From Candidatus Kapaibacterium sp. (GTDB lineage: Bacteria; Bacteroidota; Ignavibacteria; Kapaibacteriales; HRBIN21): 64,000 bases of DNA. Below are positions 1 to 64,000 of this stretch, one piece after another. Each line of letters opens with the position of its first letter. Within the stretch, counting starts at the first letter, position 1. The notes beneath the pieces are model-generated. The model ran no database searches, was not told the DNA's origin, and worked only from the letters and a program-made list of their open reading frames with translations. Location of the stretch: NCBI GenBank assembly GCA_938084565.1, contig CALKEU010000004.1, forward strand, positions 1-64,000, read 5' to 3'. The position numbers and the translations under genes were made by a program.

Positions 1-485
1 TCCGCTACACCGGCGGCTTCTTCGTGTACAGTGCTCCGCAAGATACGCTGCCCAGTGTATTACAGGACCACACCTTGGTGTGGGCGGACAAAGACGTCGA
101 TTTCCTCTCCCAAACGCTCTACTCCCAGGTTTTGCGGCAGATAGCCTACAATGCGGGAAAGGAAGGCGCTATCATTTATGAGTCGCGGGCAGGTTCGAGC
201 ACAGCGTATGTGCAAGGGCGCTTTATCCCCGAAAAGATCCTGCTGCCCATTTGCCCGATTGTAGTCGAAGTACGCAGCCTGGACATTGAGCCGCAGAATG
301 AGGGAGATGTAATTGTCGCGGTATTCCAGGACAGTAAGCCGCTGGATGAGGCAGATGTAATTGGCGTGGTATTCAACGAGAAAACCGGTGTGGTCGAATA
401 CAGCTGGCGAGTACGGCGTCGACCGTTGTACCCGCCTACGATCGAGCTAACGGTTCACCTGGATTGCCCGAAGCCGCGCAAGTAA
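1..485 (+). CDS. C-terminal part of an unrecognised protein (5' truncated by window edge)
   Basis: An open frame runs in from the left edge and ends at TAA 483-485. The frame stays open upstream of the first internal GTG at 24, so the true start lies outside the window. The visible part is about 160 residues, mostly beta-prone and soluble-looking, with a Cys-Pro pair near the middle and a basic tail (PKPRK). There is no membrane segment, no T9SS sorting signal and no motif I recognise. A strong intrinsic terminator follows 23 bases after the stop, so this is the last gene of its transcript. The function is unknown. Confidence 0.6.
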   Translation, partial: RYTGGFFVYSAPQDTLPSVLQDHTLVWADKDVDFLSQTLYSQVLRQIAYNAGKEGAIIYESRAGSSTAYVQGRFIPEKILLPICPIVVEVRSLDIEPQNEGDVIVAVFQDSKPLDEADVIGVVFNEKTGVVEYSWRVRRRPLYPPTIELTVHLDCPKPRK

Positions 486-507
486 GGTATCGTGCTGTTT
501 CCGATGG

Positions 508-544
508 TCGGGCACCCTCGCAGGCGGGGGTGCCCGATTGTTTT
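508..544 (+). terminator. Rho-independent terminator
   Basis: A 10-bp perfect stem (TCGGGCACCC at 508-517 with GGGTGCCCGA at 528-537) is followed directly by TTGTTTT. It ends the transcript of the gene at the left edge. It also argues against a comEC start at the TTG at 538, which lies in the U-tract. Confidence 0.9.
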
Positions 545-624
545 CTCGGTGGGTGCGCGTGGTATTGCTGCGTGCCTGTTTTCGTAGATTCGAGCAGCTA
601 AAGCCGTTCGAGAGGCCAGCGCTG

Positions 625-2532
625 ATGTATTCTGGCTTTCCCACCATGGCGCAGATTCCGGCGCTCCGTCTCAGCCTTCTGAGTGTAGGATGGGCTCTTG
701 CGCTATCGGCTCTTCCAGTCCGCTGGTCGAACGCTCTGGTAGCATGTGCGCTGTGGGGTATAGCCTGTGTGGCCGCTCTCCTGGTCTGGCGCCGCCAGCA
801 TGGGGCGGCTTATGTTCTCGGCACGTTTGCGCTCGGTCTGTTTCTTGCCGCCTCGTGGCAGCGGGAGCGCCCTCCTCGGACTGAGGCACTGGTGCCCCCC
901 TTCTCTGCTTTTCTACAAGGGCGTATCGCAGAGATCCTCTATTTGCGGCCGCCGCTGGCGCGCTGTAGTGTCGAGGGGTTGCTCGATGCGCAGCCCCTGC
1001 CGCCTCTGCGCACGCGCGTCTTGCTGCATGTCACGGGTATCACAGGGGACGAACCGTGGCTCTACCCCGGAGGGGCAATCCGGGCACATCTTCATATCCG
1101 CCCCCCGCGCCAGGCCTGGCTACCGACGGATTTTCCGGAATGGGACTACTGTGCACACCTGAATGTCCAGTGGGTAGGCGTGGCCCGAGCAGAAGCCATC
1201 AGTTGGTGGGAGCAGAAACCGAGCAGCGTCCTCGAGCGCTGGCGGCTCTGGGTTATGCACCACCGATGGCAGCTTCGGCAGTGGGTAGGCAAGCTCTATG
1301 CAGCGCCGGTACGAGGCTTAGCGCTCGCCCTCCTCTTAGGGGATCGGTCAGAGCTTGTGCCCGAACAACGGCGGGAGTTTGCGCTCACCGGGATCTCCCA
1401 TGTGCTGGCCATTAGCGGACTCCATGTCGGTGTGCTAGCGGGCATGATATTGGTAGCAATCGGTTTCCTCCGGCGGCGCTGGTTGCAGTGGGGGCTCTTC
1501 AGCCTCGGTGTCTGCTGCGTGGTCTACCTGACTGGGGCACAGCCATCGGCCCTGCGAGCAGGGGCTATGGCTATCCTAGGATGGGCGCTCTACTGCGGAC
1601 AGCGTCCAGCGCACCCACTCAACGTTGTAGCAACCGTTGCCCTATTCCTACTACTGGTGGCGCCCGAGCTTGCTCTGTCGCGCTCGTTCCAGCTGTCGGT
1701 GCTGGCCACGGCGGGCATTGTAGGGCTTTACACCCCTTTCTCCACATGGCTCCAGCAGCATGCACGATGGCTCCCACAACCGATGAGGCAACTTGCTGCC
1801 CTCACACTAGCGGCCACATGTACGAGCGCTCCCGTTGCTGCCATCAGCTTCCAAACCTTCTCGCTGCTCTCCCTCCCACTGAACATGGTAGCGGTTCCCT
1901 TGAGCAGCTGCGCACTCATAGCCGGCGCTCTGGGGCTCCTGACATACTGGCTCGTGCCCATGGTGGGACAGCTGTACAGTGATGCGGCATCGCTCTGCCT
2001 TCAACTGCTGGTGGGGCTCGTCCACCAGGCTGCTCGACTTCCTATTGTGGCACTGGAAGGGAGCACAAGCATAGCAGCTGCTTTTGGCTCAAGCGCTCTC
2101 CTCCTCTGGGTGCTGACGGCTCACCAAGGGCGCCACATACTAGCTCGGGCTGCAATGGTTCTCCTGGCTATTCTCCTTGCCCACGAGGTCCTGAAACCCT
2201 CGAGAGAGGTCAGACTTATCCCTCGCGAGCGTCTCGTCGTTGCACTCCTGCCGACAGCACGGGATTCTACTCTCGTAGTCCTCGTGGACCGCTTCTCCCG
2301 GCGGAAGCCCCGACTCGATGCGAGTCTGGAACGTTACTTGCTTAGCCTCCCTGGGGTTCTCCGCATTGCCTACACAGGCACTGCAGGAGAGCTAGTGGCC
2401 GTACGCTGCCTCCGCCAGCGGCCTCACACGAGCATCGCCCCTGCCCCGGCTCCGCTTCTAGAGTACGTGCAGACGCTCTTCGGCCTCCAGGGTCCTATCG
2501 CACAGAGCGTCTCCCCACGCCGTATGCCTTAG
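625..2532 (+). CDS. comEC: ComEC/Rec2 family DNA-uptake channel, without metallo-beta-lactamase domain
   Basis: ComEC is the inner-membrane channel that carries single-stranded DNA into the cytoplasm during natural transformation. Two or three hydrophobic segments open the protein, followed by a beta-rich DUF4131-like region. The competence domain then begins with LALALLLGDRSEL and the family signature SHVLAISGLHVGV, and about seven more membrane segments follow. The C-terminal region after the last membrane segment is short and has no HxHxDH motif, so the hydrolase domain of long ComEC proteins is absent, as in many Bacteroidota homologues. I chose ATG 625 because GAGG lies at 612-615 and the open frame upstream starts inside a terminator; ATG 646 is also possible. 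It converges with thiN, and their ends overlap by 4 bases. No other competence gene is nearby. Confidence 0.88.
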   Translation: MYSGFPTMAQIPALRLSLLSVGWALALSALPVRWSNALVACALWGIACVAALLVWRRQHGAAYVLGTFALGLFLAASWQRERPPRTEALVPPFSAFLQGRIAEILYLRPPLARCSVEGLLDAQPLPPLRTRVLLHVTGITGDEPWLYPGGAIRAHLHIRPPRQAWLPTDFPEWDYCAHLNVQWVGVARAEAISWWEQKPSSVLERWRLWVMHHRWQLRQWVGKLYAAPVRGLALALLLGDRSELVPEQRREFALTGISHVLAISGLHVGVLAGMILVAIGFLRRRWLQWGLFSLGVCCVVYLTGAQPSALRAGAMAILGWALYCGQRPAHPLNVVATVALFLLLVAPELALSRSFQLSVLATAGIVGLYTPFSTWLQQHARWLPQPMRQLAALTLAATCTSAPVAAISFQTFSLLSLPLNMVAVPLSSCALIAGALGLLTYWLVPMVGQLYSDAASLCLQLLVGLVHQAARLPIVALEGSTSIAAAFGSSALLLWVLTAHQGRHILARAAMVLLAILLAHEVLKPSREVRLIPRERLVVALLPTARDSTLVVLVDRFSRRKPRLDASLERYLLSLPGVLRIAYTGTAGELVAVRCLRQRPHTSIAPAPAPLLEYVQTLFGLQGPIAQSVSPRRMP

Positions 2533-3200
2533 CCGATCACGAGCGGGGCTTTCGGGAAGCGCGACTGGCAGAAGAGCCATACCACGCCGCTGTGGAGTTC
2601 AATAGAGACCGGGGCTTGCCGCACCAGATTCCGAGCGCTCTCCCGCTGCCCCCACCGCAATTCCGCACGCTTCAGCTCCCAGACCAACCCCTCGGTTGTC
2701 ACAACCGCTGTCTCCTGGGGTAGAAGCGACACCGTCTCCCCAGGCTCGAGCTCAACGATAGTAGAGGCAGTGAGCGGAATCGCATAGCGTCCGGCATCGT
2801 AGAAGCACAGCTCAAATGTCCGTACATAGCGTGCCGCAACGCTCCAATTGATGAGCGTATGGTCTGGCTCTCCTCCCTGGAAGCCGACCACCAGGAGGCG
2901 TCTCCATCCCTGTTGCTGAGCAAAACGCAGGATTTTCTCGAAATCGGTCGTCTCTTGCTCGGCGATTTGGACTTGCGGGATAGCCCGGAAAGCCTCTCGC
3001 TCAGGCGCAAGGAGAAGGGCATCGAGATCTCCAACGATAGTGGTCGGGAAAATCCCGTAGGAGCGCAAGAGCTTGACGGCGGCTCCATCGGCAGCAATCA
3101 ATGGCAGAGAGGTACACTGCTGGAAGATCGAACGCTCCGGCAAGGTGCCATCCAGACAGAGGAGGACCTCGAAGCTAGTTGCAAAGCTCAGTCGCCGCAT
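2529..3200 (-). CDS. thiN: Thiamine diphosphokinase
   Basis: This enzyme transfers pyrophosphate from ATP to thiamine, making thiamine diphosphate. The protein is about 223 residues, the usual size. It shows the nucleotide-binding signature (GIFPTTIVGDLDAL), in which the Asp residues bind metal, and the matching ETTDFEKIL motif. A C-terminal beta-rich thiamine-binding half follows. I chose ATG 3200 over the in-frame GTG at 3212 because GGGAG lies six bases upstream of it. It overlaps the 3' end of the BtuF-like gene by 13 bases, so the two are probably cotranscribed. No thiamine riboswitch was seen upstream. Confidence 0.85.
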   Translation of the reverse strand: MRRLSFATSFEVLLCLDGTLPERSIFQQCTSLPLIAADGAAVKLLRSYGIFPTTIVGDLDALLLAPEREAFRAIPQVQIAEQETTDFEKILRFAQQQGWRRLLVVGFQGGEPDHTLINWSVAARYVRTFELCFYDAGRYAIPLTASTIVELEPGETVSLLPQETAVVTTEGLVWELKRAELRWGQRESARNLVRQAPVSIELHSGVVWLFCQSRFPKAPLVIG

Positions 3201-3997
3201 TGCTGCTCCCACTGGTCGAAAATGGCGAGCATGCGGTCAACCCCGTCGGTCAAGGCCGCTGGGCCGGGTTGGAGGATAATGGAGGAGGGAATCTCGTAGA
3301 GCTGGCCTGTGGCCACAGCGGGAATAGAAAGCCAGCCAGGGCGCTGGCGCAGCCGCTCTGGCTTGAACTTCTTCCCGCACCAGGATGCCACAATTATGTC
3401 GGGAGCACGGCGTACAACCTCCTCTGGATCAGCAATAATCCGCCGCTTGGCATCGGGGTAGAAGCTGAGTTCCTGGAAGACATCTTCCCCACCGCACAGG
3501 GTAACGATTTCGCTCACCCACCGGATGCCCGTAATCAAGGGATCGTACCACTCTTCGAAGTAGACCCGTGGGCGGCGGCGGCGACGCGCCCCACGGGAGG
3601 AGGCATGGCGCAGGTGGCGCACCAGCCTACTCACATAGCGCCTGGCTTCTCCCACCTTGCCCACCAGCGCTCCGAGACGCAGAATCATCGAGAGGATCTC
3701 CTCGACAGAGCGCTGATTGAAGCACACCACCTCGATCCCCTGCCGAATGAGCTCGGCACAAATTGAGGCCTGGAGGTCCGACCAGGCTAGCACGACATCG
3801 GGCCGAAGAGCCAAGATGGCCTCGATATTGGCTTCCAGAAATGTGCTGACCTTCGGCTTGCGCCGTGCCTCGGGGGGCCGTACTGTAAATCCCGAAACCC
3901 CCACCACAAGCTCCCCAGCACCTAAGGCATAGAGCGTCTCGGTCGTCTCTTCAGTCAGGCATACAATGCGCTGCGGTAAACGAGGATGGAAAGGCAT
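3188..3997 (-). CDS. BtuF-like cobalamin/metal-complex binding protein without signal peptide
   Basis: The protein has the fold signatures of helical-backbone (class III) substrate-binding proteins. It opens with RIVCLTEETTETLYALGAG, followed by a second beta-alpha unit (NIEAILALRPDVVLAWSDLQ), and a C-terminal lobe carries EEVVRRAPDIIVASW. Relatives bind cobalamin or ferric siderophores for ABC importers. The N-terminus has no signal peptide or lipobox, and no permease or ATPase gene adjoins it, so it may be one of the stand-alone cobalamin-binding-protein homologues of uncertain location. I took ATG 3997; an in-frame GTG at 4069 would extend into the divergent neighbour. Its 5' end overlaps the start of the alkyltransferase-like gene by 12 bases. 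Confidence 0.72.
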   Translation of the reverse strand: MPFHPRLPQRIVCLTEETTETLYALGAGELVVGVSGFTVRPPEARRKPKVSTFLEANIEAILALRPDVVLAWSDLQASICAELIRQGIEVVCFNQRSVEEILSMILRLGALVGKVGEARRYVSRLVRHLRHASSRGARRRRRPRVYFEEWYDPLITGIRWVSEIVTLCGGEDVFQELSFYPDAKRRIIADPEEVVRRAPDIIVASWCGKKFKPERLRQRPGWLSIPAVATGQLYEIPSSIILQPGPAALTDGVDRMLAIFDQWEQQCGD

Positions 3998-4315
3998 CGG
4001 GACTTCTATGAGCGCGTCTACGCTCTTGTGCGACGCATTCCACGAGGCAAAGTTACAACCTACGGCCACATTGCTCGAGCGCTCGGAGCACCCTCAGCCG
4101 CTCGTCTTGTCGGGTGGGCACTGCATGCGGCTCGATTCTGCCCTGATATTCCCTGCCACCGCGTGGTCAACCGCCGTGGAGAGCTCACCGGCAAGGTGCA
4201 CTTTGCCACCCCAAGCCTCATGCGGGAGTTGCTCGAGTCCGAAGGTGTTCGTGTAGAAGGCAACCGCGTCGAGCTCGAACGCTACCTCTGGATTCCGCCG
4301 ATCCAGCCATCATAA
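3986..4315 (+). CDS. Alkyltransferase-like (ATL/MGMT C-terminal domain) DNA repair protein retaining the PCHRV cysteine
   Basis: This 109-residue protein is just the DNA-binding domain of O6-alkylguanine transferases. It contains the helix-turn-helix segment (GKVTTYGHIARALGAPSAARLV) and the active-site motif PCHRV at residues 56-60, with Cys57. Classical ATL proteins carry Trp or Ala at this position and only flip damaged bases; here the acceptor Cys is kept. The length and the ending (LMRELLESEGV) look more like ATL than full MGMT. It could be a minimal methyltransferase or a base-flipping sensor for excision repair. The start ATG 3986 overlaps the divergent BtuF-like start, and the ribosome site (ACGAGG) sits very close to it. 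Confidence 0.8.
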   Translation: MERHRDFYERVYALVRRIPRGKVTTYGHIARALGAPSAARLVGWALHAARFCPDIPCHRVVNRRGELTGKVHFATPSLMRELLESEGVRVEGNRVELERYLWIPPIQPS

Positions 4316-4316
4316 A

Positions 4317-4359
4317 ACACCCCTGGTCCCACGGAGCTGGGCGTGGGATCCAGGGGTGT
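4317..4359 (-). terminator. Long hairpin between the ATL gene and groEL, probable terminator
   Basis: A near-perfect 16-17 bp stem (ACACCCCTGG plus CCCACG on the left arm, CGTGGG plus CCAGGGGTGT on the right) closes an 8-base loop. On the minus strand it is followed by TTTTA, so it most likely ends groEL transcription. There is no T-run on the plus side. Confidence 0.7.
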
Positions 4360-4414
4360 ATGGGGGCGGTGTGTATGTGGAGGGAACGTAGGGAGGTGTC
4401 CAAGGCTATAGACG

Positions 4415-6061
<1,647 letters not shown>

Positions 6062-6358
6062 TTACTTCTCTGGTGTGATGATGGCGTAGATGTCGCTCTC
6101 ACGCATGATGAGGTACTCTTCCCCATCGATGGAGACCTCTGTCCCCGCATACTTGCCGAAGAGTACCTGATCGCCTACTTTGACCTGTAAGGGGATGAGT
6201 TTACCGTCTTCGGTCAGCTTCCCCTGTCCGACGGCAACGACTTCACCCTGCTGCGGCTTCTCCTTGGCCGTATCGGGAATGATAATACCACCCTTGGTCA
6301 CTTCCTCCGGTGGCGCCGGCTTGACTACAACTCGATCATACAACGGGTTCAGCTTCAT
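6062..6358 (-). CDS. groS: Co-chaperonin GroES
   Basis: GroES is the heptameric lid of GroEL. The 98-residue protein opens with [12 protein letters not shown]. Its mobile loop has [18 protein letters not shown], containing the hydrophobic tripeptide that docks on GroEL, and it ends with a roof-loop/[16 protein letters not shown] segment. It is the first gene of groES-groEL. A GGAGG ribosome site precedes ATG 6358. A second, divergent GroES-fold gene lies at 31128-31493. Confidence 0.98.
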
Positions 6359-6424
6359 GGTGACTTCCTCCTGCTATTTGACATCCACACGGTGCTTACG
6401 ACGAAAAGCTTAAGCGAGCTATTG

Positions 6425-6451
6425 TTAGCACTCTCAACAGAGGAGTGCTAA
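6425..6451. promoter_or_regulatory. CIRCE operator (HrcA binding site), perfect consensus
   Basis: TTAGCACTC at 6425-6433 and GAGTGCTAA at 6443-6451 are separated by exactly nine bases, matching the CIRCE consensus at all 18 positions. It lies in the groES leader, just downstream of the predicted transcription start near 6458. HrcA bound here would block groESL transcription until heat stress. Confidence 0.98.
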
Positions 6452-6460
6452 TAGGCGACC

Positions 6461-6469
6461 GCAAAATTA
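6461..6469 (-). promoter_or_regulatory. groESL promoter, TAATTTTGC -7 box
   Basis: On the minus strand TAATTTTG matches the Bacteroidota TAnnTTTG box. With the box at -11 to -4, transcription would start near 6458 and CIRCE would cover about +8 to +34. A TTTG lies 12 bases upstream, which is too close for a standard -33 element. Confidence 0.7.
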
Positions 6470-6508
6470 CGACATTCAAGGCAAACAGAGAAAGGGTCTT
6501 AGGGCATC

Positions 6509-6954
6509 TTAGGATGCTTTCTCTCCCGCTGGCATACCGCTCGTCTGTCGTGCCAGCTGGGCAGCGCGGAAAGCTACAGCAGCCTCCTGTACGAGGGCTC
6601 GAGCATGTTGGAGTTCGTAGCGGGTCTGAGCCGTAGCAAGCTGTCTACGCGCTTGCCGGAGGCGTTCTGCAGCGGTTTCCAGATCTATTTCCTCCCCTGG
6701 AGTCACCTGCTCGGCAAGAACGGTAACCCGATTGTGGAGAACTTCCACAAAGCCCCCTCCAATGGCGTAGTAGCGCGGCGACAGATCTGGCAGGAGAACC
6801 TTTACAATGCCTGGCTCCAGAGAGGAGAGAATGGGAGCATGGTTGTGGAGCACTTGGAAAGGGGCTTTCGTACCCGGGAGAGTTACAGCTGTGACTGCGC
6901 CGGAGAAGACCGTGCCATGCGGGGTTACAATCTCTAAGTGGAGTACCTTGTCCA

Positions 6955-6955
<1 letters not shown>
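6509..6955 (-). CDS. atpC: F1Fo ATP synthase epsilon subunit
   Basis: Epsilon couples and regulates the rotary ATP synthase. The 148-residue protein has the N-terminal beta-sandwich (LHLEIVTPHGTVFSGAVTAV, GGGFVEVLHNRVTVLAE), then a C-terminal helical hairpin (AAERLRQARRQL...) and an extra Ala/Gln-rich tail. Its ATG overlaps the atpD stop by one base (TGATG), so translation is probably coupled. Only atpDC are here; alpha, gamma, delta and the Fo genes must be elsewhere, as in Chlorobiota and Bacteroidota. The promoter of groESL lies just downstream. Confidence 0.95.
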
Positions 6956-9161
<2,206 letters not shown>

Positions 9162-9183
9162 GGCATACACTCCCTAATCCTTC

Positions 9184-9192
9184 GCAAACTTA
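9184..9192 (-). promoter_or_regulatory. sdhB promoter, TAAGTTTGC -7 box
   Basis: On the minus strand TAAGTTTG matches TAnnTTTG. The predicted start near 9181 would leave a 20-base leader containing AGGGAG before sdhB ATG 9161. Confidence 0.6.
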
Positions 9193-9284
9193 CACGGCCT
9201 GTCGGATTTCACATCAGTACCGACGTCATAGACCTAGCGAAGGAGCCTGTTCGTCTCTTCAGTAGCTTGAGAGCTCCCCACACG

Positions 9285-10445
9285 ATGGTACCACACTCCA
9301 TTGCCCTGCTCGGTCCGGCATACCCGCTCCGGGGAGGAGGAATTGCAACGTATACGGAGACCCTTGCAGCAACATACCAGCGCTTGGGACGGCGTGCTGC
9401 GGTCTTTACCTTCCGCTATCAGTATCCGCCGTGGCTCTTTCCAGGAAGCACACAGTGGAGCAGAGAACCTGCGCCAGCCGATGTGATCACCTATCCCATA
9501 ATCCATTCGCTGTGGCCGGCAAACTGGCTCCAGGTGGCACAGAGGATTGCGGCCTGGCAGCCACAGCTCCTGTTGGTCAATGTCTGGCTCCCCTTCCTGG
9601 CTCCCTGCCTGGGAAGCATTACACGCCTGGTCCGACGGTTTCACCCTGGGGTGAGGGCGGTCGGAATTGTACACAACGTCACCCCCCATGAACGCTTCCC
9701 CTTCGCTCGGCCGTTGACACGCTTTGTGCTAGGAGCTCTCGAGGGCTTCCTGGTACTGTCACAGGCTGTGGCCGAAGAGTTGAGGCACTTCGATCGCACT
9801 AAGCCCAGGCGCATCCACCCTCATCCTGCCTTTGACTATGGGCCCCCAGTTCCTCAGGACGAGGCGCGCCGCCGGCTCCAGCTCCCGCTGGATGCCCCCC
9901 TTGTCCTCTTCTTTGGGCTCGTGCGCCCCTACAAAGGGGTCGACCTCCTGCTGGAGGCGATGGCGCTGACACCGGTACCCCTGCTGCTCCTCATTGCGGG
10001 CGAATGGTATATGGATCCCGAGCCCTTCCGGCAGCGAGCATATCAGCTGGGAGTGAGCAATCGCGTGCGGATCGATAATCACTTCATCCACCGTCAGGAA
10101 GCACCGCTCTATCTCTGCGCCGCCGATATCGTTGTGCAACCTTATCGAAGCGCCACGCAGAGCGGAGTAACCCCCCTTGCTTTCCGGTACGAACGCCCGG
10201 TCATCGTTACTCGAGTCGGGGGGTTACCAGAGCTTGTAGAACCTGGCAAGACCGGCTATGTTGTCGATCCTACGCCCGAGGCACTGGCGGCAGCGCTGAC
10301 GGATTTCTTCGCCGGTCAACGTGCTGTGTCCTTTAAGCCTCACCTCCGTGCGGCTGCTCACCTCTGGAGCTGGGAAAGCGTCGTCGATACGGTGGATGCC
10401 CTCGTCTCCGAGCTCTCCTCCCGGTCGGTAAGCTTACAGACGTAG
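9285..10445 (+). CDS. GT4-family glycosyltransferase
   Basis: This is a group 1 (GT-B fold, retaining) sugar transferase of 386 residues. The N-terminal donor/acceptor domain begins HSIALLGPAYPLRGGGIATYTE, with the Gly-rich loop. The C-terminal nucleotide-sugar domain has LFFGLVRPYKGVDLLLEA and the donor-site segment PYRSATQSGVTPLAF...VGGLPELVEPGKTGYVV. It probably adds a sugar to a surface polysaccharide or glycolipid, but the substrate cannot be told from sequence. I chose ATG 9285 because the family N-terminus starts there; the open frame reaches back to 9045 but overlaps sdhB and its promoter. It converges with the terC gene, with ends overlapping by 12 bases. Confidence 0.87.
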   Translation: MVPHSIALLGPAYPLRGGGIATYTETLAATYQRLGRRAAVFTFRYQYPPWLFPGSTQWSREPAPADVITYPIIHSLWPANWLQVAQRIAAWQPQLLLVNVWLPFLAPCLGSITRLVRRFHPGVRAVGIVHNVTPHERFPFARPLTRFVLGALEGFLVLSQAVAEELRHFDRTKPRRIHPHPAFDYGPPVPQDEARRRLQLPLDAPLVLFFGLVRPYKGVDLLLEAMALTPVPLLLLIAGEWYMDPEPFRQRAYQLGVSNRVRIDNHFIHRQEAPLYLCAADIVVQPYRSATQSGVTPLAFRYERPVIVTRVGGLPELVEPGKTGYVVDPTPEALAAALTDFFAGQRAVSFKPHLRAAAHLWSWESVVDTVDALVSELSSRSVSLQT

Positions 10446-11225
10446 TGAGTCAGAGTCTGCAGCCCCCGACGGAGGGGAATCTGTCCCTAGAGCGGCAACC
10501 TCCCGAGAGCGCCTTGTGCTGAACAACCCCCAGAGGAACAGGCCAACCATGACAGCCCAGAAGAGCACTTTGTACCAGGTTGCTTGTGGGAGATCTTCCG
10601 GCAGAAGGCCAATGGCTGGATGCCCAAGCGTTACAATGGCTAGCTTCACTCCAATCCAGCCGACAATCAGATAAGCCGCATGCTCCAGGCGTGGATGTTC
10701 CTCGAGGAGGCGGACAAAGAAGCGGGCTACCAGTCGCATGGCTAAAACGCCGATGAAGCCGCCGAAGATAACGACAGCAAACCGCCCCCCATCGAGCCCC
10801 CCAATTGGAGGCAGCGACGACGGCGGGAGACTCTTGACCAGAGCAACTGCCGCCAGAATCGAATCCACGGCAAAGGCAATATCCATCAGCTCAACCCGCA
10901 CCACCGTCCCCCAAAAACTAGGACTTGCTCGCACCGGCCGCCGTGTGGATGCCTTCTGCACAAAGTGCTTGGCGGCAATGTAGAGTAAGTACGCCGCTCC
11001 AGCTGCCTGGAATTGCCAGACACTGATGAGCACCGTTGCGAAGAAAATAGCCACGAAACGGAAGACATACGCTCCAAGCAGTCCGTAGGTGAGTGCCTGC
11101 AACCGCTTCCGAGGCGGTAGCGCTGCTACCAAGAGCGCCAACACGAGAGCATTGTCGGCCGAGAGAAGCCCCTCGAGGATCACTAGCACGAGCACTGTCC
11201 AGCCATATTCCAGCCATAGTGGCAT
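10434..11225 (-). CDS. TerC/YkoY family integral membrane protein (possible Mn2+ or other metal exporter)
   Basis: The protein has seven or eight hydrophobic segments and the TerC signature ILEGLLSADNALVLALLV, whose acidic residues lie inside the membrane. A second acidic motif is VELMDIAFAVDSILAAVAL. TerC relatives such as MeeY/YkoY load Mn2+ into exported enzymes, and others are linked with tellurite resistance. The start lies 9 bases after the phnE stop, so it is probably the last gene of a phnD-phnC-phnE-terC transcript; why these belong together is not obvious. It converges with the glycosyltransferase. Confidence 0.85.
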   Translation of the reverse strand: MPLWLEYGWTVLVLVILEGLLSADNALVLALLVAALPPRKRLQALTYGLLGAYVFRFVAIFFATVLISVWQFQAAGAAYLLYIAAKHFVQKASTRRPVRASPSFWGTVVRVELMDIAFAVDSILAAVALVKSLPPSSLPPIGGLDGGRFAVVIFGGFIGVLAMRLVARFFVRLLEEHPRLEHAAYLIVGWIGVKLAIVTLGHPAIGLLPEDLPQATWYKVLFWAVMVGLFLWGLFSTRRSREVAALGTDSPPSGAADSDSLRL

Positions 11226-11234
11226 TGCTTGTCC

Positions 11235-12245
11235 TCAGGCAATCATTTCACGAAGTCGTGCCGAGAGGTAATCCATCACCCACACCACCGCGGCAATCAG
11301 CAAGACGATCAGCCCAACTTCGTGCCACTGAGCCAGGCCCTGGTATTGCATCAAGAGCGTCCCAATACCTCCTCCACCCACCAAGCCAATCACCGTGGCC
11401 ATTCGTACGTTGGTATCCCAACGGTAAATGGTGAAGGCCAGAAACGGGAGCACCACTTGCGGCACAATGCCGAACCATACTACCTGCACCGGATGGGCCC
11501 CCGTGGCTTCGACCGCTTCCAGCAGACCCGGATCGACCGATTCGACTTGCTCGGAGTATAGCTTGGCCAGCGCTGCAATAGTGTGGACCGTCATGGCGAG
11601 CATACCGGCAAATGGGCCAACCCCCACCCAGACTGAGAAGATCACGGCCCAGATGAGCGGCTCGACGGAGCGGGCGAAGTTGATTATGACCCGCAACACG
11701 CCGTAGACGGCAAAGGTTGCCACGTGATGGCGCATTACATTCCGGGCCGCAAGGAAGCCCAGTACAAGGGCCGGCGGCAGCCCTACCAGCGTCGCCATTA
11801 GGGCAATGTAGATGGTCTGGACCATCGCCGCTAGGGCCCGATCCAGAATGGAGAGCTCCGGGGTCAATAGAGCCCCGAACAGCCGCCCAGCACTCCGGAG
11901 TCCCTCGGCCGAGAAGAGCTCCAGAGGGGCGACCTTCGTCACAATCCAGCCTGTCCAGACTGTCAACACGAGCAGGCCCAGGCCTATGTGGAGAGCACAC
12001 TGGCGCTGCCAGGGGCGTAAGCGGTGCGGATCAACCATCCAGGCCCCGAGTGTGCAGCGCACGGTAAAGCCCAGAGCCGCAACGAGCATGCCCGCCAAGG
12101 CATAGGCGACCAGCTCCCATGGGGATATGGCCGGCGGCTCCATCCCCTGCACCATGTGGAACCACACAATGCGATGGAGCAGCACTGCCGCATACGCCCC
12201 TGTCACTCCATCCAGCAGGAGTGCCTGCCACAGCCAGCGCTTCAT
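11235..12245 (-). CDS. phnE: Phosphonate/phosphite-type ABC transporter permease PhnE
   Basis: This is the inner-membrane channel of a PhnCDE-type importer. It is 336 residues long with about six membrane segments. The permease EAA-like loop reads EAVEATGAHPVQVVWFGIVPQV, and a PhnE-typical LGFLAARNV segment follows a TM helix. I chose ATG 12245 because its ATGA overlaps the phnC stop, giving translational coupling. It lies in the order phnD-phnC-phnE. No C-P lyase or phosphite dehydrogenase gene lies in the window, so the ligand (phosphonate, phosphite, or another oxyanion) is open. Confidence 0.9.
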   Translation of the reverse strand: MKRWLWQALLLDGVTGAYAAVLLHRIVWFHMVQGMEPPAISPWELVAYALAGMLVAALGFTVRCTLGAWMVDPHRLRPWQRQCALHIGLGLLVLTVWTGWIVTKVAPLELFSAEGLRSAGRLFGALLTPELSILDRALAAMVQTIYIALMATLVGLPPALVLGFLAARNVMRHHVATFAVYGVLRVIINFARSVEPLIWAVIFSVWVGVGPFAGMLAMTVHTIAALAKLYSEQVESVDPGLLEAVEATGAHPVQVVWFGIVPQVVLPFLAFTIYRWDTNVRMATVIGLVGGGGIGTLLMQYQGLAQWHEVGLIVLLIAAVVWVMDYLSARLREMIA

Positions 12246-13006
12246 CGAATCTCTACCTCCTGTGCTTCCTCGCCGTAGATGTGGCGGAACCACTCATCGG
12301 TGATCTCATCCGGACAACCTTCGAAGACTACGCGACCGGCCCGCAGCGCTACCACCCGTCTGGCATAGCGCCGCACCAAGCTGAGAAAGTGCAAGCTGCA
12401 GACAACCGTCATCCCAAACCGTTGATTGACCTCTTCCAAGTACCGCATGACCGAATGGGCCGTTGCCGGATCCAGACTAGCTACCGGCTCATCGGCCAGC
12501 AGTGCGTGCGGACGTTGCATGAGGGCTCGGGCAATCGCCACGCGCTGCTTCTGCCCTCCCGAGAGCATCCGGACCCGATCGAAGGCCTTCTCAGCTAATC
12601 CAACTACCTCCAGGTTCCGCAGCGCTTCTTCGACTAGCTCCTCAGGAAATGTCCCCAAAAGCGAGCGCCACACGGCTACCCGCCCCAATGAGCCGACCAG
12701 CACATTCTCCAGGACGGTGCGTCGCTCGATGAGATTGAAGTGCTGGAAGATCATCCCAATCCCGCACCGATACTGGCGCAGAGCCCGCCCCCGCAAATGG
12801 GTAACATCGGCCCCTTCGAAGAGCACCTGCCCGGCACTCGGCTCAACGAGGCGATTCAGACAGCGCAGCAACGTTGATTTCCCCGAACCGCTCAGCCCAA
12901 TGACAGCCAGAAACTCCCCACGCTCGACCCGGAGCGACACCCTCTCGAGCGCAACAACTCCATTGGGGAAGACCTTCGTGACCTCACGGAGCTCGAAGAG
13001 TGCCAT
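12242..13006 (-). CDS. phnC: Phosphonate/phosphite-type ABC transporter ATP-binding protein PhnC
   Basis: This is the ATPase that drives the importer. The 254-residue protein has Walker A GLSGSGKST near residue 40, a Q-loop (IFQHFNLI), the ABC signature LSGGQKQRVAIARAL, Walker B ALLADEPVASLDP and an H-loop (CSLHFL). The ENVLVGSLG stretch after the Q-loop is characteristic of PhnC. Its ATG overlaps the phnD stop by one base and its stop overlaps the phnE start, so the three are one tight operon. Confidence 0.94.
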   Translation of the reverse strand: MALFELREVTKVFPNGVVALERVSLRVERGEFLAVIGLSGSGKSTLLRCLNRLVEPSAGQVLFEGADVTHLRGRALRQYRCGIGMIFQHFNLIERRTVLENVLVGSLGRVAVWRSLLGTFPEELVEEALRNLEVVGLAEKAFDRVRMLSGGQKQRVAIARALMQRPHALLADEPVASLDPATAHSVMRYLEEVNQRFGMTVVCSLHFLSLVRRYARRVVALRAGRVVFEGCPDEITDEWFRHIYGEEAQEVEIR

Positions 13007-13959
13007 CAGCGCACGAGTTTTTCGACATCGGGGACATACTGACGAAGCAGACGCCGCAAGCCATCGTAGTCGCGATCACTGGCTGGGGCAAAGCCCTCGA
13101 TGCTGTAAATCTCAAAGAGTGCCCTCCGACCCTCAGGGCGAGCCTGGAAAGCTAGAAGCCCGCCAACCAATCGCTCGACGATCTCTTCCGGCATGTCAGC
13201 ACGCACGACGATGGGATCGTTCGGGATGGAATCTGTCAGCGCTACAATGCGTACCTTTTCGGCCACGTCGGGAAATTGTCGTTGAACTCGACTGCGGGCA
13301 TCCCGAATTTCGCCCGTGACCGGATCCGGTGGGGAGTAGTACGTTGCTCCTGCATCGACTTGGCGCTGGTATACCATTGTGACCACATTGTCATGCCGCA
13401 TGGCGAAGACCTCCTCAGCCGGACGGATCCCCTCTCGTTCTAGCAGCGCCTTCGGCAGTATGTAGCCTGAGGTCGAGGCGGGGTCGACATAGGCAATACG
13501 CTTCCCCTGCAGCTGCTGGAGGTGTTCGATGCCGCTGGCCACGTGCGCAATGATTTGTCCGCGGTAGCTCAGCTCCCCGTGACGTCGCACCACACGCAGC
13601 ACTGCCCGTACTCGGTAGCGCTCATGGGCCAGCAGGTAGCTGAATGCATTCATGGCCGCTACATCTGCCTTCCCCGCTCCAAAGGCCTCCACGACAGCGA
13701 TATAACTGGTCGGCACCGAAGCTTCAATCCAGTAGCCCGTGTATTGGCGCAGAAACTGCACCAGGAGTTCAGCACTCTCGGTCACCTTCTGTGCATCGAC
13801 GGAAGGAACCAACATCAGCCGCAGGGGGCGCCCCACCGTTCCGAGGGCTTGAGGACGCAGCAGAGGTCGCACCGAAAGCAGCACGAGGCCAACCACGAGC
13901 ACCCCAGTGTAGAGAGCAACTACACCGAGCAACCGCCGCCTGTGTTGGCCGAATTGCAT
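13006..13959 (-). CDS. phnD: PhnD-type phosphonate/phosphite/phosphate binding protein
   Basis: This is the substrate-capturing component of the importer. After a basic start and one N-terminal hydrophobic segment (residues about 10-28, acting as signal or membrane anchor), the protein has the family core. That core includes LRLMLVPSVDAQKV, the ligand-pocket motif YVDPASTSGYILPKALL, and IPNDPIVVRADMP near the C-terminus. It is 317 residues long. I chose ATG 13959 because upstream in-frame sequence to 14283 is low-complexity, antisense to a lipoprotein gene, and has no domain. A plus-strand promoter box overlaps this start codon. Confidence 0.88.
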   Translation of the reverse strand: MQFGQHRRRLLGVVALYTGVLVVGLVLLSVRPLLRPQALGTVGRPLRLMLVPSVDAQKVTESAELLVQFLRQYTGYWIEASVPTSYIAVVEAFGAGKADVAAMNAFSYLLAHERYRVRAVLRVVRRHGELSYRGQIIAHVASGIEHLQQLQGKRIAYVDPASTSGYILPKALLEREGIRPAEEVFAMRHDNVVTMVYQRQVDAGATYYSPPDPVTGEIRDARSRVQRQFPDVAEKVRIVALTDSIPNDPIVVRADMPEEIVERLVGGLLAFQARPEGRRALFEIYSIEGFAPASDRDYDGLRRLLRQYVPDVEKLVR

Positions 13960-13967
13960 AGCTTTGC
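13959..13967 (+). promoter_or_regulatory. Putative promoter box TAGCTTTGC for the 14012 lipoprotein and sucC operon
   Basis: TAGCTTTG at 13959-13966 fits TAnnTTTG. The predicted start near 13970 would give a 42-base leader for the lipoprotein gene at 14012. The box overlaps the divergent phnD start codon. The call rests on the motif alone. Confidence 0.35.
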
Positions 13968-14011
13968 GTGCCAAACGGCTACATGTTTTCTCAGCCCATT
14001 GACGAAGCCCA

Positions 14012-14383
14012 ATGCAAGTACTTGTGTTCTTCACACTTGCCCTCCTCCTCTCCTGTGCTCCAAGCCGCAAGGCAGAGCCCGTCCCGGAGCCGCAGGAGCT
14101 CCGGCTCGATACAACCACTGCGCCTGCTGCCACACCGGAAGCGGCACCCCACTTGCAGGCCACACCAGAGCCCCAGCAAGCACCCGCGCAACCGGCCCAA
14201 CCTCGGCGCACTCCGGCAGCAAAACCCACCACCACCGCTCCCGCCGAAGGGGTCGGTATCCGCACGGAGAAGAAACCCCGCACATCCCAGACTCAAGCCA
14301 CTCAGCCCCCAGCAGAACCCACCACACCGCAGGAAGAGGGTGGTGTGGAAATCCGCACAACGAAGAAGCGCACAACTCCCTAG
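14012..14383 (+). CDS. Small Pro/Thr/Ala-rich lipoprotein
   Basis: This 123-residue protein starts with a short signal peptide and lipobox (LLLSC, lipidated Cys about residue 15). The rest is a disordered Pro/Ala/Thr/Gln-rich chain with no folded domain. Two short related motifs, VGIRTEKK and VEIRTTKK, occur near residues 80 and 112. It may be an outer-membrane-tethered spacer, but no function can be assigned. It lies between the divergent phnD and sucC and ends 24 bases before sucC, so it could be cotranscribed with it. The reverse strand carries a long open frame here, but that is only a GC-bias effect. Confidence 0.6.
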   Translation: MQVLVFFTLALLLSCAPSRKAEPVPEPQELRLDTTTAPAATPEAAPHLQATPEPQQAPAQPAQPRRTPAAKPTTTAPAEGVGIRTEKKPRTSQTQATQPPAEPTTPQEEGGVEIRTTKKRTTP

Positions 14384-14407
14384 TATCAGCTTCGACGCTG
14401 CAAGCCC

Positions 14408-15667
14408 ATGAACCTCCACGAGTTCCAAGCCAAAGAGCTGCTACAGCGCTATGGCGTTCCCCTGCCCTTCGGACGCCTTGTCCGCACAGCGGAAGAGGCT
14501 GGTGAGGTAACCTATCGGGACTTCGTCCTGCGGGGGATTCAGGCCGTTGTGCTCAAAGCCCAAATCCATGCCGGGGGTCGCGGCAAAGGGCACATGTTCC
14601 ATGCCGAAACGGGCGAGCCTCTGCTGTGGAATGGTTCCCCGGTCCGAGGTGTGATGCTCGTTAGCGAGGGCAATATCGCCGACAAAGCGTACCGACTCGC
14701 TCTGCATATGCTGGGGCACCGGCTCGTGACGGCTCAGACAGGGCCAGCGGGGCGCCGTGTGCGCTTTCTGCTCATCGAAGAGGCGCTCCCGATTGCCCAA
14801 GAGCTCTACGTAGGCATCACGCTCGACCGAAGCCACCGACGCCCCCTGATAATGGTGTCCGCCGAAGGAGGTGTTGAAATCGAAACCCTTGCAGCAGAGC
14901 GCCCAGAAGCGCTCGTGCGAGAGCACATCCACCCCTTCTGGGGCTTTCAACCCTTCCAAGCACGGCGGATCGCTTTCCGACTTGGGCTCGAAGTGAGCTC
15001 CCTTCCACCGCTGACGGAGCTTCTGCAGAAGCTCTCCCGGGCGTATGAGGAGCTGGACTGCCAGCTGCTGGAACTCAACCCACTTGTGCGCACCTCTGAT
15101 GGGCGCTTCCTTGCGCTCGATGCCAAAATCGTGCTCGACGACAACGCCCTCTTCCGCCATCCTGAGTACAGCTCCTTGCGCGATATCGAGGAGGAAGATC
15201 CGCTCGAGGCCGAAGCCTCCCGCCACCAGCTCAGCTATGTCAAGCTGGATGGCAACGTCGGCTGCATGGTCAACGGCGCTGGCTTGGCCATGGCTACCAT
15301 GGACATGATCCAGCTTGCAGGCGGTCGTCCAGCTAACTTCCTGGATGTCGGTGGAGCCGCTAACGTCGACCGCATTGCCCAGGCCTTCCGCACCATGCTG
15401 TCGGATCCGAACGTACGGGTTGCTCTCGTCAACATCTTCGGCGGCATTGTTCGCTGCGACCGCGTCGCCCATGGCATCGTCCAGGCGCTGCAGCAGATCG
15501 AGCCTCGGGTACCTATTGTTATCCGGCTTGAGGGCACCAACGCCGAAGAGGCTGCCCGTATCTTGGCCAACTCTGGCCTGCGCTTCCGCATAGCCCGAAC
15601 GCTGGAAGAGGCAACAGCACGCATCCGCGATGCTCTCACCGAACTGGAAGTCTCACCGGCTGTTTAA
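14408..15667 (+). CDS. sucC: Succinyl-CoA synthetase (ADP/GDP-forming) beta subunit
   Basis: SucC is the ATP-grasp subunit of the TCA enzyme that makes ATP or GTP from succinyl-CoA. The 419-residue protein begins MNLHEFQAKELLQRYGVPLP. It has KAQIHAGGRGKG in the nucleotide-binding loop, LELNPL in the grasp fold, and the C-terminal CoA-ligase domain with NGAGLAMATMDMI and FGGIVRCD. SucD is not adjacent, so the two subunit genes are split. It leads a plus-strand run with gap, pgk, a rhomboid protease and ispG, with short spacings of 16 and 9 bases to gap and pgk. Confidence 0.96.
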   Translation: MNLHEFQAKELLQRYGVPLPFGRLVRTAEEAGEVTYRDFVLRGIQAVVLKAQIHAGGRGKGHMFHAETGEPLLWNGSPVRGVMLVSEGNIADKAYRLALHMLGHRLVTAQTGPAGRRVRFLLIEEALPIAQELYVGITLDRSHRRPLIMVSAEGGVEIETLAAERPEALVREHIHPFWGFQPFQARRIAFRLGLEVSSLPPLTELLQKLSRAYEELDCQLLELNPLVRTSDGRFLALDAKIVLDDNALFRHPEYSSLRDIEEEDPLEAEASRHQLSYVKLDGNVGCMVNGAGLAMATMDMIQLAGGRPANFLDVGGAANVDRIAQAFRTMLSDPNVRVALVNIFGGIVRCDRVAHGIVQALQQIEPRVPIVIRLEGTNAEEAARILANSGLRFRIARTLEEATARIRDALTELEVSPAV

Positions 15668-15680
15668 CATCCTGCGGTAA

Positions 15681-16676
<996 letters not shown>

Positions 16677-16685
16677 CGCCGAGCT

Positions 16686-17891
16686 ATGCCCTTACGCCTT
16701 CGCGAACTCCCGCTGGCCAATCAGAAAGTCCTCGTGCGTGTGGACTTCAACGTACCGCTGAATCCTGACGGCAGCATTCGGGATGACACCCGCATTCGGG
16801 AAGCGCTGCCGACCCTTCGGGCTATTTGCGACGCCGGGGGAATTCCCGTGGTACTCTCGCATCTGGGGCGCCCCCGAGGCCAGAGAAAGGCGGAATACTC
16901 GCTGGCACCTGTAGCGCGGCATCTTGCAACACTGCTTGACTGTACCGTGCACTTTGCCCCTGACTGTCTCGGCGAGCCAGCCCAGCGCAGCATTGCCGAC
17001 GCTCGCCCCGGGGAGGTGGTGCTCCTGGAAAACCTCCGCTTCCATCCAGGCGAGGAGGCCAATGATCCGGCGTTTGCCGAACAGCTTGCGCACGGGTGTC
17101 AGGTGTATGTCAACGATGCCTTCGGAGCCGCACACCGAGCACATGCCAGCGTTGTGGCTATCACACGCTATGTCCGCTGGAAGGGGATGGGGCTCCTGAT
17201 GGAGCGCGAGCTCTCTGCTCTCCAGCGGCTGCTCCAGAGGCCCGAGCATCCGTACGTGGCCCTCATCGGCGGGGCAAAGGTATCGGATAAGCTGGAGGTC
17301 CTGCAGGCACTTCTCCAGAGGTGCGATGTACTCTTGCTCGGCGGAGGGCTAGCCTTCACGTTCCTGAAGGCCCGTGGCTTCGCTGTCGGGGATTCCATTG
17401 TCGAGGAAGAGCTCATACCGGCAGCTGAGCGGCTCATTGAACAGGCTCAGCAGGAGGGTAAGCAGCTTCTCTTGCCGCTCGATGCCTGCATAGCCACGAC
17501 TCTCTCTCCGGAAGCCGTTCCTACTACAGTTGCGCTAGCTGCCGGTATCCCGCAGGGTTGGAAAGGAGGGGACATCGGCCCCGAGACAATCGCCCTCTTT
17601 ACCGAACATCTCCAGCGGGCTCGGACAATCTTCTGGAATGGCCCGTTAGGGGTCTACGAACTTCCTCCCTTCCAGCAGGGAACTCGTGCAATGGCGCAAG
17701 CTGTAGCCGAGGCTACCCGTTGCGGGGCCTTCAGCCTCGTCGGGGGAGGAGATTCCATTGCCGCCCTGCGCCAAGCAGGGCTGGCAGAGGCCGTCAGCCA
17801 CCTCTCTACCGGCGGAGGCGCAGCGCTTGAATTCCTGGCCGGCAGGAAGCTCCCAGGACTTGAGGCCCTGAACTATACCGGGCAATCCTGA
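16686..17891 (+). CDS. pgk: Phosphoglycerate kinase
   Basis: Pgk moves the acyl phosphate of 1,3-bisphosphoglycerate to ADP. The 401-residue two-lobed enzyme has VLVRVDFNVPLN at the N-terminus, the substrate-binding SHLGRPRG segment, ENLRFHPGEE, the nucleotide-lobe KVSDKLEVLQ motif, FWNGPLGVYE, and the C-terminal SLVGGGDSIAAL and STGGGAALEFLAG loops. It follows gap closely. Confidence 0.97.
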   Translation: MPLRLRELPLANQKVLVRVDFNVPLNPDGSIRDDTRIREALPTLRAICDAGGIPVVLSHLGRPRGQRKAEYSLAPVARHLATLLDCTVHFAPDCLGEPAQRSIADARPGEVVLLENLRFHPGEEANDPAFAEQLAHGCQVYVNDAFGAAHRAHASVVAITRYVRWKGMGLLMERELSALQRLLQRPEHPYVALIGGAKVSDKLEVLQALLQRCDVLLLGGGLAFTFLKARGFAVGDSIVEEELIPAAERLIEQAQQEGKQLLLPLDACIATTLSPEAVPTTVALAAGIPQGWKGGDIGPETIALFTEHLQRARTIFWNGPLGVYELPPFQQGTRAMAQAVAEATRCGAFSLVGGGDSIAALRQAGLAEAVSHLSTGGGAALEFLAGRKLPGLEALNYTGQS

Positions 17892-17939
17892 GGCGGAGGC
17901 TACGTCTACACCACCGGAGTCGGCACAGAGCGAACCCGT

Positions 17940-18851
17940 ATGAGCTTCTATAGCCCATGGCGGCGCCGAGGCTTCCTGGCTGAGAATCCGGTCCTCCGTA
18001 CCCTCATTGTGCTCAACCTCGCAGTTTTTGTCTTCCAGCACCTCTTCCTGGCTCTCTTCCGCTACCGCGGGGTTCCCCTTGAAGCACTCTTCGTGCAGTA
18101 CTTTGCTCTCCAGCCTGTGCTGAGCGGCTTCTTCTTCCCGTGGCAGCTTGTGACCTACCAGTTCATGCATGCGGGCCTGGAAAACATCTGGCACATCGTC
18201 TTCAACCTGCTCATCCTCTGGATGTTCGGCGCTGAACTGGAACATCTCTGGGGGGGTCGGCGCTTCCTGTGGTACTACCTCCTCTGCGGCATTGGTGCTG
18301 GGCTTGTCCACCTGGGTGTGCAGCTGTTCTGGACGTATCCGGCCCCGACGGTTGGTGCTTCAGGGGCCGTCTACGGTATTCTCCTAGCCTTCGGGCTCAC
18401 CTTCCCGGATCGGCCCGTCTTCATGTTCCCCTTCTTCATCCCCATTCCTGCCCGCATCCTCGTGCTCTTACTGGCCGCCATCGAGTTCATCTCAGGCATC
18501 ACGAGCAGCAGCTCGCCGATTGCCCACTTTGCTCACCTGGGAGGAGCAGTCACAGGCTTTCTCTTGCTCCGCTATGGCGAGCGCTGGGGCATCTTTGCTG
18601 CGCTGGACCGGGGATGGTTCTGGCTCCGTTCTCGGCCCCGCCGCCGTCGACAGCCCCGGAGAGCCCCCGTGCCCATGGGGCCCCACATGACGCTCGAAGA
18701 GGTGCTGCTCTACTTTGAGGGTGAGCCCATCACGCAGAGCGATGTTGACGCCATACTGGATAAAATCGCTGCCTACGGTTACCAGAGCCTCAGCGACCGG
18801 GAACGTCGTATTCTCTACGAAGTAAGCCGACGGATGCAAGCTGAGCCATGA
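17940..18851 (+). CDS. Rhomboid-family intramembrane serine protease
   Basis: This is an integral membrane protease of 303 residues with six membrane segments. The family catalytic features are visible. HxxxxxxxHxxxN in the second segment uses H77, H85 and N89, GASG holds the nucleophile Ser141, and the catalytic His199 is in AHFAHLGG. After the membrane core comes a basic linker and a C-terminal tail of about 80 residues. This tail has a pattern (MTLEEVLLYFEGEPITQSDVDAILDKI...LSDRERRIL) like the cytoplasmic tail of Bacteroidota rhomboids. Its last codon overlaps the ispG start (ATGA), so the two are translationally coupled. The substrate is unknown. Confidence 0.9.
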   Translation: MSFYSPWRRRGFLAENPVLRTLIVLNLAVFVFQHLFLALFRYRGVPLEALFVQYFALQPVLSGFFFPWQLVTYQFMHAGLENIWHIVFNLLILWMFGAELEHLWGGRRFLWYYLLCGIGAGLVHLGVQLFWTYPAPTVGASGAVYGILLAFGLTFPDRPVFMFPFFIPIPARILVLLLAAIEFISGITSSSSPIAHFAHLGGAVTGFLLLRYGERWGIFAALDRGWFWLRSRPRRRRQPRRAPVPMGPHMTLEEVLLYFEGEPITQSDVDAILDKIAAYGYQSLSDRERRILYEVSRRMQAEP

Positions 18852-20008
18852 AACCATCTATCGCTTTACCGCTGACCCCCGATGCTGATCATGCTTCTCA
18901 ACCCTATGCGACACGCCCCTACCGACGGCGTCTGACGCGCCGAGTCTGGGTTGGCTCGGTCCCCATCGGCGGCAATGCCCCCATAGCGGTTCAGACCATG
19001 ACGAAGACCAAGACAGCCGACATTGAGGCCACGGTTGCACAAATCCGCCGCTGTCAGGAAGCAGGGGCAGACATCGTACGGGTGACCGTCAATGACTGGG
19101 AAGCAGCGGAAGCAATTCGGGAGATTGTCCGCCGAGTCGACATCCCCATTGTGGCCGATGTCCACTTCAACCACATCTTTGCCCTCAAGGCCATCGAAGC
19201 CGGGGTGGCTAAAGTCCGCATCAACCCGGGCAACATCGGCTCGCAGGAACGCATTCGGCAGGTGCTGACTGCTGCCAAAGAACGCGGCATTCCCATCCGC
19301 ATCGGAGTTAACTCGGGCTCGCTTGAGAAGGATCTGCTCGACAAGTACGGCTATCCCACACCGGAAGCGCTCGTAGAGAGCGCCCTCCGGCATGTGGCCA
19401 TTGCTCAAGACTTTGGCTTCGACGACATTGTCATCTCGGTTAAATCCACCGATGTCCGCCTCATGATTGAGGCCTACCGCCTGCTATCAGAGACGGTGGA
19501 CTTTCCCCTTCACCTCGGGGTGACAGAAGCAGGGCTGCCGCATACGGGCATCATCAAGTCTGCTGTCGGTATTGGCACCCTCTTAGCCGAGGGCATTGGC
19601 GATACGATCCGCGTCTCACTGACGGATGAGCCTGAGCGGGAGGTCGAGGTAGGCAAGGAAATCCTCCGCTCTCTGGGCCTGGCACAGCGCAGCGTCGAGA
19701 TCATCGCCTGTCCGACGTGCGGGCGGATTGAGGTAGATTTGTTCCGCATCACGCGCGAGTTGGAGGAGGCTATCCGCGCCGCTGGCATCCGCAAGCCGGT
19801 CAAGATTGCTCTTCTGGGCTGCGTCGTCAACGGACCCGGCGAGGCAAGTGAGGCCGATATTGGCATTGCAGCCGGCCGCGGAGTAGCCATCCTCTACCGC
19901 AAAGGGCGTGTCATCGGCCGTGTGCGTGAAGAAGAAATTGTCCCGGCCATCCTGGACGAGCTCCGGCGTTTCGAGCCGGAGGAGCCCTCCGCCCCCGAGG
20001 GGAGCTAA
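18848..20008 (+). CDS. ispG: (E)-4-hydroxy-3-methylbut-2-enyl-diphosphate synthase, short bacterial form
   Basis: IspG is the penultimate enzyme of the MEP isoprenoid pathway; a [4Fe-4S] cluster reductively opens MEcPP to HMBPP. The 386-residue protein has the TIM-barrel part (QTMTKTKTADIEATV, IVADVHFNH, KVRINPGNIG) and the cluster domain with Cys288, Cys291 (CPTC) and Cys324 in GCVVNGPGEAS. It is the two-domain length. Many Chlorobiota, Bacteroidota, plant and chlamydial enzymes carry a large extra domain, which is missing here. ATG 18848 overlaps the rhomboid stop. It converges with the Ig-like lipoprotein gene 5 bases downstream. Confidence 0.96.
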   Translation: MKPSIALPLTPDADHASQPYATRPYRRRLTRRVWVGSVPIGGNAPIAVQTMTKTKTADIEATVAQIRRCQEAGADIVRVTVNDWEAAEAIREIVRRVDIPIVADVHFNHIFALKAIEAGVAKVRINPGNIGSQERIRQVLTAAKERGIPIRIGVNSGSLEKDLLDKYGYPTPEALVESALRHVAIAQDFGFDDIVISVKSTDVRLMIEAYRLLSETVDFPLHLGVTEAGLPHTGIIKSAVGIGTLLAEGIGDTIRVSLTDEPEREVEVGKEILRSLGLAQRSVEIIACPTCGRIEVDLFRITRELEEAIRAAGIRKPVKIALLGCVVNGPGEASEADIGIAAGRGVAILYRKGRVIGRVREEEIVPAILDELRRFEPEEPSAPEGS

Positions 20009-20013
20009 GCGCA

Positions 20014-21711
20014 TCACGGTATCGTCACGGTTACTCCCTCCACACTCCAGCGCGGCTTGAGCTCAAGAGGGCCAATGATGGCAAAGCGCTCGGCAAAGCG
20101 ATACGGGAAAGCCTGTCCAGCGCTGTAGCGCCCATCGCCATCGTCGTCGCAGAAGACCTCCAGTTCATAGGAGCCGGGCGGTATTTCGGCGAAACGCCAC
20201 TCGCCCGGTTGCGACAGTTTCTGCCTCCAAAGCCCTCCACCCTGAAGCGCTCGCAAGAGTAGCACATAGGGGCCCCGACATCCGAGGCTATCCTGCAGCC
20301 GTCCGGCAATGTCAGCATACTGCCGAATATCGATGGCTTGGAAGTGCCGTACGAGCGTCGTCTGGCCCAGAGAGCGTCCGCCGGGCAACTGCGCCGTGCG
20401 GAACGACACACGCAGTCGATACCATTGACCGGATTCCCAGCGGCTCAGCGGAAGAATGCGCCAGTGATTGGCACCTCGGATCTGCCAGCGGATTGGGATG
20501 GGCCGACCAATCGCATCGGAGACCTCGACCTCAGCAGCCGCACTATCCAGAGGTGCTTCCGCTACAAGCTCCAGCGGCTGCCAAGGGAGAAAGGAGCGTG
20601 CGCTATCGGCCGGGGTAAGGATCCACCGCACGGCAGCTGTGTCGAGCTCACCTCGAAAACGAAAGCGCCAGAGGCGCTCTCCGGCCCGAACGCTATTGCC
20701 CGCCGTATCCCGAATCCCTCCTTCGCGCAGGCGCAGGACGTACGGTGTGAGTGTATCGGCAGGAGACGCTGTCATGATCTCCACCGTGGTAGCCGTGCCC
20801 GGCACGAGATAGACCCCCACCAAGGGCAGCACCACCGTGCCTGCGGTATCCTCAATGCTCACAGCCGAGAGCTGCACCGATAGTGTATCTAATGGCTCGC
20901 TGAAGAGTACCCGCACCCGCTGTCGACTTTGCGGGCGCACATCCACCACCTCCGGAGGGGTCGTATCGCTCGGCCCGCCGAGCCGCAGGACAACCACAGT
21001 CGGGGTGTCGCCGCGGACCATCACAGGGCCTGTCGTTGTTCCTAGCGCATCAACCCCCTCGGTGTAGAGCCCATTGCGGTCGACATCGCGAACGGCAAAG
21101 AGGCGGTACTGGCCTGCAGGCAATCCCTGCAGCGCAAATGTTCCGGCTGTTCCAACCTGCGTCCAGTAGCGCGGGGCAGTATGGGCTGGGTTGAGCGTAT
21201 CAGGCTGGATGCCACCGAGAGGGTATGCCCAAATGAACACGCCCGCCGGCTGGGGATCTAAGAGACGCCCCTCGAGACGCCCACGATCGATGGAGTCCCC
21301 GGTCGAGAAGACTATGCTGACGGCTTCTGCTGCTGTATTCCCAGCCAGATCGCGGTACTCGCTGCCGAGAGTCACCACGTAAGTCGTGTTCGAATCCAGC
21401 GCTTCCAGAAAGCGCAGCTCCACGGTTGTCCCCCACCAATCCCATACAGCCTTCCAGGGCTTCGGTGGCTGCACATGGAGCGACTGCACCACGGAAGCTT
21501 TGTCCACAAACTCACTAAAGGTCAGTCTCACCACAGGATCCCGCACCCGGGTGCTCCCCGAGAGCGGCTCGAAGGCCACCACGTGCGGGGGTTCTCGATC
21601 CGGCGGCCCTCCAGGGGGTGGCAGGGGATTAGCACATCCGCAGAGGAAGAGCACTCCCCATAGCCACTCACCCTTCCCGAATCTGGCCCGTGCTTTCGAC
21701 AAGCTGTGCAT
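20014..21711 (-). CDS. Lipoprotein with bacterial Ig-like (Big_5) domains
   Basis: The protein of about 565 residues starts with a basic, then hydrophobic segment ending in a lipobox-like FLCGC. Its mature start CANPLPPPGGPPDREPPHV is typical of a widespread Bacteroidota Ig-like lipoprotein family. Two Big_5-like modules follow (VVRLTFSEFVDKASV..., and RQRVRVLFSEPLDTLSV...). A prealbumin-like insert (QYRLFAVRDVDRNGLYTEG) and a similar C-terminal module (YELEVFCDDDGDGRYSAGQ) are also present. It is probably exposed in the periplasm or on the surface; its role is unknown. I chose ATG 21711 because it precedes the signal peptide; it overlaps the 3' end of the flippase gene by 44 bases. Confidence 0.78.
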   Translation of the reverse strand: MHSLSKARARFGKGEWLWGVLFLCGCANPLPPPGGPPDREPPHVVAFEPLSGSTRVRDPVVRLTFSEFVDKASVVQSLHVQPPKPWKAVWDWWGTTVELRFLEALDSNTTYVVTLGSEYRDLAGNTAAEAVSIVFSTGDSIDRGRLEGRLLDPQPAGVFIWAYPLGGIQPDTLNPAHTAPRYWTQVGTAGTFALQGLPAGQYRLFAVRDVDRNGLYTEGVDALGTTTGPVMVRGDTPTVVVLRLGGPSDTTPPEVVDVRPQSRQRVRVLFSEPLDTLSVQLSAVSIEDTAGTVVLPLVGVYLVPGTATTVEIMTASPADTLTPYVLRLREGGIRDTAGNSVRAGERLWRFRFRGELDTAAVRWILTPADSARSFLPWQPLELVAEAPLDSAAAEVEVSDAIGRPIPIRWQIRGANHWRILPLSRWESGQWYRLRVSFRTAQLPGGRSLGQTTLVRHFQAIDIRQYADIAGRLQDSLGCRGPYVLLLRALQGGGLWRQKLSQPGEWRFAEIPPGSYELEVFCDDDGDGRYSAGQAFPYRFAERFAIIGPLELKPRWSVEGVTVTIP

Positions 21712-22984
21712 GGCTATGCACCCTCCGATCAGCCCCAACGATGACCACAATACCGAGCGCATAAAGGGTCTCCATCCCCACGTAGACGGCCGCCACCGCC
21801 ATACCAGCCCACCATTGGAAGCCCCAGAGAGCCACCAGCACTCCCAGCCCCAAAACCACTGCTGCCCATCCGACAACGACTCGCTGGTAGCGCGAGAAGG
21901 TCAACGCATAGGATTCGGCTACATGGGACAACATGACCCCGGGGAGCGCCCACCCCATCAGTTGCAGCATTGGCACTGCCTCTGGAATGCGGAAGGTTAA
22001 CTCTATCAGCCACGGTGCCGTGGCATGGAGCAGAGCCGCCAGCGGGAGTCCCACCACCATGCTGAGCCCCAGAGCCCATTGCACACGAAAGCTCTCTGGA
22101 CGCTTCGTAAACTGGGGCAGAAAGACGCGGAAAAAGGCGTTCGGGAGCATACGCAACACCACCACAAATCGTTGTGCTGCCGAATAGGCCCCGAGAACCG
22201 TCGCTGCTGCCCCGACCCATCCCAGCAACAACACGCCAAAGCGCATGTAGCCGATTGTGAGTATCCCGAGCACAATCCAGTACCACCGTTGCCGGAGTGT
22301 TGAAAGGACCGCGCAAGCCGTCTGGCGCCAGCCCACCGAGCAGACCTCCCGTACAATTTCCCCAAGGTACATCCGCCACGGCGACCAATCCGGCTCCCGT
22401 TGCCGGAGGAGCCTTCCGGTCCATATCCACATCGGCAGCGCAATGCCGAATCCATGAACGAGGATCACACCTGGCAGAGGAAGGCCCATCACTATTGCCC
22501 CGATCCCCCCGAGGGCACCGAGCACCGTACTGACAGCGATGATGCTCCCCAATGCCGTCATCTGCCCCAATCCGTGGAGCGCTGCGGTATAGCTGCCGAC
22601 CCAACTGTGCAGGAGTGTCACGGTGAAGGCAGCTACCGTTGACAGTATCGCATCTTCGCGCCCGAGGAAGAGCGTCAGCCCCAAGCCGAGAGGAACGCCC
22701 ACAAGCGCTAGATACCACTTGGCACGCTGCGTCTGCTGCAGTGGTGCCGCAATGCGCCCTGTACGGGCTACCTCCTGTGGTAGCGTGATTGCAAAGTTGG
22801 CCTCTACAACTAACTGCAGGAGCAGCCCTTGCGCCATGCTGAAGGAGAACAACCCCAGCTCCTCCGCACCGCGCATGCGCGCCAACACAATCGAGAAGAC
22901 CACCGCACCGACTACTCCCAAGCCATCCGCCAGCAGGAAGGCCCCAACCGATCGAAGGAGCTCCCCAAGTGAACGCTGTGCCAT
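21668..22984 (-). CDS. Polysaccharide/lipid-linked oligosaccharide flippase (MATE/Wzx-like)
   Basis: This protein of 438 residues has about 12-14 membrane segments and almost no soluble domains. The opening (LLADGLGVVGAVVFSIVLARMRGAEELGLFSFS) is the typical Wzx/MurJ-superfamily start, in which an inner-membrane flippase moves undecaprenol-linked sugars across the membrane. No glycosyltransferase cluster surrounds it, so its substrate is not indicated. I chose ATG 22984 rather than 23047, because the upstream part of the frame runs through tRNA-Asn. Confidence 0.8.
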   Translation of the reverse strand: MAQRSLGELLRSVGAFLLADGLGVVGAVVFSIVLARMRGAEELGLFSFSMAQGLLLQLVVEANFAITLPQEVARTGRIAAPLQQTQRAKWYLALVGVPLGLGLTLFLGREDAILSTVAAFTVTLLHSWVGSYTAALHGLGQMTALGSIIAVSTVLGALGGIGAIVMGLPLPGVILVHGFGIALPMWIWTGRLLRQREPDWSPWRMYLGEIVREVCSVGWRQTACAVLSTLRQRWYWIVLGILTIGYMRFGVLLLGWVGAAATVLGAYSAAQRFVVVLRMLPNAFFRVFLPQFTKRPESFRVQWALGLSMVVGLPLAALLHATAPWLIELTFRIPEAVPMLQLMGWALPGVMLSHVAESYALTFSRYQRVVVGWAAVVLGLGVLVALWGFQWWAGMAVAAVYVGMETLYALGIVVIVGADRRVHSHAQLVESTGQIREG

Positions 22985-23002
22985 TGTTTCGAGCAGAGGC
23001 AG

Positions 23003-23010
23003 TATTTTCG
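23003..23010 (+). promoter_or_regulatory. Putative tRNA-Asn promoter box TATTTTCG
   Basis: TATTTTCG resembles TAnnTTTG with one change, and the same TTCG variant precedes the SRP RNA and thyX. It would start RNA near 23014, about 19 bases before the tRNA. Confidence 0.4.
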
Positions 23011-23032
23011 CGTCCGCATTGACGTATACCCT

Positions 23033-23108
23033 TCCACGGTAGCTCAACGGTTAGAGCACCTGGCTGTTAACCAGGGGGCTGTGGGTTCGAATCCCACCCG
23101 TGGAGCCA
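23033..23108 (+). tRNA. tRNA-Asn (GTT), CCA encoded
   Basis: A full cloverleaf is visible. The 7-bp acceptor pairs TCCACGG at 23033-23039 with CCGTGGA at 23098-23104. The anticodon stem is CCTGG/CCAGG with loop CTGTTAA and anticodon GTT at 23066-23068, and the T-arm contains GTTCGAATC. Discriminator G23105 is followed by genomic CCA. An intrinsic terminator lies immediately downstream. Confidence 0.98.
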
Positions 23109-23113
23109 GCCGA

Positions 23114-23147
23114 GGGGCAGTGGTATGGCACTGCCCCTTTTCTTTTT
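23114..23147 (+). terminator. Rho-independent terminator of tRNA-Asn
   Basis: A perfect 9-bp stem (GGGGCAGTG at 23114-23122 with CACTGCCCC at 23129-23137) has a 6-base loop and is followed by TTTTCTTTTT. Confidence 0.95.
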
Positions 23148-23161
23148 CCCTCCACAGCGGC

Positions 23162-23188
23162 TCAAGTCTGCTGCCATTGGGCCGATAT
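23162..23188 (+). promoter_or_regulatory. Sigma-28 (FliA)-type promoter of motAB
   Basis: TCAAGTCT at 23162-23169, then exactly 11 bases, then GCCGATAT at 23181-23188. The flagellar sigma-28 consensus is TAAAGTTT-N11-GCCGATAA, so 13 of 16 positions and the spacing agree. Transcription would start near 23195, leaving a leader of about 75 bases before motA. Confidence 0.75.
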
Positions 23189-23268
23189 ATTGTGCGGCAA
23201 ACCCAACGCACGTGGGTGGCCACGCCTTCGCATAGAAAACGGCTAAAGAGCACAGGAACACTCGAGAG

Positions 23269-24123
23269 ATGTTTGTACTCATCGGACTCGTCATCGTCTT
23301 TGTCAGCATCATCCTGGGCTATACGATGCACGGCGGCCAGCTGCTCGTGCTCTTCCAGATCAGCGAATTCCTCATCATTGGCGGAGCAGCGCTGGGCTCG
23401 CTTCTGATTGCTAATCCTCCCGATCTCCTCCGCCGGATTATGCGCGGGGTTCTGAGCACGCTGCGGGGCAATCGCATCTCGAAGGCTGCCTATGTGGAAC
23501 TGCTGCAGTTCCTCTATGAAATTCTGCAGCTGGCCAAGCGCGAAGGGCTCATTGCTCTCGAGCGCCATGTCGAAGACCCCGCAAACAGTCCTCTCTTCAC
23601 TAAGTATCCCACCCTCATGGCAAACCCCCACGCTGTCGCCTTCTTCTGCGATACGATGAAGGTAGTGCTCAACGGCGGGATTCCCCCGCACGACCTGGAA
23701 GACCTCATGGAACTTGATCTGGAGACGGTCCATCAGAAGGAGGCACGTGCGCCCGCAGCCGTCATCACCGTTGCGGATGCTCTCCCAGGGTTGGGGATTG
23801 TGGCAGCTGTACTCGGCGTTGTCATTACGATGGGGAAGGTGGATCAACCCCCAGAAGTTGTCGGCCACAGTGTTGCTGCGGCGTTAGTGGGCACTTTTCT
23901 GGGCGTGCTGCTCTCGTACGGGGTCGTCGGCCCGATTGGACGGAATCTAGAAAACCTGACGCTGGCCGAGCAGCGCTATCTCAACTGCATCAAAGCCACG
24001 ATCTTGGCCTTCGTCAAAGGTGCCCCTCCAGTGATTGCCATCGAGTACGGCCGCCGAGCCATCGATCCGGACTTCCGCCCCAGCTTCCAGGAGACTGAAG
24101 AAGCCCTGAAACGAGGACGCTAG
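23269..24123 (+). CDS. motA: Flagellar motor stator protein MotA
   Basis: MotA and MotB form the proton (or sodium) channel that drives flagellar rotation. The 284-residue protein has four membrane segments in the family layout. Two are at the N-terminus (VLIGLVIVFVSIILGYTM, and FLIIGGAALGSLLI), followed by a large cytoplasmic loop, and two near residues 165-220 (DALPGLGIVAAVLGVVITMG, and VGTFLGVLLSYGVVGPIGRNLE). The conserved prolines are in these last two. It is close to the E. coli MotA type. motB follows after 3 bases. A sigma-28-type promoter lies upstream. Confidence 0.95.
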   Translation: MFVLIGLVIVFVSIILGYTMHGGQLLVLFQISEFLIIGGAALGSLLIANPPDLLRRIMRGVLSTLRGNRISKAAYVELLQFLYEILQLAKREGLIALERHVEDPANSPLFTKYPTLMANPHAVAFFCDTMKVVLNGGIPPHDLEDLMELDLETVHQKEARAPAAVITVADALPGLGIVAAVLGVVITMGKVDQPPEVVGHSVAAALVGTFLGVLLSYGVVGPIGRNLENLTLAEQRYLNCIKATILAFVKGAPPVIAIEYGRRAIDPDFRPSFQETEEALKRGR

Positions 24124-24126
24124 CGC

Positions 24127-25068
24127 ATGGCCGAGCCACGCCGCGAAGAACCCATCATCATTCGCAAGCGCCGCCGTGGTGAACACGGGACCCACCACGG
24201 TGGAGCATGGAAAGTAGCCTACGCCGATTTCGTCACCGCCATGATGGCCTTCTTCCTGGTGATGTGGATCATGCAACTGAGCGAATCGGCCCGGAAGGCC
24301 ATTGCAAGCTACTTCAACGAACCCGGCGCATTTAGCTTTCTGACGGGCAAAGCACTCCCGATCGATATCCAAATGCGCCCTGCCCGCTACGTGCTGGACA
24401 AGGGCACCGACTACTACGACAACTTCTCCGAACGTGGCGGACCATACCAGCCCTTCCCCATCGGGATTGGGTCTGCCAGTGTAAGCCCGGAACAGTGGCA
24501 GCAAGCACGGCAGGATAGCGCCCGAGCAGCACACCGACTCGAGCAACTCCAACAGGAACTGCAGCAGATGCTCCAACAGCTTGCCTCCACTCAGCCCGAG
24601 CTCGGAGAACTCCTGGGGTCCCTGCGTCTGGAGATGACCCCTGAAGGACTGCGCATCGAGCTCCTGGAGACCCGGGAAAATCTCTTCTTTCACGTCGGGA
24701 GTGCAGAACTGCGCCGCCCAGCTGTCCAGCTCCTCCAACGGCTGGCACCTGTGCTGGGCAAACTCCCCAATTACATCGAAATTGAAGGTCACACCGACAG
24801 CCGCGCCTACTCCCCAACATCCCCCTACACGAACTGGGAGCTCTCAGCTGACCGGGCCAATGCCGCCCGGCGCGTCTTGGAGAACTCTGGCCTCTGGGAC
24901 GGCCAGGTAAGCAGTGTCATCGGCTTTGCAGACCGCAAGTTGCGCTTGCGAGAAAATCCCTTCGACCCCTCGAACCGGCGTGTAAGCATCCTTGTGCGCC
25001 GGCTTACAACAGCCGATTTCGTCCGTCTCATGCAGCTCCAGCGGGATACCTCTGCTGTAACACCATGA
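24127..25068 (+). CDS. motB: Flagellar motor stator protein MotB
   Basis: MotB anchors the stator to peptidoglycan. The 313-residue protein has a basic N-terminus and one membrane segment containing the proton-carrying Asp (VAYADFVTAMMAFFLVMWIMQ). It then has a periplasmic plug/linker with a Gln/Leu-rich coiled coil around residues 120-155. A C-terminal OmpA-like peptidoglycan-binding domain follows (IEIEGHTDSRAY..., and LSADRANAARRVL). Its stop overlaps the start of the response-regulator gene (ATGA), so the regulator is translated with the stator. Confidence 0.96.
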   Translation: MAEPRREEPIIIRKRRRGEHGTHHGGAWKVAYADFVTAMMAFFLVMWIMQLSESARKAIASYFNEPGAFSFLTGKALPIDIQMRPARYVLDKGTDYYDNFSERGGPYQPFPIGIGSASVSPEQWQQARQDSARAAHRLEQLQQELQQMLQQLASTQPELGELLGSLRLEMTPEGLRIELLETRENLFFHVGSAELRRPAVQLLQRLAPVLGKLPNYIEIEGHTDSRAYSPTSPYTNWELSADRANAARRVLENSGLWDGQVSSVIGFADRKLRLRENPFDPSNRRVSILVRRLTTADFVRLMQLQRDTSAVTP

Positions 25069-26249
25069 GCCCGGTGACCATCCTTTTAGTCGACGACCAG
25101 CCGAGTGTGCTAGCAGCTTTGGAACACACCCTGAAAGCCCTCTTCCCGCACATGCGCATTCTGCTGAGCGCTTCTGCCGAAGAAGCCTGGGACCTCGTCC
25201 GCTGCCACCGGCCGGATATCGTGCTCAGCGACATCATGATGCCAAGCGGCATGAGCGGATTCGAGCTGTGCGAACACATCAAAGCCGATCCTCAGCTACA
25301 GCAGACATACGTCATCCTCATGACAGCCTTCACTCCCCAGGAATGGCAATTCCCATCAGAGAGCCGTCCTGATGCCTTGCTGCACAAGCCCTTCCACGTG
25401 CTCGAACTCCGCGACAAGCTAGAAGCTGCTCTGCGGACTCTCGAGCTCCGTCGGCAACGACTGCTTCCGGAGTCCGAACCTGTTGCCGATGCCATCGATA
25501 TGCGCAGTTTTGTCGGAGCTCTTGTGCGGCTTCGCTCACCCCAACTGGAAGAGCTGGCAAACAATCTCAGCAGGGCTACTCAGTGGCTCAGTCAACATGC
25601 CGAGGAGCTCACCGAATCCGAACGCCACGCCGCCCAATGGTTTGGCTATGGGTACATCCTCGGCCGACTCACCCTGCCGGACTCACTCCTCTACGAACCT
25701 CTCACCCGCGGAGGCTACCTCAGCCACGAGCTTATGATCCAAGTTCCCCTGGGCGCTGCGAGTGTCTGCCGCTATCACCCGCAACTGTCCCTTCTGAGCC
25801 CGATTTTGTCTTCGCTTGCAGAAAACTGGGATGGCTCGGGCTTTCCGGAGCACCGCCGAGCGTGGGAAATACCACTTGCTGCCCGCCTCTTCCGGTTAGC
25901 CGTCGACTTTGAGGAGATGCTCTGGCTCTCCCCCCAACCTCCTGCGATAGTGGCTGCCTACTTGGAGCGCTATGCCCGACAAGCCTACGATGCTCACCTT
26001 CTGCCTCTCATCTCCCAGTATGCCGAACTGCGCGAGAGCCGCAGTGATATCCTCGCCGTCGGCCTGCATGAGCTCCAGCCGGGTATGGTGTTAGCACACG
26101 ACCTGCGGACTCGGACAGGCTTGACGCTCGCCGCTGCAGGGACCGTCCTCACGCCCCAGCTCATCGAGCGCTTGGCGCGGCTTCACACCAATGACCCTAT
26201 CGTCGGGGTTATCCTCGTCCGCCGTCCTGCCGAACCCCCTCCAGCGTAG
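25065..26249 (+). CDS. Response regulator: REC receiver plus degenerate HD-GYP-like domain
   Basis: This 394-residue protein has an intact N-terminal receiver domain. The acidic pair is D10-D11, the phosphoacceptor D56 is in VLSDIMMP, the switch Thr is T87 and the conserved Lys is K108. The middle and end resemble an HD-GYP phosphodiesterase (LTLPDSLL near 202, AENWDGSGFPE near 252, IPLAARLFRLAVDFEEM), but metal ligands are lost. The HDIGK position reads GYGYI, the next His is Pro (MIQVPLG), and the HHE before WDGSG is gone. It is unlikely to hydrolyse c-di-GMP and more likely acts by binding a nucleotide or protein. Overlap with motB implies a role in motility control. Its 3' end overlaps the convergent gene by 41 bases. 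Confidence 0.82.
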   Translation: MSPVTILLVDDQPSVLAALEHTLKALFPHMRILLSASAEEAWDLVRCHRPDIVLSDIMMPSGMSGFELCEHIKADPQLQQTYVILMTAFTPQEWQFPSESRPDALLHKPFHVLELRDKLEAALRTLELRRQRLLPESEPVADAIDMRSFVGALVRLRSPQLEELANNLSRATQWLSQHAEELTESERHAAQWFGYGYILGRLTLPDSLLYEPLTRGGYLSHELMIQVPLGAASVCRYHPQLSLLSPILSSLAENWDGSGFPEHRRAWEIPLAARLFRLAVDFEEMLWLSPQPPAIVAAYLERYARQAYDAHLLPLISQYAELRESRSDILAVGLHELQPGMVLAHDLRTRTGLTLAAAGTVLTPQLIERLARLHTNDPIVGVILVRRPAEPPPA

Positions 26250-27288
26250 CGACACGCGCCCGAGCGAACATATCAGCCCATCGGCGCTGCGAACGCTGTC
26301 TCCACACCCCACGATGGTAGACGTAGCCGACCAAGAGCGGAAGCGCCAAAGTCGCTTCGCAGAAGACCATCTGCTCATAGGTGCTCTCCACCTTCCCCCA
26401 AGAGCTTGCCTCTCGCAGTGTGGAACCAGAAAGGCCCCCGTCCCGCTCGTCGGCTACAGTAATCTGGATGGCGTATTTGTGCATGGGGACCGATGCACCG
26501 ATGACGTCGGCTGCAACGACGACATCCTGCGCAAAGTTCTTCGGGACCCCTCCCCCGACCATCACCAGTCCCGTCTGCTGTGCTTGAACCTTGAGGTAGG
26601 TCAGCTCACGGAAATCCTTCACTGAGTCGATGGCTACGTGATGCTCAGGATGGCGGTGTTGGTGTAATACCAGCCCGAAACCTGCCGAGCAATCGGAGAA
26701 GGCCGGCACAAAGATGGGAACCCCCTGCTCATAGGCCGCCCGTACGATGGAACCGTCTCCGAGCCCCTGTTCAACCAAGTATTGGCCCATTGCAGCGATG
26801 AACTCCCGTGAGCTATACACCCCAGGCGGCAGCTGCTCGGCAATACGAGCAATAGTGTGGTCGCACACCCGCAGCTCCTCCTCATCGATGAAGGTGTCGT
26901 AGATGCGATCGATCATGAGCTGACGGAGCTCATCGTCATCGACCCGAGGCGAGCCCTGGTAGTGGCGGAAGCCGAGCGCCTCAAAGAAATCCTGATCCAC
27001 AATAATGGCACCGGTGGAGACAATCACATCCACCATGCGACAGCGAATGGCCTCCACCAGCACCCGGCGAAGGCCGGCACTGACCAAAGACCCCGCCAGA
27101 CAGAGGATCACTGTGCACTGCTCATCCTGGAGCATCTGCTCGTAGATCTGAGCAGCTCGATGGAGATTGCGCGCCTGGAAAGCCGTCCGCCCCATGGCCT
27201 CGAGCAGGGGAGCAATGTCGGGATAACGGGTAATGTCGATGTGTTCAACGACCGCCTCGGGGCGGAGGTAAGAGCTCTTGTCTGGCAT
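26209..27288 (-). CDS. Deoxyhypusine synthase family protein (bacterial, probably polyamine-related)
   Basis: The 359-residue protein shows the NAD-binding deoxyhypusine synthase fold: ILCLAGSLVSAG, VIVSTGAIIVDQDF, VPIFVPAFSDCS, GLVMVGGGVPKNF, and the catalytic-lysine motif SSWGKV with K299. Bacteria lack eIF5A, so members of this family are thought to act on polyamines, for example as homospermidine synthase. The substrate here is not known from sequence. It lies 62 bases downstream of the gene run containing gmhA... in fact upstream of gmhA on the minus strand, so it would be transcribed before gmhA only if they share a promoter near 27290-27350, which I could not locate. It converges with the response regulator. 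Confidence 0.82.
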   Translation of the reverse strand: MPDKSSYLRPEAVVEHIDITRYPDIAPLLEAMGRTAFQARNLHRAAQIYEQMLQDEQCTVILCLAGSLVSAGLRRVLVEAIRCRMVDVIVSTGAIIVDQDFFEALGFRHYQGSPRVDDDELRQLMIDRIYDTFIDEEELRVCDHTIARIAEQLPPGVYSSREFIAAMGQYLVEQGLGDGSIVRAAYEQGVPIFVPAFSDCSAGFGLVLHQHRHPEHHVAIDSVKDFRELTYLKVQAQQTGLVMVGGGVPKNFAQDVVVAADVIGASVPMHKYAIQITVADERDGGLSGSTLREASSWGKVESTYEQMVFCEATLALPLLVGYVYHRGVWRQRSQRRWADMFARARVATLEGVRQDGGRG

Positions 27289-27350
27289 TAGTTCACTCCT
27301 GTGACTGACACCGGGAGCAGCCGTAGACGAATGCAGGGGGATCCTGTTGC

Positions 27351-27938
27351 TCAGGCACAGAGCTCCGGAAAGAGTGCCTCTTCGACGAGCTCACACCAGA
27401 TATGCCCCACGAGGATATGCACTTCTTGAATGCGCGCCGTCACCGAGCTCGGTACCACGACGGCCGCCGTGCAGTACGGCAAGATGCGCCCTCCCCCAGA
27501 TCCGAGGAGCCCTAAAACGGTCATCCCCTGCCGTTGAGCTTGCTGCGCGGCCCGCAACACGTTCTCTGAATTCCCACTGGTGGAGATTGCAATGAGCGCA
27601 TCGCCGGGGCGCCCATAGGCTTCAACCTGCCGAGCAAAGATGTTCTCGAAGCCGATATCATTGCCCCCAGCAGTGAGAATAGAGCTGTCTACCGTCAAGG
27701 CTATGGCTGGGATAGCCCCACGATGGACATGCCCACGCAGGCGGACCACCAGCTCGGCAGCCAAGTGCTGGCTATCCGCGGCACTTCCCCCATTGCCACA
27801 CAGCAATGCCTTGCCCCCCTTGCGATATACTTGCACCAAGAGCTGAGCACAGCGCACAATATCGGACAGACACTCTGCCAAGAGCCGCTGCTTGAGCGCG
27901 ATCGACTCTGCTATTGCTGCTGCAATGCGTTGCTCCAT
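27351..27938 (-). CDS. gmhA: Sedoheptulose-7-phosphate isomerase (phosphoheptose isomerase)
   Basis: GmhA makes D-glycero-D-manno-heptose 7-phosphate, the first step to the heptose of the LPS inner core. The 195-residue SIS-domain protein has LLCGNGGSAADSQHLAAELV, the phosphate-binding loop ISTSGNSENVLRAA, and VTARIQEVHILVGHI with the conserved Glu and His. ATG 27938 lies 4 bases after the stop of the large T9SS protein, so the two are probably cotranscribed. An in-frame start further upstream would overlap that gene. This is the only LPS-core gene here. Confidence 0.93.
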   Translation of the reverse strand: MEQRIAAAIAESIALKQRLLAECLSDIVRCAQLLVQVYRKGGKALLCGNGGSAADSQHLAAELVVRLRGHVHRGAIPAIALTVDSSILTAGGNDIGFENIFARQVEAYGRPGDALIAISTSGNSENVLRAAQQAQRQGMTVLGLLGSGGGRILPYCTAAVVVPSSVTARIQEVHILVGHIWCELVEEALFPELCA

Positions 27939-27942
27939 CGCA

Positions 27943-30900
27943 CTAGTGCTTGAGGACGTAACACCACACCGCTCCCTGCCGACCACTGAGGCGGAGCACA
28001 TAGATTCCGCTCGATAGGTCTCGCAGCGGAATAGCTAGTCGGAGCTGTCCGCCCACAGGCAGACCCTCCCAGAGGACACGCCCGAGCATATCGCTCAACA
28101 CAACGTGGGTTAGCCCTCCCTCGGGCAGCTCTACCCAGAGCACATCTTCAGCCGGATTGGGGAAGCAGGGGCTCCGCCACCGGATCCCATCGGCCACGCT
28201 GACGGCAACATCGAGCGGGTCGGAGATATTACGGCAGCCGTTACTATCGATGACTTCCACGGCATAACTGCCCGAACGGCGTGCTACCATTACACGGGCG
28301 GTGGCCCCAATCAGCGGTTGTCCATCCAGATACCAGCGGTATGCTACCGCTTCGACCGTACAGAGCAACGTATCTCCGCGGCGCTCAATCCCCGGCTTCG
28401 GGGGCAGCGGGTAGGTATGTATCTCAACTGCCCGTGAAAGCCCGCGACAGCCCGCCGCTGTTGTCACCTCGACAGCGTAGGTTCCCGCCTGCCGGACGAC
28501 GAGGCGCCGGGTTGTATCTCCTGTCACCCACCGGTAGCGTACATACCCGACTGGGGCCTCCAGCACTGTACTATCTCCTTCGCAGAAGGCAGTCGGCCCG
28601 AGAACTGTCACGACCGGCTCTGGTAGTGGTGCGACCGTAACCATCAGAGGGGGGCTGACTGCTTCGCAGTTCTGTGGGGTCCACTGGCGCAAAAGAAGAC
28701 GGCCTGTACCCGGAGTCCTCCAGCGAATCCATACCTCCGGCATCCCCTGTCCTCGGAGTATTTCCCCGCCCTCCACCGTCCACTCGAACTGATCACCCGG
28801 CTGCGGTGCAGCTGCTCGATAGAGTGCTGTATCCCCGACACAGGCATGCGTAGCCCCAGTAATCTGCGCCTGTGGGAGAGCATGCACACGCACAACCACG
28901 GTATCCGACTGCCCCCAACATCCCAGACTGTCTTGCACAGCAACCCAGTAGGCACCGCTCCGGCGCACCACAAGCACACGCACTGTATCCCCTGTGTTCC
29001 AGCGATAGCGTCTATAGCCCCACGGTGCTACCAGGCGAACACTATCGCCATCGCAGAACTCCGTGCGGCCCACCACAGACAGTCGAGCTTCGGGGCGCAA
29101 ACGCACCAGAACTGTCACTGTATCCTGCGCCCGGCAGCCACGAGCATCCGTGACCGTCACCACATACTGCTGCGATACCTCCAGACGAGCAGTGGGATTA
29201 GCGCTCGTCGGATTATCCAACCCCGCTGCAGGCTCCCATAGGTACTGGTATGGCGGGGTCCCGCCCGTCGCTGTCGGATTGCCTCCGAGCCGTACTGCCT
29301 CACCCGGGCAGACAGCTCGATCAGGCCCTGCATCAGCAGTGGGAACCGGATAGACGGTAATGTAGCTGGAGCGCACGAGGGTGTCGCTGCCATATGTATT
29401 GCTGACGATGAGCCGTACGGTGTACTGCCCCGGCTGCGTATAAGTATGCACGCAGCCCTGGGTCGTATAGTCGACAACTCCATCCCCATCGACATCCCAG
29501 GCCCAGCTTGAGGCACCAACGCTGGAGTCGGTAAAGGTCACGGTCAAAGGAACACAACCCTCGCGCGGCTGCGCTGAAAAATTGGCCACGGGACGCCCCA
29601 CAACGCAATTGTTGGCCGTCAACGGGGTCATTGCCCCGGGACCACAAGGGGCGCTGGCTGTGCTGAGCTGCATGACACGGGCTCCGCCGGCTTGATCGGT
29701 CGATTGGCCCAGGGTTCGTATCGCCATCCCCGGTCCAATGGCGTAGTGCATGAGCTGTCCCGGAGCAATAATATGCCCTAGCAAATGGGCATGCCCAAGC
29801 TCATGGAGGACGACGGATTCAAAGTCGTACTGCGTACTCGATGGCGGTTGCGGACCAAAGTTCCACCCTCCTCCGGGGGCGGTGCGGCGGAAGATGAGAT
29901 CAAACCCAGCCCGCCGCCAATACTGCCGTCCGCCAGAGACACAGGATTGGTAGTAGTTGTACGTTGCCCCCAGCACGCCGCTCGGCAGTGCACAAGCATC
30001 GGTATCGAAGCTGAGCACATTGACACCATCATCGGAAGCGCAACTGATGCTGGTTGTATTCGTACTGAGAGCAAAGTTGACATACGTTCCGCAGCGCCAT
30101 GTCTGCAGTGCCCGCACAGCTGCCTGGAAAGCTGCCGTGTTGGCAGCAAACGTCGCATTGGGAACGAGAGTATAGCCGCCTGCCCCATTGTGGTTGACCA
30201 GGCGCACTGGGTAGCGAACACCACTGGAGGAAATCGTCAACAATGCGTAGGGGATGGTCACAGCGCTGGGGGAGACGACGGTTTCGTTAACGCTGGTTAT
30301 AACCTGAAAGGTCCCCGTGCCGGCCTGCGTTGGAACCAGAACCCGAATCTCTGTGTCGCTCCACAGGAGGATATGATTGCTTGGCACACTTACCCATGAA
30401 TTGCCGCCATCGTCCGGATTGCGGAAACGGACGTTGCCCGGTGTGCTACCGAAACCCGATCCGAAGATACGCAGGGTGTCGAAGGTACCAGCAGAGATCG
30501 TGCTGGGGGTGAATCCCGTAATGGTTGCCAAGGGGCGTATTACAGCTGTTTTCGAATATGCCGAAGGCTGGGGCAAGGGTTTGTACGTGCGGATGCTCTG
30601 CCCCGTTAGGTGCTCCAATGTCTGATACAGCTGGGAGAGCGCATACGCTGCAAACGGATCCGATGCTCGCTGCGCCTCAAGATCGTACACCAGCACTCCT
30701 TGCGGTCCTGCAACCAGGGTGTAGACATCGCCTGCAGCAGCCTGCAGCTGCGGAGCGCGCCGCAAGAAGAACAGCCCGACAAGGCCCTCATGCAGCGGCG
30801 CCGATGGAAATACCACCACAGCGCGCTCTCCATAAATTCCGCCTTCGTGCGCCACTCGAACTCGAGCTCCGGGGAGGATACCAGCGATGTGCCCAGTAAC

Positions 30901-31089
30901 CTCAAGCTCCCAGACCGTGTAAGGCATGCGCCGCGAAGGCTCTTCCACAACCCACGACCGTACGAGCTGGCCCTCGACGATGAGCTCACTTTCAGCCACG
31001 CGTTCGGGTAGTGACACCGGGTAGAGAAGGCACTGAGCTACAAGGACCGAAAGAGAGCCCCACAGAGTGCCTAGCACACGGCTAACCAT
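27943..31089 (-). CDS. Secreted T9SS protein with metzincin-like HELGH site, IPT/TIG and PKD domains
   Basis: This protein has 1048 residues. It starts with a signal peptide and a beta-rich N-terminal region. An IPT/TIG module follows at about 187-280 (GFTPSTISAGTFDTLRIFGSGFG). The metalloprotease-type zinc site HELGHAHLLGH is at 429-439, followed by a downstream Met (QLMHYAI) as in metzincins. A PKD domain follows at about 505-585 (FTDSSVGASSWAWDVDGDGVVDY), then several PKD/Ig-like modules repeating 'FC-GDS--L-AP-GY-RYRW-TGDT'. A type A T9SS sorting domain closes it (CFPNPAEDVLWVELP... SSGIYVLRLSG). It is exported through the outer membrane and probably attached or released as an adhesin/protease. 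Proteolysis is inferred only from the zinc motif. It lies 38 bases after the GroES-like gene and 4 bases before gmhA. Confidence 0.88.
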   Translation of the reverse strand: MVSRVLGTLWGSLSVLVAQCLLYPVSLPERVAESELIVEGQLVRSWVVEEPSRRMPYTVWELEVTGHIAGILPGARVRVAHEGGIYGERAVVVFPSAPLHEGLVGLFFLRRAPQLQAAAGDVYTLVAGPQGVLVYDLEAQRASDPFAAYALSQLYQTLEHLTGQSIRTYKPLPQPSAYSKTAVIRPLATITGFTPSTISAGTFDTLRIFGSGFGSTPGNVRFRNPDDGGNSWVSVPSNHILLWSDTEIRVLVPTQAGTGTFQVITSVNETVVSPSAVTIPYALLTISSSGVRYPVRLVNHNGAGGYTLVPNATFAANTAAFQAAVRALQTWRCGTYVNFALSTNTTSISCASDDGVNVLSFDTDACALPSGVLGATYNYYQSCVSGGRQYWRRAGFDLIFRRTAPGGGWNFGPQPPSSTQYDFESVVLHELGHAHLLGHIIAPGQLMHYAIGPGMAIRTLGQSTDQAGGARVMQLSTASAPCGPGAMTPLTANNCVVGRPVANFSAQPREGCVPLTVTFTDSSVGASSWAWDVDGDGVVDYTTQGCVHTYTQPGQYTVRLIVSNTYGSDTLVRSSYITVYPVPTADAGPDRAVCPGEAVRLGGNPTATGGTPPYQYLWEPAAGLDNPTSANPTARLEVSQQYVVTVTDARGCRAQDTVTVLVRLRPEARLSVVGRTEFCDGDSVRLVAPWGYRRYRWNTGDTVRVLVVRRSGAYWVAVQDSLGCWGQSDTVVVRVHALPQAQITGATHACVGDTALYRAAAPQPGDQFEWTVEGGEILRGQGMPEVWIRWRTPGTGRLLLRQWTPQNCEAVSPPLMVTVAPLPEPVVTVLGPTAFCEGDSTVLEAPVGYVRYRWVTGDTTRRLVVRQAGTYAVEVTTAAGCRGLSRAVEIHTYPLPPKPGIERRGDTLLCTVEAVAYRWYLDGQPLIGATARVMVARRSGSYAVEVIDSNGCRNISDPLDVAVSVADGIRWRSPCFPNPAEDVLWVELPEGGLTHVVLSDMLGRVLWEGLPVGGQLRLAIPLRDLSSGIYVLRLSGRQGAVWCYVLKH

Positions 31090-31127
31090 CCCCCCCTCTG
31101 CGCATCTGCTCGACAGACCGATGCTCT

Positions 31128-31493
31128 CTACTCTTCCAGAAGTTCCTCATCCCGAACTAGCAGCAAAATGGCCGAGTACGGCACAACGACGTAGCGTTCG
31201 CCCTCGAGCTCCAGTTCAATTGCCTCTCGCTGGAGGTAAATTGCTAGATCACCTTCCCGAGCTTGCAGCGGGATATAGCGGGGCTCGCGCGGTTTCCACG
31301 GCTCGTCCCACTCCTGTGCCGAGGGTATCAAATAGCCAGGGCCAACACGCACCACGTAGCCGGTCTGCACCTTCTCATTCTCCCGTACTCCCGGCGGGAG
31401 ATAGAGCCCCGATTTCGTCCGCACCTCCCCCATCTGAGGCTTGATGAGCACGCGGTCACCAACTACAATGATCCGCTCTAGCACACCGAGCAT
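31128..31493 (-). CDS. Divergent GroES-like (Cpn10-fold) protein
   Basis: The 121-residue protein follows the GroES pattern: an opening VGDRVLIKPQ, a loop GEVRTKSGLYLPPGVRENEKVQTGYVVRVGPG, then GDLAIYLQREAIELELEGERYVVVPYSAIL. It is 23 residues longer than the window's canonical GroES. It has an insert after VGPGY (IPSAQEWDEPWKPREPRYIPLQ), and LYL replaces the IIL/IVL docking tripeptide. It could be an accessory co-chaperonin or a GroES-derived protein with another partner; no second groEL lies nearby. It heads the minus-strand run with the T9SS protein and is divergent from miaB. Confidence 0.8.
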   Translation of the reverse strand: MLGVLERIIVVGDRVLIKPQMGEVRTKSGLYLPPGVRENEKVQTGYVVRVGPGYLIPSAQEWDEPWKPREPRYIPLQAREGDLAIYLQREAIELELEGERYVVVPYSAILLLVRDEELLEE

Positions 31494-31582
31494 AATGGCC
31501 AGCTTCCAGAGCCTTACAACTTGCTCACGAAACTGCGGGTTCCTTCGTTTTTACCACCCAACGGGCACCGCTATAGACGACG

Positions 31583-33013
31583 ATGCTGGAGCTTCCTGTT
31601 ATTCGGCAGACAACGCCATCTTTCCACCGCACCCATGTTGGCGCGCGCCGGGTCTACATCGAGACCTACGGCTGCCAAATGAATGTGAACGACTCCGAAA
31701 TTGTGCTCAGCATCCTGAATGCCAACGGCTATGGGGCGGCCGAACTCCCCGACGAGGCCGACGTCATACTCCTCAACACGTGCGCCGTCCGCGAGCATGC
31801 CGAACAGCGCATTTGGGAGCGCCTCAAACAGCTCAACCCCGCCAGACGGCGTAGACCCGGACTCGTCATTGGCATTCTCGGCTGTATGGCTGAGCGCCTC
31901 CGCTCCCGCCTTCTCAATACCGGCCTGGTTGAGCTTATCGTCGGTCCAGACGAGTACCGAAAACTGCCTCAGCTCCTCGAGCAAGCCTTCGCTGGGGATC
32001 GGGGGATTGCTGTACGACTCAGTCGCGTTGAAACCTACGATGATATCGAACCGCTGCGCACAGACGGCATCAGCGCATGGGTGACGATCATGCGTGGATG
32101 CGACAAATTCTGCACCTTTTGCATCGTCCCCTTCACCCGCGGGCGTGAACGCTGCCGCCCCCTGCAGTCCATCGTGGCTGAAGTAGAACGGCTGTGGGAA
32201 CGCGGATTCCAAGAGGTAACCCTTCTGGGGCAGAATGTCAATAGCTACCGAGATCCTGCCACGGGTGCCGATTTTGCCGATCTGTTGGCCGCTTGTGCAC
32301 GGGCTGTCCCTCACATGCGCATCCGCTATCTCACCTCGCATCCACGCGATATGAGCGATAAGCTCATCGACACCATGGCCGCATATGCGAACATCTGTAA
32401 GTACATCCATCTGCCCGTGCAGTCGGGCTCAAACCGCATCCTGGCGCTCATGAACCGCGGCTATACGGTGGAGCAGTACCTTGAGCGCATTGAGCGAATC
32501 CGCTCAACTATGCCTGACTGTGCCCTCTCGACCGATATCATTGCCGGCTTCTGTACGGAAACCGAAGAGGATCACCGAGCAACGCTAGAGCTGCTGCGCA
32601 CTGTGCGCTACGATGGTGCCTACATGTTCAAGTATTCCCCGCGCGAGGGCACGAAGGCCTGGAAATGGGGGGACGATGTCCCAGAGGAGGTGAAAATCCG
32701 CCGCCTCAATGAGATCATTGCGCTCCAGCAGCAGATCTCCTACGAAATCAACCAGCAGCGTGAGGTCGGACGCCTCCACGAGGTGCTCGTAGAGGGCCCG
32801 AGTAAGCGGAATCCCGAACAGTGGCAGGGGCGTACCGATACTAACAAAGTGGTCATCTTCCCCAGACATCCCGACGTTGGCGTCGGTAGCCGCGTTCGCA
32901 CACGCATCACCGCAGCCACATCGGCAACACTGTTCGGGGAGCTCGTGGAAATACTCCCCACCCCTCTGCCGCATAGGCAGAGCACAGCCACGCTGACTCC
33001 TTCTGAGCACTGA
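31583..33013 (+). CDS. miaB: tRNA-2-methylthio-N6-dimethylallyladenosine synthase
   Basis: MiaB is a radical-SAM methylthiotransferase that modifies A37 of tRNAs. The 476-residue enzyme has the N-terminal UPF0004 domain with cluster Cys residues (YIETYGCQMNVNDSE, NTCAVREHAEQR, LGCMAER). The radical-SAM core has CDKFCTFCIVPFTRGRERCR, and a C-terminal TRAM domain follows (LVEGPSKRNPEQWQGRTDTNKVV). The order and length match MiaB rather than MtaB or RimO. The start ATG 31583 lies about 90 bases from the divergent GroES-like gene. Confidence 0.96.
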   Translation: MLELPVIRQTTPSFHRTHVGARRVYIETYGCQMNVNDSEIVLSILNANGYGAAELPDEADVILLNTCAVREHAEQRIWERLKQLNPARRRRPGLVIGILGCMAERLRSRLLNTGLVELIVGPDEYRKLPQLLEQAFAGDRGIAVRLSRVETYDDIEPLRTDGISAWVTIMRGCDKFCTFCIVPFTRGRERCRPLQSIVAEVERLWERGFQEVTLLGQNVNSYRDPATGADFADLLAACARAVPHMRIRYLTSHPRDMSDKLIDTMAAYANICKYIHLPVQSGSNRILALMNRGYTVEQYLERIERIRSTMPDCALSTDIIAGFCTETEEDHRATLELLRTVRYDGAYMFKYSPREGTKAWKWGDDVPEEVKIRRLNEIIALQQQISYEINQQREVGRLHEVLVEGPSKRNPEQWQGRTDTNKVVIFPRHPDVGVGSRVRTRITAATSATLFGELVEILPTPLPHRQSTATLTPSEH

Positions 33014-33054
33014 GAGGCCGTGCTGTCGGTACTGAGCACAATCCCACTCTCGCC

Positions 33055-33459
33055 ATGGAATTCCTGCTGACTGTACACGGGCACAATCGATGGCTTGCCG
33101 CAGCTGCTTGGGCTGTCGGCATCATACTGCTGTTGCTGGGGAACCTATGGGCTGATGCCGAACGCGTGCGTCGCTCCGTTTCGTGGGTTTCCGGTTTCCT
33201 GTTTGGACTCCTAAGCCTTCAACTGCTCCTCGGTATCGGGCTCTTCGTGTGGAAGTGGCAGACAACTGGGACCATTCCCCACTATCGCTGGGAACACGCC
33301 CTCATAATGCTACTTGCACTGCTGGGAGCACATCTGCCACTGCGGTGGCGGCATCGACCGACGGGACAGTGGTGGCGCCGCATGATACTGCTCTACACGC
33401 TCCTCGGCCTTCTGCTCTACGTCGGTGTTAGCCGCCTCCCGAAAGGGTGGTTCGGATAA
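33055..33459 (+). CDS. Small four-helix membrane protein (Bacteroidota 'cytochrome B'-like family)
   Basis: The 134-residue protein has four hydrophobic helices. Conserved-looking His residues sit at the membrane edge of helix 1 (LLTVHGHNRWLAAAAW) and in helix 3 (RWEHALIMLLALLGAH). The pattern resembles short 'cytochrome B' family proteins of Bacteroidota that may bind heme, but ligand assignment is inference. It follows miaB after 41 bases and converges with recR 6 bases from its stop. No function is known. Confidence 0.68.
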   Translation: MEFLLTVHGHNRWLAAAAWAVGIILLLLGNLWADAERVRRSVSWVSGFLFGLLSLQLLLGIGLFVWKWQTTGTIPHYRWEHALIMLLALLGAHLPLRWRHRPTGQWWRRMILLYTLLGLLLYVGVSRLPKGWFG

Positions 33460-33465
33460 ACCCGC

Positions 33466-34065
33466 CTACTCAACTGGATAGCGCCCGCTGAGAGCCCGAG
33501 ATAGCGTAGCCTCGTCCATAAATTCCAGCGAGCTTCCCAAGGGCACCCCTTGGGCAATGCGCGTGACTCGTATGCCGAATGGTTTGAGCAGACGCGCCAC
33601 ATACTGTGCTGTCACATCCCCCTCCACCGTGGAACTCAAGGCCACAATGACCTCCCGCACCTCCGGCCCAATCCGCCCGACGAGCTCCCGGATCCGCAGC
33701 TCCTCGGGTCCGACACCACTGAGAGGATTGAGCACACCGTGCAGCACGTGATAGAGCCCCCGATACTCCCCTGTACGCTCAATAGCCAGCACATCGGTGG
33801 GGTCCTCCACAACGCAGATGACGGACCGATCGCGCCGCTCGGAGGCACAGATCGGGCACGGGTCACTCTCGGTGAAGGTAAAGCACTGGGAACAGTAGCG
33901 CACCTGCTGCTTGAGCTGGCGCAGTGTCTCGGCAAAGCTCTCGACGAACTCCGTCGGCTGGCGGAGCAGGAAAAATGTCAACCGCTGCGCCGTCCGGCGT
34001 CCGATGCCGGGCAGCGTTGCAAAGAGCTCCACCATCCTCTCCACAACGGCCGATGGATACAGCAT
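33466..34065 (-). CDS. recR: Recombination protein RecR
   Basis: RecR helps load RecA at gaps in the RecFOR pathway. The 199-residue protein has the helix-hairpin-helix (LFATLPGIGRRTAQRLTFFLL), a zinc finger with four Cys (CSQCFTF..DPCPIC), a Toprim domain (VICVVEDPTDVLAIERTGEYRGLYHVLHGVLNPL) and a C-terminal Walker-B-like TAQYVARLLKPFGIRVTRIAQGVPLG. It follows ybaB after 3 bases, the common ybaB-recR operon. Confidence 0.97.
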   Translation of the reverse strand: MLYPSAVVERMVELFATLPGIGRRTAQRLTFFLLRQPTEFVESFAETLRQLKQQVRYCSQCFTFTESDPCPICASERRDRSVICVVEDPTDVLAIERTGEYRGLYHVLHGVLNPLSGVGPEELRIRELVGRIGPEVREVIVALSSTVEGDVTAQYVARLLKPFGIRVTRIAQGVPLGSSLEFMDEATLSRALSGRYPVE

Positions 34066-34068
34066 CCT

Positions 34069-34389
34069 TCACAGGCGCACCATACGGTCAACCCCCCCAG
34101 GGAAGAGATGCTCGAGCGGCTGCAATAGCTGGGCGACCATTTCCTGAGCCCCTTCCACAGCCTTGTTGAAAGCTACAAGCAGCAACTCCTCGAGCGCTTT
34201 CGGATCCTGGAGCGCCTGCGGGGCAATACTGATGTGGCGCACTCGCAAATCCCCACCCAGGGTAATGCGCACCATTCCACCCCCGGCATCAATGGTGACG
34301 GTCTTCTGCGCTGCTTCCGCCCGCAGACGCTCTGCCTCGCTCCGTATGCGCTGGAGCTGCCCCAAGAGATTCCCCGGCGGTAAGATCAT
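34069..34389 (-). CDS. ybaB: YbaB/EbfC family nucleoid-associated protein
   Basis: This small DNA-binding dimer of 106 residues has the family form. An N-terminal helix (LLGQLQRIRSEAERLRAEAAQKTVTIDAGGGMVRITLGGDLRV) is followed by beta strands and a C-terminal helix (ALEELLLVAFNKAVEGAQEMVAQ). I chose ATG 34389; in-frame codons upstream to 34449 would overlap the promoter box at 34421-34429. It is upstream of recR with a 3-base gap. Confidence 0.93.
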   Translation of the reverse strand: MILPPGNLLGQLQRIRSEAERLRAEAAQKTVTIDAGGGMVRITLGGDLRVRHISIAPQALQDPKALEELLLVAFNKAVEGAQEMVAQLLQPLEHLFPGGVDRMVRL

Positions 34390-34420
34390 CGCTGAGCTAC
34401 GCTCTGTGAGCCTCGACTCC

Positions 34421-34429
34421 GCAAAAATA
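34421..34429 (-). promoter_or_regulatory. ybaB-recR promoter box TATTTTTGC
   Basis: On the minus strand TATTTTTG fits TAnnTTTG. The predicted start near 34418 leaves a 29-base leader before ybaB ATG 34389. Confidence 0.6.
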
Positions 34430-34462
34430 GTGTGCCTGGGATGCCGCACTCCATGATGCAGC

Positions 34463-34960
34463 TCAGTCCTCTTCCGGGCCTCGCTCGCCTAGCTGTCGGT
34501 CAAGGAGATACAACCCTACTCCCTCCTGGCCGACGAGGCGGAGCTGTTCAACAATTGTCCGCGCTTGATTTTCCTCTTCGACCTGCTCCTCGATAAACCA
34601 GTGCAGGAAGACTTGCGCAGGATAATCTCGCACCTCAACGGCCTGCTGATAGAGCTCGTGGATACGCGCCGTCACGGCCTGCTCATGGCGCAGCACATGT
34701 TCGAAGAGGTGAAGTGGGGATTCCCACGCTGCCGGCGGTTGCTCAAGCGTCTCGAGCACAGGAGCAAGACCACGGTCGAGTAGGAAGTCGAAAAACTTCA
34801 GCGCATGTTTGAGCTCCTCCTGCCATTGGAGGCGCAACCAATGTGCCATTCCCTGCAGGCCCTTCTGCGCGCAAAAAGCCGCCATAGCCAGATAGAGGTA
34901 AGCCGAGGCGAACTCGGCCTGCATCTGCGCTATAAACCCTCGATACAAGGACGGATGCAT
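34463..34960 (-). CDS. ftnA: Non-heme ferritin
   Basis: Ferritin stores iron in a 24-mer shell. The 165-residue four-helix protein has the ferroxidase-type residues: a Glu in helix A (QAEFASAYLYLAMAAF), ExxH in helix B (EELKHALKFFDFLL), a Glu in helix C (HEQAVTARIHELY), and EEQVEEENQAR in helix D. It is of the bacterioferritin-free FtnA type, with no heme Met seen. I chose ATG 34960 because AAGGAG lies ten bases upstream. It is divergent from prfB, with 132 bases between them. Confidence 0.92.
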   Translation of the reverse strand: MHPSLYRGFIAQMQAEFASAYLYLAMAAFCAQKGLQGMAHWLRLQWQEELKHALKFFDFLLDRGLAPVLETLEQPPAAWESPLHLFEHVLRHEQAVTARIHELYQQAVEVRDYPAQVFLHWFIEEQVEEENQARTIVEQLRLVGQEGVGLYLLDRQLGERGPEED

Positions 34961-35056
34961 GCTGATACGCTCCTTAGAAAGACGTCCAGCGCCAGAAACG
35001 TACCACACGCCGTCCTATTGGCTTCAGCTATAGCGGCGGCTGCCCCTGATGTCTTG

Positions 35057-35065
35057 TAATTTTGC
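35057..35065 (+). promoter_or_regulatory. prfB promoter box TAATTTTGC
   Basis: TAATTTTG fits TAnnTTTG. Transcription would start near 35068, leaving a 25-base leader before prfB ATG 35093. It also excludes much of any upstream extension. Confidence 0.65.
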
Positions 35066-35092
35066 ATGTCGCACGTGAAGTCTGCTCCATCC

Positions 35093-36236
35093 ATGTTCGA
35101 GCCACAAAAGCAGCGTCTGCAGCAGCTTACCGAGCGTCTCGAGTTCTTGCGGGGGTATCTTTGACCCGGATACCTTGGCACGCCGTCAAGCGGCGTACGA
35201 AGCGGAGCTGAACTCTCCCGAGGTATGGCAGAATCCGCAGCGGATGCATGCTGTAGCCCGCCAGCTGCGGCTTCTCCAGGAGGAGCGCCAACGCTGGGAG
35301 GCAGCCCACCGTCTGTTGGCAGATGTGCAAGCACTCATCGAACTGGCCGAGGAAGCTGCCGATGTAAGTCTGGAAGCCGAGCTTACGCGCGAGCTCGACA
35401 CCCTAGCCCGCCACATTGAAGAGCTCGAGCTTCACTACCTCCTGGGCGATCCCGATGATGCACGTGACGCACTGCTGACCATCCACGCCGGAGCTGGCGG
35501 AACCGAAGCGCAGGACTGGGCCCAAATGCTGCTCCGCATGTACACCCGCTGGGCCGAACGGCACGGCTACGAGGTCGAACTCGTTGACCTGCTCGAGGGC
35601 GAAGAAGCCGGCATTAAATGGGCAACGCTGGAAATCCGCGGCCCCTACGCTTACGGCTATCTCAAAGCCGAAAGCGGAGTCCATCGGCTCGTACGCATCT
35701 CCCCCTTCGATGCAAATGCTCGCCGCCATACCTCCTTTGCCTCCGTGTTTGTCTACCCCGTGGTGGAGGTAGACGATACCATCATCATCCGCCCCGAGGA
35801 AATCGAGATTGAAACCTTCCGCGCCAGCGGACACGGCGGGCAAAATGTCAACAAGGTGGAAACAGCCGTGCGCATCCGCCACATCCCTACCGGCATTGTC
35901 GTCAGCTGCCAGCAGGAACGCTCGCAACACCAGAACCGGGAGCGGGCGATGAAGCTGCTGCGGGCAAAGCTCTACCAGAAGAAGCTCGAAGAGCAAGCAG
36001 CAGCCCGGGCAGAACTAGAGAAGTCCAAACGCAAAATCGAGTGGGGAAGCCAAATCCGCTCCTATGTACTCCACCCCTACCTCATGGTGGCCGACCATCG
36101 GACTGGCCTCAAGCTCAGCGATGCCTATGCTGTACTGGACGGCGAGCTCGATGAGCTCATCAGGGCCTATCTCCTCGAGAACGCTGCCGAACGAGCTCCC
36201 TCTTCATCCCCCTCCTCCCCGGAGCAGAGCACGTGA
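35093..36236 (+). CDS. prfB: Peptide chain release factor 2 with programmed +1 frameshift
   Basis: RF2 releases peptides at UGA and UAA. A 23-codon first frame (ATG 35093 to CTT 35159-35161) ends at TGA 35162-35164. Reading continues in the +1 frame from GAC 35163, giving ...[14 protein letters not shown], which matches RF2. The full protein of about 380 residues has the SPF anticodon motif ([19 protein letters not shown]) and the catalytic GGQ loop ([16 protein letters not shown]). When RF2 is scarce, the slow UGA promotes slippage, so the protein controls its own level. An annotation starting at TTG 35175 would miss the N-terminus. It converges with ftsZ after 4 bases. Confidence 0.96.
35151..35165 (+). 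other. prfB +1 programmed frameshift site
   Basis: The SD-like stimulator GGGGGT (35151-35156) sits three bases before the slippery CTT (35159-35161), followed by the in-frame stop TGA (35162-35164) and C. The layout GGGGGTATCTTTGAC matches the classical RF2 site base for base. Confidence 0.97.
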
Positions 36237-36240
36237 GAAC

Positions 36241-37452
36241 TCAGTCCATCAGCTTCCGCAGGAAGGCAGGTTGCTCCAGCACAGCCGAAGGATGAGTACG
36301 CAACGGGGAGCCCCCTGCGGCTCGACGCCGTAAGTAGGCAGGTTCGTCGTACTTCTGCAGCTCCTGAGCTCCGACGGGACTGGCCGCAGGGATAGCCCGG
36401 ACGGTATACTCTCCGCCGCCTCCGGCAGCAACGCGCAGCTCTTCCACCGCCGAGAGCGCCACCGCCGGCTGCGATTCAGACCGTGCATCGGTGACCGCCG
36501 AACGGAATCCCGTGGCTACGAGCGTCACACTGACCTCCTCGCTGGGCTCCTCCGCCATGACAATGCCGTGGATGAGATTCACCTCCTCGCCGGCGGCTTC
36601 CTCAATGAGCTGCATCGCTTCGGCCACCTCGTACATCGTCAAATCTGACCCTCCCGTGATATTGACCAGCACCCCGCGTGCGCCAGCAATCGAGATGCCC
36701 TCCAACAAGGGGGAATTCAAAGCGTTCTGCGCTGCTTCCACAGCACGATGTTCCCCCCGAGCCCGCCCCATGCCCATGAGGGCATCCCCCATGCCCTTCA
36801 TGATGGTGCGTACGTCAGCGAAATCGACATTGACATAGCCACAGCCGGAGATGATATCAGCAATGCCGCGGGTAGCATTGTAGAGCACCTCGTCGACACG
36901 GCGGAAAGCCTCGCGCACACTCGTATGGCGATCAATGATGCCGAGCAGCCGCTGGTTCGGCACAACGATGAGTGCGTCAACGTGCTGGCGCAATTCCACA
37001 ATCCCTGCCTCTGCAATCTGCATACGGTGACGGGCCTCCCACTGGAAGGGCTTTGTGACGATGGCCACCACAAGTGCCCCGAGCTCTCGCGCCAGCCGAG
37101 CCACTACCGGCGCCCCACCCGTCCCAGTGCCACCCCCCATGCCGGCCGTAATGAAGACCATATCACTGCCGGCCAGAACTTCGCGGAGCTCCTCCAAACT
37201 CTCCTCCGTTGCCCGCTGTCCAACCGTCGGATCGGCTCCGGCCCCAAGCCCTCGAGTGAGCTCCTTGCCCAACTGTACCTTGACCGGTGCTCGGTTCAGC
37301 GCCAACGCCTGTACGTCCGTATTGGCAGCAATGAAGTCTACCCCCTTTAACCCCTGCTCAATCATCGTGTTGATCGCATTCCCGCCAGCCCCACCAATGC
37401 CAATCACCCGCAGGCAAGCCCCGAAGCGAACGGTCGTCTCGAGAGCGATCAT
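36241..37452 (-). CDS. ftsZ: Cell division protein FtsZ
   Basis: FtsZ is the tubulin-like GTPase that forms the division ring. The 403-residue protein has RVIGIGGAGGNAINTMI, the tubulin signature GGGTGTGGAPVVA, and the T7-loop region NVDFADVRTIMKGMG. It then has a long variable linker and a C-terminal peptide PAFLRKLMD that binds FtsA and other partners. It is the last gene of ftsQ-ftsA-ftsZ, 24 bases after ftsA, and converges with prfB. Confidence 0.97.
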   Translation of the reverse strand: MIALETTVRFGACLRVIGIGGAGGNAINTMIEQGLKGVDFIAANTDVQALALNRAPVKVQLGKELTRGLGAGADPTVGQRATEESLEELREVLAGSDMVFITAGMGGGTGTGGAPVVARLARELGALVVAIVTKPFQWEARHRMQIAEAGIVELRQHVDALIVVPNQRLLGIIDRHTSVREAFRRVDEVLYNATRGIADIISGCGYVNVDFADVRTIMKGMGDALMGMGRARGEHRAVEAAQNALNSPLLEGISIAGARGVLVNITGGSDLTMYEVAEAMQLIEEAAGEEVNLIHGIVMAEEPSEEVSVTLVATGFRSAVTDARSESQPAVALSAVEELRVAAGGGGEYTVRAIPAASPVGAQELQKYDEPAYLRRRAAGGSPLRTHPSAVLEQPAFLRKLMD

Positions 37453-37476
37453 GACACCCTGCCACGTTGTGAGACA

Positions 37477-38715
37477 TCAGAAATCTTCGAAGAAGGCTCT
37501 CAAACGCTGTAGGAATGAGCGCTTCGGCACCTTCGGGCGCTGATGCTCTAGTGCAAAAAGCACCAATCCCACAGCAGTCGAGTACATCGGGTGCGCCACC
37601 TCGGCGGCCAATCCACCGCGGGCGCTCGGGAAGCCAATCTTGACCGGCATTTGGAAGATGCGCTGAGCCAGTTCATCAATACCGCGCAGGAGTGCCGTCC
37701 CCCCTGTCAATACCACGCCAGCAGGCAACCGGTTGAGGTAACCCGCTCGATGGATCTCGGCTAGCACGAACTCCAGAAGCTCCTCCACCCGCGGCTGAAT
37801 AATCTGACAGAGCAAGCTCTTGCTGACCTCCATCGGCTTGCGTCCGCCAATACCGGGGATGAAGAAAACTTCGTCGTGCAAGATGCTCTCCTGCAATGCG
37901 TGGCCGTACGTACGCTTGATCTCCTCAGCTTGTGCGGCAATAATCCCTAACCCACGGCGGATATCGTCTGTGATTTGCCGCCCAGCAATTCCGAAGACCG
38001 CCGTGTAGCGTACGACCCCCTCTTCGAAGATAGCAATGTCGGTTGTACCTCCGCCGATATCCACGAGCGCAACGCCGACCTCCTTCTCCTCGGGCTCTAA
38101 GACAGCATAACTACTCGCCAAGGGCTGCAAGACGATGTGCTCAACCTGGAGCCCTACCCGCTCGATGCATCGCTGCAGATTGTGCACTGCCGTTACCAAT
38201 GCCGTAATGATGCATACGCGAGCCTCCACCCGTACCCCGCTCATCCCCACAGGATCCGTAATACCGTCTTGGCCATCGACAATGTACTCTTGCGGGATCA
38301 AGTGTACGATGAACCGATCCGGAGGCAGTGCAACACTGCGAGCATCCTCCAAGAGACGGGCAACATCGGCGGCCGTGATCTCTCGCGTGGGATTCGGAAT
38401 GGTAATGACACTGTGGGTCTGCTGCGCCCGCACATGATCACCCGCAATGCCGACAGTGACCCGCTCGATCCGAATACCGGAACGCTGCTCCGCCTGCTCA
38501 ATAGCCTGCCCAATAGAGGCAATTGTCTTCTCAAGGTTGACCACAACCCCTCGATTGAGTCCTTCGCTCGGTGCCGTGCCGATTCCCAAAATGTGGAGTT
38601 CACCCGTCTCTGGCTGGCGCTGAGCCACTAGAGCACAGACTTTCGTCGTACCGACGTCCAAGCCGACCACGATATCGGCCCCCTGCTCGCGCCAATGAGG
38701 TTCCGCTTTCACCAT
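37477..38715 (-). CDS. ftsA: Cell division protein FtsA
   Basis: FtsA is the actin-like protein that tethers FtsZ to the membrane and recruits later division proteins. The 412-residue protein has DIVVGLDVGTTKVCALV (phosphate 1), the VTVGIAGDHV 1C domain, VALVDIGGGTTDIAIF (phosphate 2), and GVVLTGGTALLRGIDELA (adenosine). The C-terminus (KRSFLQRLRAFFEDF) can form the membrane-binding amphipathic helix. Its start overlaps the ftsQ stop by 7 bases. Confidence 0.96.
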   Translation of the reverse strand: MVKAEPHWREQGADIVVGLDVGTTKVCALVAQRQPETGELHILGIGTAPSEGLNRGVVVNLEKTIASIGQAIEQAEQRSGIRIERVTVGIAGDHVRAQQTHSVITIPNPTREITAADVARLLEDARSVALPPDRFIVHLIPQEYIVDGQDGITDPVGMSGVRVEARVCIITALVTAVHNLQRCIERVGLQVEHIVLQPLASSYAVLEPEEKEVGVALVDIGGGTTDIAIFEEGVVRYTAVFGIAGRQITDDIRRGLGIIAAQAEEIKRTYGHALQESILHDEVFFIPGIGGRKPMEVSKSLLCQIIQPRVEELLEFVLAEIHRAGYLNRLPAGVVLTGGTALLRGIDELAQRIFQMPVKIGFPSARGGLAAEVAHPMYSTAVGLVLFALEHQRPKVPKRSFLQRLRAFFEDF

Positions 38716-39485
38716 GGTAGCTCCTCACTTCGTTGAACAGACGGCCGGACCACAACCAGCCCACGCCAGCGCAGATCCGCCACGACTGGTGCTCCGACAC
38801 CTCGGACCTGACTTACCCTGCACCACTGCTGCCACTGAGCCTCTGCGGCGCTTGTGTCCCCAAGTAGGAGAACCGAGCCATCGCGCAGGTGCACCACCCA
38901 TCCTTGCCCCTCCTGCCAGCTGAGAGCTATGATGCTCTCTCGAGGAAGTCGGCTTACTAGCTGGACGACCGCACGCGCATGCTCAGCCGTCGGCGGAATC
39001 CCCTTGAGCCAAGGTATATCCTCCGGAAGCCTCATCCCAGGGGGAAGCTGCCGCAGAGAACCAGCCTCATCGAGGCCCCACAGCTGGTGCTGCCATTGCA
39101 GAACAGCCACCAGCGTATGCTCACGGACTACTACCCGGATACCCCCTGGCTTCTCCCAGTAGACACTGGCTGCCTGCACGAATGGATCCCGCAGGAGTGC
39201 TCGACGCCACTCCTCTAGCGAAAACGCCTCATCGCCCTTGGGCAGCCGAGCGCGCAGCTGCGCCGTGTCCAGCAGTCGAACGCCCTCTACCACAATTGAG
39301 TGCACAGGCCATCGCTGCCACCACCCGACCGCCAGAATTGCCAGCAGAGCTATAAGCCCGCAGAGGGTAAAAAATCGCGCCGCAAATCTTCTCGTCTGCG
39401 CTACCCCCTCTTCACCCCCCGTTGAGGGCCAGACAAAAGCACCATCTGCCGGCCGACGCGAGCCGTACCGCCGCCACTTCCTCAT
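38709..39485 (-). CDS. ftsQ: Cell division protein FtsQ
   Basis: FtsQ is a bitopic division protein that links the ring to septal peptidoglycan synthesis. The 258-residue protein has a basic cytoplasmic head, one membrane helix (LCGLIALLAILAVGWWQRW, about residues 42-60) and a POTRA domain (VHSIVVEGVRLLDTAQLRARLP...). A beta domain follows. It is the first gene of ftsQAZ; no mur genes lie upstream, and the SRP RNA gene takes that place. A promoter with TTGACA and TAAATTTG precedes it. Confidence 0.88.
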   Translation of the reverse strand: MRKWRRYGSRRPADGAFVWPSTGGEEGVAQTRRFAARFFTLCGLIALLAILAVGWWQRWPVHSIVVEGVRLLDTAQLRARLPKGDEAFSLEEWRRALLRDPFVQAASVYWEKPGGIRVVVREHTLVAVLQWQHQLWGLDEAGSLRQLPPGMRLPEDIPWLKGIPPTAEHARAVVQLVSRLPRESIIALSWQEGQGWVVHLRDGSVLLLGDTSAAEAQWQQWCRVSQVRGVGAPVVADLRWRGLVVVRPSVQRSEELPW

Positions 39486-39550
39486 CTGCTGATCCTACCG
39501 CCCCTGAGCTGCTGCCGACTCAGAGGCTATCGCTGTTTGCAGACTGCTCA

Positions 39551-39581
39551 CAAATTTAGCACAAGAGTGCCCAATTGTCAA
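39551..39581 (-). promoter_or_regulatory. ftsQAZ promoter: TTGACA, 17 bases, TAAATTTG
   Basis: On the minus strand TTGACA (39581-39576) is followed after 17 bases by TAAATTTG (39558-39551). This is the only promoter here with both a perfect classical -35 hexamer and a TAnnTTTG box. The start would lie near 39547, giving a 62-base leader before ftsQ ATG. Confidence 0.75.
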
Positions 39582-39618
39582 GATCCCTCCGGGCGCTCCC
39601 GGGAGATTACAGCAAAGA

Positions 39619-39720
39619 GGGGACCCAGCCTCCCGTGTCGCGCTATCCACAGGCCGACCGTTGCTTCCTTCCGGACCTGGCGGGGTTAAGCCTGCAACAG
39701 CCGCACGGAGCTCGGTCCCC
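39619..39720 (-). ncRNA. ffs: Signal recognition particle RNA (4.5S type)
   Basis: The minus strand holds the invariant SRP core CAGGTCCGGAAGGAAGCAAC (positions 39683-39664), with the GGAA tetraloop and Ffh-binding bulges. The ends pair as a long hairpin: GGGGACC at the 5' end with GGTCCCC at the 3' end, then AGC with GCT, and CTCCGTG with CACGGGAG. About 102 bases is the length of the short bacterial form. A TAATTTCG box places transcription start at the 5' G of this hairpin. Confidence 0.93.
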
Positions 39721-39722
39721 GT

Positions 39723-39731
39723 GCGAAATTA
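39723..39731 (-). promoter_or_regulatory. SRP RNA promoter box TAATTTCGC
   Basis: TAATTTCG lies at -11 to -4 relative to the first G of the SRP RNA stem (39720). This is the exact place expected for a Bacteroidota -7 element, and it supports the use of the TTCG variant. Confidence 0.6.
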
Positions 39732-39784
39732 CAGCGCCTGCCCCGAACTACCTCATCCCTCCTCGCCCTCCGCCCTCGATTTGC

Positions 39785-39792
39785 TAATTTCG
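39785..39792 (+). promoter_or_regulatory. thyX promoter box TAATTTCG
   Basis: The same TAATTTCG box as at the SRP gene lies 28 bases upstream of thyX ATG 39820; the start is predicted near 39796. Confidence 0.5.
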
Positions 39793-39819
39793 TTATGCCA
39801 CGTAAGCCCTATCCCTCCG

Positions 39820-40695
39820 ATGCCAGTCCGACGCCCAGACGTTGAAGCCCTCATTGGCCGAGAGTTTCGCTGCTTAGACAAAGGCTTTGTTCGGCTCCTG
39901 GATGTCATGGGAGATGATGCTGCAATTGTTCAGGCTGCTCGCGTCTCTTATGGGGAAGGCACTCGCAGCGTCAGTGACGATCGCAAGCTCATCCGCTACC
40001 TCATGCGCCACCGCCATACTTCGCCCTTCGAGATGGTGGAGTTTAAGTTCCACATCAAACTGCCTATCTTCGTGGCTCGGCAGTGGATTCGCCACCGAAC
40101 TGCAAGCGTGAATGAATACAGCGGGCGCTACTCTATCATGCGGGAGGAATTCTACGTACCCGAGCCTGCGCAGCTTCGCCCGCAGAGCTTGCACAATAAA
40201 CAAGGTCGGGCCGATGAACCTCTCCCGGCAGAACTGGCCGAACAGCTCGTTGGTCGGCTCGAGCAGACACAGAAGAAGCTGTATGCAGAGTATCTGGAAC
40301 TCCTCCAGCACGACCTTGCCCGAGAGCTAGCCCGCATCAACCTCCCGCTGGCACTCTACACGGAGTGGTATTGGAAGATCGACCTGCACAACCTCTTCAA
40401 CTTCCTCCGGCTTCGCATGGACGAGCACGCACAGTATGAAATCCGGGTCTACGCCCACACCATCGCCAACATCGTCAAAGTGGTCGTCCCACTGGCGTGG
40501 GAAGCTTTTGAGGACTACGTTCTACAGGCCCTCACCTTCTCACGGCAAGAGCAGCGCGTGTTGGCTCAGCTCCTCCACGGCCAGGGGCTCAGCGAGCAGC
40601 TCCTGGAACAGGCTGGCCTACACGGTCGCGAAGCCCGGGAATTCCAGGAAAAACTCTCCCGTCTGCTGCAGCACAATGCCGCTCGTAATCCGTAA
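39820..40695 (+). CDS. thyX: Flavin-dependent thymidylate synthase
   Basis: ThyX makes dTMP using FAD and methylene-tetrahydrofolate. The 291-residue protein has the ThyX motif RHRTASVNEYSGRYS (residues 91-105), where the essential Ser and Arg lie. The FAD-contacting RHTSPFEMVEFKFHIKLP segment precedes it. I chose ATG 39820 because the upstream open frame runs through the antisense of SRP RNA. The peroxidase gene starts 20 bases before its stop, in another frame, so the pair is coupled. Confidence 0.95.
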   Translation: MPVRRPDVEALIGREFRCLDKGFVRLLDVMGDDAAIVQAARVSYGEGTRSVSDDRKLIRYLMRHRHTSPFEMVEFKFHIKLPIFVARQWIRHRTASVNEYSGRYSIMREEFYVPEPAQLRPQSLHNKQGRADEPLPAELAEQLVGRLEQTQKKLYAEYLELLQHDLARELARINLPLALYTEWYWKIDLHNLFNFLRLRMDEHAQYEIRVYAHTIANIVKVVVPLAWEAFEDYVLQALTFSRQEQRVLAQLLHGQGLSEQLLEQAGLHGREAREFQEKLSRLLQHNAARNP

Positions 40696-41701
40696 GCGCT
40701 GTCTCGCCCTATTGGCCATTCTCCTGGCTACACTCGCCTGCCAGGAGGAACACTCCTTACTGCCCGAGGGAGTGCCCGTCGACGTCCCGCCAGGTTTCCC
40801 TCCGCTTCCCGTGCCGGAGGACAATCCGTTGACCCCAGAACGCATTGAGCTGGGACGTCACCTCTTCTATGACCCCGAAGCGCTCTCGCCTAACGGCACG
40901 ATTGCCTGTGCCTCCTGCCATCGACAAGAGCGAGCCTTCAGCGATGCCCTCATGCTCAGTATCGGCATTCATGGCCGTAAGCACTGGCGCAGTACTCTCC
41001 CGCTTGCTAACGTCGCCTATGCGCCCCATCTGCTCTGGGACGGTTCGTTCGCCTCTATCGAGCAAGACGTGCTGGCCACCCTTGCTGCACCGACGGCTCT
41101 CGGGTGGCCTGATACGGCGACTTTTGCTGACCGACTGCGGCAACTCCCACACTACCGAGAGGCCTTTCGTCGTGCCTTCAACGCAGAACCTTCAGCGGCT
41201 CTGGCAGCCAAAGCGATTGCGTCATTTGTTCGGACGATTCTGAGCGCTTCTTCCCCTTATGACCGCTTCCAGCGCGGGGATACCACTGCGCTGACTCCCC
41301 AGCAGCGCCATGGCCTCCAGCTCTTCTTCCGCGTGGGCTGTGCCGAATGCCACCGCCCCCCGCTGTTTACAGACTACCAGTTCCACTGCAATGGATTGCT
41401 TGCCCACTATTGGGAACCGGGCCGCTCTGCTGTCACTGGGCGCCCAGCTGACTTTGCACGCTTCCGCACTCCCAGCTTGCGCAACGTGGGCCTGACAGCA
41501 CCATATCTCCATGACGGTTCTCTGGGCACTCTACGGGAAGTCTTACAGCGCTACAATAGCGGCGGCTATCCCATAGCAGCCAAAGATCCGCGGATCCGCC
41601 CCCTCAGGCTCTCCAATGAGGATCTCGCCGCCCTGGAAGCATTCCTCCATAGTCTAACGGACTCCAGCCTCCTGCACAACCCGCGCTACAGCCGTCCGTA
41701 G
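40676..41701 (+). CDS. Di-heme cytochrome c peroxidase (CcpA/MauG family) lipoprotein
   Basis: The 341-residue periplasmic protein has a lipoprotein signal (LLATLAC, Cys near residue 21). Two c-type heme motifs follow, CASCH near residue 79 and CAECH near residue 222, in the usual CcpA spacing. It has the family segments LPLANVAYAPHLLWDGSF and FRTPSLRNVGLTAPYLHDG. CcpA enzymes reduce H2O2; the MauG branch has other oxidative roles, and I cannot separate them here. I chose ATG 40676 at the lipobox-bearing start, which overlaps thyX by 20 bases. It converges with the Crp/Fnr regulator. Confidence 0.9.
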   Translation: MPLVIRKRCLALLAILLATLACQEEHSLLPEGVPVDVPPGFPPLPVPEDNPLTPERIELGRHLFYDPEALSPNGTIACASCHRQERAFSDALMLSIGIHGRKHWRSTLPLANVAYAPHLLWDGSFASIEQDVLATLAAPTALGWPDTATFADRLRQLPHYREAFRRAFNAEPSAALAAKAIASFVRTILSASSPYDRFQRGDTTALTPQQRHGLQLFFRVGCAECHRPPLFTDYQFHCNGLLAHYWEPGRSAVTGRPADFARFRTPSLRNVGLTAPYLHDGSLGTLREVLQRYNSGGYPIAAKDPRIRPLRLSNEDLAALEAFLHSLTDSSLLHNPRYSRP

Positions 41702-41714
41702 GAACGAGACAGCC

Positions 41715-42422
41715 TCAATCGTAAAGTTCGGCAACCTGCGCCAACCCTGCTGGATCTAGTATCCGAATGGCCCGGTGGTCAACACTCACGAGCTTCTTGC
41801 GTTGGAATTCGCTCAAGAGCCGAATGACTGTCTCCGGAGCTGTAGCAACCAACTCGGCTAGCTCCCGCCGCGTCATTGAGGTCTTCAATGCTCCCATCTC
41901 ATCCTCGCCGAAGAGCTCTCGCAAGTACAGCAGTACCTCGGCAAGACGCTGCGGGACAGTTTTCTGTGCCAGCGAGGCAAGGCGAGTCTCCGCCGTGCGC
42001 AGATCGCGAGCCAAGAGCTCCGTTATCGCAGCCATAAGATCGGTATTGCGGCGGAGCAACTCAAAAAAGGTTGCCCGCGGAATGAAACAGAGCACTGCAT
42101 CTTCCAACGCCTCCGCCGTTGCCGTATAGCGTTCATTGCTCAGCAATGCACGGTAGCCTAGCAAATCCCCTTGCTTGGCCAAACGCACAATGACCACATT
42201 GCCCATGGAATCACTGCGGTAGAGCTTGATCGTCCCCTGGTGAACGCAATAGATCCCGGCCGGATAGCTTCCTTCGCGGAAGACCACTTCCCCACGCCGG
42301 TAGTAGTAGCATCCTTTGGCCTCATTGAGCGCGGCAAGTTCCTCGCTACCGAGTGCACTGAAGGCACTCTCCATCCGAATGGGGCACCAATTGCAGGCAG
42401 GGATAGGCATTTTCTGCGACAT
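41715..42422 (-). CDS. Crp/Fnr family transcriptional regulator
   Basis: The protein of about 235 residues has a cyclic-nucleotide-type beta-roll (GCYYYRRGEVVFREGSYPAGIYCVHQGTIKLYRSD), a dimer helix, and a winged helix-turn-helix (TSMTRRELAELVATAPETVIRLLSEFQRKKLV). The N-terminus has CNWC, like the Cys-rich start of Fnr-type sensors, but only two or three Cys residues are visible, so Fe-S sensing is uncertain. Its targets are unknown; the neighbouring peroxidase is a candidate. Start codons at 42434, 42422 and 42410 are all possible; 42422 suits the predicted RNA start near 42444. Confidence 0.85.
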   Translation of the reverse strand: MSQKMPIPACNWCPIRMESAFSALGSEELAALNEAKGCYYYRRGEVVFREGSYPAGIYCVHQGTIKLYRSDSMGNVVIVRLAKQGDLLGYRALLSNERYTATAEALEDAVLCFIPRATFFELLRRNTDLMAAITELLARDLRTAETRLASLAQKTVPQRLAEVLLYLRELFGEDEMGALKTSMTRRELAELVATAPETVIRLLSEFQRKKLVSVDHRAIRILDPAGLAQVAELYD

Positions 42423-42446
42423 AGCCGCTACCATAGGTAGGCTTTC

Positions 42447-42455
42447 GCAAAAATA
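42447..42455 (-). promoter_or_regulatory. Crp/Fnr gene promoter box TATTTTTGC
   Basis: TATTTTTG on the minus strand fits TAnnTTTG; the predicted start near 42444 is 22 bases before ATG 42422. Confidence 0.55.
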
Positions 42456-42500
42456 CGCCTTCTCCCTTATACGGGCTCAACCTCCCGCTAGTCCGGATGC

Positions 42501-43754
42501 TCACCATCGGTACATGAGGCCACAGCTGAGCAGGGGGAATGCGCTAAGGCTGCCGTCGACCGTGACCAGGAAGGGCCCCAGCGGTTGGGAAAGGCCCAGC
42601 GTGAACTTCCAATTCGTATGGGTGAATACCGGACGCACTACCTGGGGTTTCGTATCGCCGGGCTGTTCTGGTGTGGGCCGCTTATCGGCGGGCAATAAAC
42701 CCAGCTGAATTTGGACCTGTATCGGCAGCACGAAGGTATACTCGGACTCGATACGAATCCGCTCCCATGCAGCACCGGCGTAACACAGGGTGCCCCAATT
42801 GCCGAGAGGAACAGCCAGATGGAGATTCGCACTCCAGATCGTTGCCCACGCCCGCAGCCGTGCACCCGTTTCCCCAATTGTGTTACGCAGCGTTGTTCCC
42901 TGATAAACTAGCTGCACAGCACCCTGCACGGGCAGGCGGACAAGCTCACCATATTGGGTCACACTGTGGGTCAGCCCAACCCCCCAGAAAGCAAAGTGGC
43001 CAACGTTGCGGTCCCACTGCACAGGCGGAATAAGGCGTACGAGCAGCTCCGTTCCCCACAGCGCTCCCACCTCTACCTGTGGAACGGCAGCGAAGAGGGT
43101 TTGCATGTTCTGCCCCGGTGGCAAGTCAAAGCGAGCTGCTGGGATACGGGATAGAGCTGAATCCAGCGCCGCTCGCGCTGCCGGACTCAGTTGTCGATAG
43201 AGGGGGTCACGCCGGATGCGGTTAACGAAGTAGTCACGCGGGAGCGTGATTGCAGCAGGCAGATAGCCAAAAACGGTTGCTGCTCGTTCAGGCAGACGAA
43301 TGCTATCCTCACGGATACCCTCGTAGAAGAGGTAGCGTAGCAGGCTTACCACAAGGCCGGCTGTATCGTACACTACCAGCACCGGCTGTCCATCGACAAA
43401 GCGGAGATGTGCGTACGGCTCAATCCGCAAGAGGCTATCGGTCGGGGCCTGTGGGACATATGTCCGCTGGCTCTCCCGGATAACCCCCAGCATGGAGTGG
43501 AAGCCGAAGCGGATGTACGGCCTTGTAACCTTACGCGGAACCGGCTCATGGCAGAAGAAGCGTGCATTGGAGACAGCGTTAACCGTCACCACCAACGGCT
43601 GCATAAAGGGGATTGCATTGAGTCGCATCAGATCGTAAGCAAACAGGCGCGCCACCTCCACCATCAGCGAATCGGCCGGCTGTGTCTGTGCTCCCAGGAG
43701 CCTACTGCAGCAGAGCGCAACGAATGCACAGCACCACCAACCCCGTTGCCCCAT
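42501..43754 (-). CDS. Predicted outer-membrane beta-barrel protein, function unknown
   Basis: This protein of 417 residues has a short signal peptide ending after LLGAQ. The N-terminal 180 residues mix helix and strand. The C-terminal half shows alternating strands with aromatic ends (VGALWGTELLVRLIPPV, GHFAFWGVGLTHSV, WATIWSANLHLAVPLGNWG). The last strand ends in Trp (LLSCGLMYRW), which is typical of an outer-membrane barrel. I do not recognise the family. It follows the small membrane protein gene by 7 bases on the same strand. Confidence 0.6.
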   Translation of the reverse strand: MGQRGWWCCAFVALCCSRLLGAQTQPADSLMVEVARLFAYDLMRLNAIPFMQPLVVTVNAVSNARFFCHEPVPRKVTRPYIRFGFHSMLGVIRESQRTYVPQAPTDSLLRIEPYAHLRFVDGQPVLVVYDTAGLVVSLLRYLFYEGIREDSIRLPERAATVFGYLPAAITLPRDYFVNRIRRDPLYRQLSPAARAALDSALSRIPAARFDLPPGQNMQTLFAAVPQVEVGALWGTELLVRLIPPVQWDRNVGHFAFWGVGLTHSVTQYGELVRLPVQGAVQLVYQGTTLRNTIGETGARLRAWATIWSANLHLAVPLGNWGTLCYAGAAWERIRIESEYTFVLPIQVQIQLGLLPADKRPTPEQPGDTKPQVVRPVFTHTNWKFTLGLSQPLGPFLVTVDGSLSAFPLLSCGLMYRW

Positions 43755-43761
43755 AGGTGCC

Positions 43762-43944
43762 TCAGAAAGCCTTCTTGCGGATGACCAGGTAGATGGGTAC
43801 GGCTACAATTCCCACAAGCAGCAGAAAGGCCACGTTGAGCACGAAGCTGAGCGTGAAACCCAGAATCCATCCGACGAGCTTGACGACTCCGTAGGCAAGA
43901 AACAGCGAAAGCACAATTGCTACACCTGTCTTCAGAGCCTCCAT
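43762..43944 (-). CDS. Small two-helix membrane protein
   Basis: This 60-residue protein is almost entirely two hydrophobic helices (GVAIVLSLFLAYGVVKLVGWILGF, and FVLNVAFLLLVGIVAVPIYLVI) with a basic end (RKKAF). It resembles short phage-shock- or DUF-type membrane peptides, but no family can be named. It precedes the outer-membrane protein gene by 7 bases, which supports a real gene, and follows the terminator of the initiator tRNA. Confidence 0.55.
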   Translation of the reverse strand: MEALKTGVAIVLSLFLAYGVVKLVGWILGFTLSFVLNVAFLLLVGIVAVPIYLVIRKKAF

Positions 43945-43965
43945 CCCCCTTCGGCCATTGACTCA

Positions 43966-44001
43966 AACAAAAAGCGAGGAGGCAGCTCATGCCGCCTCCT
44001 C
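43966..44001 (-). terminator. Rho-independent terminator of tRNA-fMet
   Basis: On the minus strand GAGGAGGC and GCCTCCTC (8 bp, extendable inward by GC pairs) form a stem, followed by GCTTTTTGTTT. It lies immediately downstream of the tRNA. Confidence 0.85.
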
Positions 44002-44005
44002 ATCG

Positions 44006-44078
44006 TAGCGGGGGCAGGACTTGAACCTGCAACCTCCAGGTTATGAGCCTGGCGAGCTACCAATTGCTCCACCCCGCG
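44006..44078 (-). tRNA. Initiator tRNA-fMet (CAT)
   Basis: The minus strand folds as a full tRNA: acceptor CGCGGGG with CCCCGCT, D-stem GAGC/GCTC, anticodon stem CCAGG/CCTGG with loop CTCATAA, T-arm GCAGG TTCAAGT CCTGC. Position 1 is C and position 72 is T, so the terminal pair is open, the hallmark of bacterial initiator tRNAs. The A11-U24 pair is also kept. The anticodon stem has A29-U41 rather than the third G-C pair. CCA is not encoded. Confidence 0.95.
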
Positions 44079-44090
44079 ATCCTTGCTGAC

Positions 44091-44099
44091 GCAAAATTA
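44091..44099 (-). promoter_or_regulatory. tRNA-fMet promoter box TAATTTTGC, overlapping the GH57 stop codon
   Basis: TAATTTTGC on the minus strand lies 13 bases from the tRNA 5' end; RNA would start near 44088. The first three bases are the TAA stop codon of the GH57 gene (44099-44097). Confidence 0.7.
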
Positions 44100-45656
44100 C
44101 GCGCTTTGCCCCATACGGAGAGCAGCCTCCCCAGGGGCTCGTGCTATGTGGAGGGCTCGTTCGACGTGCCATTGGAAGAGTTGTTCAAAAAGCGGTGCAG
44201 CCGGTGTGGGATGTTCGGGGCTCTGCCACCAGAACCAGTCGGAGCCCTCGGCCACGAGCAGGTGCTCGAATGCTTCGTGCCAGGAGGGCCAAGGGAGCCA
44301 TGCTCGGGCCTCTTCCACCAACGAGCGTGCCCGTGCCAGCGCTTCCCACGCCGCCGTATGGGCTGGGGTACCGATCCAGATGTGCAAAGATCCCTCCACC
44401 CACGAGCCCGGCCGAATGCTCGAAAGCCGTGGAAAGGCTCCTCTATCTCCGGCCAACACATCACGGCAGGTAGCCATGGCCAGACGTGGTTCCGAACGGA
44501 AGCATTCGCTCAAGGCATGCAAAAATTCAACCCCGTTGTCGGGATAGGAATCCCAGCAATTTTCGCCATCGAGCGCCACAACGAGCACGGCAGTCTGCAA
44601 AATCGCTTCACCGTAGTACCGCACGAGCTCCTCTCGGACGCTGAGCATATATTGACAGCTCTCCTGCACTGCCCGCTCAGCCTCCCAGCCGCCGTATCGG
44701 AAGCCAATGGCATCCGACAGGAAGCGGTCGCGGAAGAACACCACGATGTCCCCTGCCGGGGTCGAGACACGATGGGGTAAGTACTTCTGGAGTAGGGGCG
44801 CCGTCGGCAGAGAGCGAAAGAGCTGAACTTCATCGGTGGCCGTCCACCGCAATCCAGCAGCTGCCATCTGCGTAAGAGCTGCCATGCTGACGGCTCCTTC
44901 GGGCGCCCACATCCCTTCGGGAATAACCCCGAGGAGCTCCGCACAGTACTGGCGTGCGCGCACACACTGGAGCCAGGCATCCTGAGGGAAGCGAAAAGCC
45001 AGCCGTGGCACCGTGATCCCAGGATTGCTCTCGGCCGCACTATCCGTGTCGCAGAGCAGGGGGAGTATGGGATGATAGTACGGTGAACAGCTCAGCTCAA
45101 TGCCCTCACGCTTTACGAGTTCCTGCAGTGCTCGGAGGGCATCGCGGAGGAACATGCGATGCAGACTCTGCAGCATCTGGAGCTCCTCAGCACGGAAGCC
45201 CCTATCCTGTTGAAACCACTGCTCCAGCAGAGACAAGCGTCGGCGGTGGGGGAAGGTCCAGACAAGCTGTGTCCACATCTGCAGATCGAGCCACTCCCCG
45301 GCTGTGAGAGAGCCCTCCTGCAGGCGAGTCCAGAGCTGCCGGAGCACTGGGAAGCGTTCCCGAAGCGGGGCCGGAGGCTCGAGCATCTGCCAGTACCTCC
45401 TTGCGGTCTCATCGCCATTGCCTATAGTCTCTGCTGGATCGGTCAGACCAGCTGTGGCGTACTCGGTAAGCTGTGCAAGCAGCGAAGGCACAAGATTGAG
45501 CACGCACCGCACCTCACCGAGCTCCCTCAGCACGCCGAAGACTGTTGCGTAGTCCTTCACCCCCCGCAAGCGAACCCACGGCAGGAGCGCTCGCCCCTCC
45601 CAGCGGTAGTCGGGCTGGTGGTAGTGCCAGAGAAATACCACACGCAACGGGAGCAT
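44097..45656 (-). CDS. Glycoside hydrolase family 57 protein (alpha-glucan active)
   Basis: GH57 enzymes are retaining alpha-amylases, amylopullulanases, branching enzymes or 4-alpha-glucanotransferases, often from thermophiles. The 519-residue protein has the family blocks: LWHYHQPDY (residues 10-17), SPYYHPILPLL near 191, GMWAPEGAVS with the nucleophile-position E253, ALDGENCWDSY with the acid/base-position D363, and the helical end GSDWFWW. The exact activity is unclear; the closest pattern is the alpha-amylase/amylopullulanase-like subgroup. It starts one base after the mutS2 stop. Its stop TAA is part of a tRNA promoter. Confidence 0.88.
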   Translation of the reverse strand: MLPLRVVFLWHYHQPDYRWEGRALLPWVRLRGVKDYATVFGVLRELGEVRCVLNLVPSLLAQLTEYATAGLTDPAETIGNGDETARRYWQMLEPPAPLRERFPVLRQLWTRLQEGSLTAGEWLDLQMWTQLVWTFPHRRRLSLLEQWFQQDRGFRAEELQMLQSLHRMFLRDALRALQELVKREGIELSCSPYYHPILPLLCDTDSAAESNPGITVPRLAFRFPQDAWLQCVRARQYCAELLGVIPEGMWAPEGAVSMAALTQMAAAGLRWTATDEVQLFRSLPTAPLLQKYLPHRVSTPAGDIVVFFRDRFLSDAIGFRYGGWEAERAVQESCQYMLSVREELVRYYGEAILQTAVLVVALDGENCWDSYPDNGVEFLHALSECFRSEPRLAMATCRDVLAGDRGAFPRLSSIRPGSWVEGSLHIWIGTPAHTAAWEALARARSLVEEARAWLPWPSWHEAFEHLLVAEGSDWFWWQSPEHPTPAAPLFEQLFQWHVERALHIARAPGEAALRMGQSA

Positions 45657-45657
45657 T

Positions 45658-48015
45658 TTAGCGCAGCGTCACAATAGTCACCCCAGCTCCACCCTCTCCG
45701 AGGTCAGCTGTCCGGAAGGCTGCTACCGTCGGATGCTTCGCCAAAAACTGATGGAGTGCCTCCCGCAATGCTCCGGTCCCTGTGCCGTGGATGATCCGCA
45801 CCTGCAACGCATCTGCCTGCAGGGCATCGGCCAGGAAGCGATCGACGGCGCGCAGCGCATCGGCAACGCGCATGCCGCGTAGATCAATGCTTGTTGGGAC
45901 ATTCCACGCTGCAGTCCGCCACGCAGCATGCGATGGCGCCTCCGGGGGTACCTCCACCGGCTGGAGCTTGTCTACAGCCACGCGCAGCTTTCGCCCATTG
46001 CAGTCGACGACGGCTATCTGATGCGTCTCGTCGAGAGACACAACCGTTCCAACCGAGCTAGTCCCCTGCAACTTCACCCACATTCCAGGACTCAGAGGAG
46101 CTGAGCCTCCCTGCGCTGCCTCCTCTTCTGGAGCCAGTTCCTGCAGGGCCTGGAGCAACTGCTCGCGCTCTTGGGCAAACGTACGGCGGACATCTGCCAG
46201 GGGGCGCTGCTGTTCACGAATCTCACGAATGGTTTGCTCAACCATCGCTTGCGCCCGCGCAAACAGGTGCTGGAGCTCCTGGCGAGTCTGGGCCACAAGC
46301 TCTGCACGGCGCTGCTGCAGCTGGCGAAGCTGCTGTTCGTAGTACTGTCGGAGTTGCTGTGCCTGCTCAGCCTGCTGTTGTGCCTCCTGCTGCAACTGCT
46401 GCCACCGTTGCTGGAGCTGCTGCACGATAGCAATACTCTCTTCCAGCTCCCGATGACGGCTACCGAGAAAGTGCTGTGCCTGCTCCAGGAGTGAGCTTGG
46501 CAGCCCAAAGTTGGCCGCAATGGCGAAAGCGTAGCTGTTACCCGGCACCCCAGGCAGAAACCGGTAGGTCGGCTGTAGGCGCTCATGGTCGAACTCGAGC
46601 GAATCGTTCTGGATCCCCTCCCGATGCAGTGCAAAGGCCTTCAGCGAAGATTGGTGCGTCGTCACCACAAAGCGCATCCCCCGTTGGAGCAATTCCTGCA
46701 GAATTGCCGCTGCCAGGGCCGCCCCCTCGGTAGGATCGGTACCGGCACAGATTTCATCAATCAGCACGAGCGTCCCCGGCACAGCTTCGGCCAAGATATT
46801 ACGCAAGCGCACTAGCTGCCAGCTGAAAGTGCTCAAATTCTGCTCAATCGACTGCTGATCCCCAATGGCGGTCACAATCGGCACAACTGCTGTGCGGCAT
46901 TGCCCGAGCGGGAAGATCCCACTGAAGGCCAGCAACAGGTTGAGCCCAATACTCTTGAGCGCCACAGTCTTCCCCCCGGCATTGGGACCGGAGATGAGAT
47001 GGCCGCGGCTTTCGGGGCGGAATTCAATCGAGAGCGGCACCACGGCCGAGCGCCCTCGGGTGGCCACAAGCAGAGGATGGACGATGTCGCGAAGCACAAT
47101 ATCGCCCCCGTCCGTAATGAGAGGCTTCTGCCCACCGTCGGAGAGTGCATAGCGGGCGCGGGCGTAGAGACTATCGAGATAGGCCAGCAACTGCAGCGAG
47201 GCACGCATTTCGTGAGCACAGGCACCAACTTCGGCCGTCACCACGCGCAGGATCCGCTCCACTTCGCGCCGCTCTGCATCGGCCAAGAGCGCCAGCTCGT
47301 TATTGAGTTCGAAAATTTCCGCCGGCTCCAGGAAGACCGTTGCCCCCGTCTGGGACACCCCGTGAATGATGCCGGGAATGTGGTGCTTGTGCTCAACCCG
47401 AATGGGGACAACGAAACGCCCTTCGCGCTGGGTGATGAACTCCTCCATGGCGAGCTCATCTTCGACGAAGCGGCGTAGTATGTGACGCAATCGCGTGCGC
47501 AGTCGCGCCGCCACAGCCCGCATGTCCGCCCGAATCCGCGCTAGCTCCCGAGAAGCCGTGTCCCGAACCTCTCCGGTTTCATCGACCGTATCGCTGATGT
47601 GTCGCTCCAGCAGCCGGTTCTGATACAGTTGCTCCCCGAGCGCCTTCAGGCGCGGAAGCTCCGAGAGCGTGATGAGCTCCTGTCGCACGCGACGGGAAAG
47701 TTGGAGAAACTCCCGCACGTCAACGAGCTCTGTAGGCAGCAGCAGCGCATTCTCAATCATTGACTTCTGCAGATGGCGCCGCACATCTGGCACGGGCGAC
47801 CAGGGGAAGGGCACCCCTTGTTGTACGAGGTGCACCATCTCCTGGAGCGTCTCATGCTCGTTACGCAACCATTCTGCATCCGCCCGAGGCCGGAGCGCAA
47901 GTACTTCCTGCCGCCCCAACTCTGACAGGCAGAAGGTCGCAATGCGCTGGAGCACCTTGAAGAACTCTAGCTCCGTCAGCGCCGCCTGAAAGAGCTCCTC
48001 GCTGAGCTGGCTCAT
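45658..48015 (-). CDS. mutS2: Endonuclease MutS2 (MutS family ATPase with Smr domain)
   Basis: MutS2 acts on recombination intermediates and, in some bacteria, on collided ribosomes. The 785-residue protein lacks the mismatch-recognition domain I of MutS. It has the clamp/lever region, Walker A SGPNAGGKTVALK, Walker B LVLIDEICAGTDPTEG, a long Gln/Leu-rich coiled coil (residues about 500-620) and a KOW-like beta segment. A C-terminal Smr nuclease domain follows (IDLRGMRVADALRAVDRFL, IIHGTGTGALREAL). I chose ATG 48015 at the family N-terminus. GH57 follows after one base. Confidence 0.96.
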   Translation of the reverse strand: MSQLSEELFQAALTELEFFKVLQRIATFCLSELGRQEVLALRPRADAEWLRNEHETLQEMVHLVQQGVPFPWSPVPDVRRHLQKSMIENALLLPTELVDVREFLQLSRRVRQELITLSELPRLKALGEQLYQNRLLERHISDTVDETGEVRDTASRELARIRADMRAVAARLRTRLRHILRRFVEDELAMEEFITQREGRFVVPIRVEHKHHIPGIIHGVSQTGATVFLEPAEIFELNNELALLADAERREVERILRVVTAEVGACAHEMRASLQLLAYLDSLYARARYALSDGGQKPLITDGGDIVLRDIVHPLLVATRGRSAVVPLSIEFRPESRGHLISGPNAGGKTVALKSIGLNLLLAFSGIFPLGQCRTAVVPIVTAIGDQQSIEQNLSTFSWQLVRLRNILAEAVPGTLVLIDEICAGTDPTEGAALAAAILQELLQRGMRFVVTTHQSSLKAFALHREGIQNDSLEFDHERLQPTYRFLPGVPGNSYAFAIAANFGLPSSLLEQAQHFLGSRHRELEESIAIVQQLQQRWQQLQQEAQQQAEQAQQLRQYYEQQLRQLQQRRAELVAQTRQELQHLFARAQAMVEQTIREIREQQRPLADVRRTFAQEREQLLQALQELAPEEEAAQGGSAPLSPGMWVKLQGTSSVGTVVSLDETHQIAVVDCNGRKLRVAVDKLQPVEVPPEAPSHAAWRTAAWNVPTSIDLRGMRVADALRAVDRFLADALQADALQVRIIHGTGTGALREALHQFLAKHPTVAAFRTADLGEGGAGVTIVTLR

Positions 48016-48141
48016 GCCCGATGTGCTTGCCTCATGAGTGTGACACAACGCCACGCATCAATCGCCGGCCGGCGTACCACATCGACTGGCCCGCTGTACG
48101 CTCTGCAGCGCCTTGCCTTTCCCTGCCATGCTTCCACAACG

Positions 48142-49332
48142 TCATGCCCGACGGAACTCCAGGAGGGTGATCTCCGGTGGTATGCCCATCCGTACGGCCG
48201 GGCCGACAAAACCTAGCCCACGATTGACATAGAGCCACTGAGTGCCTATCCGGTAGAGCCCTGCCCAGTAGCGATAGACAAGCTGGGCAATTCCCCACTC
48301 GTGGCCGGCCAGACGCACACCGAGCTGACCGCCGTGCGTATGCCCGCACAAGCCCAGTAGTACCGGGGCCTTTGCCTCCACCTCTTGCTCCCAAAAGCGT
48401 GGATCGTGGAACAGCAGAACCGTCGGCTCAGCCGCACTCAATCCTGCCAGAGCACGCTCCAGATCGGCAAAGTGCTGCCCAGCACCCGTATTATCTGTTC
48501 CGGCCAACTGTAGGCGCGCCCCACCGCGGAAGAGCACTCGGTTCTCGTTGACCAGCACATCGATGCCTATGTGCTCCAAGCGATTGCGGAGTGCCCGGTG
48601 CTGAGCCGGTGTCATGTAGTGGTCGTGATTGCCCAAGCAGCCGTAGACACCCAGAGGAGCCCTCAGAGACCGCAGGGGAGCTTCTGCCACGCGCAGCTCA
48701 TCGGGGTGGAAATTCACGAAGTCCCCCGTCAGCACTATCAGATCCGGTTGCACTTCCTGGACGCGCTCGAGCACATGCCAGAAGAAATCCTCCGCACGGA
48801 AGGAACCGGCGTGGAGGTCGGAGAGCTGGACGAGCCGGAGGCCCTCCAATCCGGGAGGCAGCCCCGCAATGGGGAGCTCCACCGTAAAGAGCCGCGGACG
48901 GTATGTCGTCCGCACCATACCATGGCTGACAGCGACGAAGGGCACTGCTGCTATCCCTAATCCGGCTACCGTCAAGAGCCTACGGCGCTGCGGATCAGGA
49001 TTGGGAGAGCTCGTGCCCACTGAGCGACGCACAAGCCCAGCAAGCTCTCCTACCAACAGCACTGGGAAGAGCAGGAGCTTGGGCACATACCAGAGCGTCA
49101 GCGCGGCGTACAGTGCACCAGTCAGCCCTGTCAGCCCCGGTGCCCCCCAGTGGCGGGAAGCCAAGAACACGGGCAACAGAAGCGCCATCCCGATCCCAAT
49201 CCCCCAGGCCACCCGGTATAGCCACGGTGACCACCCCCGCCGACGTACCCACCGCCTCCAGTACCAAAGAGCATACGCATCCACCCCGATTTGCACCAGC
49301 ACGATAATGGCCACTACCAACGCCCACCGCAT
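48142..49332 (-). CDS. Membrane-anchored calcineurin-like metallophosphoesterase
   Basis: The 396-residue protein has about four N-terminal membrane helices (residues 1-110) and a short RRR-LL segment resembling a signal/anchor. A metallophosphoesterase domain follows with LSDLHAG, TGDFVNF, GCLGNHDHY and GHTHGGQ, the complete di-metal site. Relatives include YkuE- and YaeI-type phosphodiesterases, some of which act on lipid or nucleotide phosphates; the substrate here is unknown. It lies 34 bases after the big T9SS gene. The 126 bases between it and mutS2 show no clear feature. Confidence 0.85.
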   Translation of the reverse strand: MRWALVVAIIVLVQIGVDAYALWYWRRWVRRRGWSPWLYRVAWGIGIGMALLLPVFLASRHWGAPGLTGLTGALYAALTLWYVPKLLLFPVLLVGELAGLVRRSVGTSSPNPDPQRRRLLTVAGLGIAAVPFVAVSHGMVRTTYRPRLFTVELPIAGLPPGLEGLRLVQLSDLHAGSFRAEDFFWHVLERVQEVQPDLIVLTGDFVNFHPDELRVAEAPLRSLRAPLGVYGCLGNHDHYMTPAQHRALRNRLEHIGIDVLVNENRVLFRGGARLQLAGTDNTGAGQHFADLERALAGLSAAEPTVLLFHDPRFWEQEVEAKAPVLLGLCGHTHGGQLGVRLAGHEWGIAQLVYRYWAGLYRIGTQWLYVNRGLGFVGPAVRMGIPPEITLLEFRRA

Positions 49333-49366
49333 ACGACGGCTATCCCGGATTCACTGCGCGGCATAC

Positions 49367-52300
49367 CTACGGCACGAGGATGAATGACCCCGTGGAGACC
49401 TCTGCCCCCACCCGAAGCCGATACAAGTACAGCCCAGCGCCTAAACCATGGGTAGGAATCCACAGCTCGTGAACTCCCGGCGGCAGCTCATCCTGCCCGA
49501 GAGAAACCACACGCTCGCCCATGGCGTTCAGCAGCTCTACCGCTACTGCAGCTGGTTCGGTCAGCCATACCGTCACCTGCAGCGGCCTCCCGCGCTCGAC
49601 CGGGTTCGGCTCCACCTGCACCATCCCAGCAGCTCCAACCAGACGCACTTGGCGTCCGTTCAGAAAGCAGATATCGCTGAGTCGCAGCCGCGGATTTCGC
49701 ACCACCGGTTCTACGCAAGCGGGTAATTCTGCACCAGGGCAGAGCGAGAGCGTAATCTCCCGCTCCGGCGGTACAGCCAAGTAACTCACAAAGACCAAGC
49801 GGAGTCTGGCCGAGGGAATCGCTGGCCATGTTCGTCCAGAGCCCCGTAGTTCGAGCTCTCCCGCAGCCACGAGGCGCACTTGCCACGTCCACGCTGGCAC
49901 GGCTTCGACGACTTCCCAGCGCCGGAATTCTACCAAATCGGCCGGGTAGCGCACCCGCAGGCAGACTTCGAGCTCCCTCCCGTCAATCACGTCGCTTGCA
50001 ATCGGGGGTTCAACCCGGATTGGGATGAGGACGCCCACCTCCGTTCCAGGCAAGACACGATCGATGACAGCGCCATCGCCGAGCAGCAGCGGACGTACCT
50101 CACCTTCGCCTCGGAGGGTAAGCTCGAGCGCAATGTTGCGCTCGTTCTCCAATACCACCGTGGCCGTACGAAGTCCGGCACCCGCAGGCAGAAAGCGAAC
50201 CGAGATCGGCTGAACTCCACCCGGAGGGATAGTGAAAGGCGGTTGAGGTGCCAGCTGGAACGCTGCCGCATCCCCGCTGATGCGGTAGGCCAGGATGCGC
50301 AGCGGTTCCTCAGCTGCAGCATTCGCAATCGTCACGACCGTATCGTGCCACAGGCAGGCTAGAGTCTTCCCGAACTCGACTGTCGACGGAGTGACACTCA
50401 CCCCAATGCCGTCGCCGAGCAGCTCAACGGTATCGGCCACCCGCGGCTCTAATTCCGGCCCTGGGGCTGCATCGCTGAGGATCACAACCTGTGCCCTCCG
50501 CAGCCCCGCTGCTTGCGGTTGGAAGGAGACCGGGAGGCGGAATTCCTCACCCGGCTGGAGCGTTCGGTTCTGAATTGCTGCAAAGGCTGCCATATCTGGC
50601 GGGAATTCACCCTGACCGCTGACGTAGGAGACCTGCGCAATCAGGAGCGGTGCCAGCGTATCCCGATTCCAGATCCGCACATACCCGTTCTCGCTCGAGC
50701 GCTGCCCAACGGGCGTTGGGGCAAATCGGTAGCCCTCAGCACTCAACTTCGGCAGTATCCCAATCCCCTGCAGGCTGCCGGTGATTCCTTCATCGCTTCC
50801 CTCAACGACGACTTCCACAACAGCCCTCAGCTCTCCCTCCCGCTGGGGGATGAATTCCACCGGCAGCGAAAGCACCTCCGAGGGACCTAAGTCCCGAGGA
50901 AGCGCCACCCCTTGGAATCTGAAGGAAGCCACATCGGGCCCATTGAGCTGGATCTGTACAAGGCGGGCCGGAAGAGTATCCACGTTGCGGATATCCACCG
51001 TAGCCGCATGGCGAGTCAGGATGCGACGCTGGCCCCAATCGACTGAATTCACACGCACTGTTGCTACAGCACCCTCACCCTGCAGCTGGGCTGCACGAAT
51101 CTGGCACTCAGGCCCCAGATCGAACTCCAGCCATGCTCGGCGCACTCCAACTCCTTGAGGGCGAAATTCCACACGGACACTCAGACACTCGCCCGGACCG
51201 AGGGAGAACCCTCCCAGTGGGGTGACGGTGAAATCGCCAGCCTCTGGGCCAGCGAGCCGCACTGTGCCAGCCATAGAGCGCGAGGCGCTCGTGTTATGCA
51301 AAATGCAGACCTGCTGGCTCTGCACCGATCCAACAGCTGTCCGCAAGAAGAGCACATCGGTCACGGTCACTTCGCATGGGGGATATCCGACTCCCCAGAC
51401 CGACAGCTGCACCGGTTCACCACAGTCTCCGACGACTACCAACGTCGCTTCACGCCTCCCGACGGCCCGGGGGGTAAAGCGCACCTCCACAGGGACACAC
51501 TCGCCGGGCTGGAGGACACGCCCGGCAAGGACCTGCACCAGGCTGAAGTCTGCCGGATGGCTGCCCGCAAAAGATACCTGTACGATCCGCACCGGATAGT
51601 TCCCCACATTGCAGAGCACCGGCCCGAGCGAAGTATCAACGCTTGTTCCCACCGGGGTCGACCCAACATAGGCAAGCACCGCTGGCAGCTGTAGCCGCGG
51701 TGCAGCCACACTGAAGCTTGTGTCACTGACATCCGAGCTGGCCGGGACGTACGCCTGCTTACTGATGAATCCATCCGTGCCGCCAGCACTCGTAATCCGC
51801 AGCGTACCAAAACTGCGGGAGCCAGAGAATTCGCCCCCTTCATACCGGTTGCCGTAGCTATCCTGGGTGGAGGTTCCGCTGTAGAGTGGCCGTGGACTGA
51901 AGGTCCCAATCATGGCCCCCAACACTTGGTTGCTGGTCCGATACCATCCGGTGAAGGTGGAGTAGAAGTTGGGGCTCGGGCTCTGCAGTTGCACCGTCCC
52001 ACCACCGGGAGCTACCCCGAAGTAAGCACGCCGGCGGAAACGACCTTCCACGAAGACTGTATCGTTGCGCAGCGCAACGCGATCGGCAAAGACCCTCCCA
52101 CTGTTGTCCCACGTGCCCCCGATGCGATACATCCACCGGTAGACAGGGGTCGGCACCGAACCATCGAAGGCAACCAGAAACGCATTTGTCGTGTCCGAGG
52201 TATTGCCCAGCGAGAGGAATTGTGTGGTACCGACATAGCACTGTTGGCTCTCATACCAGCCCACCACGTAGGCATTGCAGTTTGCATCGACGACCACCCC

Positions 52301-54001
52301 CGTTGCCTCATCGTTGAGTGTCCCGCCGATCTGGAAGAGCCAGACCAGTGTTCCCTCTGCATCCAAGCGGGCAACAAAGGCATCACGTCCCCCACGGCTG
52401 ACGAGCATCTGCCTATCCCATCGCAAGGTATCCTCGAAGGAGCCGACCACGTACACGCAGGAGCCATCTGGAGAGACTGCGACACTCGTTACCCTATCAT
52501 TGCCGCGGCCGCCCACCGGCAATGCCCAGGCCCAGAAAGTCTGACTCGGAGCAGAAACCCGAATCCAGTACCGACCCGGCGCCGGGGGCACCCACGTGTA
52601 CGACAATCCCCGAACGCCGCTAGCCAGCGAACGCCACGTCCGCCCGTCAGTACTGTAGGCCAGATCGACCGGCTGGGTAGGTTCCACACCGGCCCAGAGA
52701 ATCCGGACCGTATCGCACACCGAGATGACATCCCCTCCACGCGGCTGGATCAGGATAACCCGACCAGGGCCTCCCACGAGCGGAATCTGTGGCCCGCACG
52801 GCTGCCCATCTACGACAAGGGTTGCCTGCCGATATGCTCGTGCCGTCCCCTGCCGGAATTCCACCGTTATACGCAGCTCCTCGCCGGGCTGGATGACTCC
52901 TGGAGGAGGCGGACTTGCGCTGACAATGGCATAGTACTGCGATGGACGTACCTCAAGGCGCTGGACAGTCAAGGGCGCAACCAGAGGGCGCACCACTACA
53001 TCCTGCTGGACACGACTGCCCGGATCTGGATTGCCGAAGTAGACAAGTCCCGGAGCTTGCATGCGAGCCACACTCTGCTCCGGTGCAACGTAGCCCGTCT
53101 TCACCTGAGTGTTTGTCCGCCGGAAGGTTACGTCCAGATGGCGGTAACGACTCTGCTCCGTGCAACCATACGGGGCAACCCAGGAGAGTTCACATACCTG
53201 CCGACTCTGTGCCTCCAGGGCAATCTGCCGATAGATACCTTCGAGCTCCTGCTTGCTATAGGCTGCAAAGGCCTTGCCCCCTGTGCTCCGGGCAATGCGC
53301 TCCAGATCCGCATTCATCGGCATGCTGACCGTAATCGCATACACGACGGCCCCAATTGCGCGTGCCCGCGCAATGATCGTGTCTGTCTGCGGTGGAAGAT
53401 TGGGAAGCCCATCGGTCAGAAAGATGACGAAGCGGCGAATATCCGGTGGCCGCCTCTCCAACAGCGGGAGTGCACCAGCACCGGGCTTGAGGAAGGCCGG
53501 ATCATACCGCGTCCCCCCCCGAGCCACCAATGTATCGATGCCGATTAGCAAATCCGCCCGCCGATTCGTAAAGGACACAATGAGCTCAGCATCTGCATCG
53601 AAGGCAACAACAGCTATAGCCGTCCGCCCAACGAAGTTGACCGTGTTGACAAAGGTCTTTGCAGCATGCTTGACCCAATCCCATCGGGTCTCACGCGTCT
53701 GCGGATCGACTGTATCGTTCATCGAACCACTTCGATCCAACACGAGCACAGCGCTGAACTCCGGATCGCCCGTCAGGGTCGTACAGCGCACGCTCACAGT
53801 CGGATCGACAACAACCCCATTGTCCACCACCTGGAAATCCGCTGGCGTGATGTTCTGGAAGGGTTGCCCCGTAAGATCGAGCGCGACGAAATTTGCCCGC
53901 ACCACCGGAAAGGCGCTCGGATCTATGGCGTAGACCGAAAAGCTCTGCGCCCCTGCAGTGGTAACGGCTACACACCACACAGCCAGATAGCGGTAGAGCA
54001 T
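49367..54001 (-). CDS. Giant secreted T9SS protein: VWA, SBBP-type repeats, choice-of-anchor-D (HYDIN-like) domains
   Basis: This 1544-residue protein begins with a signal peptide ending near AGAQ. A VWA domain follows at about 80-265 with a MIDAS motif (LDRSGSMND, residues 88-96, plus TRYDP and LTDGLP). Next come one HYDIN-like unit and a beta-sandwich (GRYWIRVSAPS). SBBP-type propeller repeats follow (SVAVSPDGSCVYVVGSF, GVVVDANCNAYVVGWY). At least five choice-of-anchor-D modules span about 760-1330 with patterns such as 'F--QAAGLRRAQVVI-SD'. A cohesin-like strand region and a T9SS sorting domain end it (VEPNPVERGRPLQVTVWL...GLGAGLYLYRLRVG). It is probably a surface adhesin or matrix protein. 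It shares the strand and tight spacing of ldcA (13 bases). Confidence 0.9.
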   Translation of the reverse strand: MLYRYLAVWCVAVTTAGAQSFSVYAIDPSAFPVVRANFVALDLTGQPFQNITPADFQVVDNGVVVDPTVSVRCTTLTGDPEFSAVLVLDRSGSMNDTVDPQTRETRWDWVKHAAKTFVNTVNFVGRTAIAVVAFDADAELIVSFTNRRADLLIGIDTLVARGGTRYDPAFLKPGAGALPLLERRPPDIRRFVIFLTDGLPNLPPQTDTIIARARAIGAVVYAITVSMPMNADLERIARSTGGKAFAAYSKQELEGIYRQIALEAQSRQVCELSWVAPYGCTEQSRYRHLDVTFRRTNTQVKTGYVAPEQSVARMQAPGLVYFGNPDPGSRVQQDVVVRPLVAPLTVQRLEVRPSQYYAIVSASPPPPGVIQPGEELRITVEFRQGTARAYRQATLVVDGQPCGPQIPLVGGPGRVILIQPRGGDVISVCDTVRILWAGVEPTQPVDLAYSTDGRTWRSLASGVRGLSYTWVPPAPGRYWIRVSAPSQTFWAWALPVGGRGNDRVTSVAVSPDGSCVYVVGSFEDTLRWDRQMLVSRGGRDAFVARLDAEGTLVWLFQIGGTLNDEATGVVVDANCNAYVVGWYESQQCYVGTTQFLSLGNTSDTTNAFLVAFDGSVPTPVYRWMYRIGGTWDNSGRVFADRVALRNDTVFVEGRFRRRAYFGVAPGGGTVQLQSPSPNFYSTFTGWYRTSNQVLGAMIGTFSPRPLYSGTSTQDSYGNRYEGGEFSGSRSFGTLRITSAGGTDGFISKQAYVPASSDVSDTSFSVAAPRLQLPAVLAYVGSTPVGTSVDTSLGPVLCNVGNYPVRIVQVSFAGSHPADFSLVQVLAGRVLQPGECVPVEVRFTPRAVGRREATLVVVGDCGEPVQLSVWGVGYPPCEVTVTDVLFLRTAVGSVQSQQVCILHNTSASRSMAGTVRLAGPEAGDFTVTPLGGFSLGPGECLSVRVEFRPQGVGVRRAWLEFDLGPECQIRAAQLQGEGAVATVRVNSVDWGQRRILTRHAATVDIRNVDTLPARLVQIQLNGPDVASFRFQGVALPRDLGPSEVLSLPVEFIPQREGELRAVVEVVVEGSDEGITGSLQGIGILPKLSAEGYRFAPTPVGQRSSENGYVRIWNRDTLAPLLIAQVSYVSGQGEFPPDMAAFAAIQNRTLQPGEEFRLPVSFQPQAAGLRRAQVVILSDAAPGPELEPRVADTVELLGDGIGVSVTPSTVEFGKTLACLWHDTVVTIANAAAEEPLRILAYRISGDAAAFQLAPQPPFTIPPGGVQPISVRFLPAGAGLRTATVVLENERNIALELTLRGEGEVRPLLLGDGAVIDRVLPGTEVGVLIPIRVEPPIASDVIDGRELEVCLRVRYPADLVEFRRWEVVEAVPAWTWQVRLVAAGELELRGSGRTWPAIPSARLRLVFVSYLAVPPEREITLSLCPGAELPACVEPVVRNPRLRLSDICFLNGRQVRLVGAAGMVQVEPNPVERGRPLQVTVWLTEPAAVAVELLNAMGERVVSLGQDELPPGVHELWIPTHGLGAGLYLYRLRVGAEVSTGSFILVP

Positions 54002-54014
54002 GGCATCTCCGTGC

Positions 54015-55067
54015 TTACGTTACTTCGTCAGCCACAGACGACTCAACGAGGCGGATAGTACGAGCCGAGGCATTGACCTCGGCCCATACACCGAGCGGTA
54101 GAGTCAATTTACTGCGCACATGGCCGAGCGGAAGCCCTGCGAGAATGGGGATACCGAGTCCACCGAGCCGCTCCCGCACAACATCAATCAGCGGTGGTTG
54201 CCCGGGGATACTGCTACCCGGGATGCGCCCTTGCCTCCAGGGAGCCCGAAAGTGCCCGAGGAGAACAGCAACACACTGCTGCAACTTCCCTGCCAGCAGC
54301 AGCTGTGTCAACATCCGATCCACCCGGTACGGCTCTTCCCCGATATCCTCCAGGAAGAGCACAGCCCCACGGGTATCGACCTCGTAGGGCGTTCCCAACG
54401 TGGCCACCAGAAGGCTCAAATTCCCTCCCATGAGCGGCCCACAGGCAACACCGGGCGAGAGCACCTCCCAGCTCGGATCGTGGAGCCTCCACGGCCCTTC
54501 AAGGGCATCCGGCACCCAGAGAGTTCGCCGCAATGAGCGCACCGTGAAGGCATCGAAGGTCGAGACTGCCACAGGGCCATGGTAGGTGACCAGGCGCGCC
54601 CGGCTCGTTATGGCAACCAGCAGGGCCGTGATATCACTGAAGCCAATAATCGGCTTCGGGTGGTGCCGAAAGAGTTCCCAGTCCAAGAAGGGCAGCAGGC
54701 GCATGACCCCATAGCCGCCACGGGCACAGAGAATAGCATCGACAGTCGGGTCAGCCACGTGCTCCATCAATTCCTGGGCTCGCACCTCGTCGGGTGCGGC
54801 CAGATACCGCCGGGTCGCAGCCTGCACGGTAGCCCCCAAGCGCACGCGACAGCCAAAGCTCCGCAGGAGGCGGACAGCCTCCTGCACCTCATGGGGCCCG
54901 GCGGGGCTTGCCGGGGCTAGGATGGCAACTGTTGCCCCCGGACGCAACGCCCGTGGGCGTAGGAGCGGCATAGCTACCCTCTGCTCTTCGGGACGGTGTG
55001 GGCGCAGCGTAATACCGATCGGGAGCAGGCCAACCATATGCAGCCACTGCCGACGCGTCCAGCCCAT
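54015..55067 (-). CDS. ldcA: LD-carboxypeptidase (peptidase family S66)
   Basis: This family cleaves the terminal D-Ala from muropeptide tetrapeptides during murein recycling or remodelling. The 350-residue protein has an N-terminal hydrophobic signal with RRQW (Tat-like or Sec), then GATVAILAPASPA and GGYGVMRLLPFLDW. The nucleophile Ser is in IIGFSDITALL, followed by a Glu-containing strand (AVLFLEDIGEEPYRVDR). The His is in LPLGHVRSKLTLPLG. These form the S66 Ser-Glu-His triad. The signal peptide suggests a periplasmic enzyme. It sits 12 bases after the HD-domain gene and 13 before the T9SS gene. Confidence 0.9.
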   Translation of the reverse strand: MGWTRRQWLHMVGLLPIGITLRPHRPEEQRVAMPLLRPRALRPGATVAILAPASPAGPHEVQEAVRLLRSFGCRVRLGATVQAATRRYLAAPDEVRAQELMEHVADPTVDAILCARGGYGVMRLLPFLDWELFRHHPKPIIGFSDITALLVAITSRARLVTYHGPVAVSTFDAFTVRSLRRTLWVPDALEGPWRLHDPSWEVLSPGVACGPLMGGNLSLLVATLGTPYEVDTRGAVLFLEDIGEEPYRVDRMLTQLLLAGKLQQCVAVLLGHFRAPWRQGRIPGSSIPGQPPLIDVVRERLGGLGIPILAGLPLGHVRSKLTLPLGVWAEVNASARTIRLVESSVADEVT

Positions 55068-55079
55068 CTGCAGAAACCT

Positions 55080-55694
55080 CTAGCCGAGGAACTTGTTACG
55101 CTCCCGCTGCAGGAGAGCTACGATTGCCTTCAGCCGCGGATCATCCCACAACTCCACCAGCGGAATGTAGCGTTCCCACGTCTGCTGAATGTAGCGCAGC
55201 GGGTTCCGCTTCAGATCGTAGCCCAGGCAGCGTAGATTGTCCAACCGCGTTGCCAAGCGGATGAGAAGGCACTCTGGCGAGGCTCGGCGCAGCCGCTCAA
55301 CCTGCTCCCAATCTACCGCGTCCGGATCACGCTCGTGCGCCTCAAGATCTTTGGTCAAGGTGGCAACCATCTTCGCAACACGGGCGCCGAAATTGTACTC
55401 CAAGACACCCACCGACAGCTCACGGGAATCCTCCAGCACATCATGGAGGAGGGCAGCAATGAGGGTATCGGGATCCCGCACACCGAGCTCATCGATGAGG
55501 ATCTTGCACACCCGTGTGACGTGATAGAAATACGGGCTCCCATCGCGGCGGATCTGCAGCTCGTGTACGCTAGCGGCTAGGTCGTAGGCACTCAGAATGC
55601 GATTGAGCTCCAGCGGATCGACTGTTCCTTGTAGACGGTCGATGAGTTCTCGGCGCGAAAGGTAGGTCAAGTTGTACGGCACCTCAGTTGCCAA
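55080..55694 (-). CDS. Stand-alone RelA/SpoT-type HD hydrolase (small alarmone hydrolase-like)
   Basis: The 204-residue protein is only the hydrolase half of SpoT-type enzymes. It has H58 (FYHVTRVCKIL), H84-D85 (ALLHDVLEDS, with E88-D89), TLTKD, and D152-N153 (ATRLDNLR), a complete set for a Mn-dependent 3'-pyrophosphohydrolase. No synthetase, TGS or ACT domain follows, so it fits the small alarmone hydrolases that degrade (p)ppGpp, though another nucleotide is possible. It lies in the minus-strand run recN - this gene - ldcA, 18 bases after recN. Confidence 0.83.
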   Translation of the reverse strand: MATEVPYNLTYLSRRELIDRLQGTVDPLELNRILSAYDLAASVHELQIRRDGSPYFYHVTRVCKILIDELGVRDPDTLIAALLHDVLEDSRELSVGVLEYNFGARVAKMVATLTKDLEAHERDPDAVDWEQVERLRRASPECLLIRLATRLDNLRCLGYDLKRNPLRYIQQTWERYIPLVELWDDPRLKAIVALLQRERNKFLG

Positions 55695-55712
55695 TGGATC
55701 ACCTCAGGCTGG

Positions 55713-57428
55713 TTACACATCGGAGAGGTCGTAAAGCAACTCGCGAGCCGTCTGCAGAGCGGTCTCCGTAATACGCTCTCCGCTGAGCAGGCGGGCAATC
55801 TCGCGGATGCGCTCCTCTGGCCCGAGAGAGCGTGCGACAATGCGCGTCCTTCCCCGCTGCTCCTGCTTTTCCACGAGAATATGCTCAGCCCCGCAGGCAG
55901 CAATCTGGGGCAGATGGGTGATGACCAGGACCTGGTGGTACTGCGCCAGAGCGCGCAGCGCCTGGCCGACACGGTGAGCGATACGCCCGCTGATACCGGC
56001 ATCGATCTCATCGAAGACCAGCAATGGCAATCGCTCCGATTTGGCCAGAATGCTCTTCAAGGCCAGCATAATGCGTGAAATCTCGCCCCCGGAAGCAACC
56101 CGCGCTAGCGGGCGCGGGGGCTCCCCGCGATTGGTCGTGATCAGAAACTCAATGCGCTCAATGCCATGCGGGAACGCACGCCAGCGTTTGCCCTGGAGCT
56201 CCACCCAGAGCTCCTCTTCCGGGGCCGCCTCCTCGGTAGCCATGTGGACGACAAAGCGACTGTACGGAATACCCAACTCTGCCAAGAGCTCTTGGACAGC
56301 GCCTTCGACCTGTTCGGCCGTGGCTCGCCGTTTGGTTTGCAGACGCTGGGCGTAGCGAGCTAATTCCGCTCGACACCGCTCGACATTCCGCTGTGCTTGC
56401 TGGAGATAGAACTCAAATTGCTCGGCACGGTGGAGCTCCTCTTCCCAGCGACGCTTCAGCTCGAGCGCAGCTTCAACCGAACCGTACCGCTTCCGTATAA
56501 GCTGCAGCTGTGCCATCCGCTGCCGGAGCTGCTCCAGACGCTCCGGCTCAAACTCCAAATGGGCCATGTAGCGCTGCAGAGCCCGTGCGAATTCCTCGAC
56601 CCCGACCACCCACGTATGGGCCTCCGCAACAGCTTCGGCAAAGCTCTGATCGATGCGCGCAAGTTCCTCCAAGAGGTTGCGAACCCGAAGGAGGCGGTCG
56701 CGCACGGCGTGCTCATCGCTGTAGAGCAGCCCGTAAATTTGTTGCGCCAGGGCGTAGAGGTGTTCCGCATGCTCGCTGCGCCGGAGTTCTGCCTCGAGCT
56801 CGGCCTCCTCCCCCGGCTGTGGATCGATGGCGGAGAGCTGGCGAAGCTGAAGGCGGAGCTCTTCGCGCCTTTCCTCCAACTGCCGCTCCTGACGCTGCAG
56901 AGAGTGCCATTCCTCCAGAGCCGCCTGCAGCCGCTCATAAGCCAGAGCGTATTCCTGCCGCAGAGCCTCCAAGCTGCCCACATTGTCTAAAAGGCGCCCG
57001 TGTGTCTCAACGCGCAGGAGCGATTGCTGCTCATGCTGGCCGTGGAAATCGACCAGATGCTGCCCGAGCTGCCGTACAACGCTCACCGGGGCCGGCGAGT
57101 CATTGACAAAGCACCGTGAGGCCCCACGGGCAGAGATCTCACGACGCAATATGAGCTCCTCGCCCTCTACTTCGTAGCCGTGTTCCCGCAAGACGGTGTT
57201 GACCGCCCAGTGCGACTCGATGCGGAAGACCGCCTCTACGACCCCTTTCGAGGCTCCATGCCGCAAGTACTCGCCAGCACCCCGCTCGCCGAGGGCTAGC
57301 ATGAGGGCATCAACGAGCACTGTCTTACCCGCCCCAGTCTCCCCGGTGATGACATTCAAGCCTGGCCCAAACTGCAACTCCAGGCGCTCAATGAGGGCAA
57401 TGTCCTGCACGAAGAGTCGACACAGCAC
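55713..57428 (-). CDS. recN: DNA repair protein RecN
   Basis: RecN is an SMC-like ATPase for double-strand-break repair. The 571-residue protein starts MLCRLFVQDIALIERLELQFGPGLNVITGETGAGKT with the Walker A loop. It has a central coiled coil of two arms (residues about 160-380) and then VASGGEISRIMLALK (signature) and LLVFDEIDAGISGRIAHRVG (Walker B). An HD hydrolase gene follows after 18 bases. A promoter box lies 68 bases upstream, inside the ftsK stop region. Confidence 0.96.
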   Translation of the reverse strand: MLCRLFVQDIALIERLELQFGPGLNVITGETGAGKTVLVDALMLALGERGAGEYLRHGASKGVVEAVFRIESHWAVNTVLREHGYEVEGEELILRREISARGASRCFVNDSPAPVSVVRQLGQHLVDFHGQHEQQSLLRVETHGRLLDNVGSLEALRQEYALAYERLQAALEEWHSLQRQERQLEERREELRLQLRQLSAIDPQPGEEAELEAELRRSEHAEHLYALAQQIYGLLYSDEHAVRDRLLRVRNLLEELARIDQSFAEAVAEAHTWVVGVEEFARALQRYMAHLEFEPERLEQLRQRMAQLQLIRKRYGSVEAALELKRRWEEELHRAEQFEFYLQQAQRNVERCRAELARYAQRLQTKRRATAEQVEGAVQELLAELGIPYSRFVVHMATEEAAPEEELWVELQGKRWRAFPHGIERIEFLITTNRGEPPRPLARVASGGEISRIMLALKSILAKSERLPLLVFDEIDAGISGRIAHRVGQALRALAQYHQVLVITHLPQIAACGAEHILVEKQEQRGRTRIVARSLGPEERIREIARLLSGERITETALQTARELLYDLSDV

Positions 57429-57495
57429 AGCTGCGGTTCCCCGAGCACCTCACATGCTCCAGTGCCCAAGCACCGTACGTGGCATGGAGATACAG

Positions 57496-57504
57496 GCAAA
57501 ATTA
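57496..57504 (-). promoter_or_regulatory. recN promoter box TAATTTTGC, overlapping the ftsK stop codon
   Basis: TAATTTTG on the minus strand starts with the TAA stop of ftsK (57504-57502). RNA would start near 57493, leaving a 65-base leader before recN ATG 57428. Confidence 0.65.
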
Positions 57505-59877
57505 CACGATGCCCTCTAAATCGGCTTCGCTGCGCAGGAGCACCTGTCGCGCACGGCTACCATCGGCTGGGCCGACAATGCCGGCGGCCTCCAGCTCATC
57601 CATCAGACGAGCCGCCCGCGAGTAGCCAATTTTGAGACGCCGTTGCAGCAGCGATACCGACCCCTGCTGGTGGCGTACCACTAGGCGTGCAGCCTCAGCA
57701 AAGAGCGGATCGCGTCCCCCGCCCCCGCCTTCCCGCCCCTCGGCGCTCTGTCCTGTCACGGCAGGTAACCAGTAGGGCTGCTCGTAACCAGGCTGCTGAG
57801 CAATGAAGGCACAGACTGCCTCCACCTCTTCCGTCGTGACATAGGCATTCTGCAGCCGTATTGGCTTCGGGACCCCGCCGGGCAAGAACAGCAGATCACC
57901 GTGACCGAGCAAGTGCTCGGCCCCGGGCATATCGAGGATGACGCGAGAGTCCACACGCGAGGCTACCTGATAGGCAATCCGGGCCGGGAAGTTCGCCTTG
58001 ATCAGTCCGGTGAGCACGTCGACGGACGGGCGCTGGGTAGCCACCAACAGGTGGATACCCACTGCCCGTGCCAACTGCGCCAGACGCGTGATGGGCTCTT
58101 CCACGGCCCGAGCCGCCGTCAGCATGAGATCGGCAAGCTCATCGATTACCACCACAAGGTACGGCAACAGCCGATACTGGTCCCCGAGCTTCCCCTCCCG
58201 AATGCGTCGGTTGTAGTCAACAATGTTCCGCTGTCCGGCCTGAGCCAATAGATCATACCGGCGCTCCATTTCGAGCTCGACAGCCTTCAGCGTCACGACG
58301 GCTGCCTCGGCCGAGGTCACAATCGGCTCGCGCACTTCCGGCGATATGGCTAAGAAGTGCCGTTCGAGCATGGCATAGGGCGTCAGCTCTACCTTCTTCG
58401 GATCGATGATGACCAGCTTCAACTCCGACGGGCGCAGCCGAAACAGGAGCGAGAGAATCATGGTGTTGAGTCCCACACTCTTCCCCGAGCCCGTTGCCCC
58501 GGCAATGAGCAGATGGGGCATACGAGCCAGATCGGCGCAGTAGACCTCGCCCGTAATGGTCTTGCCAAGCCCCAAGGGCAGTAGCAGATCGCTGTGCCAA
58601 AAGCACGGGGCTTCGACGATACTGCGGAAGCGGACAAGCGCCCGACGGTGGTTGGGAATTTCTACCGCAACAGTTCCCCGGCCCGGCACCGGTGCGATGA
58701 TCCGAACGCCCGGCGCCTTGAGCGCCAGAGCTATATCATCGGCCAGGCTCTCAATCTGGCTCACCTTGACACCTGCAGCAGGCACGAACTCGTACTGCGT
58801 CACCACCGGCCCGGGGGTTACCGTCACGTTCTCAATCCCGATGCGGAACGTCTCCAGCTTCTCCTGGAGTAGACGGGCATTGCGGCGTAGCTCCTCCTCC
58901 TCGACCTGCAGCGTGTCTTCGCCCGGCAGGAGCAGTTCCGGCGAAGGGGGAAGATAGCCCGGCAGCTCCTCGCAGGGAGCGGAAGCCTCGGCCGGCTGCT
59001 GCTCGAGCCGAGAAGGTTCCGGAGAAGTCTGCTCTTGCCTGTGCTGATGCGCTACGCACAGGACTGGAGGCCTTGTCTGCTGCTCCGGAGGCTGCCTCTC
59101 CGAAGGCTCCCGGGAAGGCACAGCCGGTACAGTAATCCGTACGATACGAGCAGGCTCTGTTGCCTCCTCGCCTTCCCCATCCCGGCTCGTAGCTGGCGTG
59201 CTGCGAACCCGCTTCGTCCGCTTCCACCAGTCTTTCCCGTGCGCCCACAGCAGGCGGACTCGCAAGACGGCTCGTTCGGCCACCTGGGGAAACTCCACCA
59301 GGAGCACTGCAACTGCTGCCGCTATCAGGAGGACGATTGCCCCTACCGTTCCGGCAAACTGGCGCAGCACTGTTCCTACAAAGGTGCCCACCATCCCACT
59401 CCATTCCAGGGGCAAGGCGGCAAAGGAGGGGATGCTGCGGAGAGCACCCATCAAACTCGCCGCCAGGAGGGCAAGAGTACCTATGGCTCCACTGCGCCGC
59501 CACACGACAGCCGAGAGGGTCCCCTGCCGAACCAGCTCCCACGCCCACCACCCCATGAGGATGGGCAGCACCACAATAGCATACCCAATCCCGAACACAA
59601 TCCCCCACTGCGCCAGAACCGCCCCGAGCAGTCCCAACCAATTGTGGGTCGTCTCCGCCTTGAGCCGCGCCTGCGGCTCGGCACGGAGTAGCCCTATGAG
59701 GTCACTCCACCGAAGGTTGGCATTCGGTTGATCTTCGGGCACATAGGAGACAAAGGCCACCAGCAGGAGCACAGCTCCGACCGCCAACGCTAACGCCCAC
59801 AGCTGTCGCCGATGGCGTTGCTCGGCACTGCCTCGGCGGCTTCCCCGCCTCGGAAGCCCTCCAGACAGCGAACGCAT
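57502..59877 (-). CDS. ftsK: DNA translocase FtsK/SpoIIIE
   Basis: FtsK anchors at the septum and pumps the chromosome termini apart. The 791-residue protein has four membrane helices (residues about 20-190) and a short Pro/Gln/Glu linker. The RecA-like motor has Walker A LLIAGATGSGKSVGLN, Walker B YLVVVIDELADLM and the ATQRPSVDVLTGLIKANFPARIA motif. A C-terminal winged-helix gamma domain (LLQRRLKIGYSRAARLMDELEAAGIVGP) reads the polar KOPS-like sites. I chose ATG 59877 because GAGAGGGG precedes it. It follows comB after 13 bases. Its stop shares bases with a promoter box. Confidence 0.96.
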   Translation of the reverse strand: MRSLSGGLPRRGSRRGSAEQRHRRQLWALALAVGAVLLLVAFVSYVPEDQPNANLRWSDLIGLLRAEPQARLKAETTHNWLGLLGAVLAQWGIVFGIGYAIVVLPILMGWWAWELVRQGTLSAVVWRRSGAIGTLALLAASLMGALRSIPSFAALPLEWSGMVGTFVGTVLRQFAGTVGAIVLLIAAAVAVLLVEFPQVAERAVLRVRLLWAHGKDWWKRTKRVRSTPATSRDGEGEEATEPARIVRITVPAVPSREPSERQPPEQQTRPPVLCVAHQHRQEQTSPEPSRLEQQPAEASAPCEELPGYLPPSPELLLPGEDTLQVEEEELRRNARLLQEKLETFRIGIENVTVTPGPVVTQYEFVPAAGVKVSQIESLADDIALALKAPGVRIIAPVPGRGTVAVEIPNHRRALVRFRSIVEAPCFWHSDLLLPLGLGKTITGEVYCADLARMPHLLIAGATGSGKSVGLNTMILSLLFRLRPSELKLVIIDPKKVELTPYAMLERHFLAISPEVREPIVTSAEAAVVTLKAVELEMERRYDLLAQAGQRNIVDYNRRIREGKLGDQYRLLPYLVVVIDELADLMLTAARAVEEPITRLAQLARAVGIHLLVATQRPSVDVLTGLIKANFPARIAYQVASRVDSRVILDMPGAEHLLGHGDLLFLPGGVPKPIRLQNAYVTTEEVEAVCAFIAQQPGYEQPYWLPAVTGQSAEGREGGGGGRDPLFAEAARLVVRHQQGSVSLLQRRLKIGYSRAARLMDELEAAGIVGPADGSRARQVLLRSEADLEGIV

Positions 59878-59890
59878 TGCAGACCCCTCT

Positions 59891-60661
59891 CTATGCTGCA
59901 CATTCCGGTACGCTTACCCTCCCTGGTACGGACACAGCAGCCGCCTCTTGCACAATGGCCCCAGCACGCCAGCGCGGGACGATTCCCCATCGGTCCTGCT
60001 CGAGAGCGTAGGCCACATCCTGATGCCTGCCCGTCAGTGCCAGAAACCGCGCATGCCGGCTGGAACGCAGTACAGCCGAGAGGCAATCAGCCGCAGCATC
60101 CCGGTACACTGCTGCCGCAAGGTGCGCTGCATCGGTGAGTGCAACCGATCGCTGCTGCCGAAGCCCTTCTACGAATGCCCCAGCCCCGAGCACATCCTCG
60201 TACGCAACTGCTCCACGATCGCCTGCACAGCAGATGACAACCTCCTGCGGACGCCACTGCCGAACGTACTCCAGAACTGCCGACCGGTTAACTAGGCCTC
60301 CTATCACCGTACGGGATTCATCGCCATCGGGAAGGCGCACGATCAAGGGCACCGCATTGGTAGAGACAAAGGCAATGAGCCGCCCTGCAACGAGCTCTGG
60401 TGTACACTGCAGTGGGGAATTCTCCAGCTCAAACCCGGGTATCGGCCATCCATGACTCTCACCGGCCAGAAGCACGGACTGACTCTGGCGTGCTACCGCC
60501 TGCGCCTGCTGCGGACTTACGCACGGCACGACTGCTTGCGCACCTTGCCCCAACGCCGTACATATCGTGGTGCTACTGCGCAGGATATCAACCACAATGA
60601 ACAAGACCCCTTCCCCATGCTCTGCCAATTGCGTCGGGGTCAGCAGGACATCTACCCGCAT
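59891..60661 (-). CDS. comB: ComB family protein (2-phosphosulfolactate phosphatase)
   Basis: ComB hydrolyses 2-phosphosulfolactate in coenzyme M and sulfolactate biosynthesis in archaea and some bacteria; bacterial members often have an uncertain role. The 256-residue protein has IVVDILRSSTTICTALGQGAQAVVP, LLAGESHGWPIPGFELENSP, VSTNAVPLIVRLPD and VVICCAGDRGAVAYEDVLGAG, the family blocks. The usual TTNGT segment reads STNAV here, so activity is less certain. Neither ComA nor ComC lies nearby. I chose ATG 60661, which follows a promoter box, and ftsK follows closely. Confidence 0.82.
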   Translation of the reverse strand: MRVDVLLTPTQLAEHGEGVLFIVVDILRSSTTICTALGQGAQAVVPCVSPQQAQAVARQSQSVLLAGESHGWPIPGFELENSPLQCTPELVAGRLIAFVSTNAVPLIVRLPDGDESRTVIGGLVNRSAVLEYVRQWRPQEVVICCAGDRGAVAYEDVLGAGAFVEGLRQQRSVALTDAAHLAAAVYRDAAADCLSAVLRSSRHARFLALTGRHQDVAYALEQDRWGIVPRWRAGAIVQEAAAVSVPGRVSVPECAA

Positions 60662-60683
60662 AGCCTCAGCGCAACGCTGTGGG

Positions 60684-60692
60684 CCAAAAATA
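60684..60692 (-). promoter_or_regulatory. comB-ftsK promoter box TATTTTTGG
   Basis: TATTTTTG on the minus strand fits TAnnTTTG. The predicted start near 60681 leaves a 20-base leader. Confidence 0.5.
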
Positions 60693-60781
60693 CGCCAAAC
60701 AGCTCTTTTGCAGCGACACACTCCTGCCTCCGCTCATTCGTCGCCCTGACAGGCTTGTTCGGCACACGGGAAGATAAGCCA

Positions 60782-61144
60782 ATGCCGAGAGCTCGGCTCC
60801 TCCTTCTGCCCCTCTTCAGCTTCGTTCTCTTCGGGTGCACGCGTTCGACCAACCCAAGCTCCCCTAGCAATACGGCGCCCATCATCGATAGCATCACCAT
60901 CGCTCCGCTCATCCTGCGAGTCGGGGAAGCGGCAGTGGTGACATGTTACGCTCGAGATCCTGACGGGGACCCGCTGAGCTACCACTGGAGTGCCTCAGCT
61001 GGAGCGATTGTCGGCAGTGGTGCTCGTGTGCACTATCTGCCGGATCCGTGCTGCAGTGGACTGACGAACACGATTACTGTCGTGGTCAAAGATGCTCGAG
61101 GCGGCGCAACGCAGGGGCAACTCCATGTGGCGGTATCGCCATAG
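60782..61144 (+). CDS. Small lipoprotein with an Ig/PKD-like domain
   Basis: The 120-residue protein has a signal peptide ending in the lipobox LFGC (Cys about 20) and a Ser/Asn/Pro linker. One PKD/cadherin-like beta domain follows (RVGEAAVVTCYARDPDGDPLSYHWSASAGAIVGSG...). I chose ATG 60782 at the signal peptide; the frame is open upstream but antisense to comB. Its end overlaps the start of the next gene by 20 bases. It is probably outer-membrane attached, with unknown function. Confidence 0.72.
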   Translation: MPRARLLLLPLFSFVLFGCTRSTNPSSPSNTAPIIDSITIAPLILRVGEAAVVTCYARDPDGDPLSYHWSASAGAIVGSGARVHYLPDPCCSGLTNTITVVVKDARGGATQGQLHVAVSP

Positions 61145-62069
61145 CAGCACACTCATTGCACTGGTGGGGCTTGTGCTCTTGGGGAGAGAGACTCGCGGCC
61201 AAGCCTGCTGCGGTCCCCCAATGCTCTCCCTTGCGGGGACCGAGCGCGGCATCGATCCCACCACATCCCTGGCACTGACGGCTGCCTACAGCTTCCTTCA
61301 CTTCGCACACTCTGTGGATGGGAGCAAGCCCATCCCCGATCCACTCCAGCGCAGAGCCCTCAGCCACCTCTGGCGAGTTGAGCTCGAAGTCGTGCCCCAC
61401 CCTCGATGGGCACTCCTGCTGTCGCTCCCGATTGCGGCAAAGGAACGCTCTCTCCGGTTCGATACGCTAGCAACGACCTACCGTGCCGCCGGTATCGGGG
61501 ATGCCTTCGTGCTCCTCAAACGTGATCTCAGCCCCCAGGAGCAGCTCTCGGAGTGGAGTTTTGCTCTCGGGGCAGGTCTCAAGCTCCCCACAGGGGCATC
61601 GGACCGGGAGCAAGAGGGAGTGCGCCTGCCGCGGGATGTTCAACCCGGCAGCGGCACATGGGAGCTTGCCCTCTGGGGCTTTACCGGAGCATCGATAGCA
61701 GCAGGCTCTGCGAGCTGGGGGTTGTCTCTCCTTGTGCGCTGGCCGGTGAATGCCGACAGATTTACCTATCGCAATGGAGCCGAGCTGCAAGCTCTGCTAC
61801 TCACCACATGGCTAGCCTGCCCCGCTACCTTCTGCCTGCCCGGACTGGCCTTCCGATTGCGCACAGTAACGCCCGACCACCTCAACGGACAGCAGCTGCC
61901 CGCAACAGGTGGTCTGTGGCTGGACGCCCTCCCTACGGTCACCTTTCCTCTCCCCTCTCTCCCCCTCGCCTTTCGGCTGCAGGGCACGGTTCCTCTCGTA
62001 CGGCACACGCGTGGTCTGCAGTTAGTTCACTCGTGGGGCATTGCGGCGGAAGCCCGCTGGAGCCCCTGA
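61125..62069 (+). CDS. Predicted outer-membrane barrel protein
   Basis: The 314-residue protein has a signal peptide (STLIALVGLVLLGRETRGQ) and a Cys-Cys pair near the mature start. Many amphipathic strands follow (WRVELEVVPHPRWALLLSLPIAAK, WSFALGAGLKLPTG, SWGLSLLVRWPVN), and it ends in a strand with WGIAAEARWSP. The GLKLPTG segment is common in MetA-pathway/transporter-type barrels. ATG 61125 overlaps the lipoprotein gene by 20 bases, so the two are coupled and may act together. The family is not certain. Confidence 0.65.
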   Translation: MWRYRHSSTLIALVGLVLLGRETRGQACCGPPMLSLAGTERGIDPTTSLALTAAYSFLHFAHSVDGSKPIPDPLQRRALSHLWRVELEVVPHPRWALLLSLPIAAKERSLRFDTLATTYRAAGIGDAFVLLKRDLSPQEQLSEWSFALGAGLKLPTGASDREQEGVRLPRDVQPGSGTWELALWGFTGASIAAGSASWGLSLLVRWPVNADRFTYRNGAELQALLLTTWLACPATFCLPGLAFRLRTVTPDHLNGQQLPATGGLWLDALPTVTFPLPSLPLAFRLQGTVPLVRHTRGLQLVHSWGIAAEARWSP

Positions 62070-62074
62070 TTTCC

Positions 62075-63319
62075 TCATCCCCAGCGCTGTACTTCTTGCC
62101 ACTCCACTTGAAGGCGCTCCCAAAGCTGCTGGTTACAATAGGGGCGCAGCTCTGCAAGGAGCTCCGTGCAGCGCTCCGGTGGGATACCGAGGCGCAGCAA
62201 CGCACGGAGATGAGACCGTAGCTGCCGCCACCAACCCCCGACAGCCAGTGCTGCCACCGCTGCACACTCCCGCTCCAGCAACGAAAGTCCTGATCGAGCA
62301 AGCACGCGCCCGTAGGCAACCTCCAGAACCAGCGCTTCCAGCAGTGGGGACGCCTGTCGTAGCCGTTCACGCACACGCATACTCTGCTCCCCATAGAGCC
62401 GCTCAAAGAGCTCGAGCCCTCCCTGTCCGTTATCAGCTGCATCCACCTCCGGAGCCTCCCATGGCAAGCCAAGCCGCTGGCAGACTGACTGCGCGCATCG
62501 CAGCGCCTCAATAGCAGCCGGGAACCCGGCAAAGAGCAGCAGCTGTAGCAACGTCTCTGCAACGACCCGCACGGGCACACCCGAGCGCAGAGCCCCCACG
62601 AGGAGCTCCTCCAGCTGCTCGGTCTGTTCGGCCCGACTGGCAACGGCGCTGAGCCGCATAAGCCACGGTATCCAGGGCGGCAGAGCAATCTCCCCGGGAG
62701 GCGGCTCCGCCGCCTCCTCTTCGTCCAAATGGCGCAAGAACTCCAGCAGAGCTACCGTGGCGTGGAATCGGTGGCTGAGCCGATCTTTCTCCCACGGCTC
62801 CATCTCTCCGAAGGTCCGCTCGTGCCCGTCGGGTACGAAGATGGGGTCATACCCAAAGCCACGCTGCCCCCGCTCCTCCAAGGCAATCGTACCTTCCACA
62901 ACCCCCTCGACACACACCGTGCGGAACCAATCTCGGTAGCAGAGCACGCATCGAAAGCGTGCTCGTCGGCGCTCCGGCGGCACCCCGGAGAGGCGCTCCA
63001 AGAGGGCCCGCCGGTTGTCGGCATCGGAGCCGGCAAACCGTGCCGATCGCACTCCAGGCTCTCCCCCTAAGGCGTCGACCTCCAAGCCGGAATCATCGGC
63101 CACAACGGGCCGATAGAGCTGCTCGAAGAGCGCCGTCGCCTTCAGGTACGCATTCTCCTCCAACGTCTGACCGCTCTCCTCTACCCCCTCCCATGGGCTT
63201 CCGAGCACCTCCTCTGGGGCCAGAAATTCTAGCTCGCCCGGAGCAATCATTGCTGCAATACTGCGCAATTCCGCAAGCTTGTGCCGATTGTTGGTCGCTA
63301 CGACGAGACGCCAGCCCAT
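62075..63319 (-). CDS. Fusion: RdgB/HAM1 XTP/dITP diphosphatase plus carboxymuconolactone-decarboxylase-like domain
   Basis: One uninterrupted frame of 414 residues from this start. Residue numbers below count from the in-frame GTG at 63328, three codons upstream. Positions 5-200 form a complete RdgB, which cleans the nucleotide pool of ITP/XTP. Its motifs are TNNRHKLAEL, ADDSGLEVDALGG (78-90), RSARFAG, GFGYDPIFVP (158-166) and SHRFHA. After an acidic linker (EEEAAEPPPGE), 220-400 resemble carboxymuconolactone-decarboxylase/AhpD-like helices, in two units. Examples are VVAETLLQLLLFAGFPAAIEALR at 255-277, and RSGLSLLERECAAVAALAV...RSHLRALLRLGIPPERC. No CxxC redox pair is seen. I chose ATG 63319; it overlaps the aminotransferase end. 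The function of the added domain is unknown. Confidence 0.85.
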   Translation of the reverse strand: MGWRLVVATNNRHKLAELRSIAAMIAPGELEFLAPEEVLGSPWEGVEESGQTLEENAYLKATALFEQLYRPVVADDSGLEVDALGGEPGVRSARFAGSDADNRRALLERLSGVPPERRRARFRCVLCYRDWFRTVCVEGVVEGTIALEERGQRGFGYDPIFVPDGHERTFGEMEPWEKDRLSHRFHATVALLEFLRHLDEEEAAEPPPGEIALPPWIPWLMRLSAVASRAEQTEQLEELLVGALRSGVPVRVVAETLLQLLLFAGFPAAIEALRCAQSVCQRLGLPWEAPEVDAADNGQGGLELFERLYGEQSMRVRERLRQASPLLEALVLEVAYGRVLARSGLSLLERECAAVAALAVGGWWRQLRSHLRALLRLGIPPERCTELLAELRPYCNQQLWERLQVEWQEVQRWG

Positions 63320-64000
63320 GTTGCCCACGGCTGTAACTCTACCATCGCCTGTTGCAGAACCTCTTGGACAGATGCACCTGCTGCGGGCACAAGGCTCCCA
63401 AGGGCGGCAATCAGTGTCACGATGTCAGTCCCCCCGATGGCTCCCATATGCCCGATACGCATGACGCGTCCGGCCAGCGGCCCCTGTCCATCGGCTACCC
63501 AGATAGCAAAGCGCTCCCGCAGAAGGTGCGGCAGCTGCCGATACTCCTGCGGCAACTCTACCACAGTGACCGCATGGGAACCCGCCTGACCGAAGAGCGA
63601 GAAGCCAAAAGCCTCCAGAGCCCTCCGTACCGTTCGGGCATATTGCCGATGCCGCTCCCAATGTGGGGCAAAGCCAGCGGCAAAGTAGCGCTCCAACACA
63701 TACGCCAACGCCCGCACCAGCGATACGGCCGGCGTCCATGCCGTCTGCCCCTCCTGCCACCGCTCGTAGGCAACCTGGAGATCGAAATACCGCGTCGCCG
63801 GCGTGTGACGCTGGACGAATTCCCACGCACGCGGACTCAAGCCGACACAGGCCAACCCCGGGGGCAACATGAGAGCCTTCTGCGAAGCCGTCACCACAGC
63901 ATCCAATCCCCACGCCTCCATCGGGCACGGGTGCACCCCGATAGCAGTGACGGCATCGATGCAGATGAACGCCTCCGATACCTCCCGTATGGCTGCCGCA
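63298..64000 (-). CDS. Class V aminotransferase (alanine-glyoxylate/serine-pyruvate type), N-terminus cut by window edge
   Basis: This is the C-terminal 234 or so residues of a PLP-dependent aminotransferase. The frame is open to the right edge (FICIDAVTAIGVHPCP...). The PLP-lysine motif VVTASQKALMLPPGL is present, followed by substrate-binding YFDLQVAYERWQEGQTAWTPAVSLVRAL and the C-terminal RIGHMGAIGGTDIVTLIAAL. This group converts glyoxylate/pyruvate with serine or alanine, for example in photorespiration-like or serine pathways. Its stop lies inside the rdgB fusion gene (22-base overlap), so the two are in one transcript. Confidence 0.88.
   Translation of the reverse strand, partial: AAAIREVSEAFICIDAVTAIGVHPCPMEAWGLDAVVTASQKALMLPPGLACVGLSPRAWEFVQRHTPATRYFDLQVAYERWQEGQTAWTPAVSLVRALAYVLERYFAAGFAPHWERHRQYARTVRRALEAFGFSLFGQAGSHAVTVVELPQEYRQLPHLLRERFAIWVADGQGPLAGRVMRIGHMGAIGGTDIVTLIAALGSLVPAAGASVQEVLQQAMVELQPWATWAGVSS

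Follow-up and report, generated by a model that had tools for sequence, protein, structure and literature searches.

A predicted sigma-28 promoter upstream of motAB in a Candidatus Kapaibacterium genome and related sites at other flagellar operons

The motAB locus and its upstream site

The stretch of DNA analysed here (hereafter the window) covers 64,000 nucleotides of a contig from Candidatus Kapaibacterium sp. and carries motA, motB and a response regulator gene in tandem, preceded by a tRNA-Asn gene and a terminator-like hairpin (Table 1). The response regulator is probably encoded in one operon with motAB, unlike the situation in E. coli and Salmonella. In our reading against the HD-GYP motif, its HD_5 domain seems to be devoid of the usual HD/HH residues, so that the protein may act as a sensor of c-di-GMP and have no enzymatic role. 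The regulator was compared across 11 of 25 motA loci. In contigs from three genomes of the same genus (L047-L049 from G005, G004 and G002), motA is followed by motB and a full-length response regulator, while locus L050 shows a 30% match across nearly the whole protein. At L051, L052, L053 and L071, the match (~30%) covers the protein only from residue 118-153 onward and may correspond to other HD proteins; no match was found in L054, L060 and L065. The nearest named relatives of MotA come from MAGs bearing the labels Bacteroidota bacterium, Candidatus Kapaibacterium sp., Bacteroidetes bacterium, Candidatus Kapabacteria bacterium KatS3mg039 and Chlorobiota bacterium; judged from these labels, the genome is probably Kapabacteria-like. 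A bacterial protein of the deoxyhypusine synthase family is encoded convergently with the motAB operon.

Table 1. Features of the motAB region (window positions) and features at other loci (locus:positions)
Feature	Position	Strand	Support or remark
tRNA-Asn(gtt)	23033..23108	+	ARAGORN; upstream neighbour of the motA site
Terminator-like hairpin and T tract	23112..23139	+	Hairpin scan; behind tRNA-Asn
Sigma-28-type -35 element, TCAAGTCT	23162-23169	+	Before motA
Spacer	23170-23180		11 bases
Sigma-28-type -10 element, GCCGATAT	23181-23188	+	Before motA
motA	23269..24123	+	TIGR03818 MotA1, 360 bits, cut-off 304
motB	24127..25068	+	MotB plug and OmpA domains; starts 3 nt past motA
Response regulator	25065..26249	+	Receiver and HD_5 domains; 4-nt overlap with motB
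Deoxyhypusine synthase family protein	26209-27288	-	PF01916, 333 bits
motA2	L018:7320-8018	-	Behind flgL
motB2	L025:4697-5961	+	With fliW
CHASE-PAS histidine kinase	L019:3679-5862	-	Also L200, L202, L204, L205
Large PAS/GAF histidine kinase	L022:4690-9018	-	13/16 site 28 nt upstream
Glycosyltransferase with TPR repeats	L209:9342-11638	+	Sigma-28-type site at C14:35342; also in G004 (L203)
G003 fliA match	L198:3384-4167		Frame broken near residue 226
G003 hook-operon box	L214:3033-3059		GCCGATGT

Between the hairpin and motA, the two octamers and their spacer match 13 of the 16 positions of the E. coli FliA consensus TAAAGTTT-N11-GCCGATAA (PMC2859248), and the site ends 80 nt ahead of the motA ATG. 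The sequence-only reading had proposed a sigma-28 promoter before motAB on these grounds, and its coordinates, spacer length and match count are all correct. Both octamers and their spacing thus conform to the general form of a sigma-28 promoter (TAAA(GTTT)-N11-GCCGATAA-like). When the 160-bp stretch was shuffled 3000 times with its dinucleotides preserved and both strands were scanned, a match of 13/16 was reached only twice. We also scored the window with a 19-row weight matrix built from the fliC, motB2, flgF and flgN sites of the genus, from which motA sites were excluded and in which a single flgN site is represented four times. The motA site obtained the top score in the window with 23.4 bits, the runner-up having 12.7 (a gap of 10.7 bits).

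Sites at flagellar operons in the genome and its genus

As a check, the sequence-only reading suggested looking for the same motif before fliC and other late flagellar genes, and the motif is indeed found before fliC and other flagellar operons. A search of the whole genome with the E. coli consensus (up to 3 mismatches) returned 10 places versus 3 for the reversed control pattern. Five of them precede fliC, motA, motB2-fliW, the flgF operon and flgB-flgC-fliE-fliF-fliG; two are ahead of histidine kinases (C3:65046 and C1:113899, the latter also overlapping the end of the preceding gene), and three fall within unrelated coding sequences. A genome-fitted pattern gave 17 matches versus 13 for its control at up to 3 mismatches and was considered mostly noise at that level; its two matches with a single mismatch are motA and flgN. 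The sites before flgN-flgK-flgL-motA2 and fliK-flgD-flgE were obtained from the fitted pattern or from the matrix. At a threshold of 12/16, a site is present in 8 of 309 upstream regions (250 nt each, taken from crudely called ORFs in stretches of this genome totalling 396,165 bases), a rate that is biased because many of these stretches were picked for matches or flagellar genes. These eight belong to motA, fliC, motB2, flgF, fliK, two histidine kinases and one glycosyltransferase. The flgB (13/16) and flgN (12/16) sites were scored apart since the ORF caller had missed the gene starts. Altogether, seven of the nine tested leads of flagellar operons reach at least 12/16, the flhF (9/16) and fliP (8/16) leads being below, and no site precedes fliP-fliQ-fliR-flhB-flhA or flhF-flhG-fliA in this genome.

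Family searches support the identity of MotA, MotB, MotA2, MotB2, FliA, FlgI, FlgE, FliF, FliG, FlgC, FliP, FlhA, FliS, FlaG, FlgN, FliW and FlgK, and of FliI as a flagellar/type III-type ATPase. They also support FliK, whose match is just above its cut-off, FlhF and FlgH, whose matches are below, and FlgL, FlgF and FliD, which missed their specific cut-offs. FlgB has a sub-threshold family match only, and FlgG, FlgA, FlgJ, FlgD, FliE, FliQ, FliR, FlhB and FlhG were named from gene order and reading of the translations. The fliC gene is split across two contigs, C6 and C15, which have 141 identical bases in common at their ends; fliS, fliD, flaG and a FlgM candidate of 86 residues (20.9 bits, under the cut-off of 25) follow it on C15, and another weak FlgM match lies on C1 (L034). 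MotA2 and MotB2, both encoded behind sigma-28-type sites, possibly form a second stator set in which MotB2 is the partner. The glycosyltransferase listed in Table 1 is perhaps involved in flagellin glycosylation.

Within the genus (genomes G000-G005), the sites are largely conserved at orthologous positions. In 5/5 genomes, they were found before fliC (13-15 of 16), motB2 (12-13 of 16), flgF (13 of 16) and flgN (400-432 nt before flgK), and likewise 37-49 nt upstream of the CHASE-PAS histidine kinase. The hook operon fliK-flgD-flgE also has GCCGATA and a 12-13/16 site in 5/5 genomes. The flgB site, located 89-111 nt before the gene, is present in 4/5 genomes (13 of 16 in G000, 12 in G005, 11 in G001 and in G002) with a weak -35 half in three of them; G004 displays the -10 element GCCGATAC but no recognisable -35. 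Both the flgB and hook scans relied on a matrix made without any flgB or hook site. The flgB site of the genome under study lies inside or just ahead of a divergent ORF of unsure start, MerR-like in our own reading, and part of the site conservation may therefore stem from that gene. A sigma-54-like string before flgB was dropped because its second element is poor. G003 (98% complete) gave no match to flagellin, motA or flgF and none to motB2 over its full length, while fliK, flgD and flgE matches are retained, the hook-operon box is altered and the fliA match breaks frame (Table 1). These features point to an apparent loss of the flagellum, although the break in fliA could also result from an assembly error.

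The motA1 site is found in 4/4 genus genomes having the gene (10-13 of 16), no motA1 match being present in G001 and G003. Its -10 octamer reads [GT]CCGATA[CT] in all four and is kept while much of the flanking stretch diverges; its -35 half is weakly kept in the relatives, and the G005 site fits a spacer of 11 or 12 equally well. This degeneracy, together with the lack of a site seen before motA outside the genus, is what could speak for a chance match, in which case read-through or a housekeeping promoter would account for the transcription of motAB. Such an explanation is improbable. The hairpin between the tRNA and motA would insulate the operon from tRNA read-through; terminator-like sites are hardly enriched in 22900-26400 (3 versus a shuffle mean of 2.0, weak evidence alone), but the position of this one fits. 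Concerning possible housekeeping promoters, the window contains 18 copies of the TAnnTTTG string (6 on the + strand and 12 on the - strand) but none within 23000-23300, and a sigma-70-type scan of 22900-26400 gave no + strand match ahead of motA. Besides, preservation of the -10 octamer amid diverging surroundings speaks against a fortuitous box, and the matrix score of the site was reached by none of 5000 shuffles of the stretch and none of 200 shuffles of the whole window.

Distribution beyond the genus

In the order as a whole, a FliA match with an E-value of 1e-40 or better is present in 69 of 119 genomes, 61 of them above the family cut-off. The statement of the sequence-only reading that flagella are rare thus applies to Bacteroidota at large (PMC10576277, PMC12199754) but not to this order. 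Site counts at up to 2 mismatches exceed the control in families f1 (11 versus 3) and f4 (50 versus 22). No excess is seen in f3 (447 versus 538), where FliA is found in 41 of 50 genomes; base composition may explain these numbers, four f3 loci having a measured G+C content of 28-34%. The other FliA-bearing families show no clear excess (f5, 6 versus 6; f6, 6 versus 9; f8, 14 versus 22; f9, 62 versus 84; f10, 8 versus 7), and the two families without a FliA match gave 27 versus 35 (f2) and 65 versus 43 (f7). Since FliA-bearing families beyond f1 and f4 lack an excess and FliA-less f7 has some, we rejected the order-wide counts as support for the regulon as a whole; alone, they prove nothing outside f1 and f4.

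In f4, 42 of the 50 matches (in 40 stretches) were examined, of which 20 precede fliC (9), motB2 (7), flgK (2), fliS (1) or flgE (1) and 22 are not ahead of such genes. Of two more f4 loci, L128 has a site at fliC and L126 has none; locus L115 of f6 also carries a site ahead of fliC. No convincing site was found upstream of motA in other Kapabacteria, Chlorobiota and Bacteroidetes loci (the best at L050 being 10/16), and none of 17 loci from other phyla had a motA upstream match above 11/16. The matches before motA at L051, L052 and L071 (13/16) and at L053 (11/16) were discarded, as in our own reading they fall in upstream TPR coding sequence at HLGDNY-like codons.

FliA recognition and the extent of the regulon

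The genome encodes FliA (213.7 bits, cut-off 189.6), as the sequence-only reading would require, and this cognate sigma factor has conserved DNA-reading regions. Its gene lies behind an FlhF-like gene and then a gene read as flhG. The protein aligns (E 1.2e-38) to chain F of 6pmi, a solved structure of E. coli FliA, and the aligned stretch with TYALVRIRGAILDELRKLDWLSRSARR belongs to region 2.4. That the box is read by a second FliA-family sigma factor encoded on C16 instead of FliA is very improbable: this second TIGR02479 match exists (120.2 bits) but lies under the cut-off, the FliA gene is the one that adjoins an FlhF-like gene, and weak TIGR02479 matches are common in control genomes (10 of 14, with only 3 above cut-off), which lowers the probability of this candidate. 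FliA alone is no proof of motility, as 41% of non-motile genomes have a match (PMC12199754).

It is thus highly likely that positions 23162-23188 form the promoter of the motA-motB-response regulator operon and that it is read by RNA polymerase carrying FliA. Region 4 of FliA would contact TCAAGTCT and region 2.4 would contact GCCGATAT, with transcription predicted to start ~7 nt downstream of the latter, near 23195. The site would belong to a FliA regulon, and be timed with it, that comprises at least fliC together with the genes that follow it, flgN-flgK-flgL-motA2, motB2-fliW and the flgF operon. As far as its sequence tells, the site before motAB is an ordinary sigma-28-type promoter, resembling the FliA-dependent motA promoter of E. 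coli and Salmonella in its octamers, its 11-bp spacer and its motAB target. In E. coli, motAB is a class 3 operon. The "proteobacterial-like" recognition put forward by the sequence-only reading is however not specific to Proteobacteria, as sites of this type also serve in Bacillus, Clostridioides and Leptospira (PMC3865298, PMC12655853). SigD sites of Bacillus and Clostridioides have the same -10 class (TAAA-N13-16-GCCGATAW), and SigD-like sites also precede motA and fliQ in C. difficile (PMC3865298). In Leptospira, sigma-28 motifs were reported ahead of fliS and of genes for the flagellar sheath and core (PMC12655853), a similar case of sigma-28 sites at flagellar genes outside Proteobacteria.

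The sites found here are not confined to post-hook genes as in a classical class 3 regulon, judged on the sites only; they also occur before the flgF operon, fliK-flgD-flgE and flgB-flgC-fliE-fliF-fliG. Those at basal-body and hook genes are less expected, and are well conserved at the hook operon and looser at flgB. Whether the sites before fliK-flgD-flgE and flgB-flgC-fliE-fliF-fliG are active is a separate and less certain claim. In E. coli, FliA ChIP gave no signal near flhBAE, fliE and fliFGHIJK (PMC4183435), whereas a site precedes the operon of fliE and fliF here. The contrast is nevertheless one of extent, because E. coli FliA reaches some middle operons and drives fliLMNOPQR (PMC4183435). 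In C. difficile, the genes that are regulated by SigD and carry such a site include two early flagellar ones, while the mapped start of flgB has a SigA-like promoter (PMC3865298), which differs from the sigma-28-type site at flgB in this genus. Unlike the sites described here, basal-body or hook targets are not named for Leptospira in the available text of PMC12655853.

Tentatively, and with rather more doubt than confidence, these sites may be read as a sigma-28 control of nearly the whole flagellum in this genus, including the MS ring, FliG, rod, P and L rings, hook, hook-filament junction, both stators and filament. All operons examined would then be covered except the export gate fliP-fliQ-fliR-flhB-flhA and flhF-flhG-fliA. 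As a master switch, FliA would already be active ahead of the hook checkpoint, and the FlgM candidate encoded behind the fliC genes would provide late feedback rather than the classical gate by FlgM secretion. This extension is made less probable by the flgB sites, given their weak -35 halves and the divergent ORF at that place.

In the available part of PMC10576277, flagellar genes are scarce in Bacteroidota MAGs, being present in three of four Ignavibacteriales MAGs and absent from the other Bacteroidota MAGs of that study, a set in which Ca. Kapabacteria are included. Flagellar and chemotaxis genes were however reported in one Ca. Kapabacteria genome (PMC7509429), flagellar genes of 'Ca. 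Thermonerobacter' (Bacteroidetes/Chlorobi) are expressed in situ (PMC6338057), and Roseithermus is listed as having a FliA gene (PMC7409140). The available parts of PMC3930126 and PMC7064773 contain nothing on this lineage, and no account of a Kapabacteria sigma-28 regulon was found among the openly licensed literature.

To conclude, these sites make the flagellar regulon of an uncultured lineage close to Bacteroidota readable, and the sigma-28 code appears to be kept there. If the sites at basal-body and hook genes are active, the timing of flagellar gene expression in this group would depart from the textbook order.
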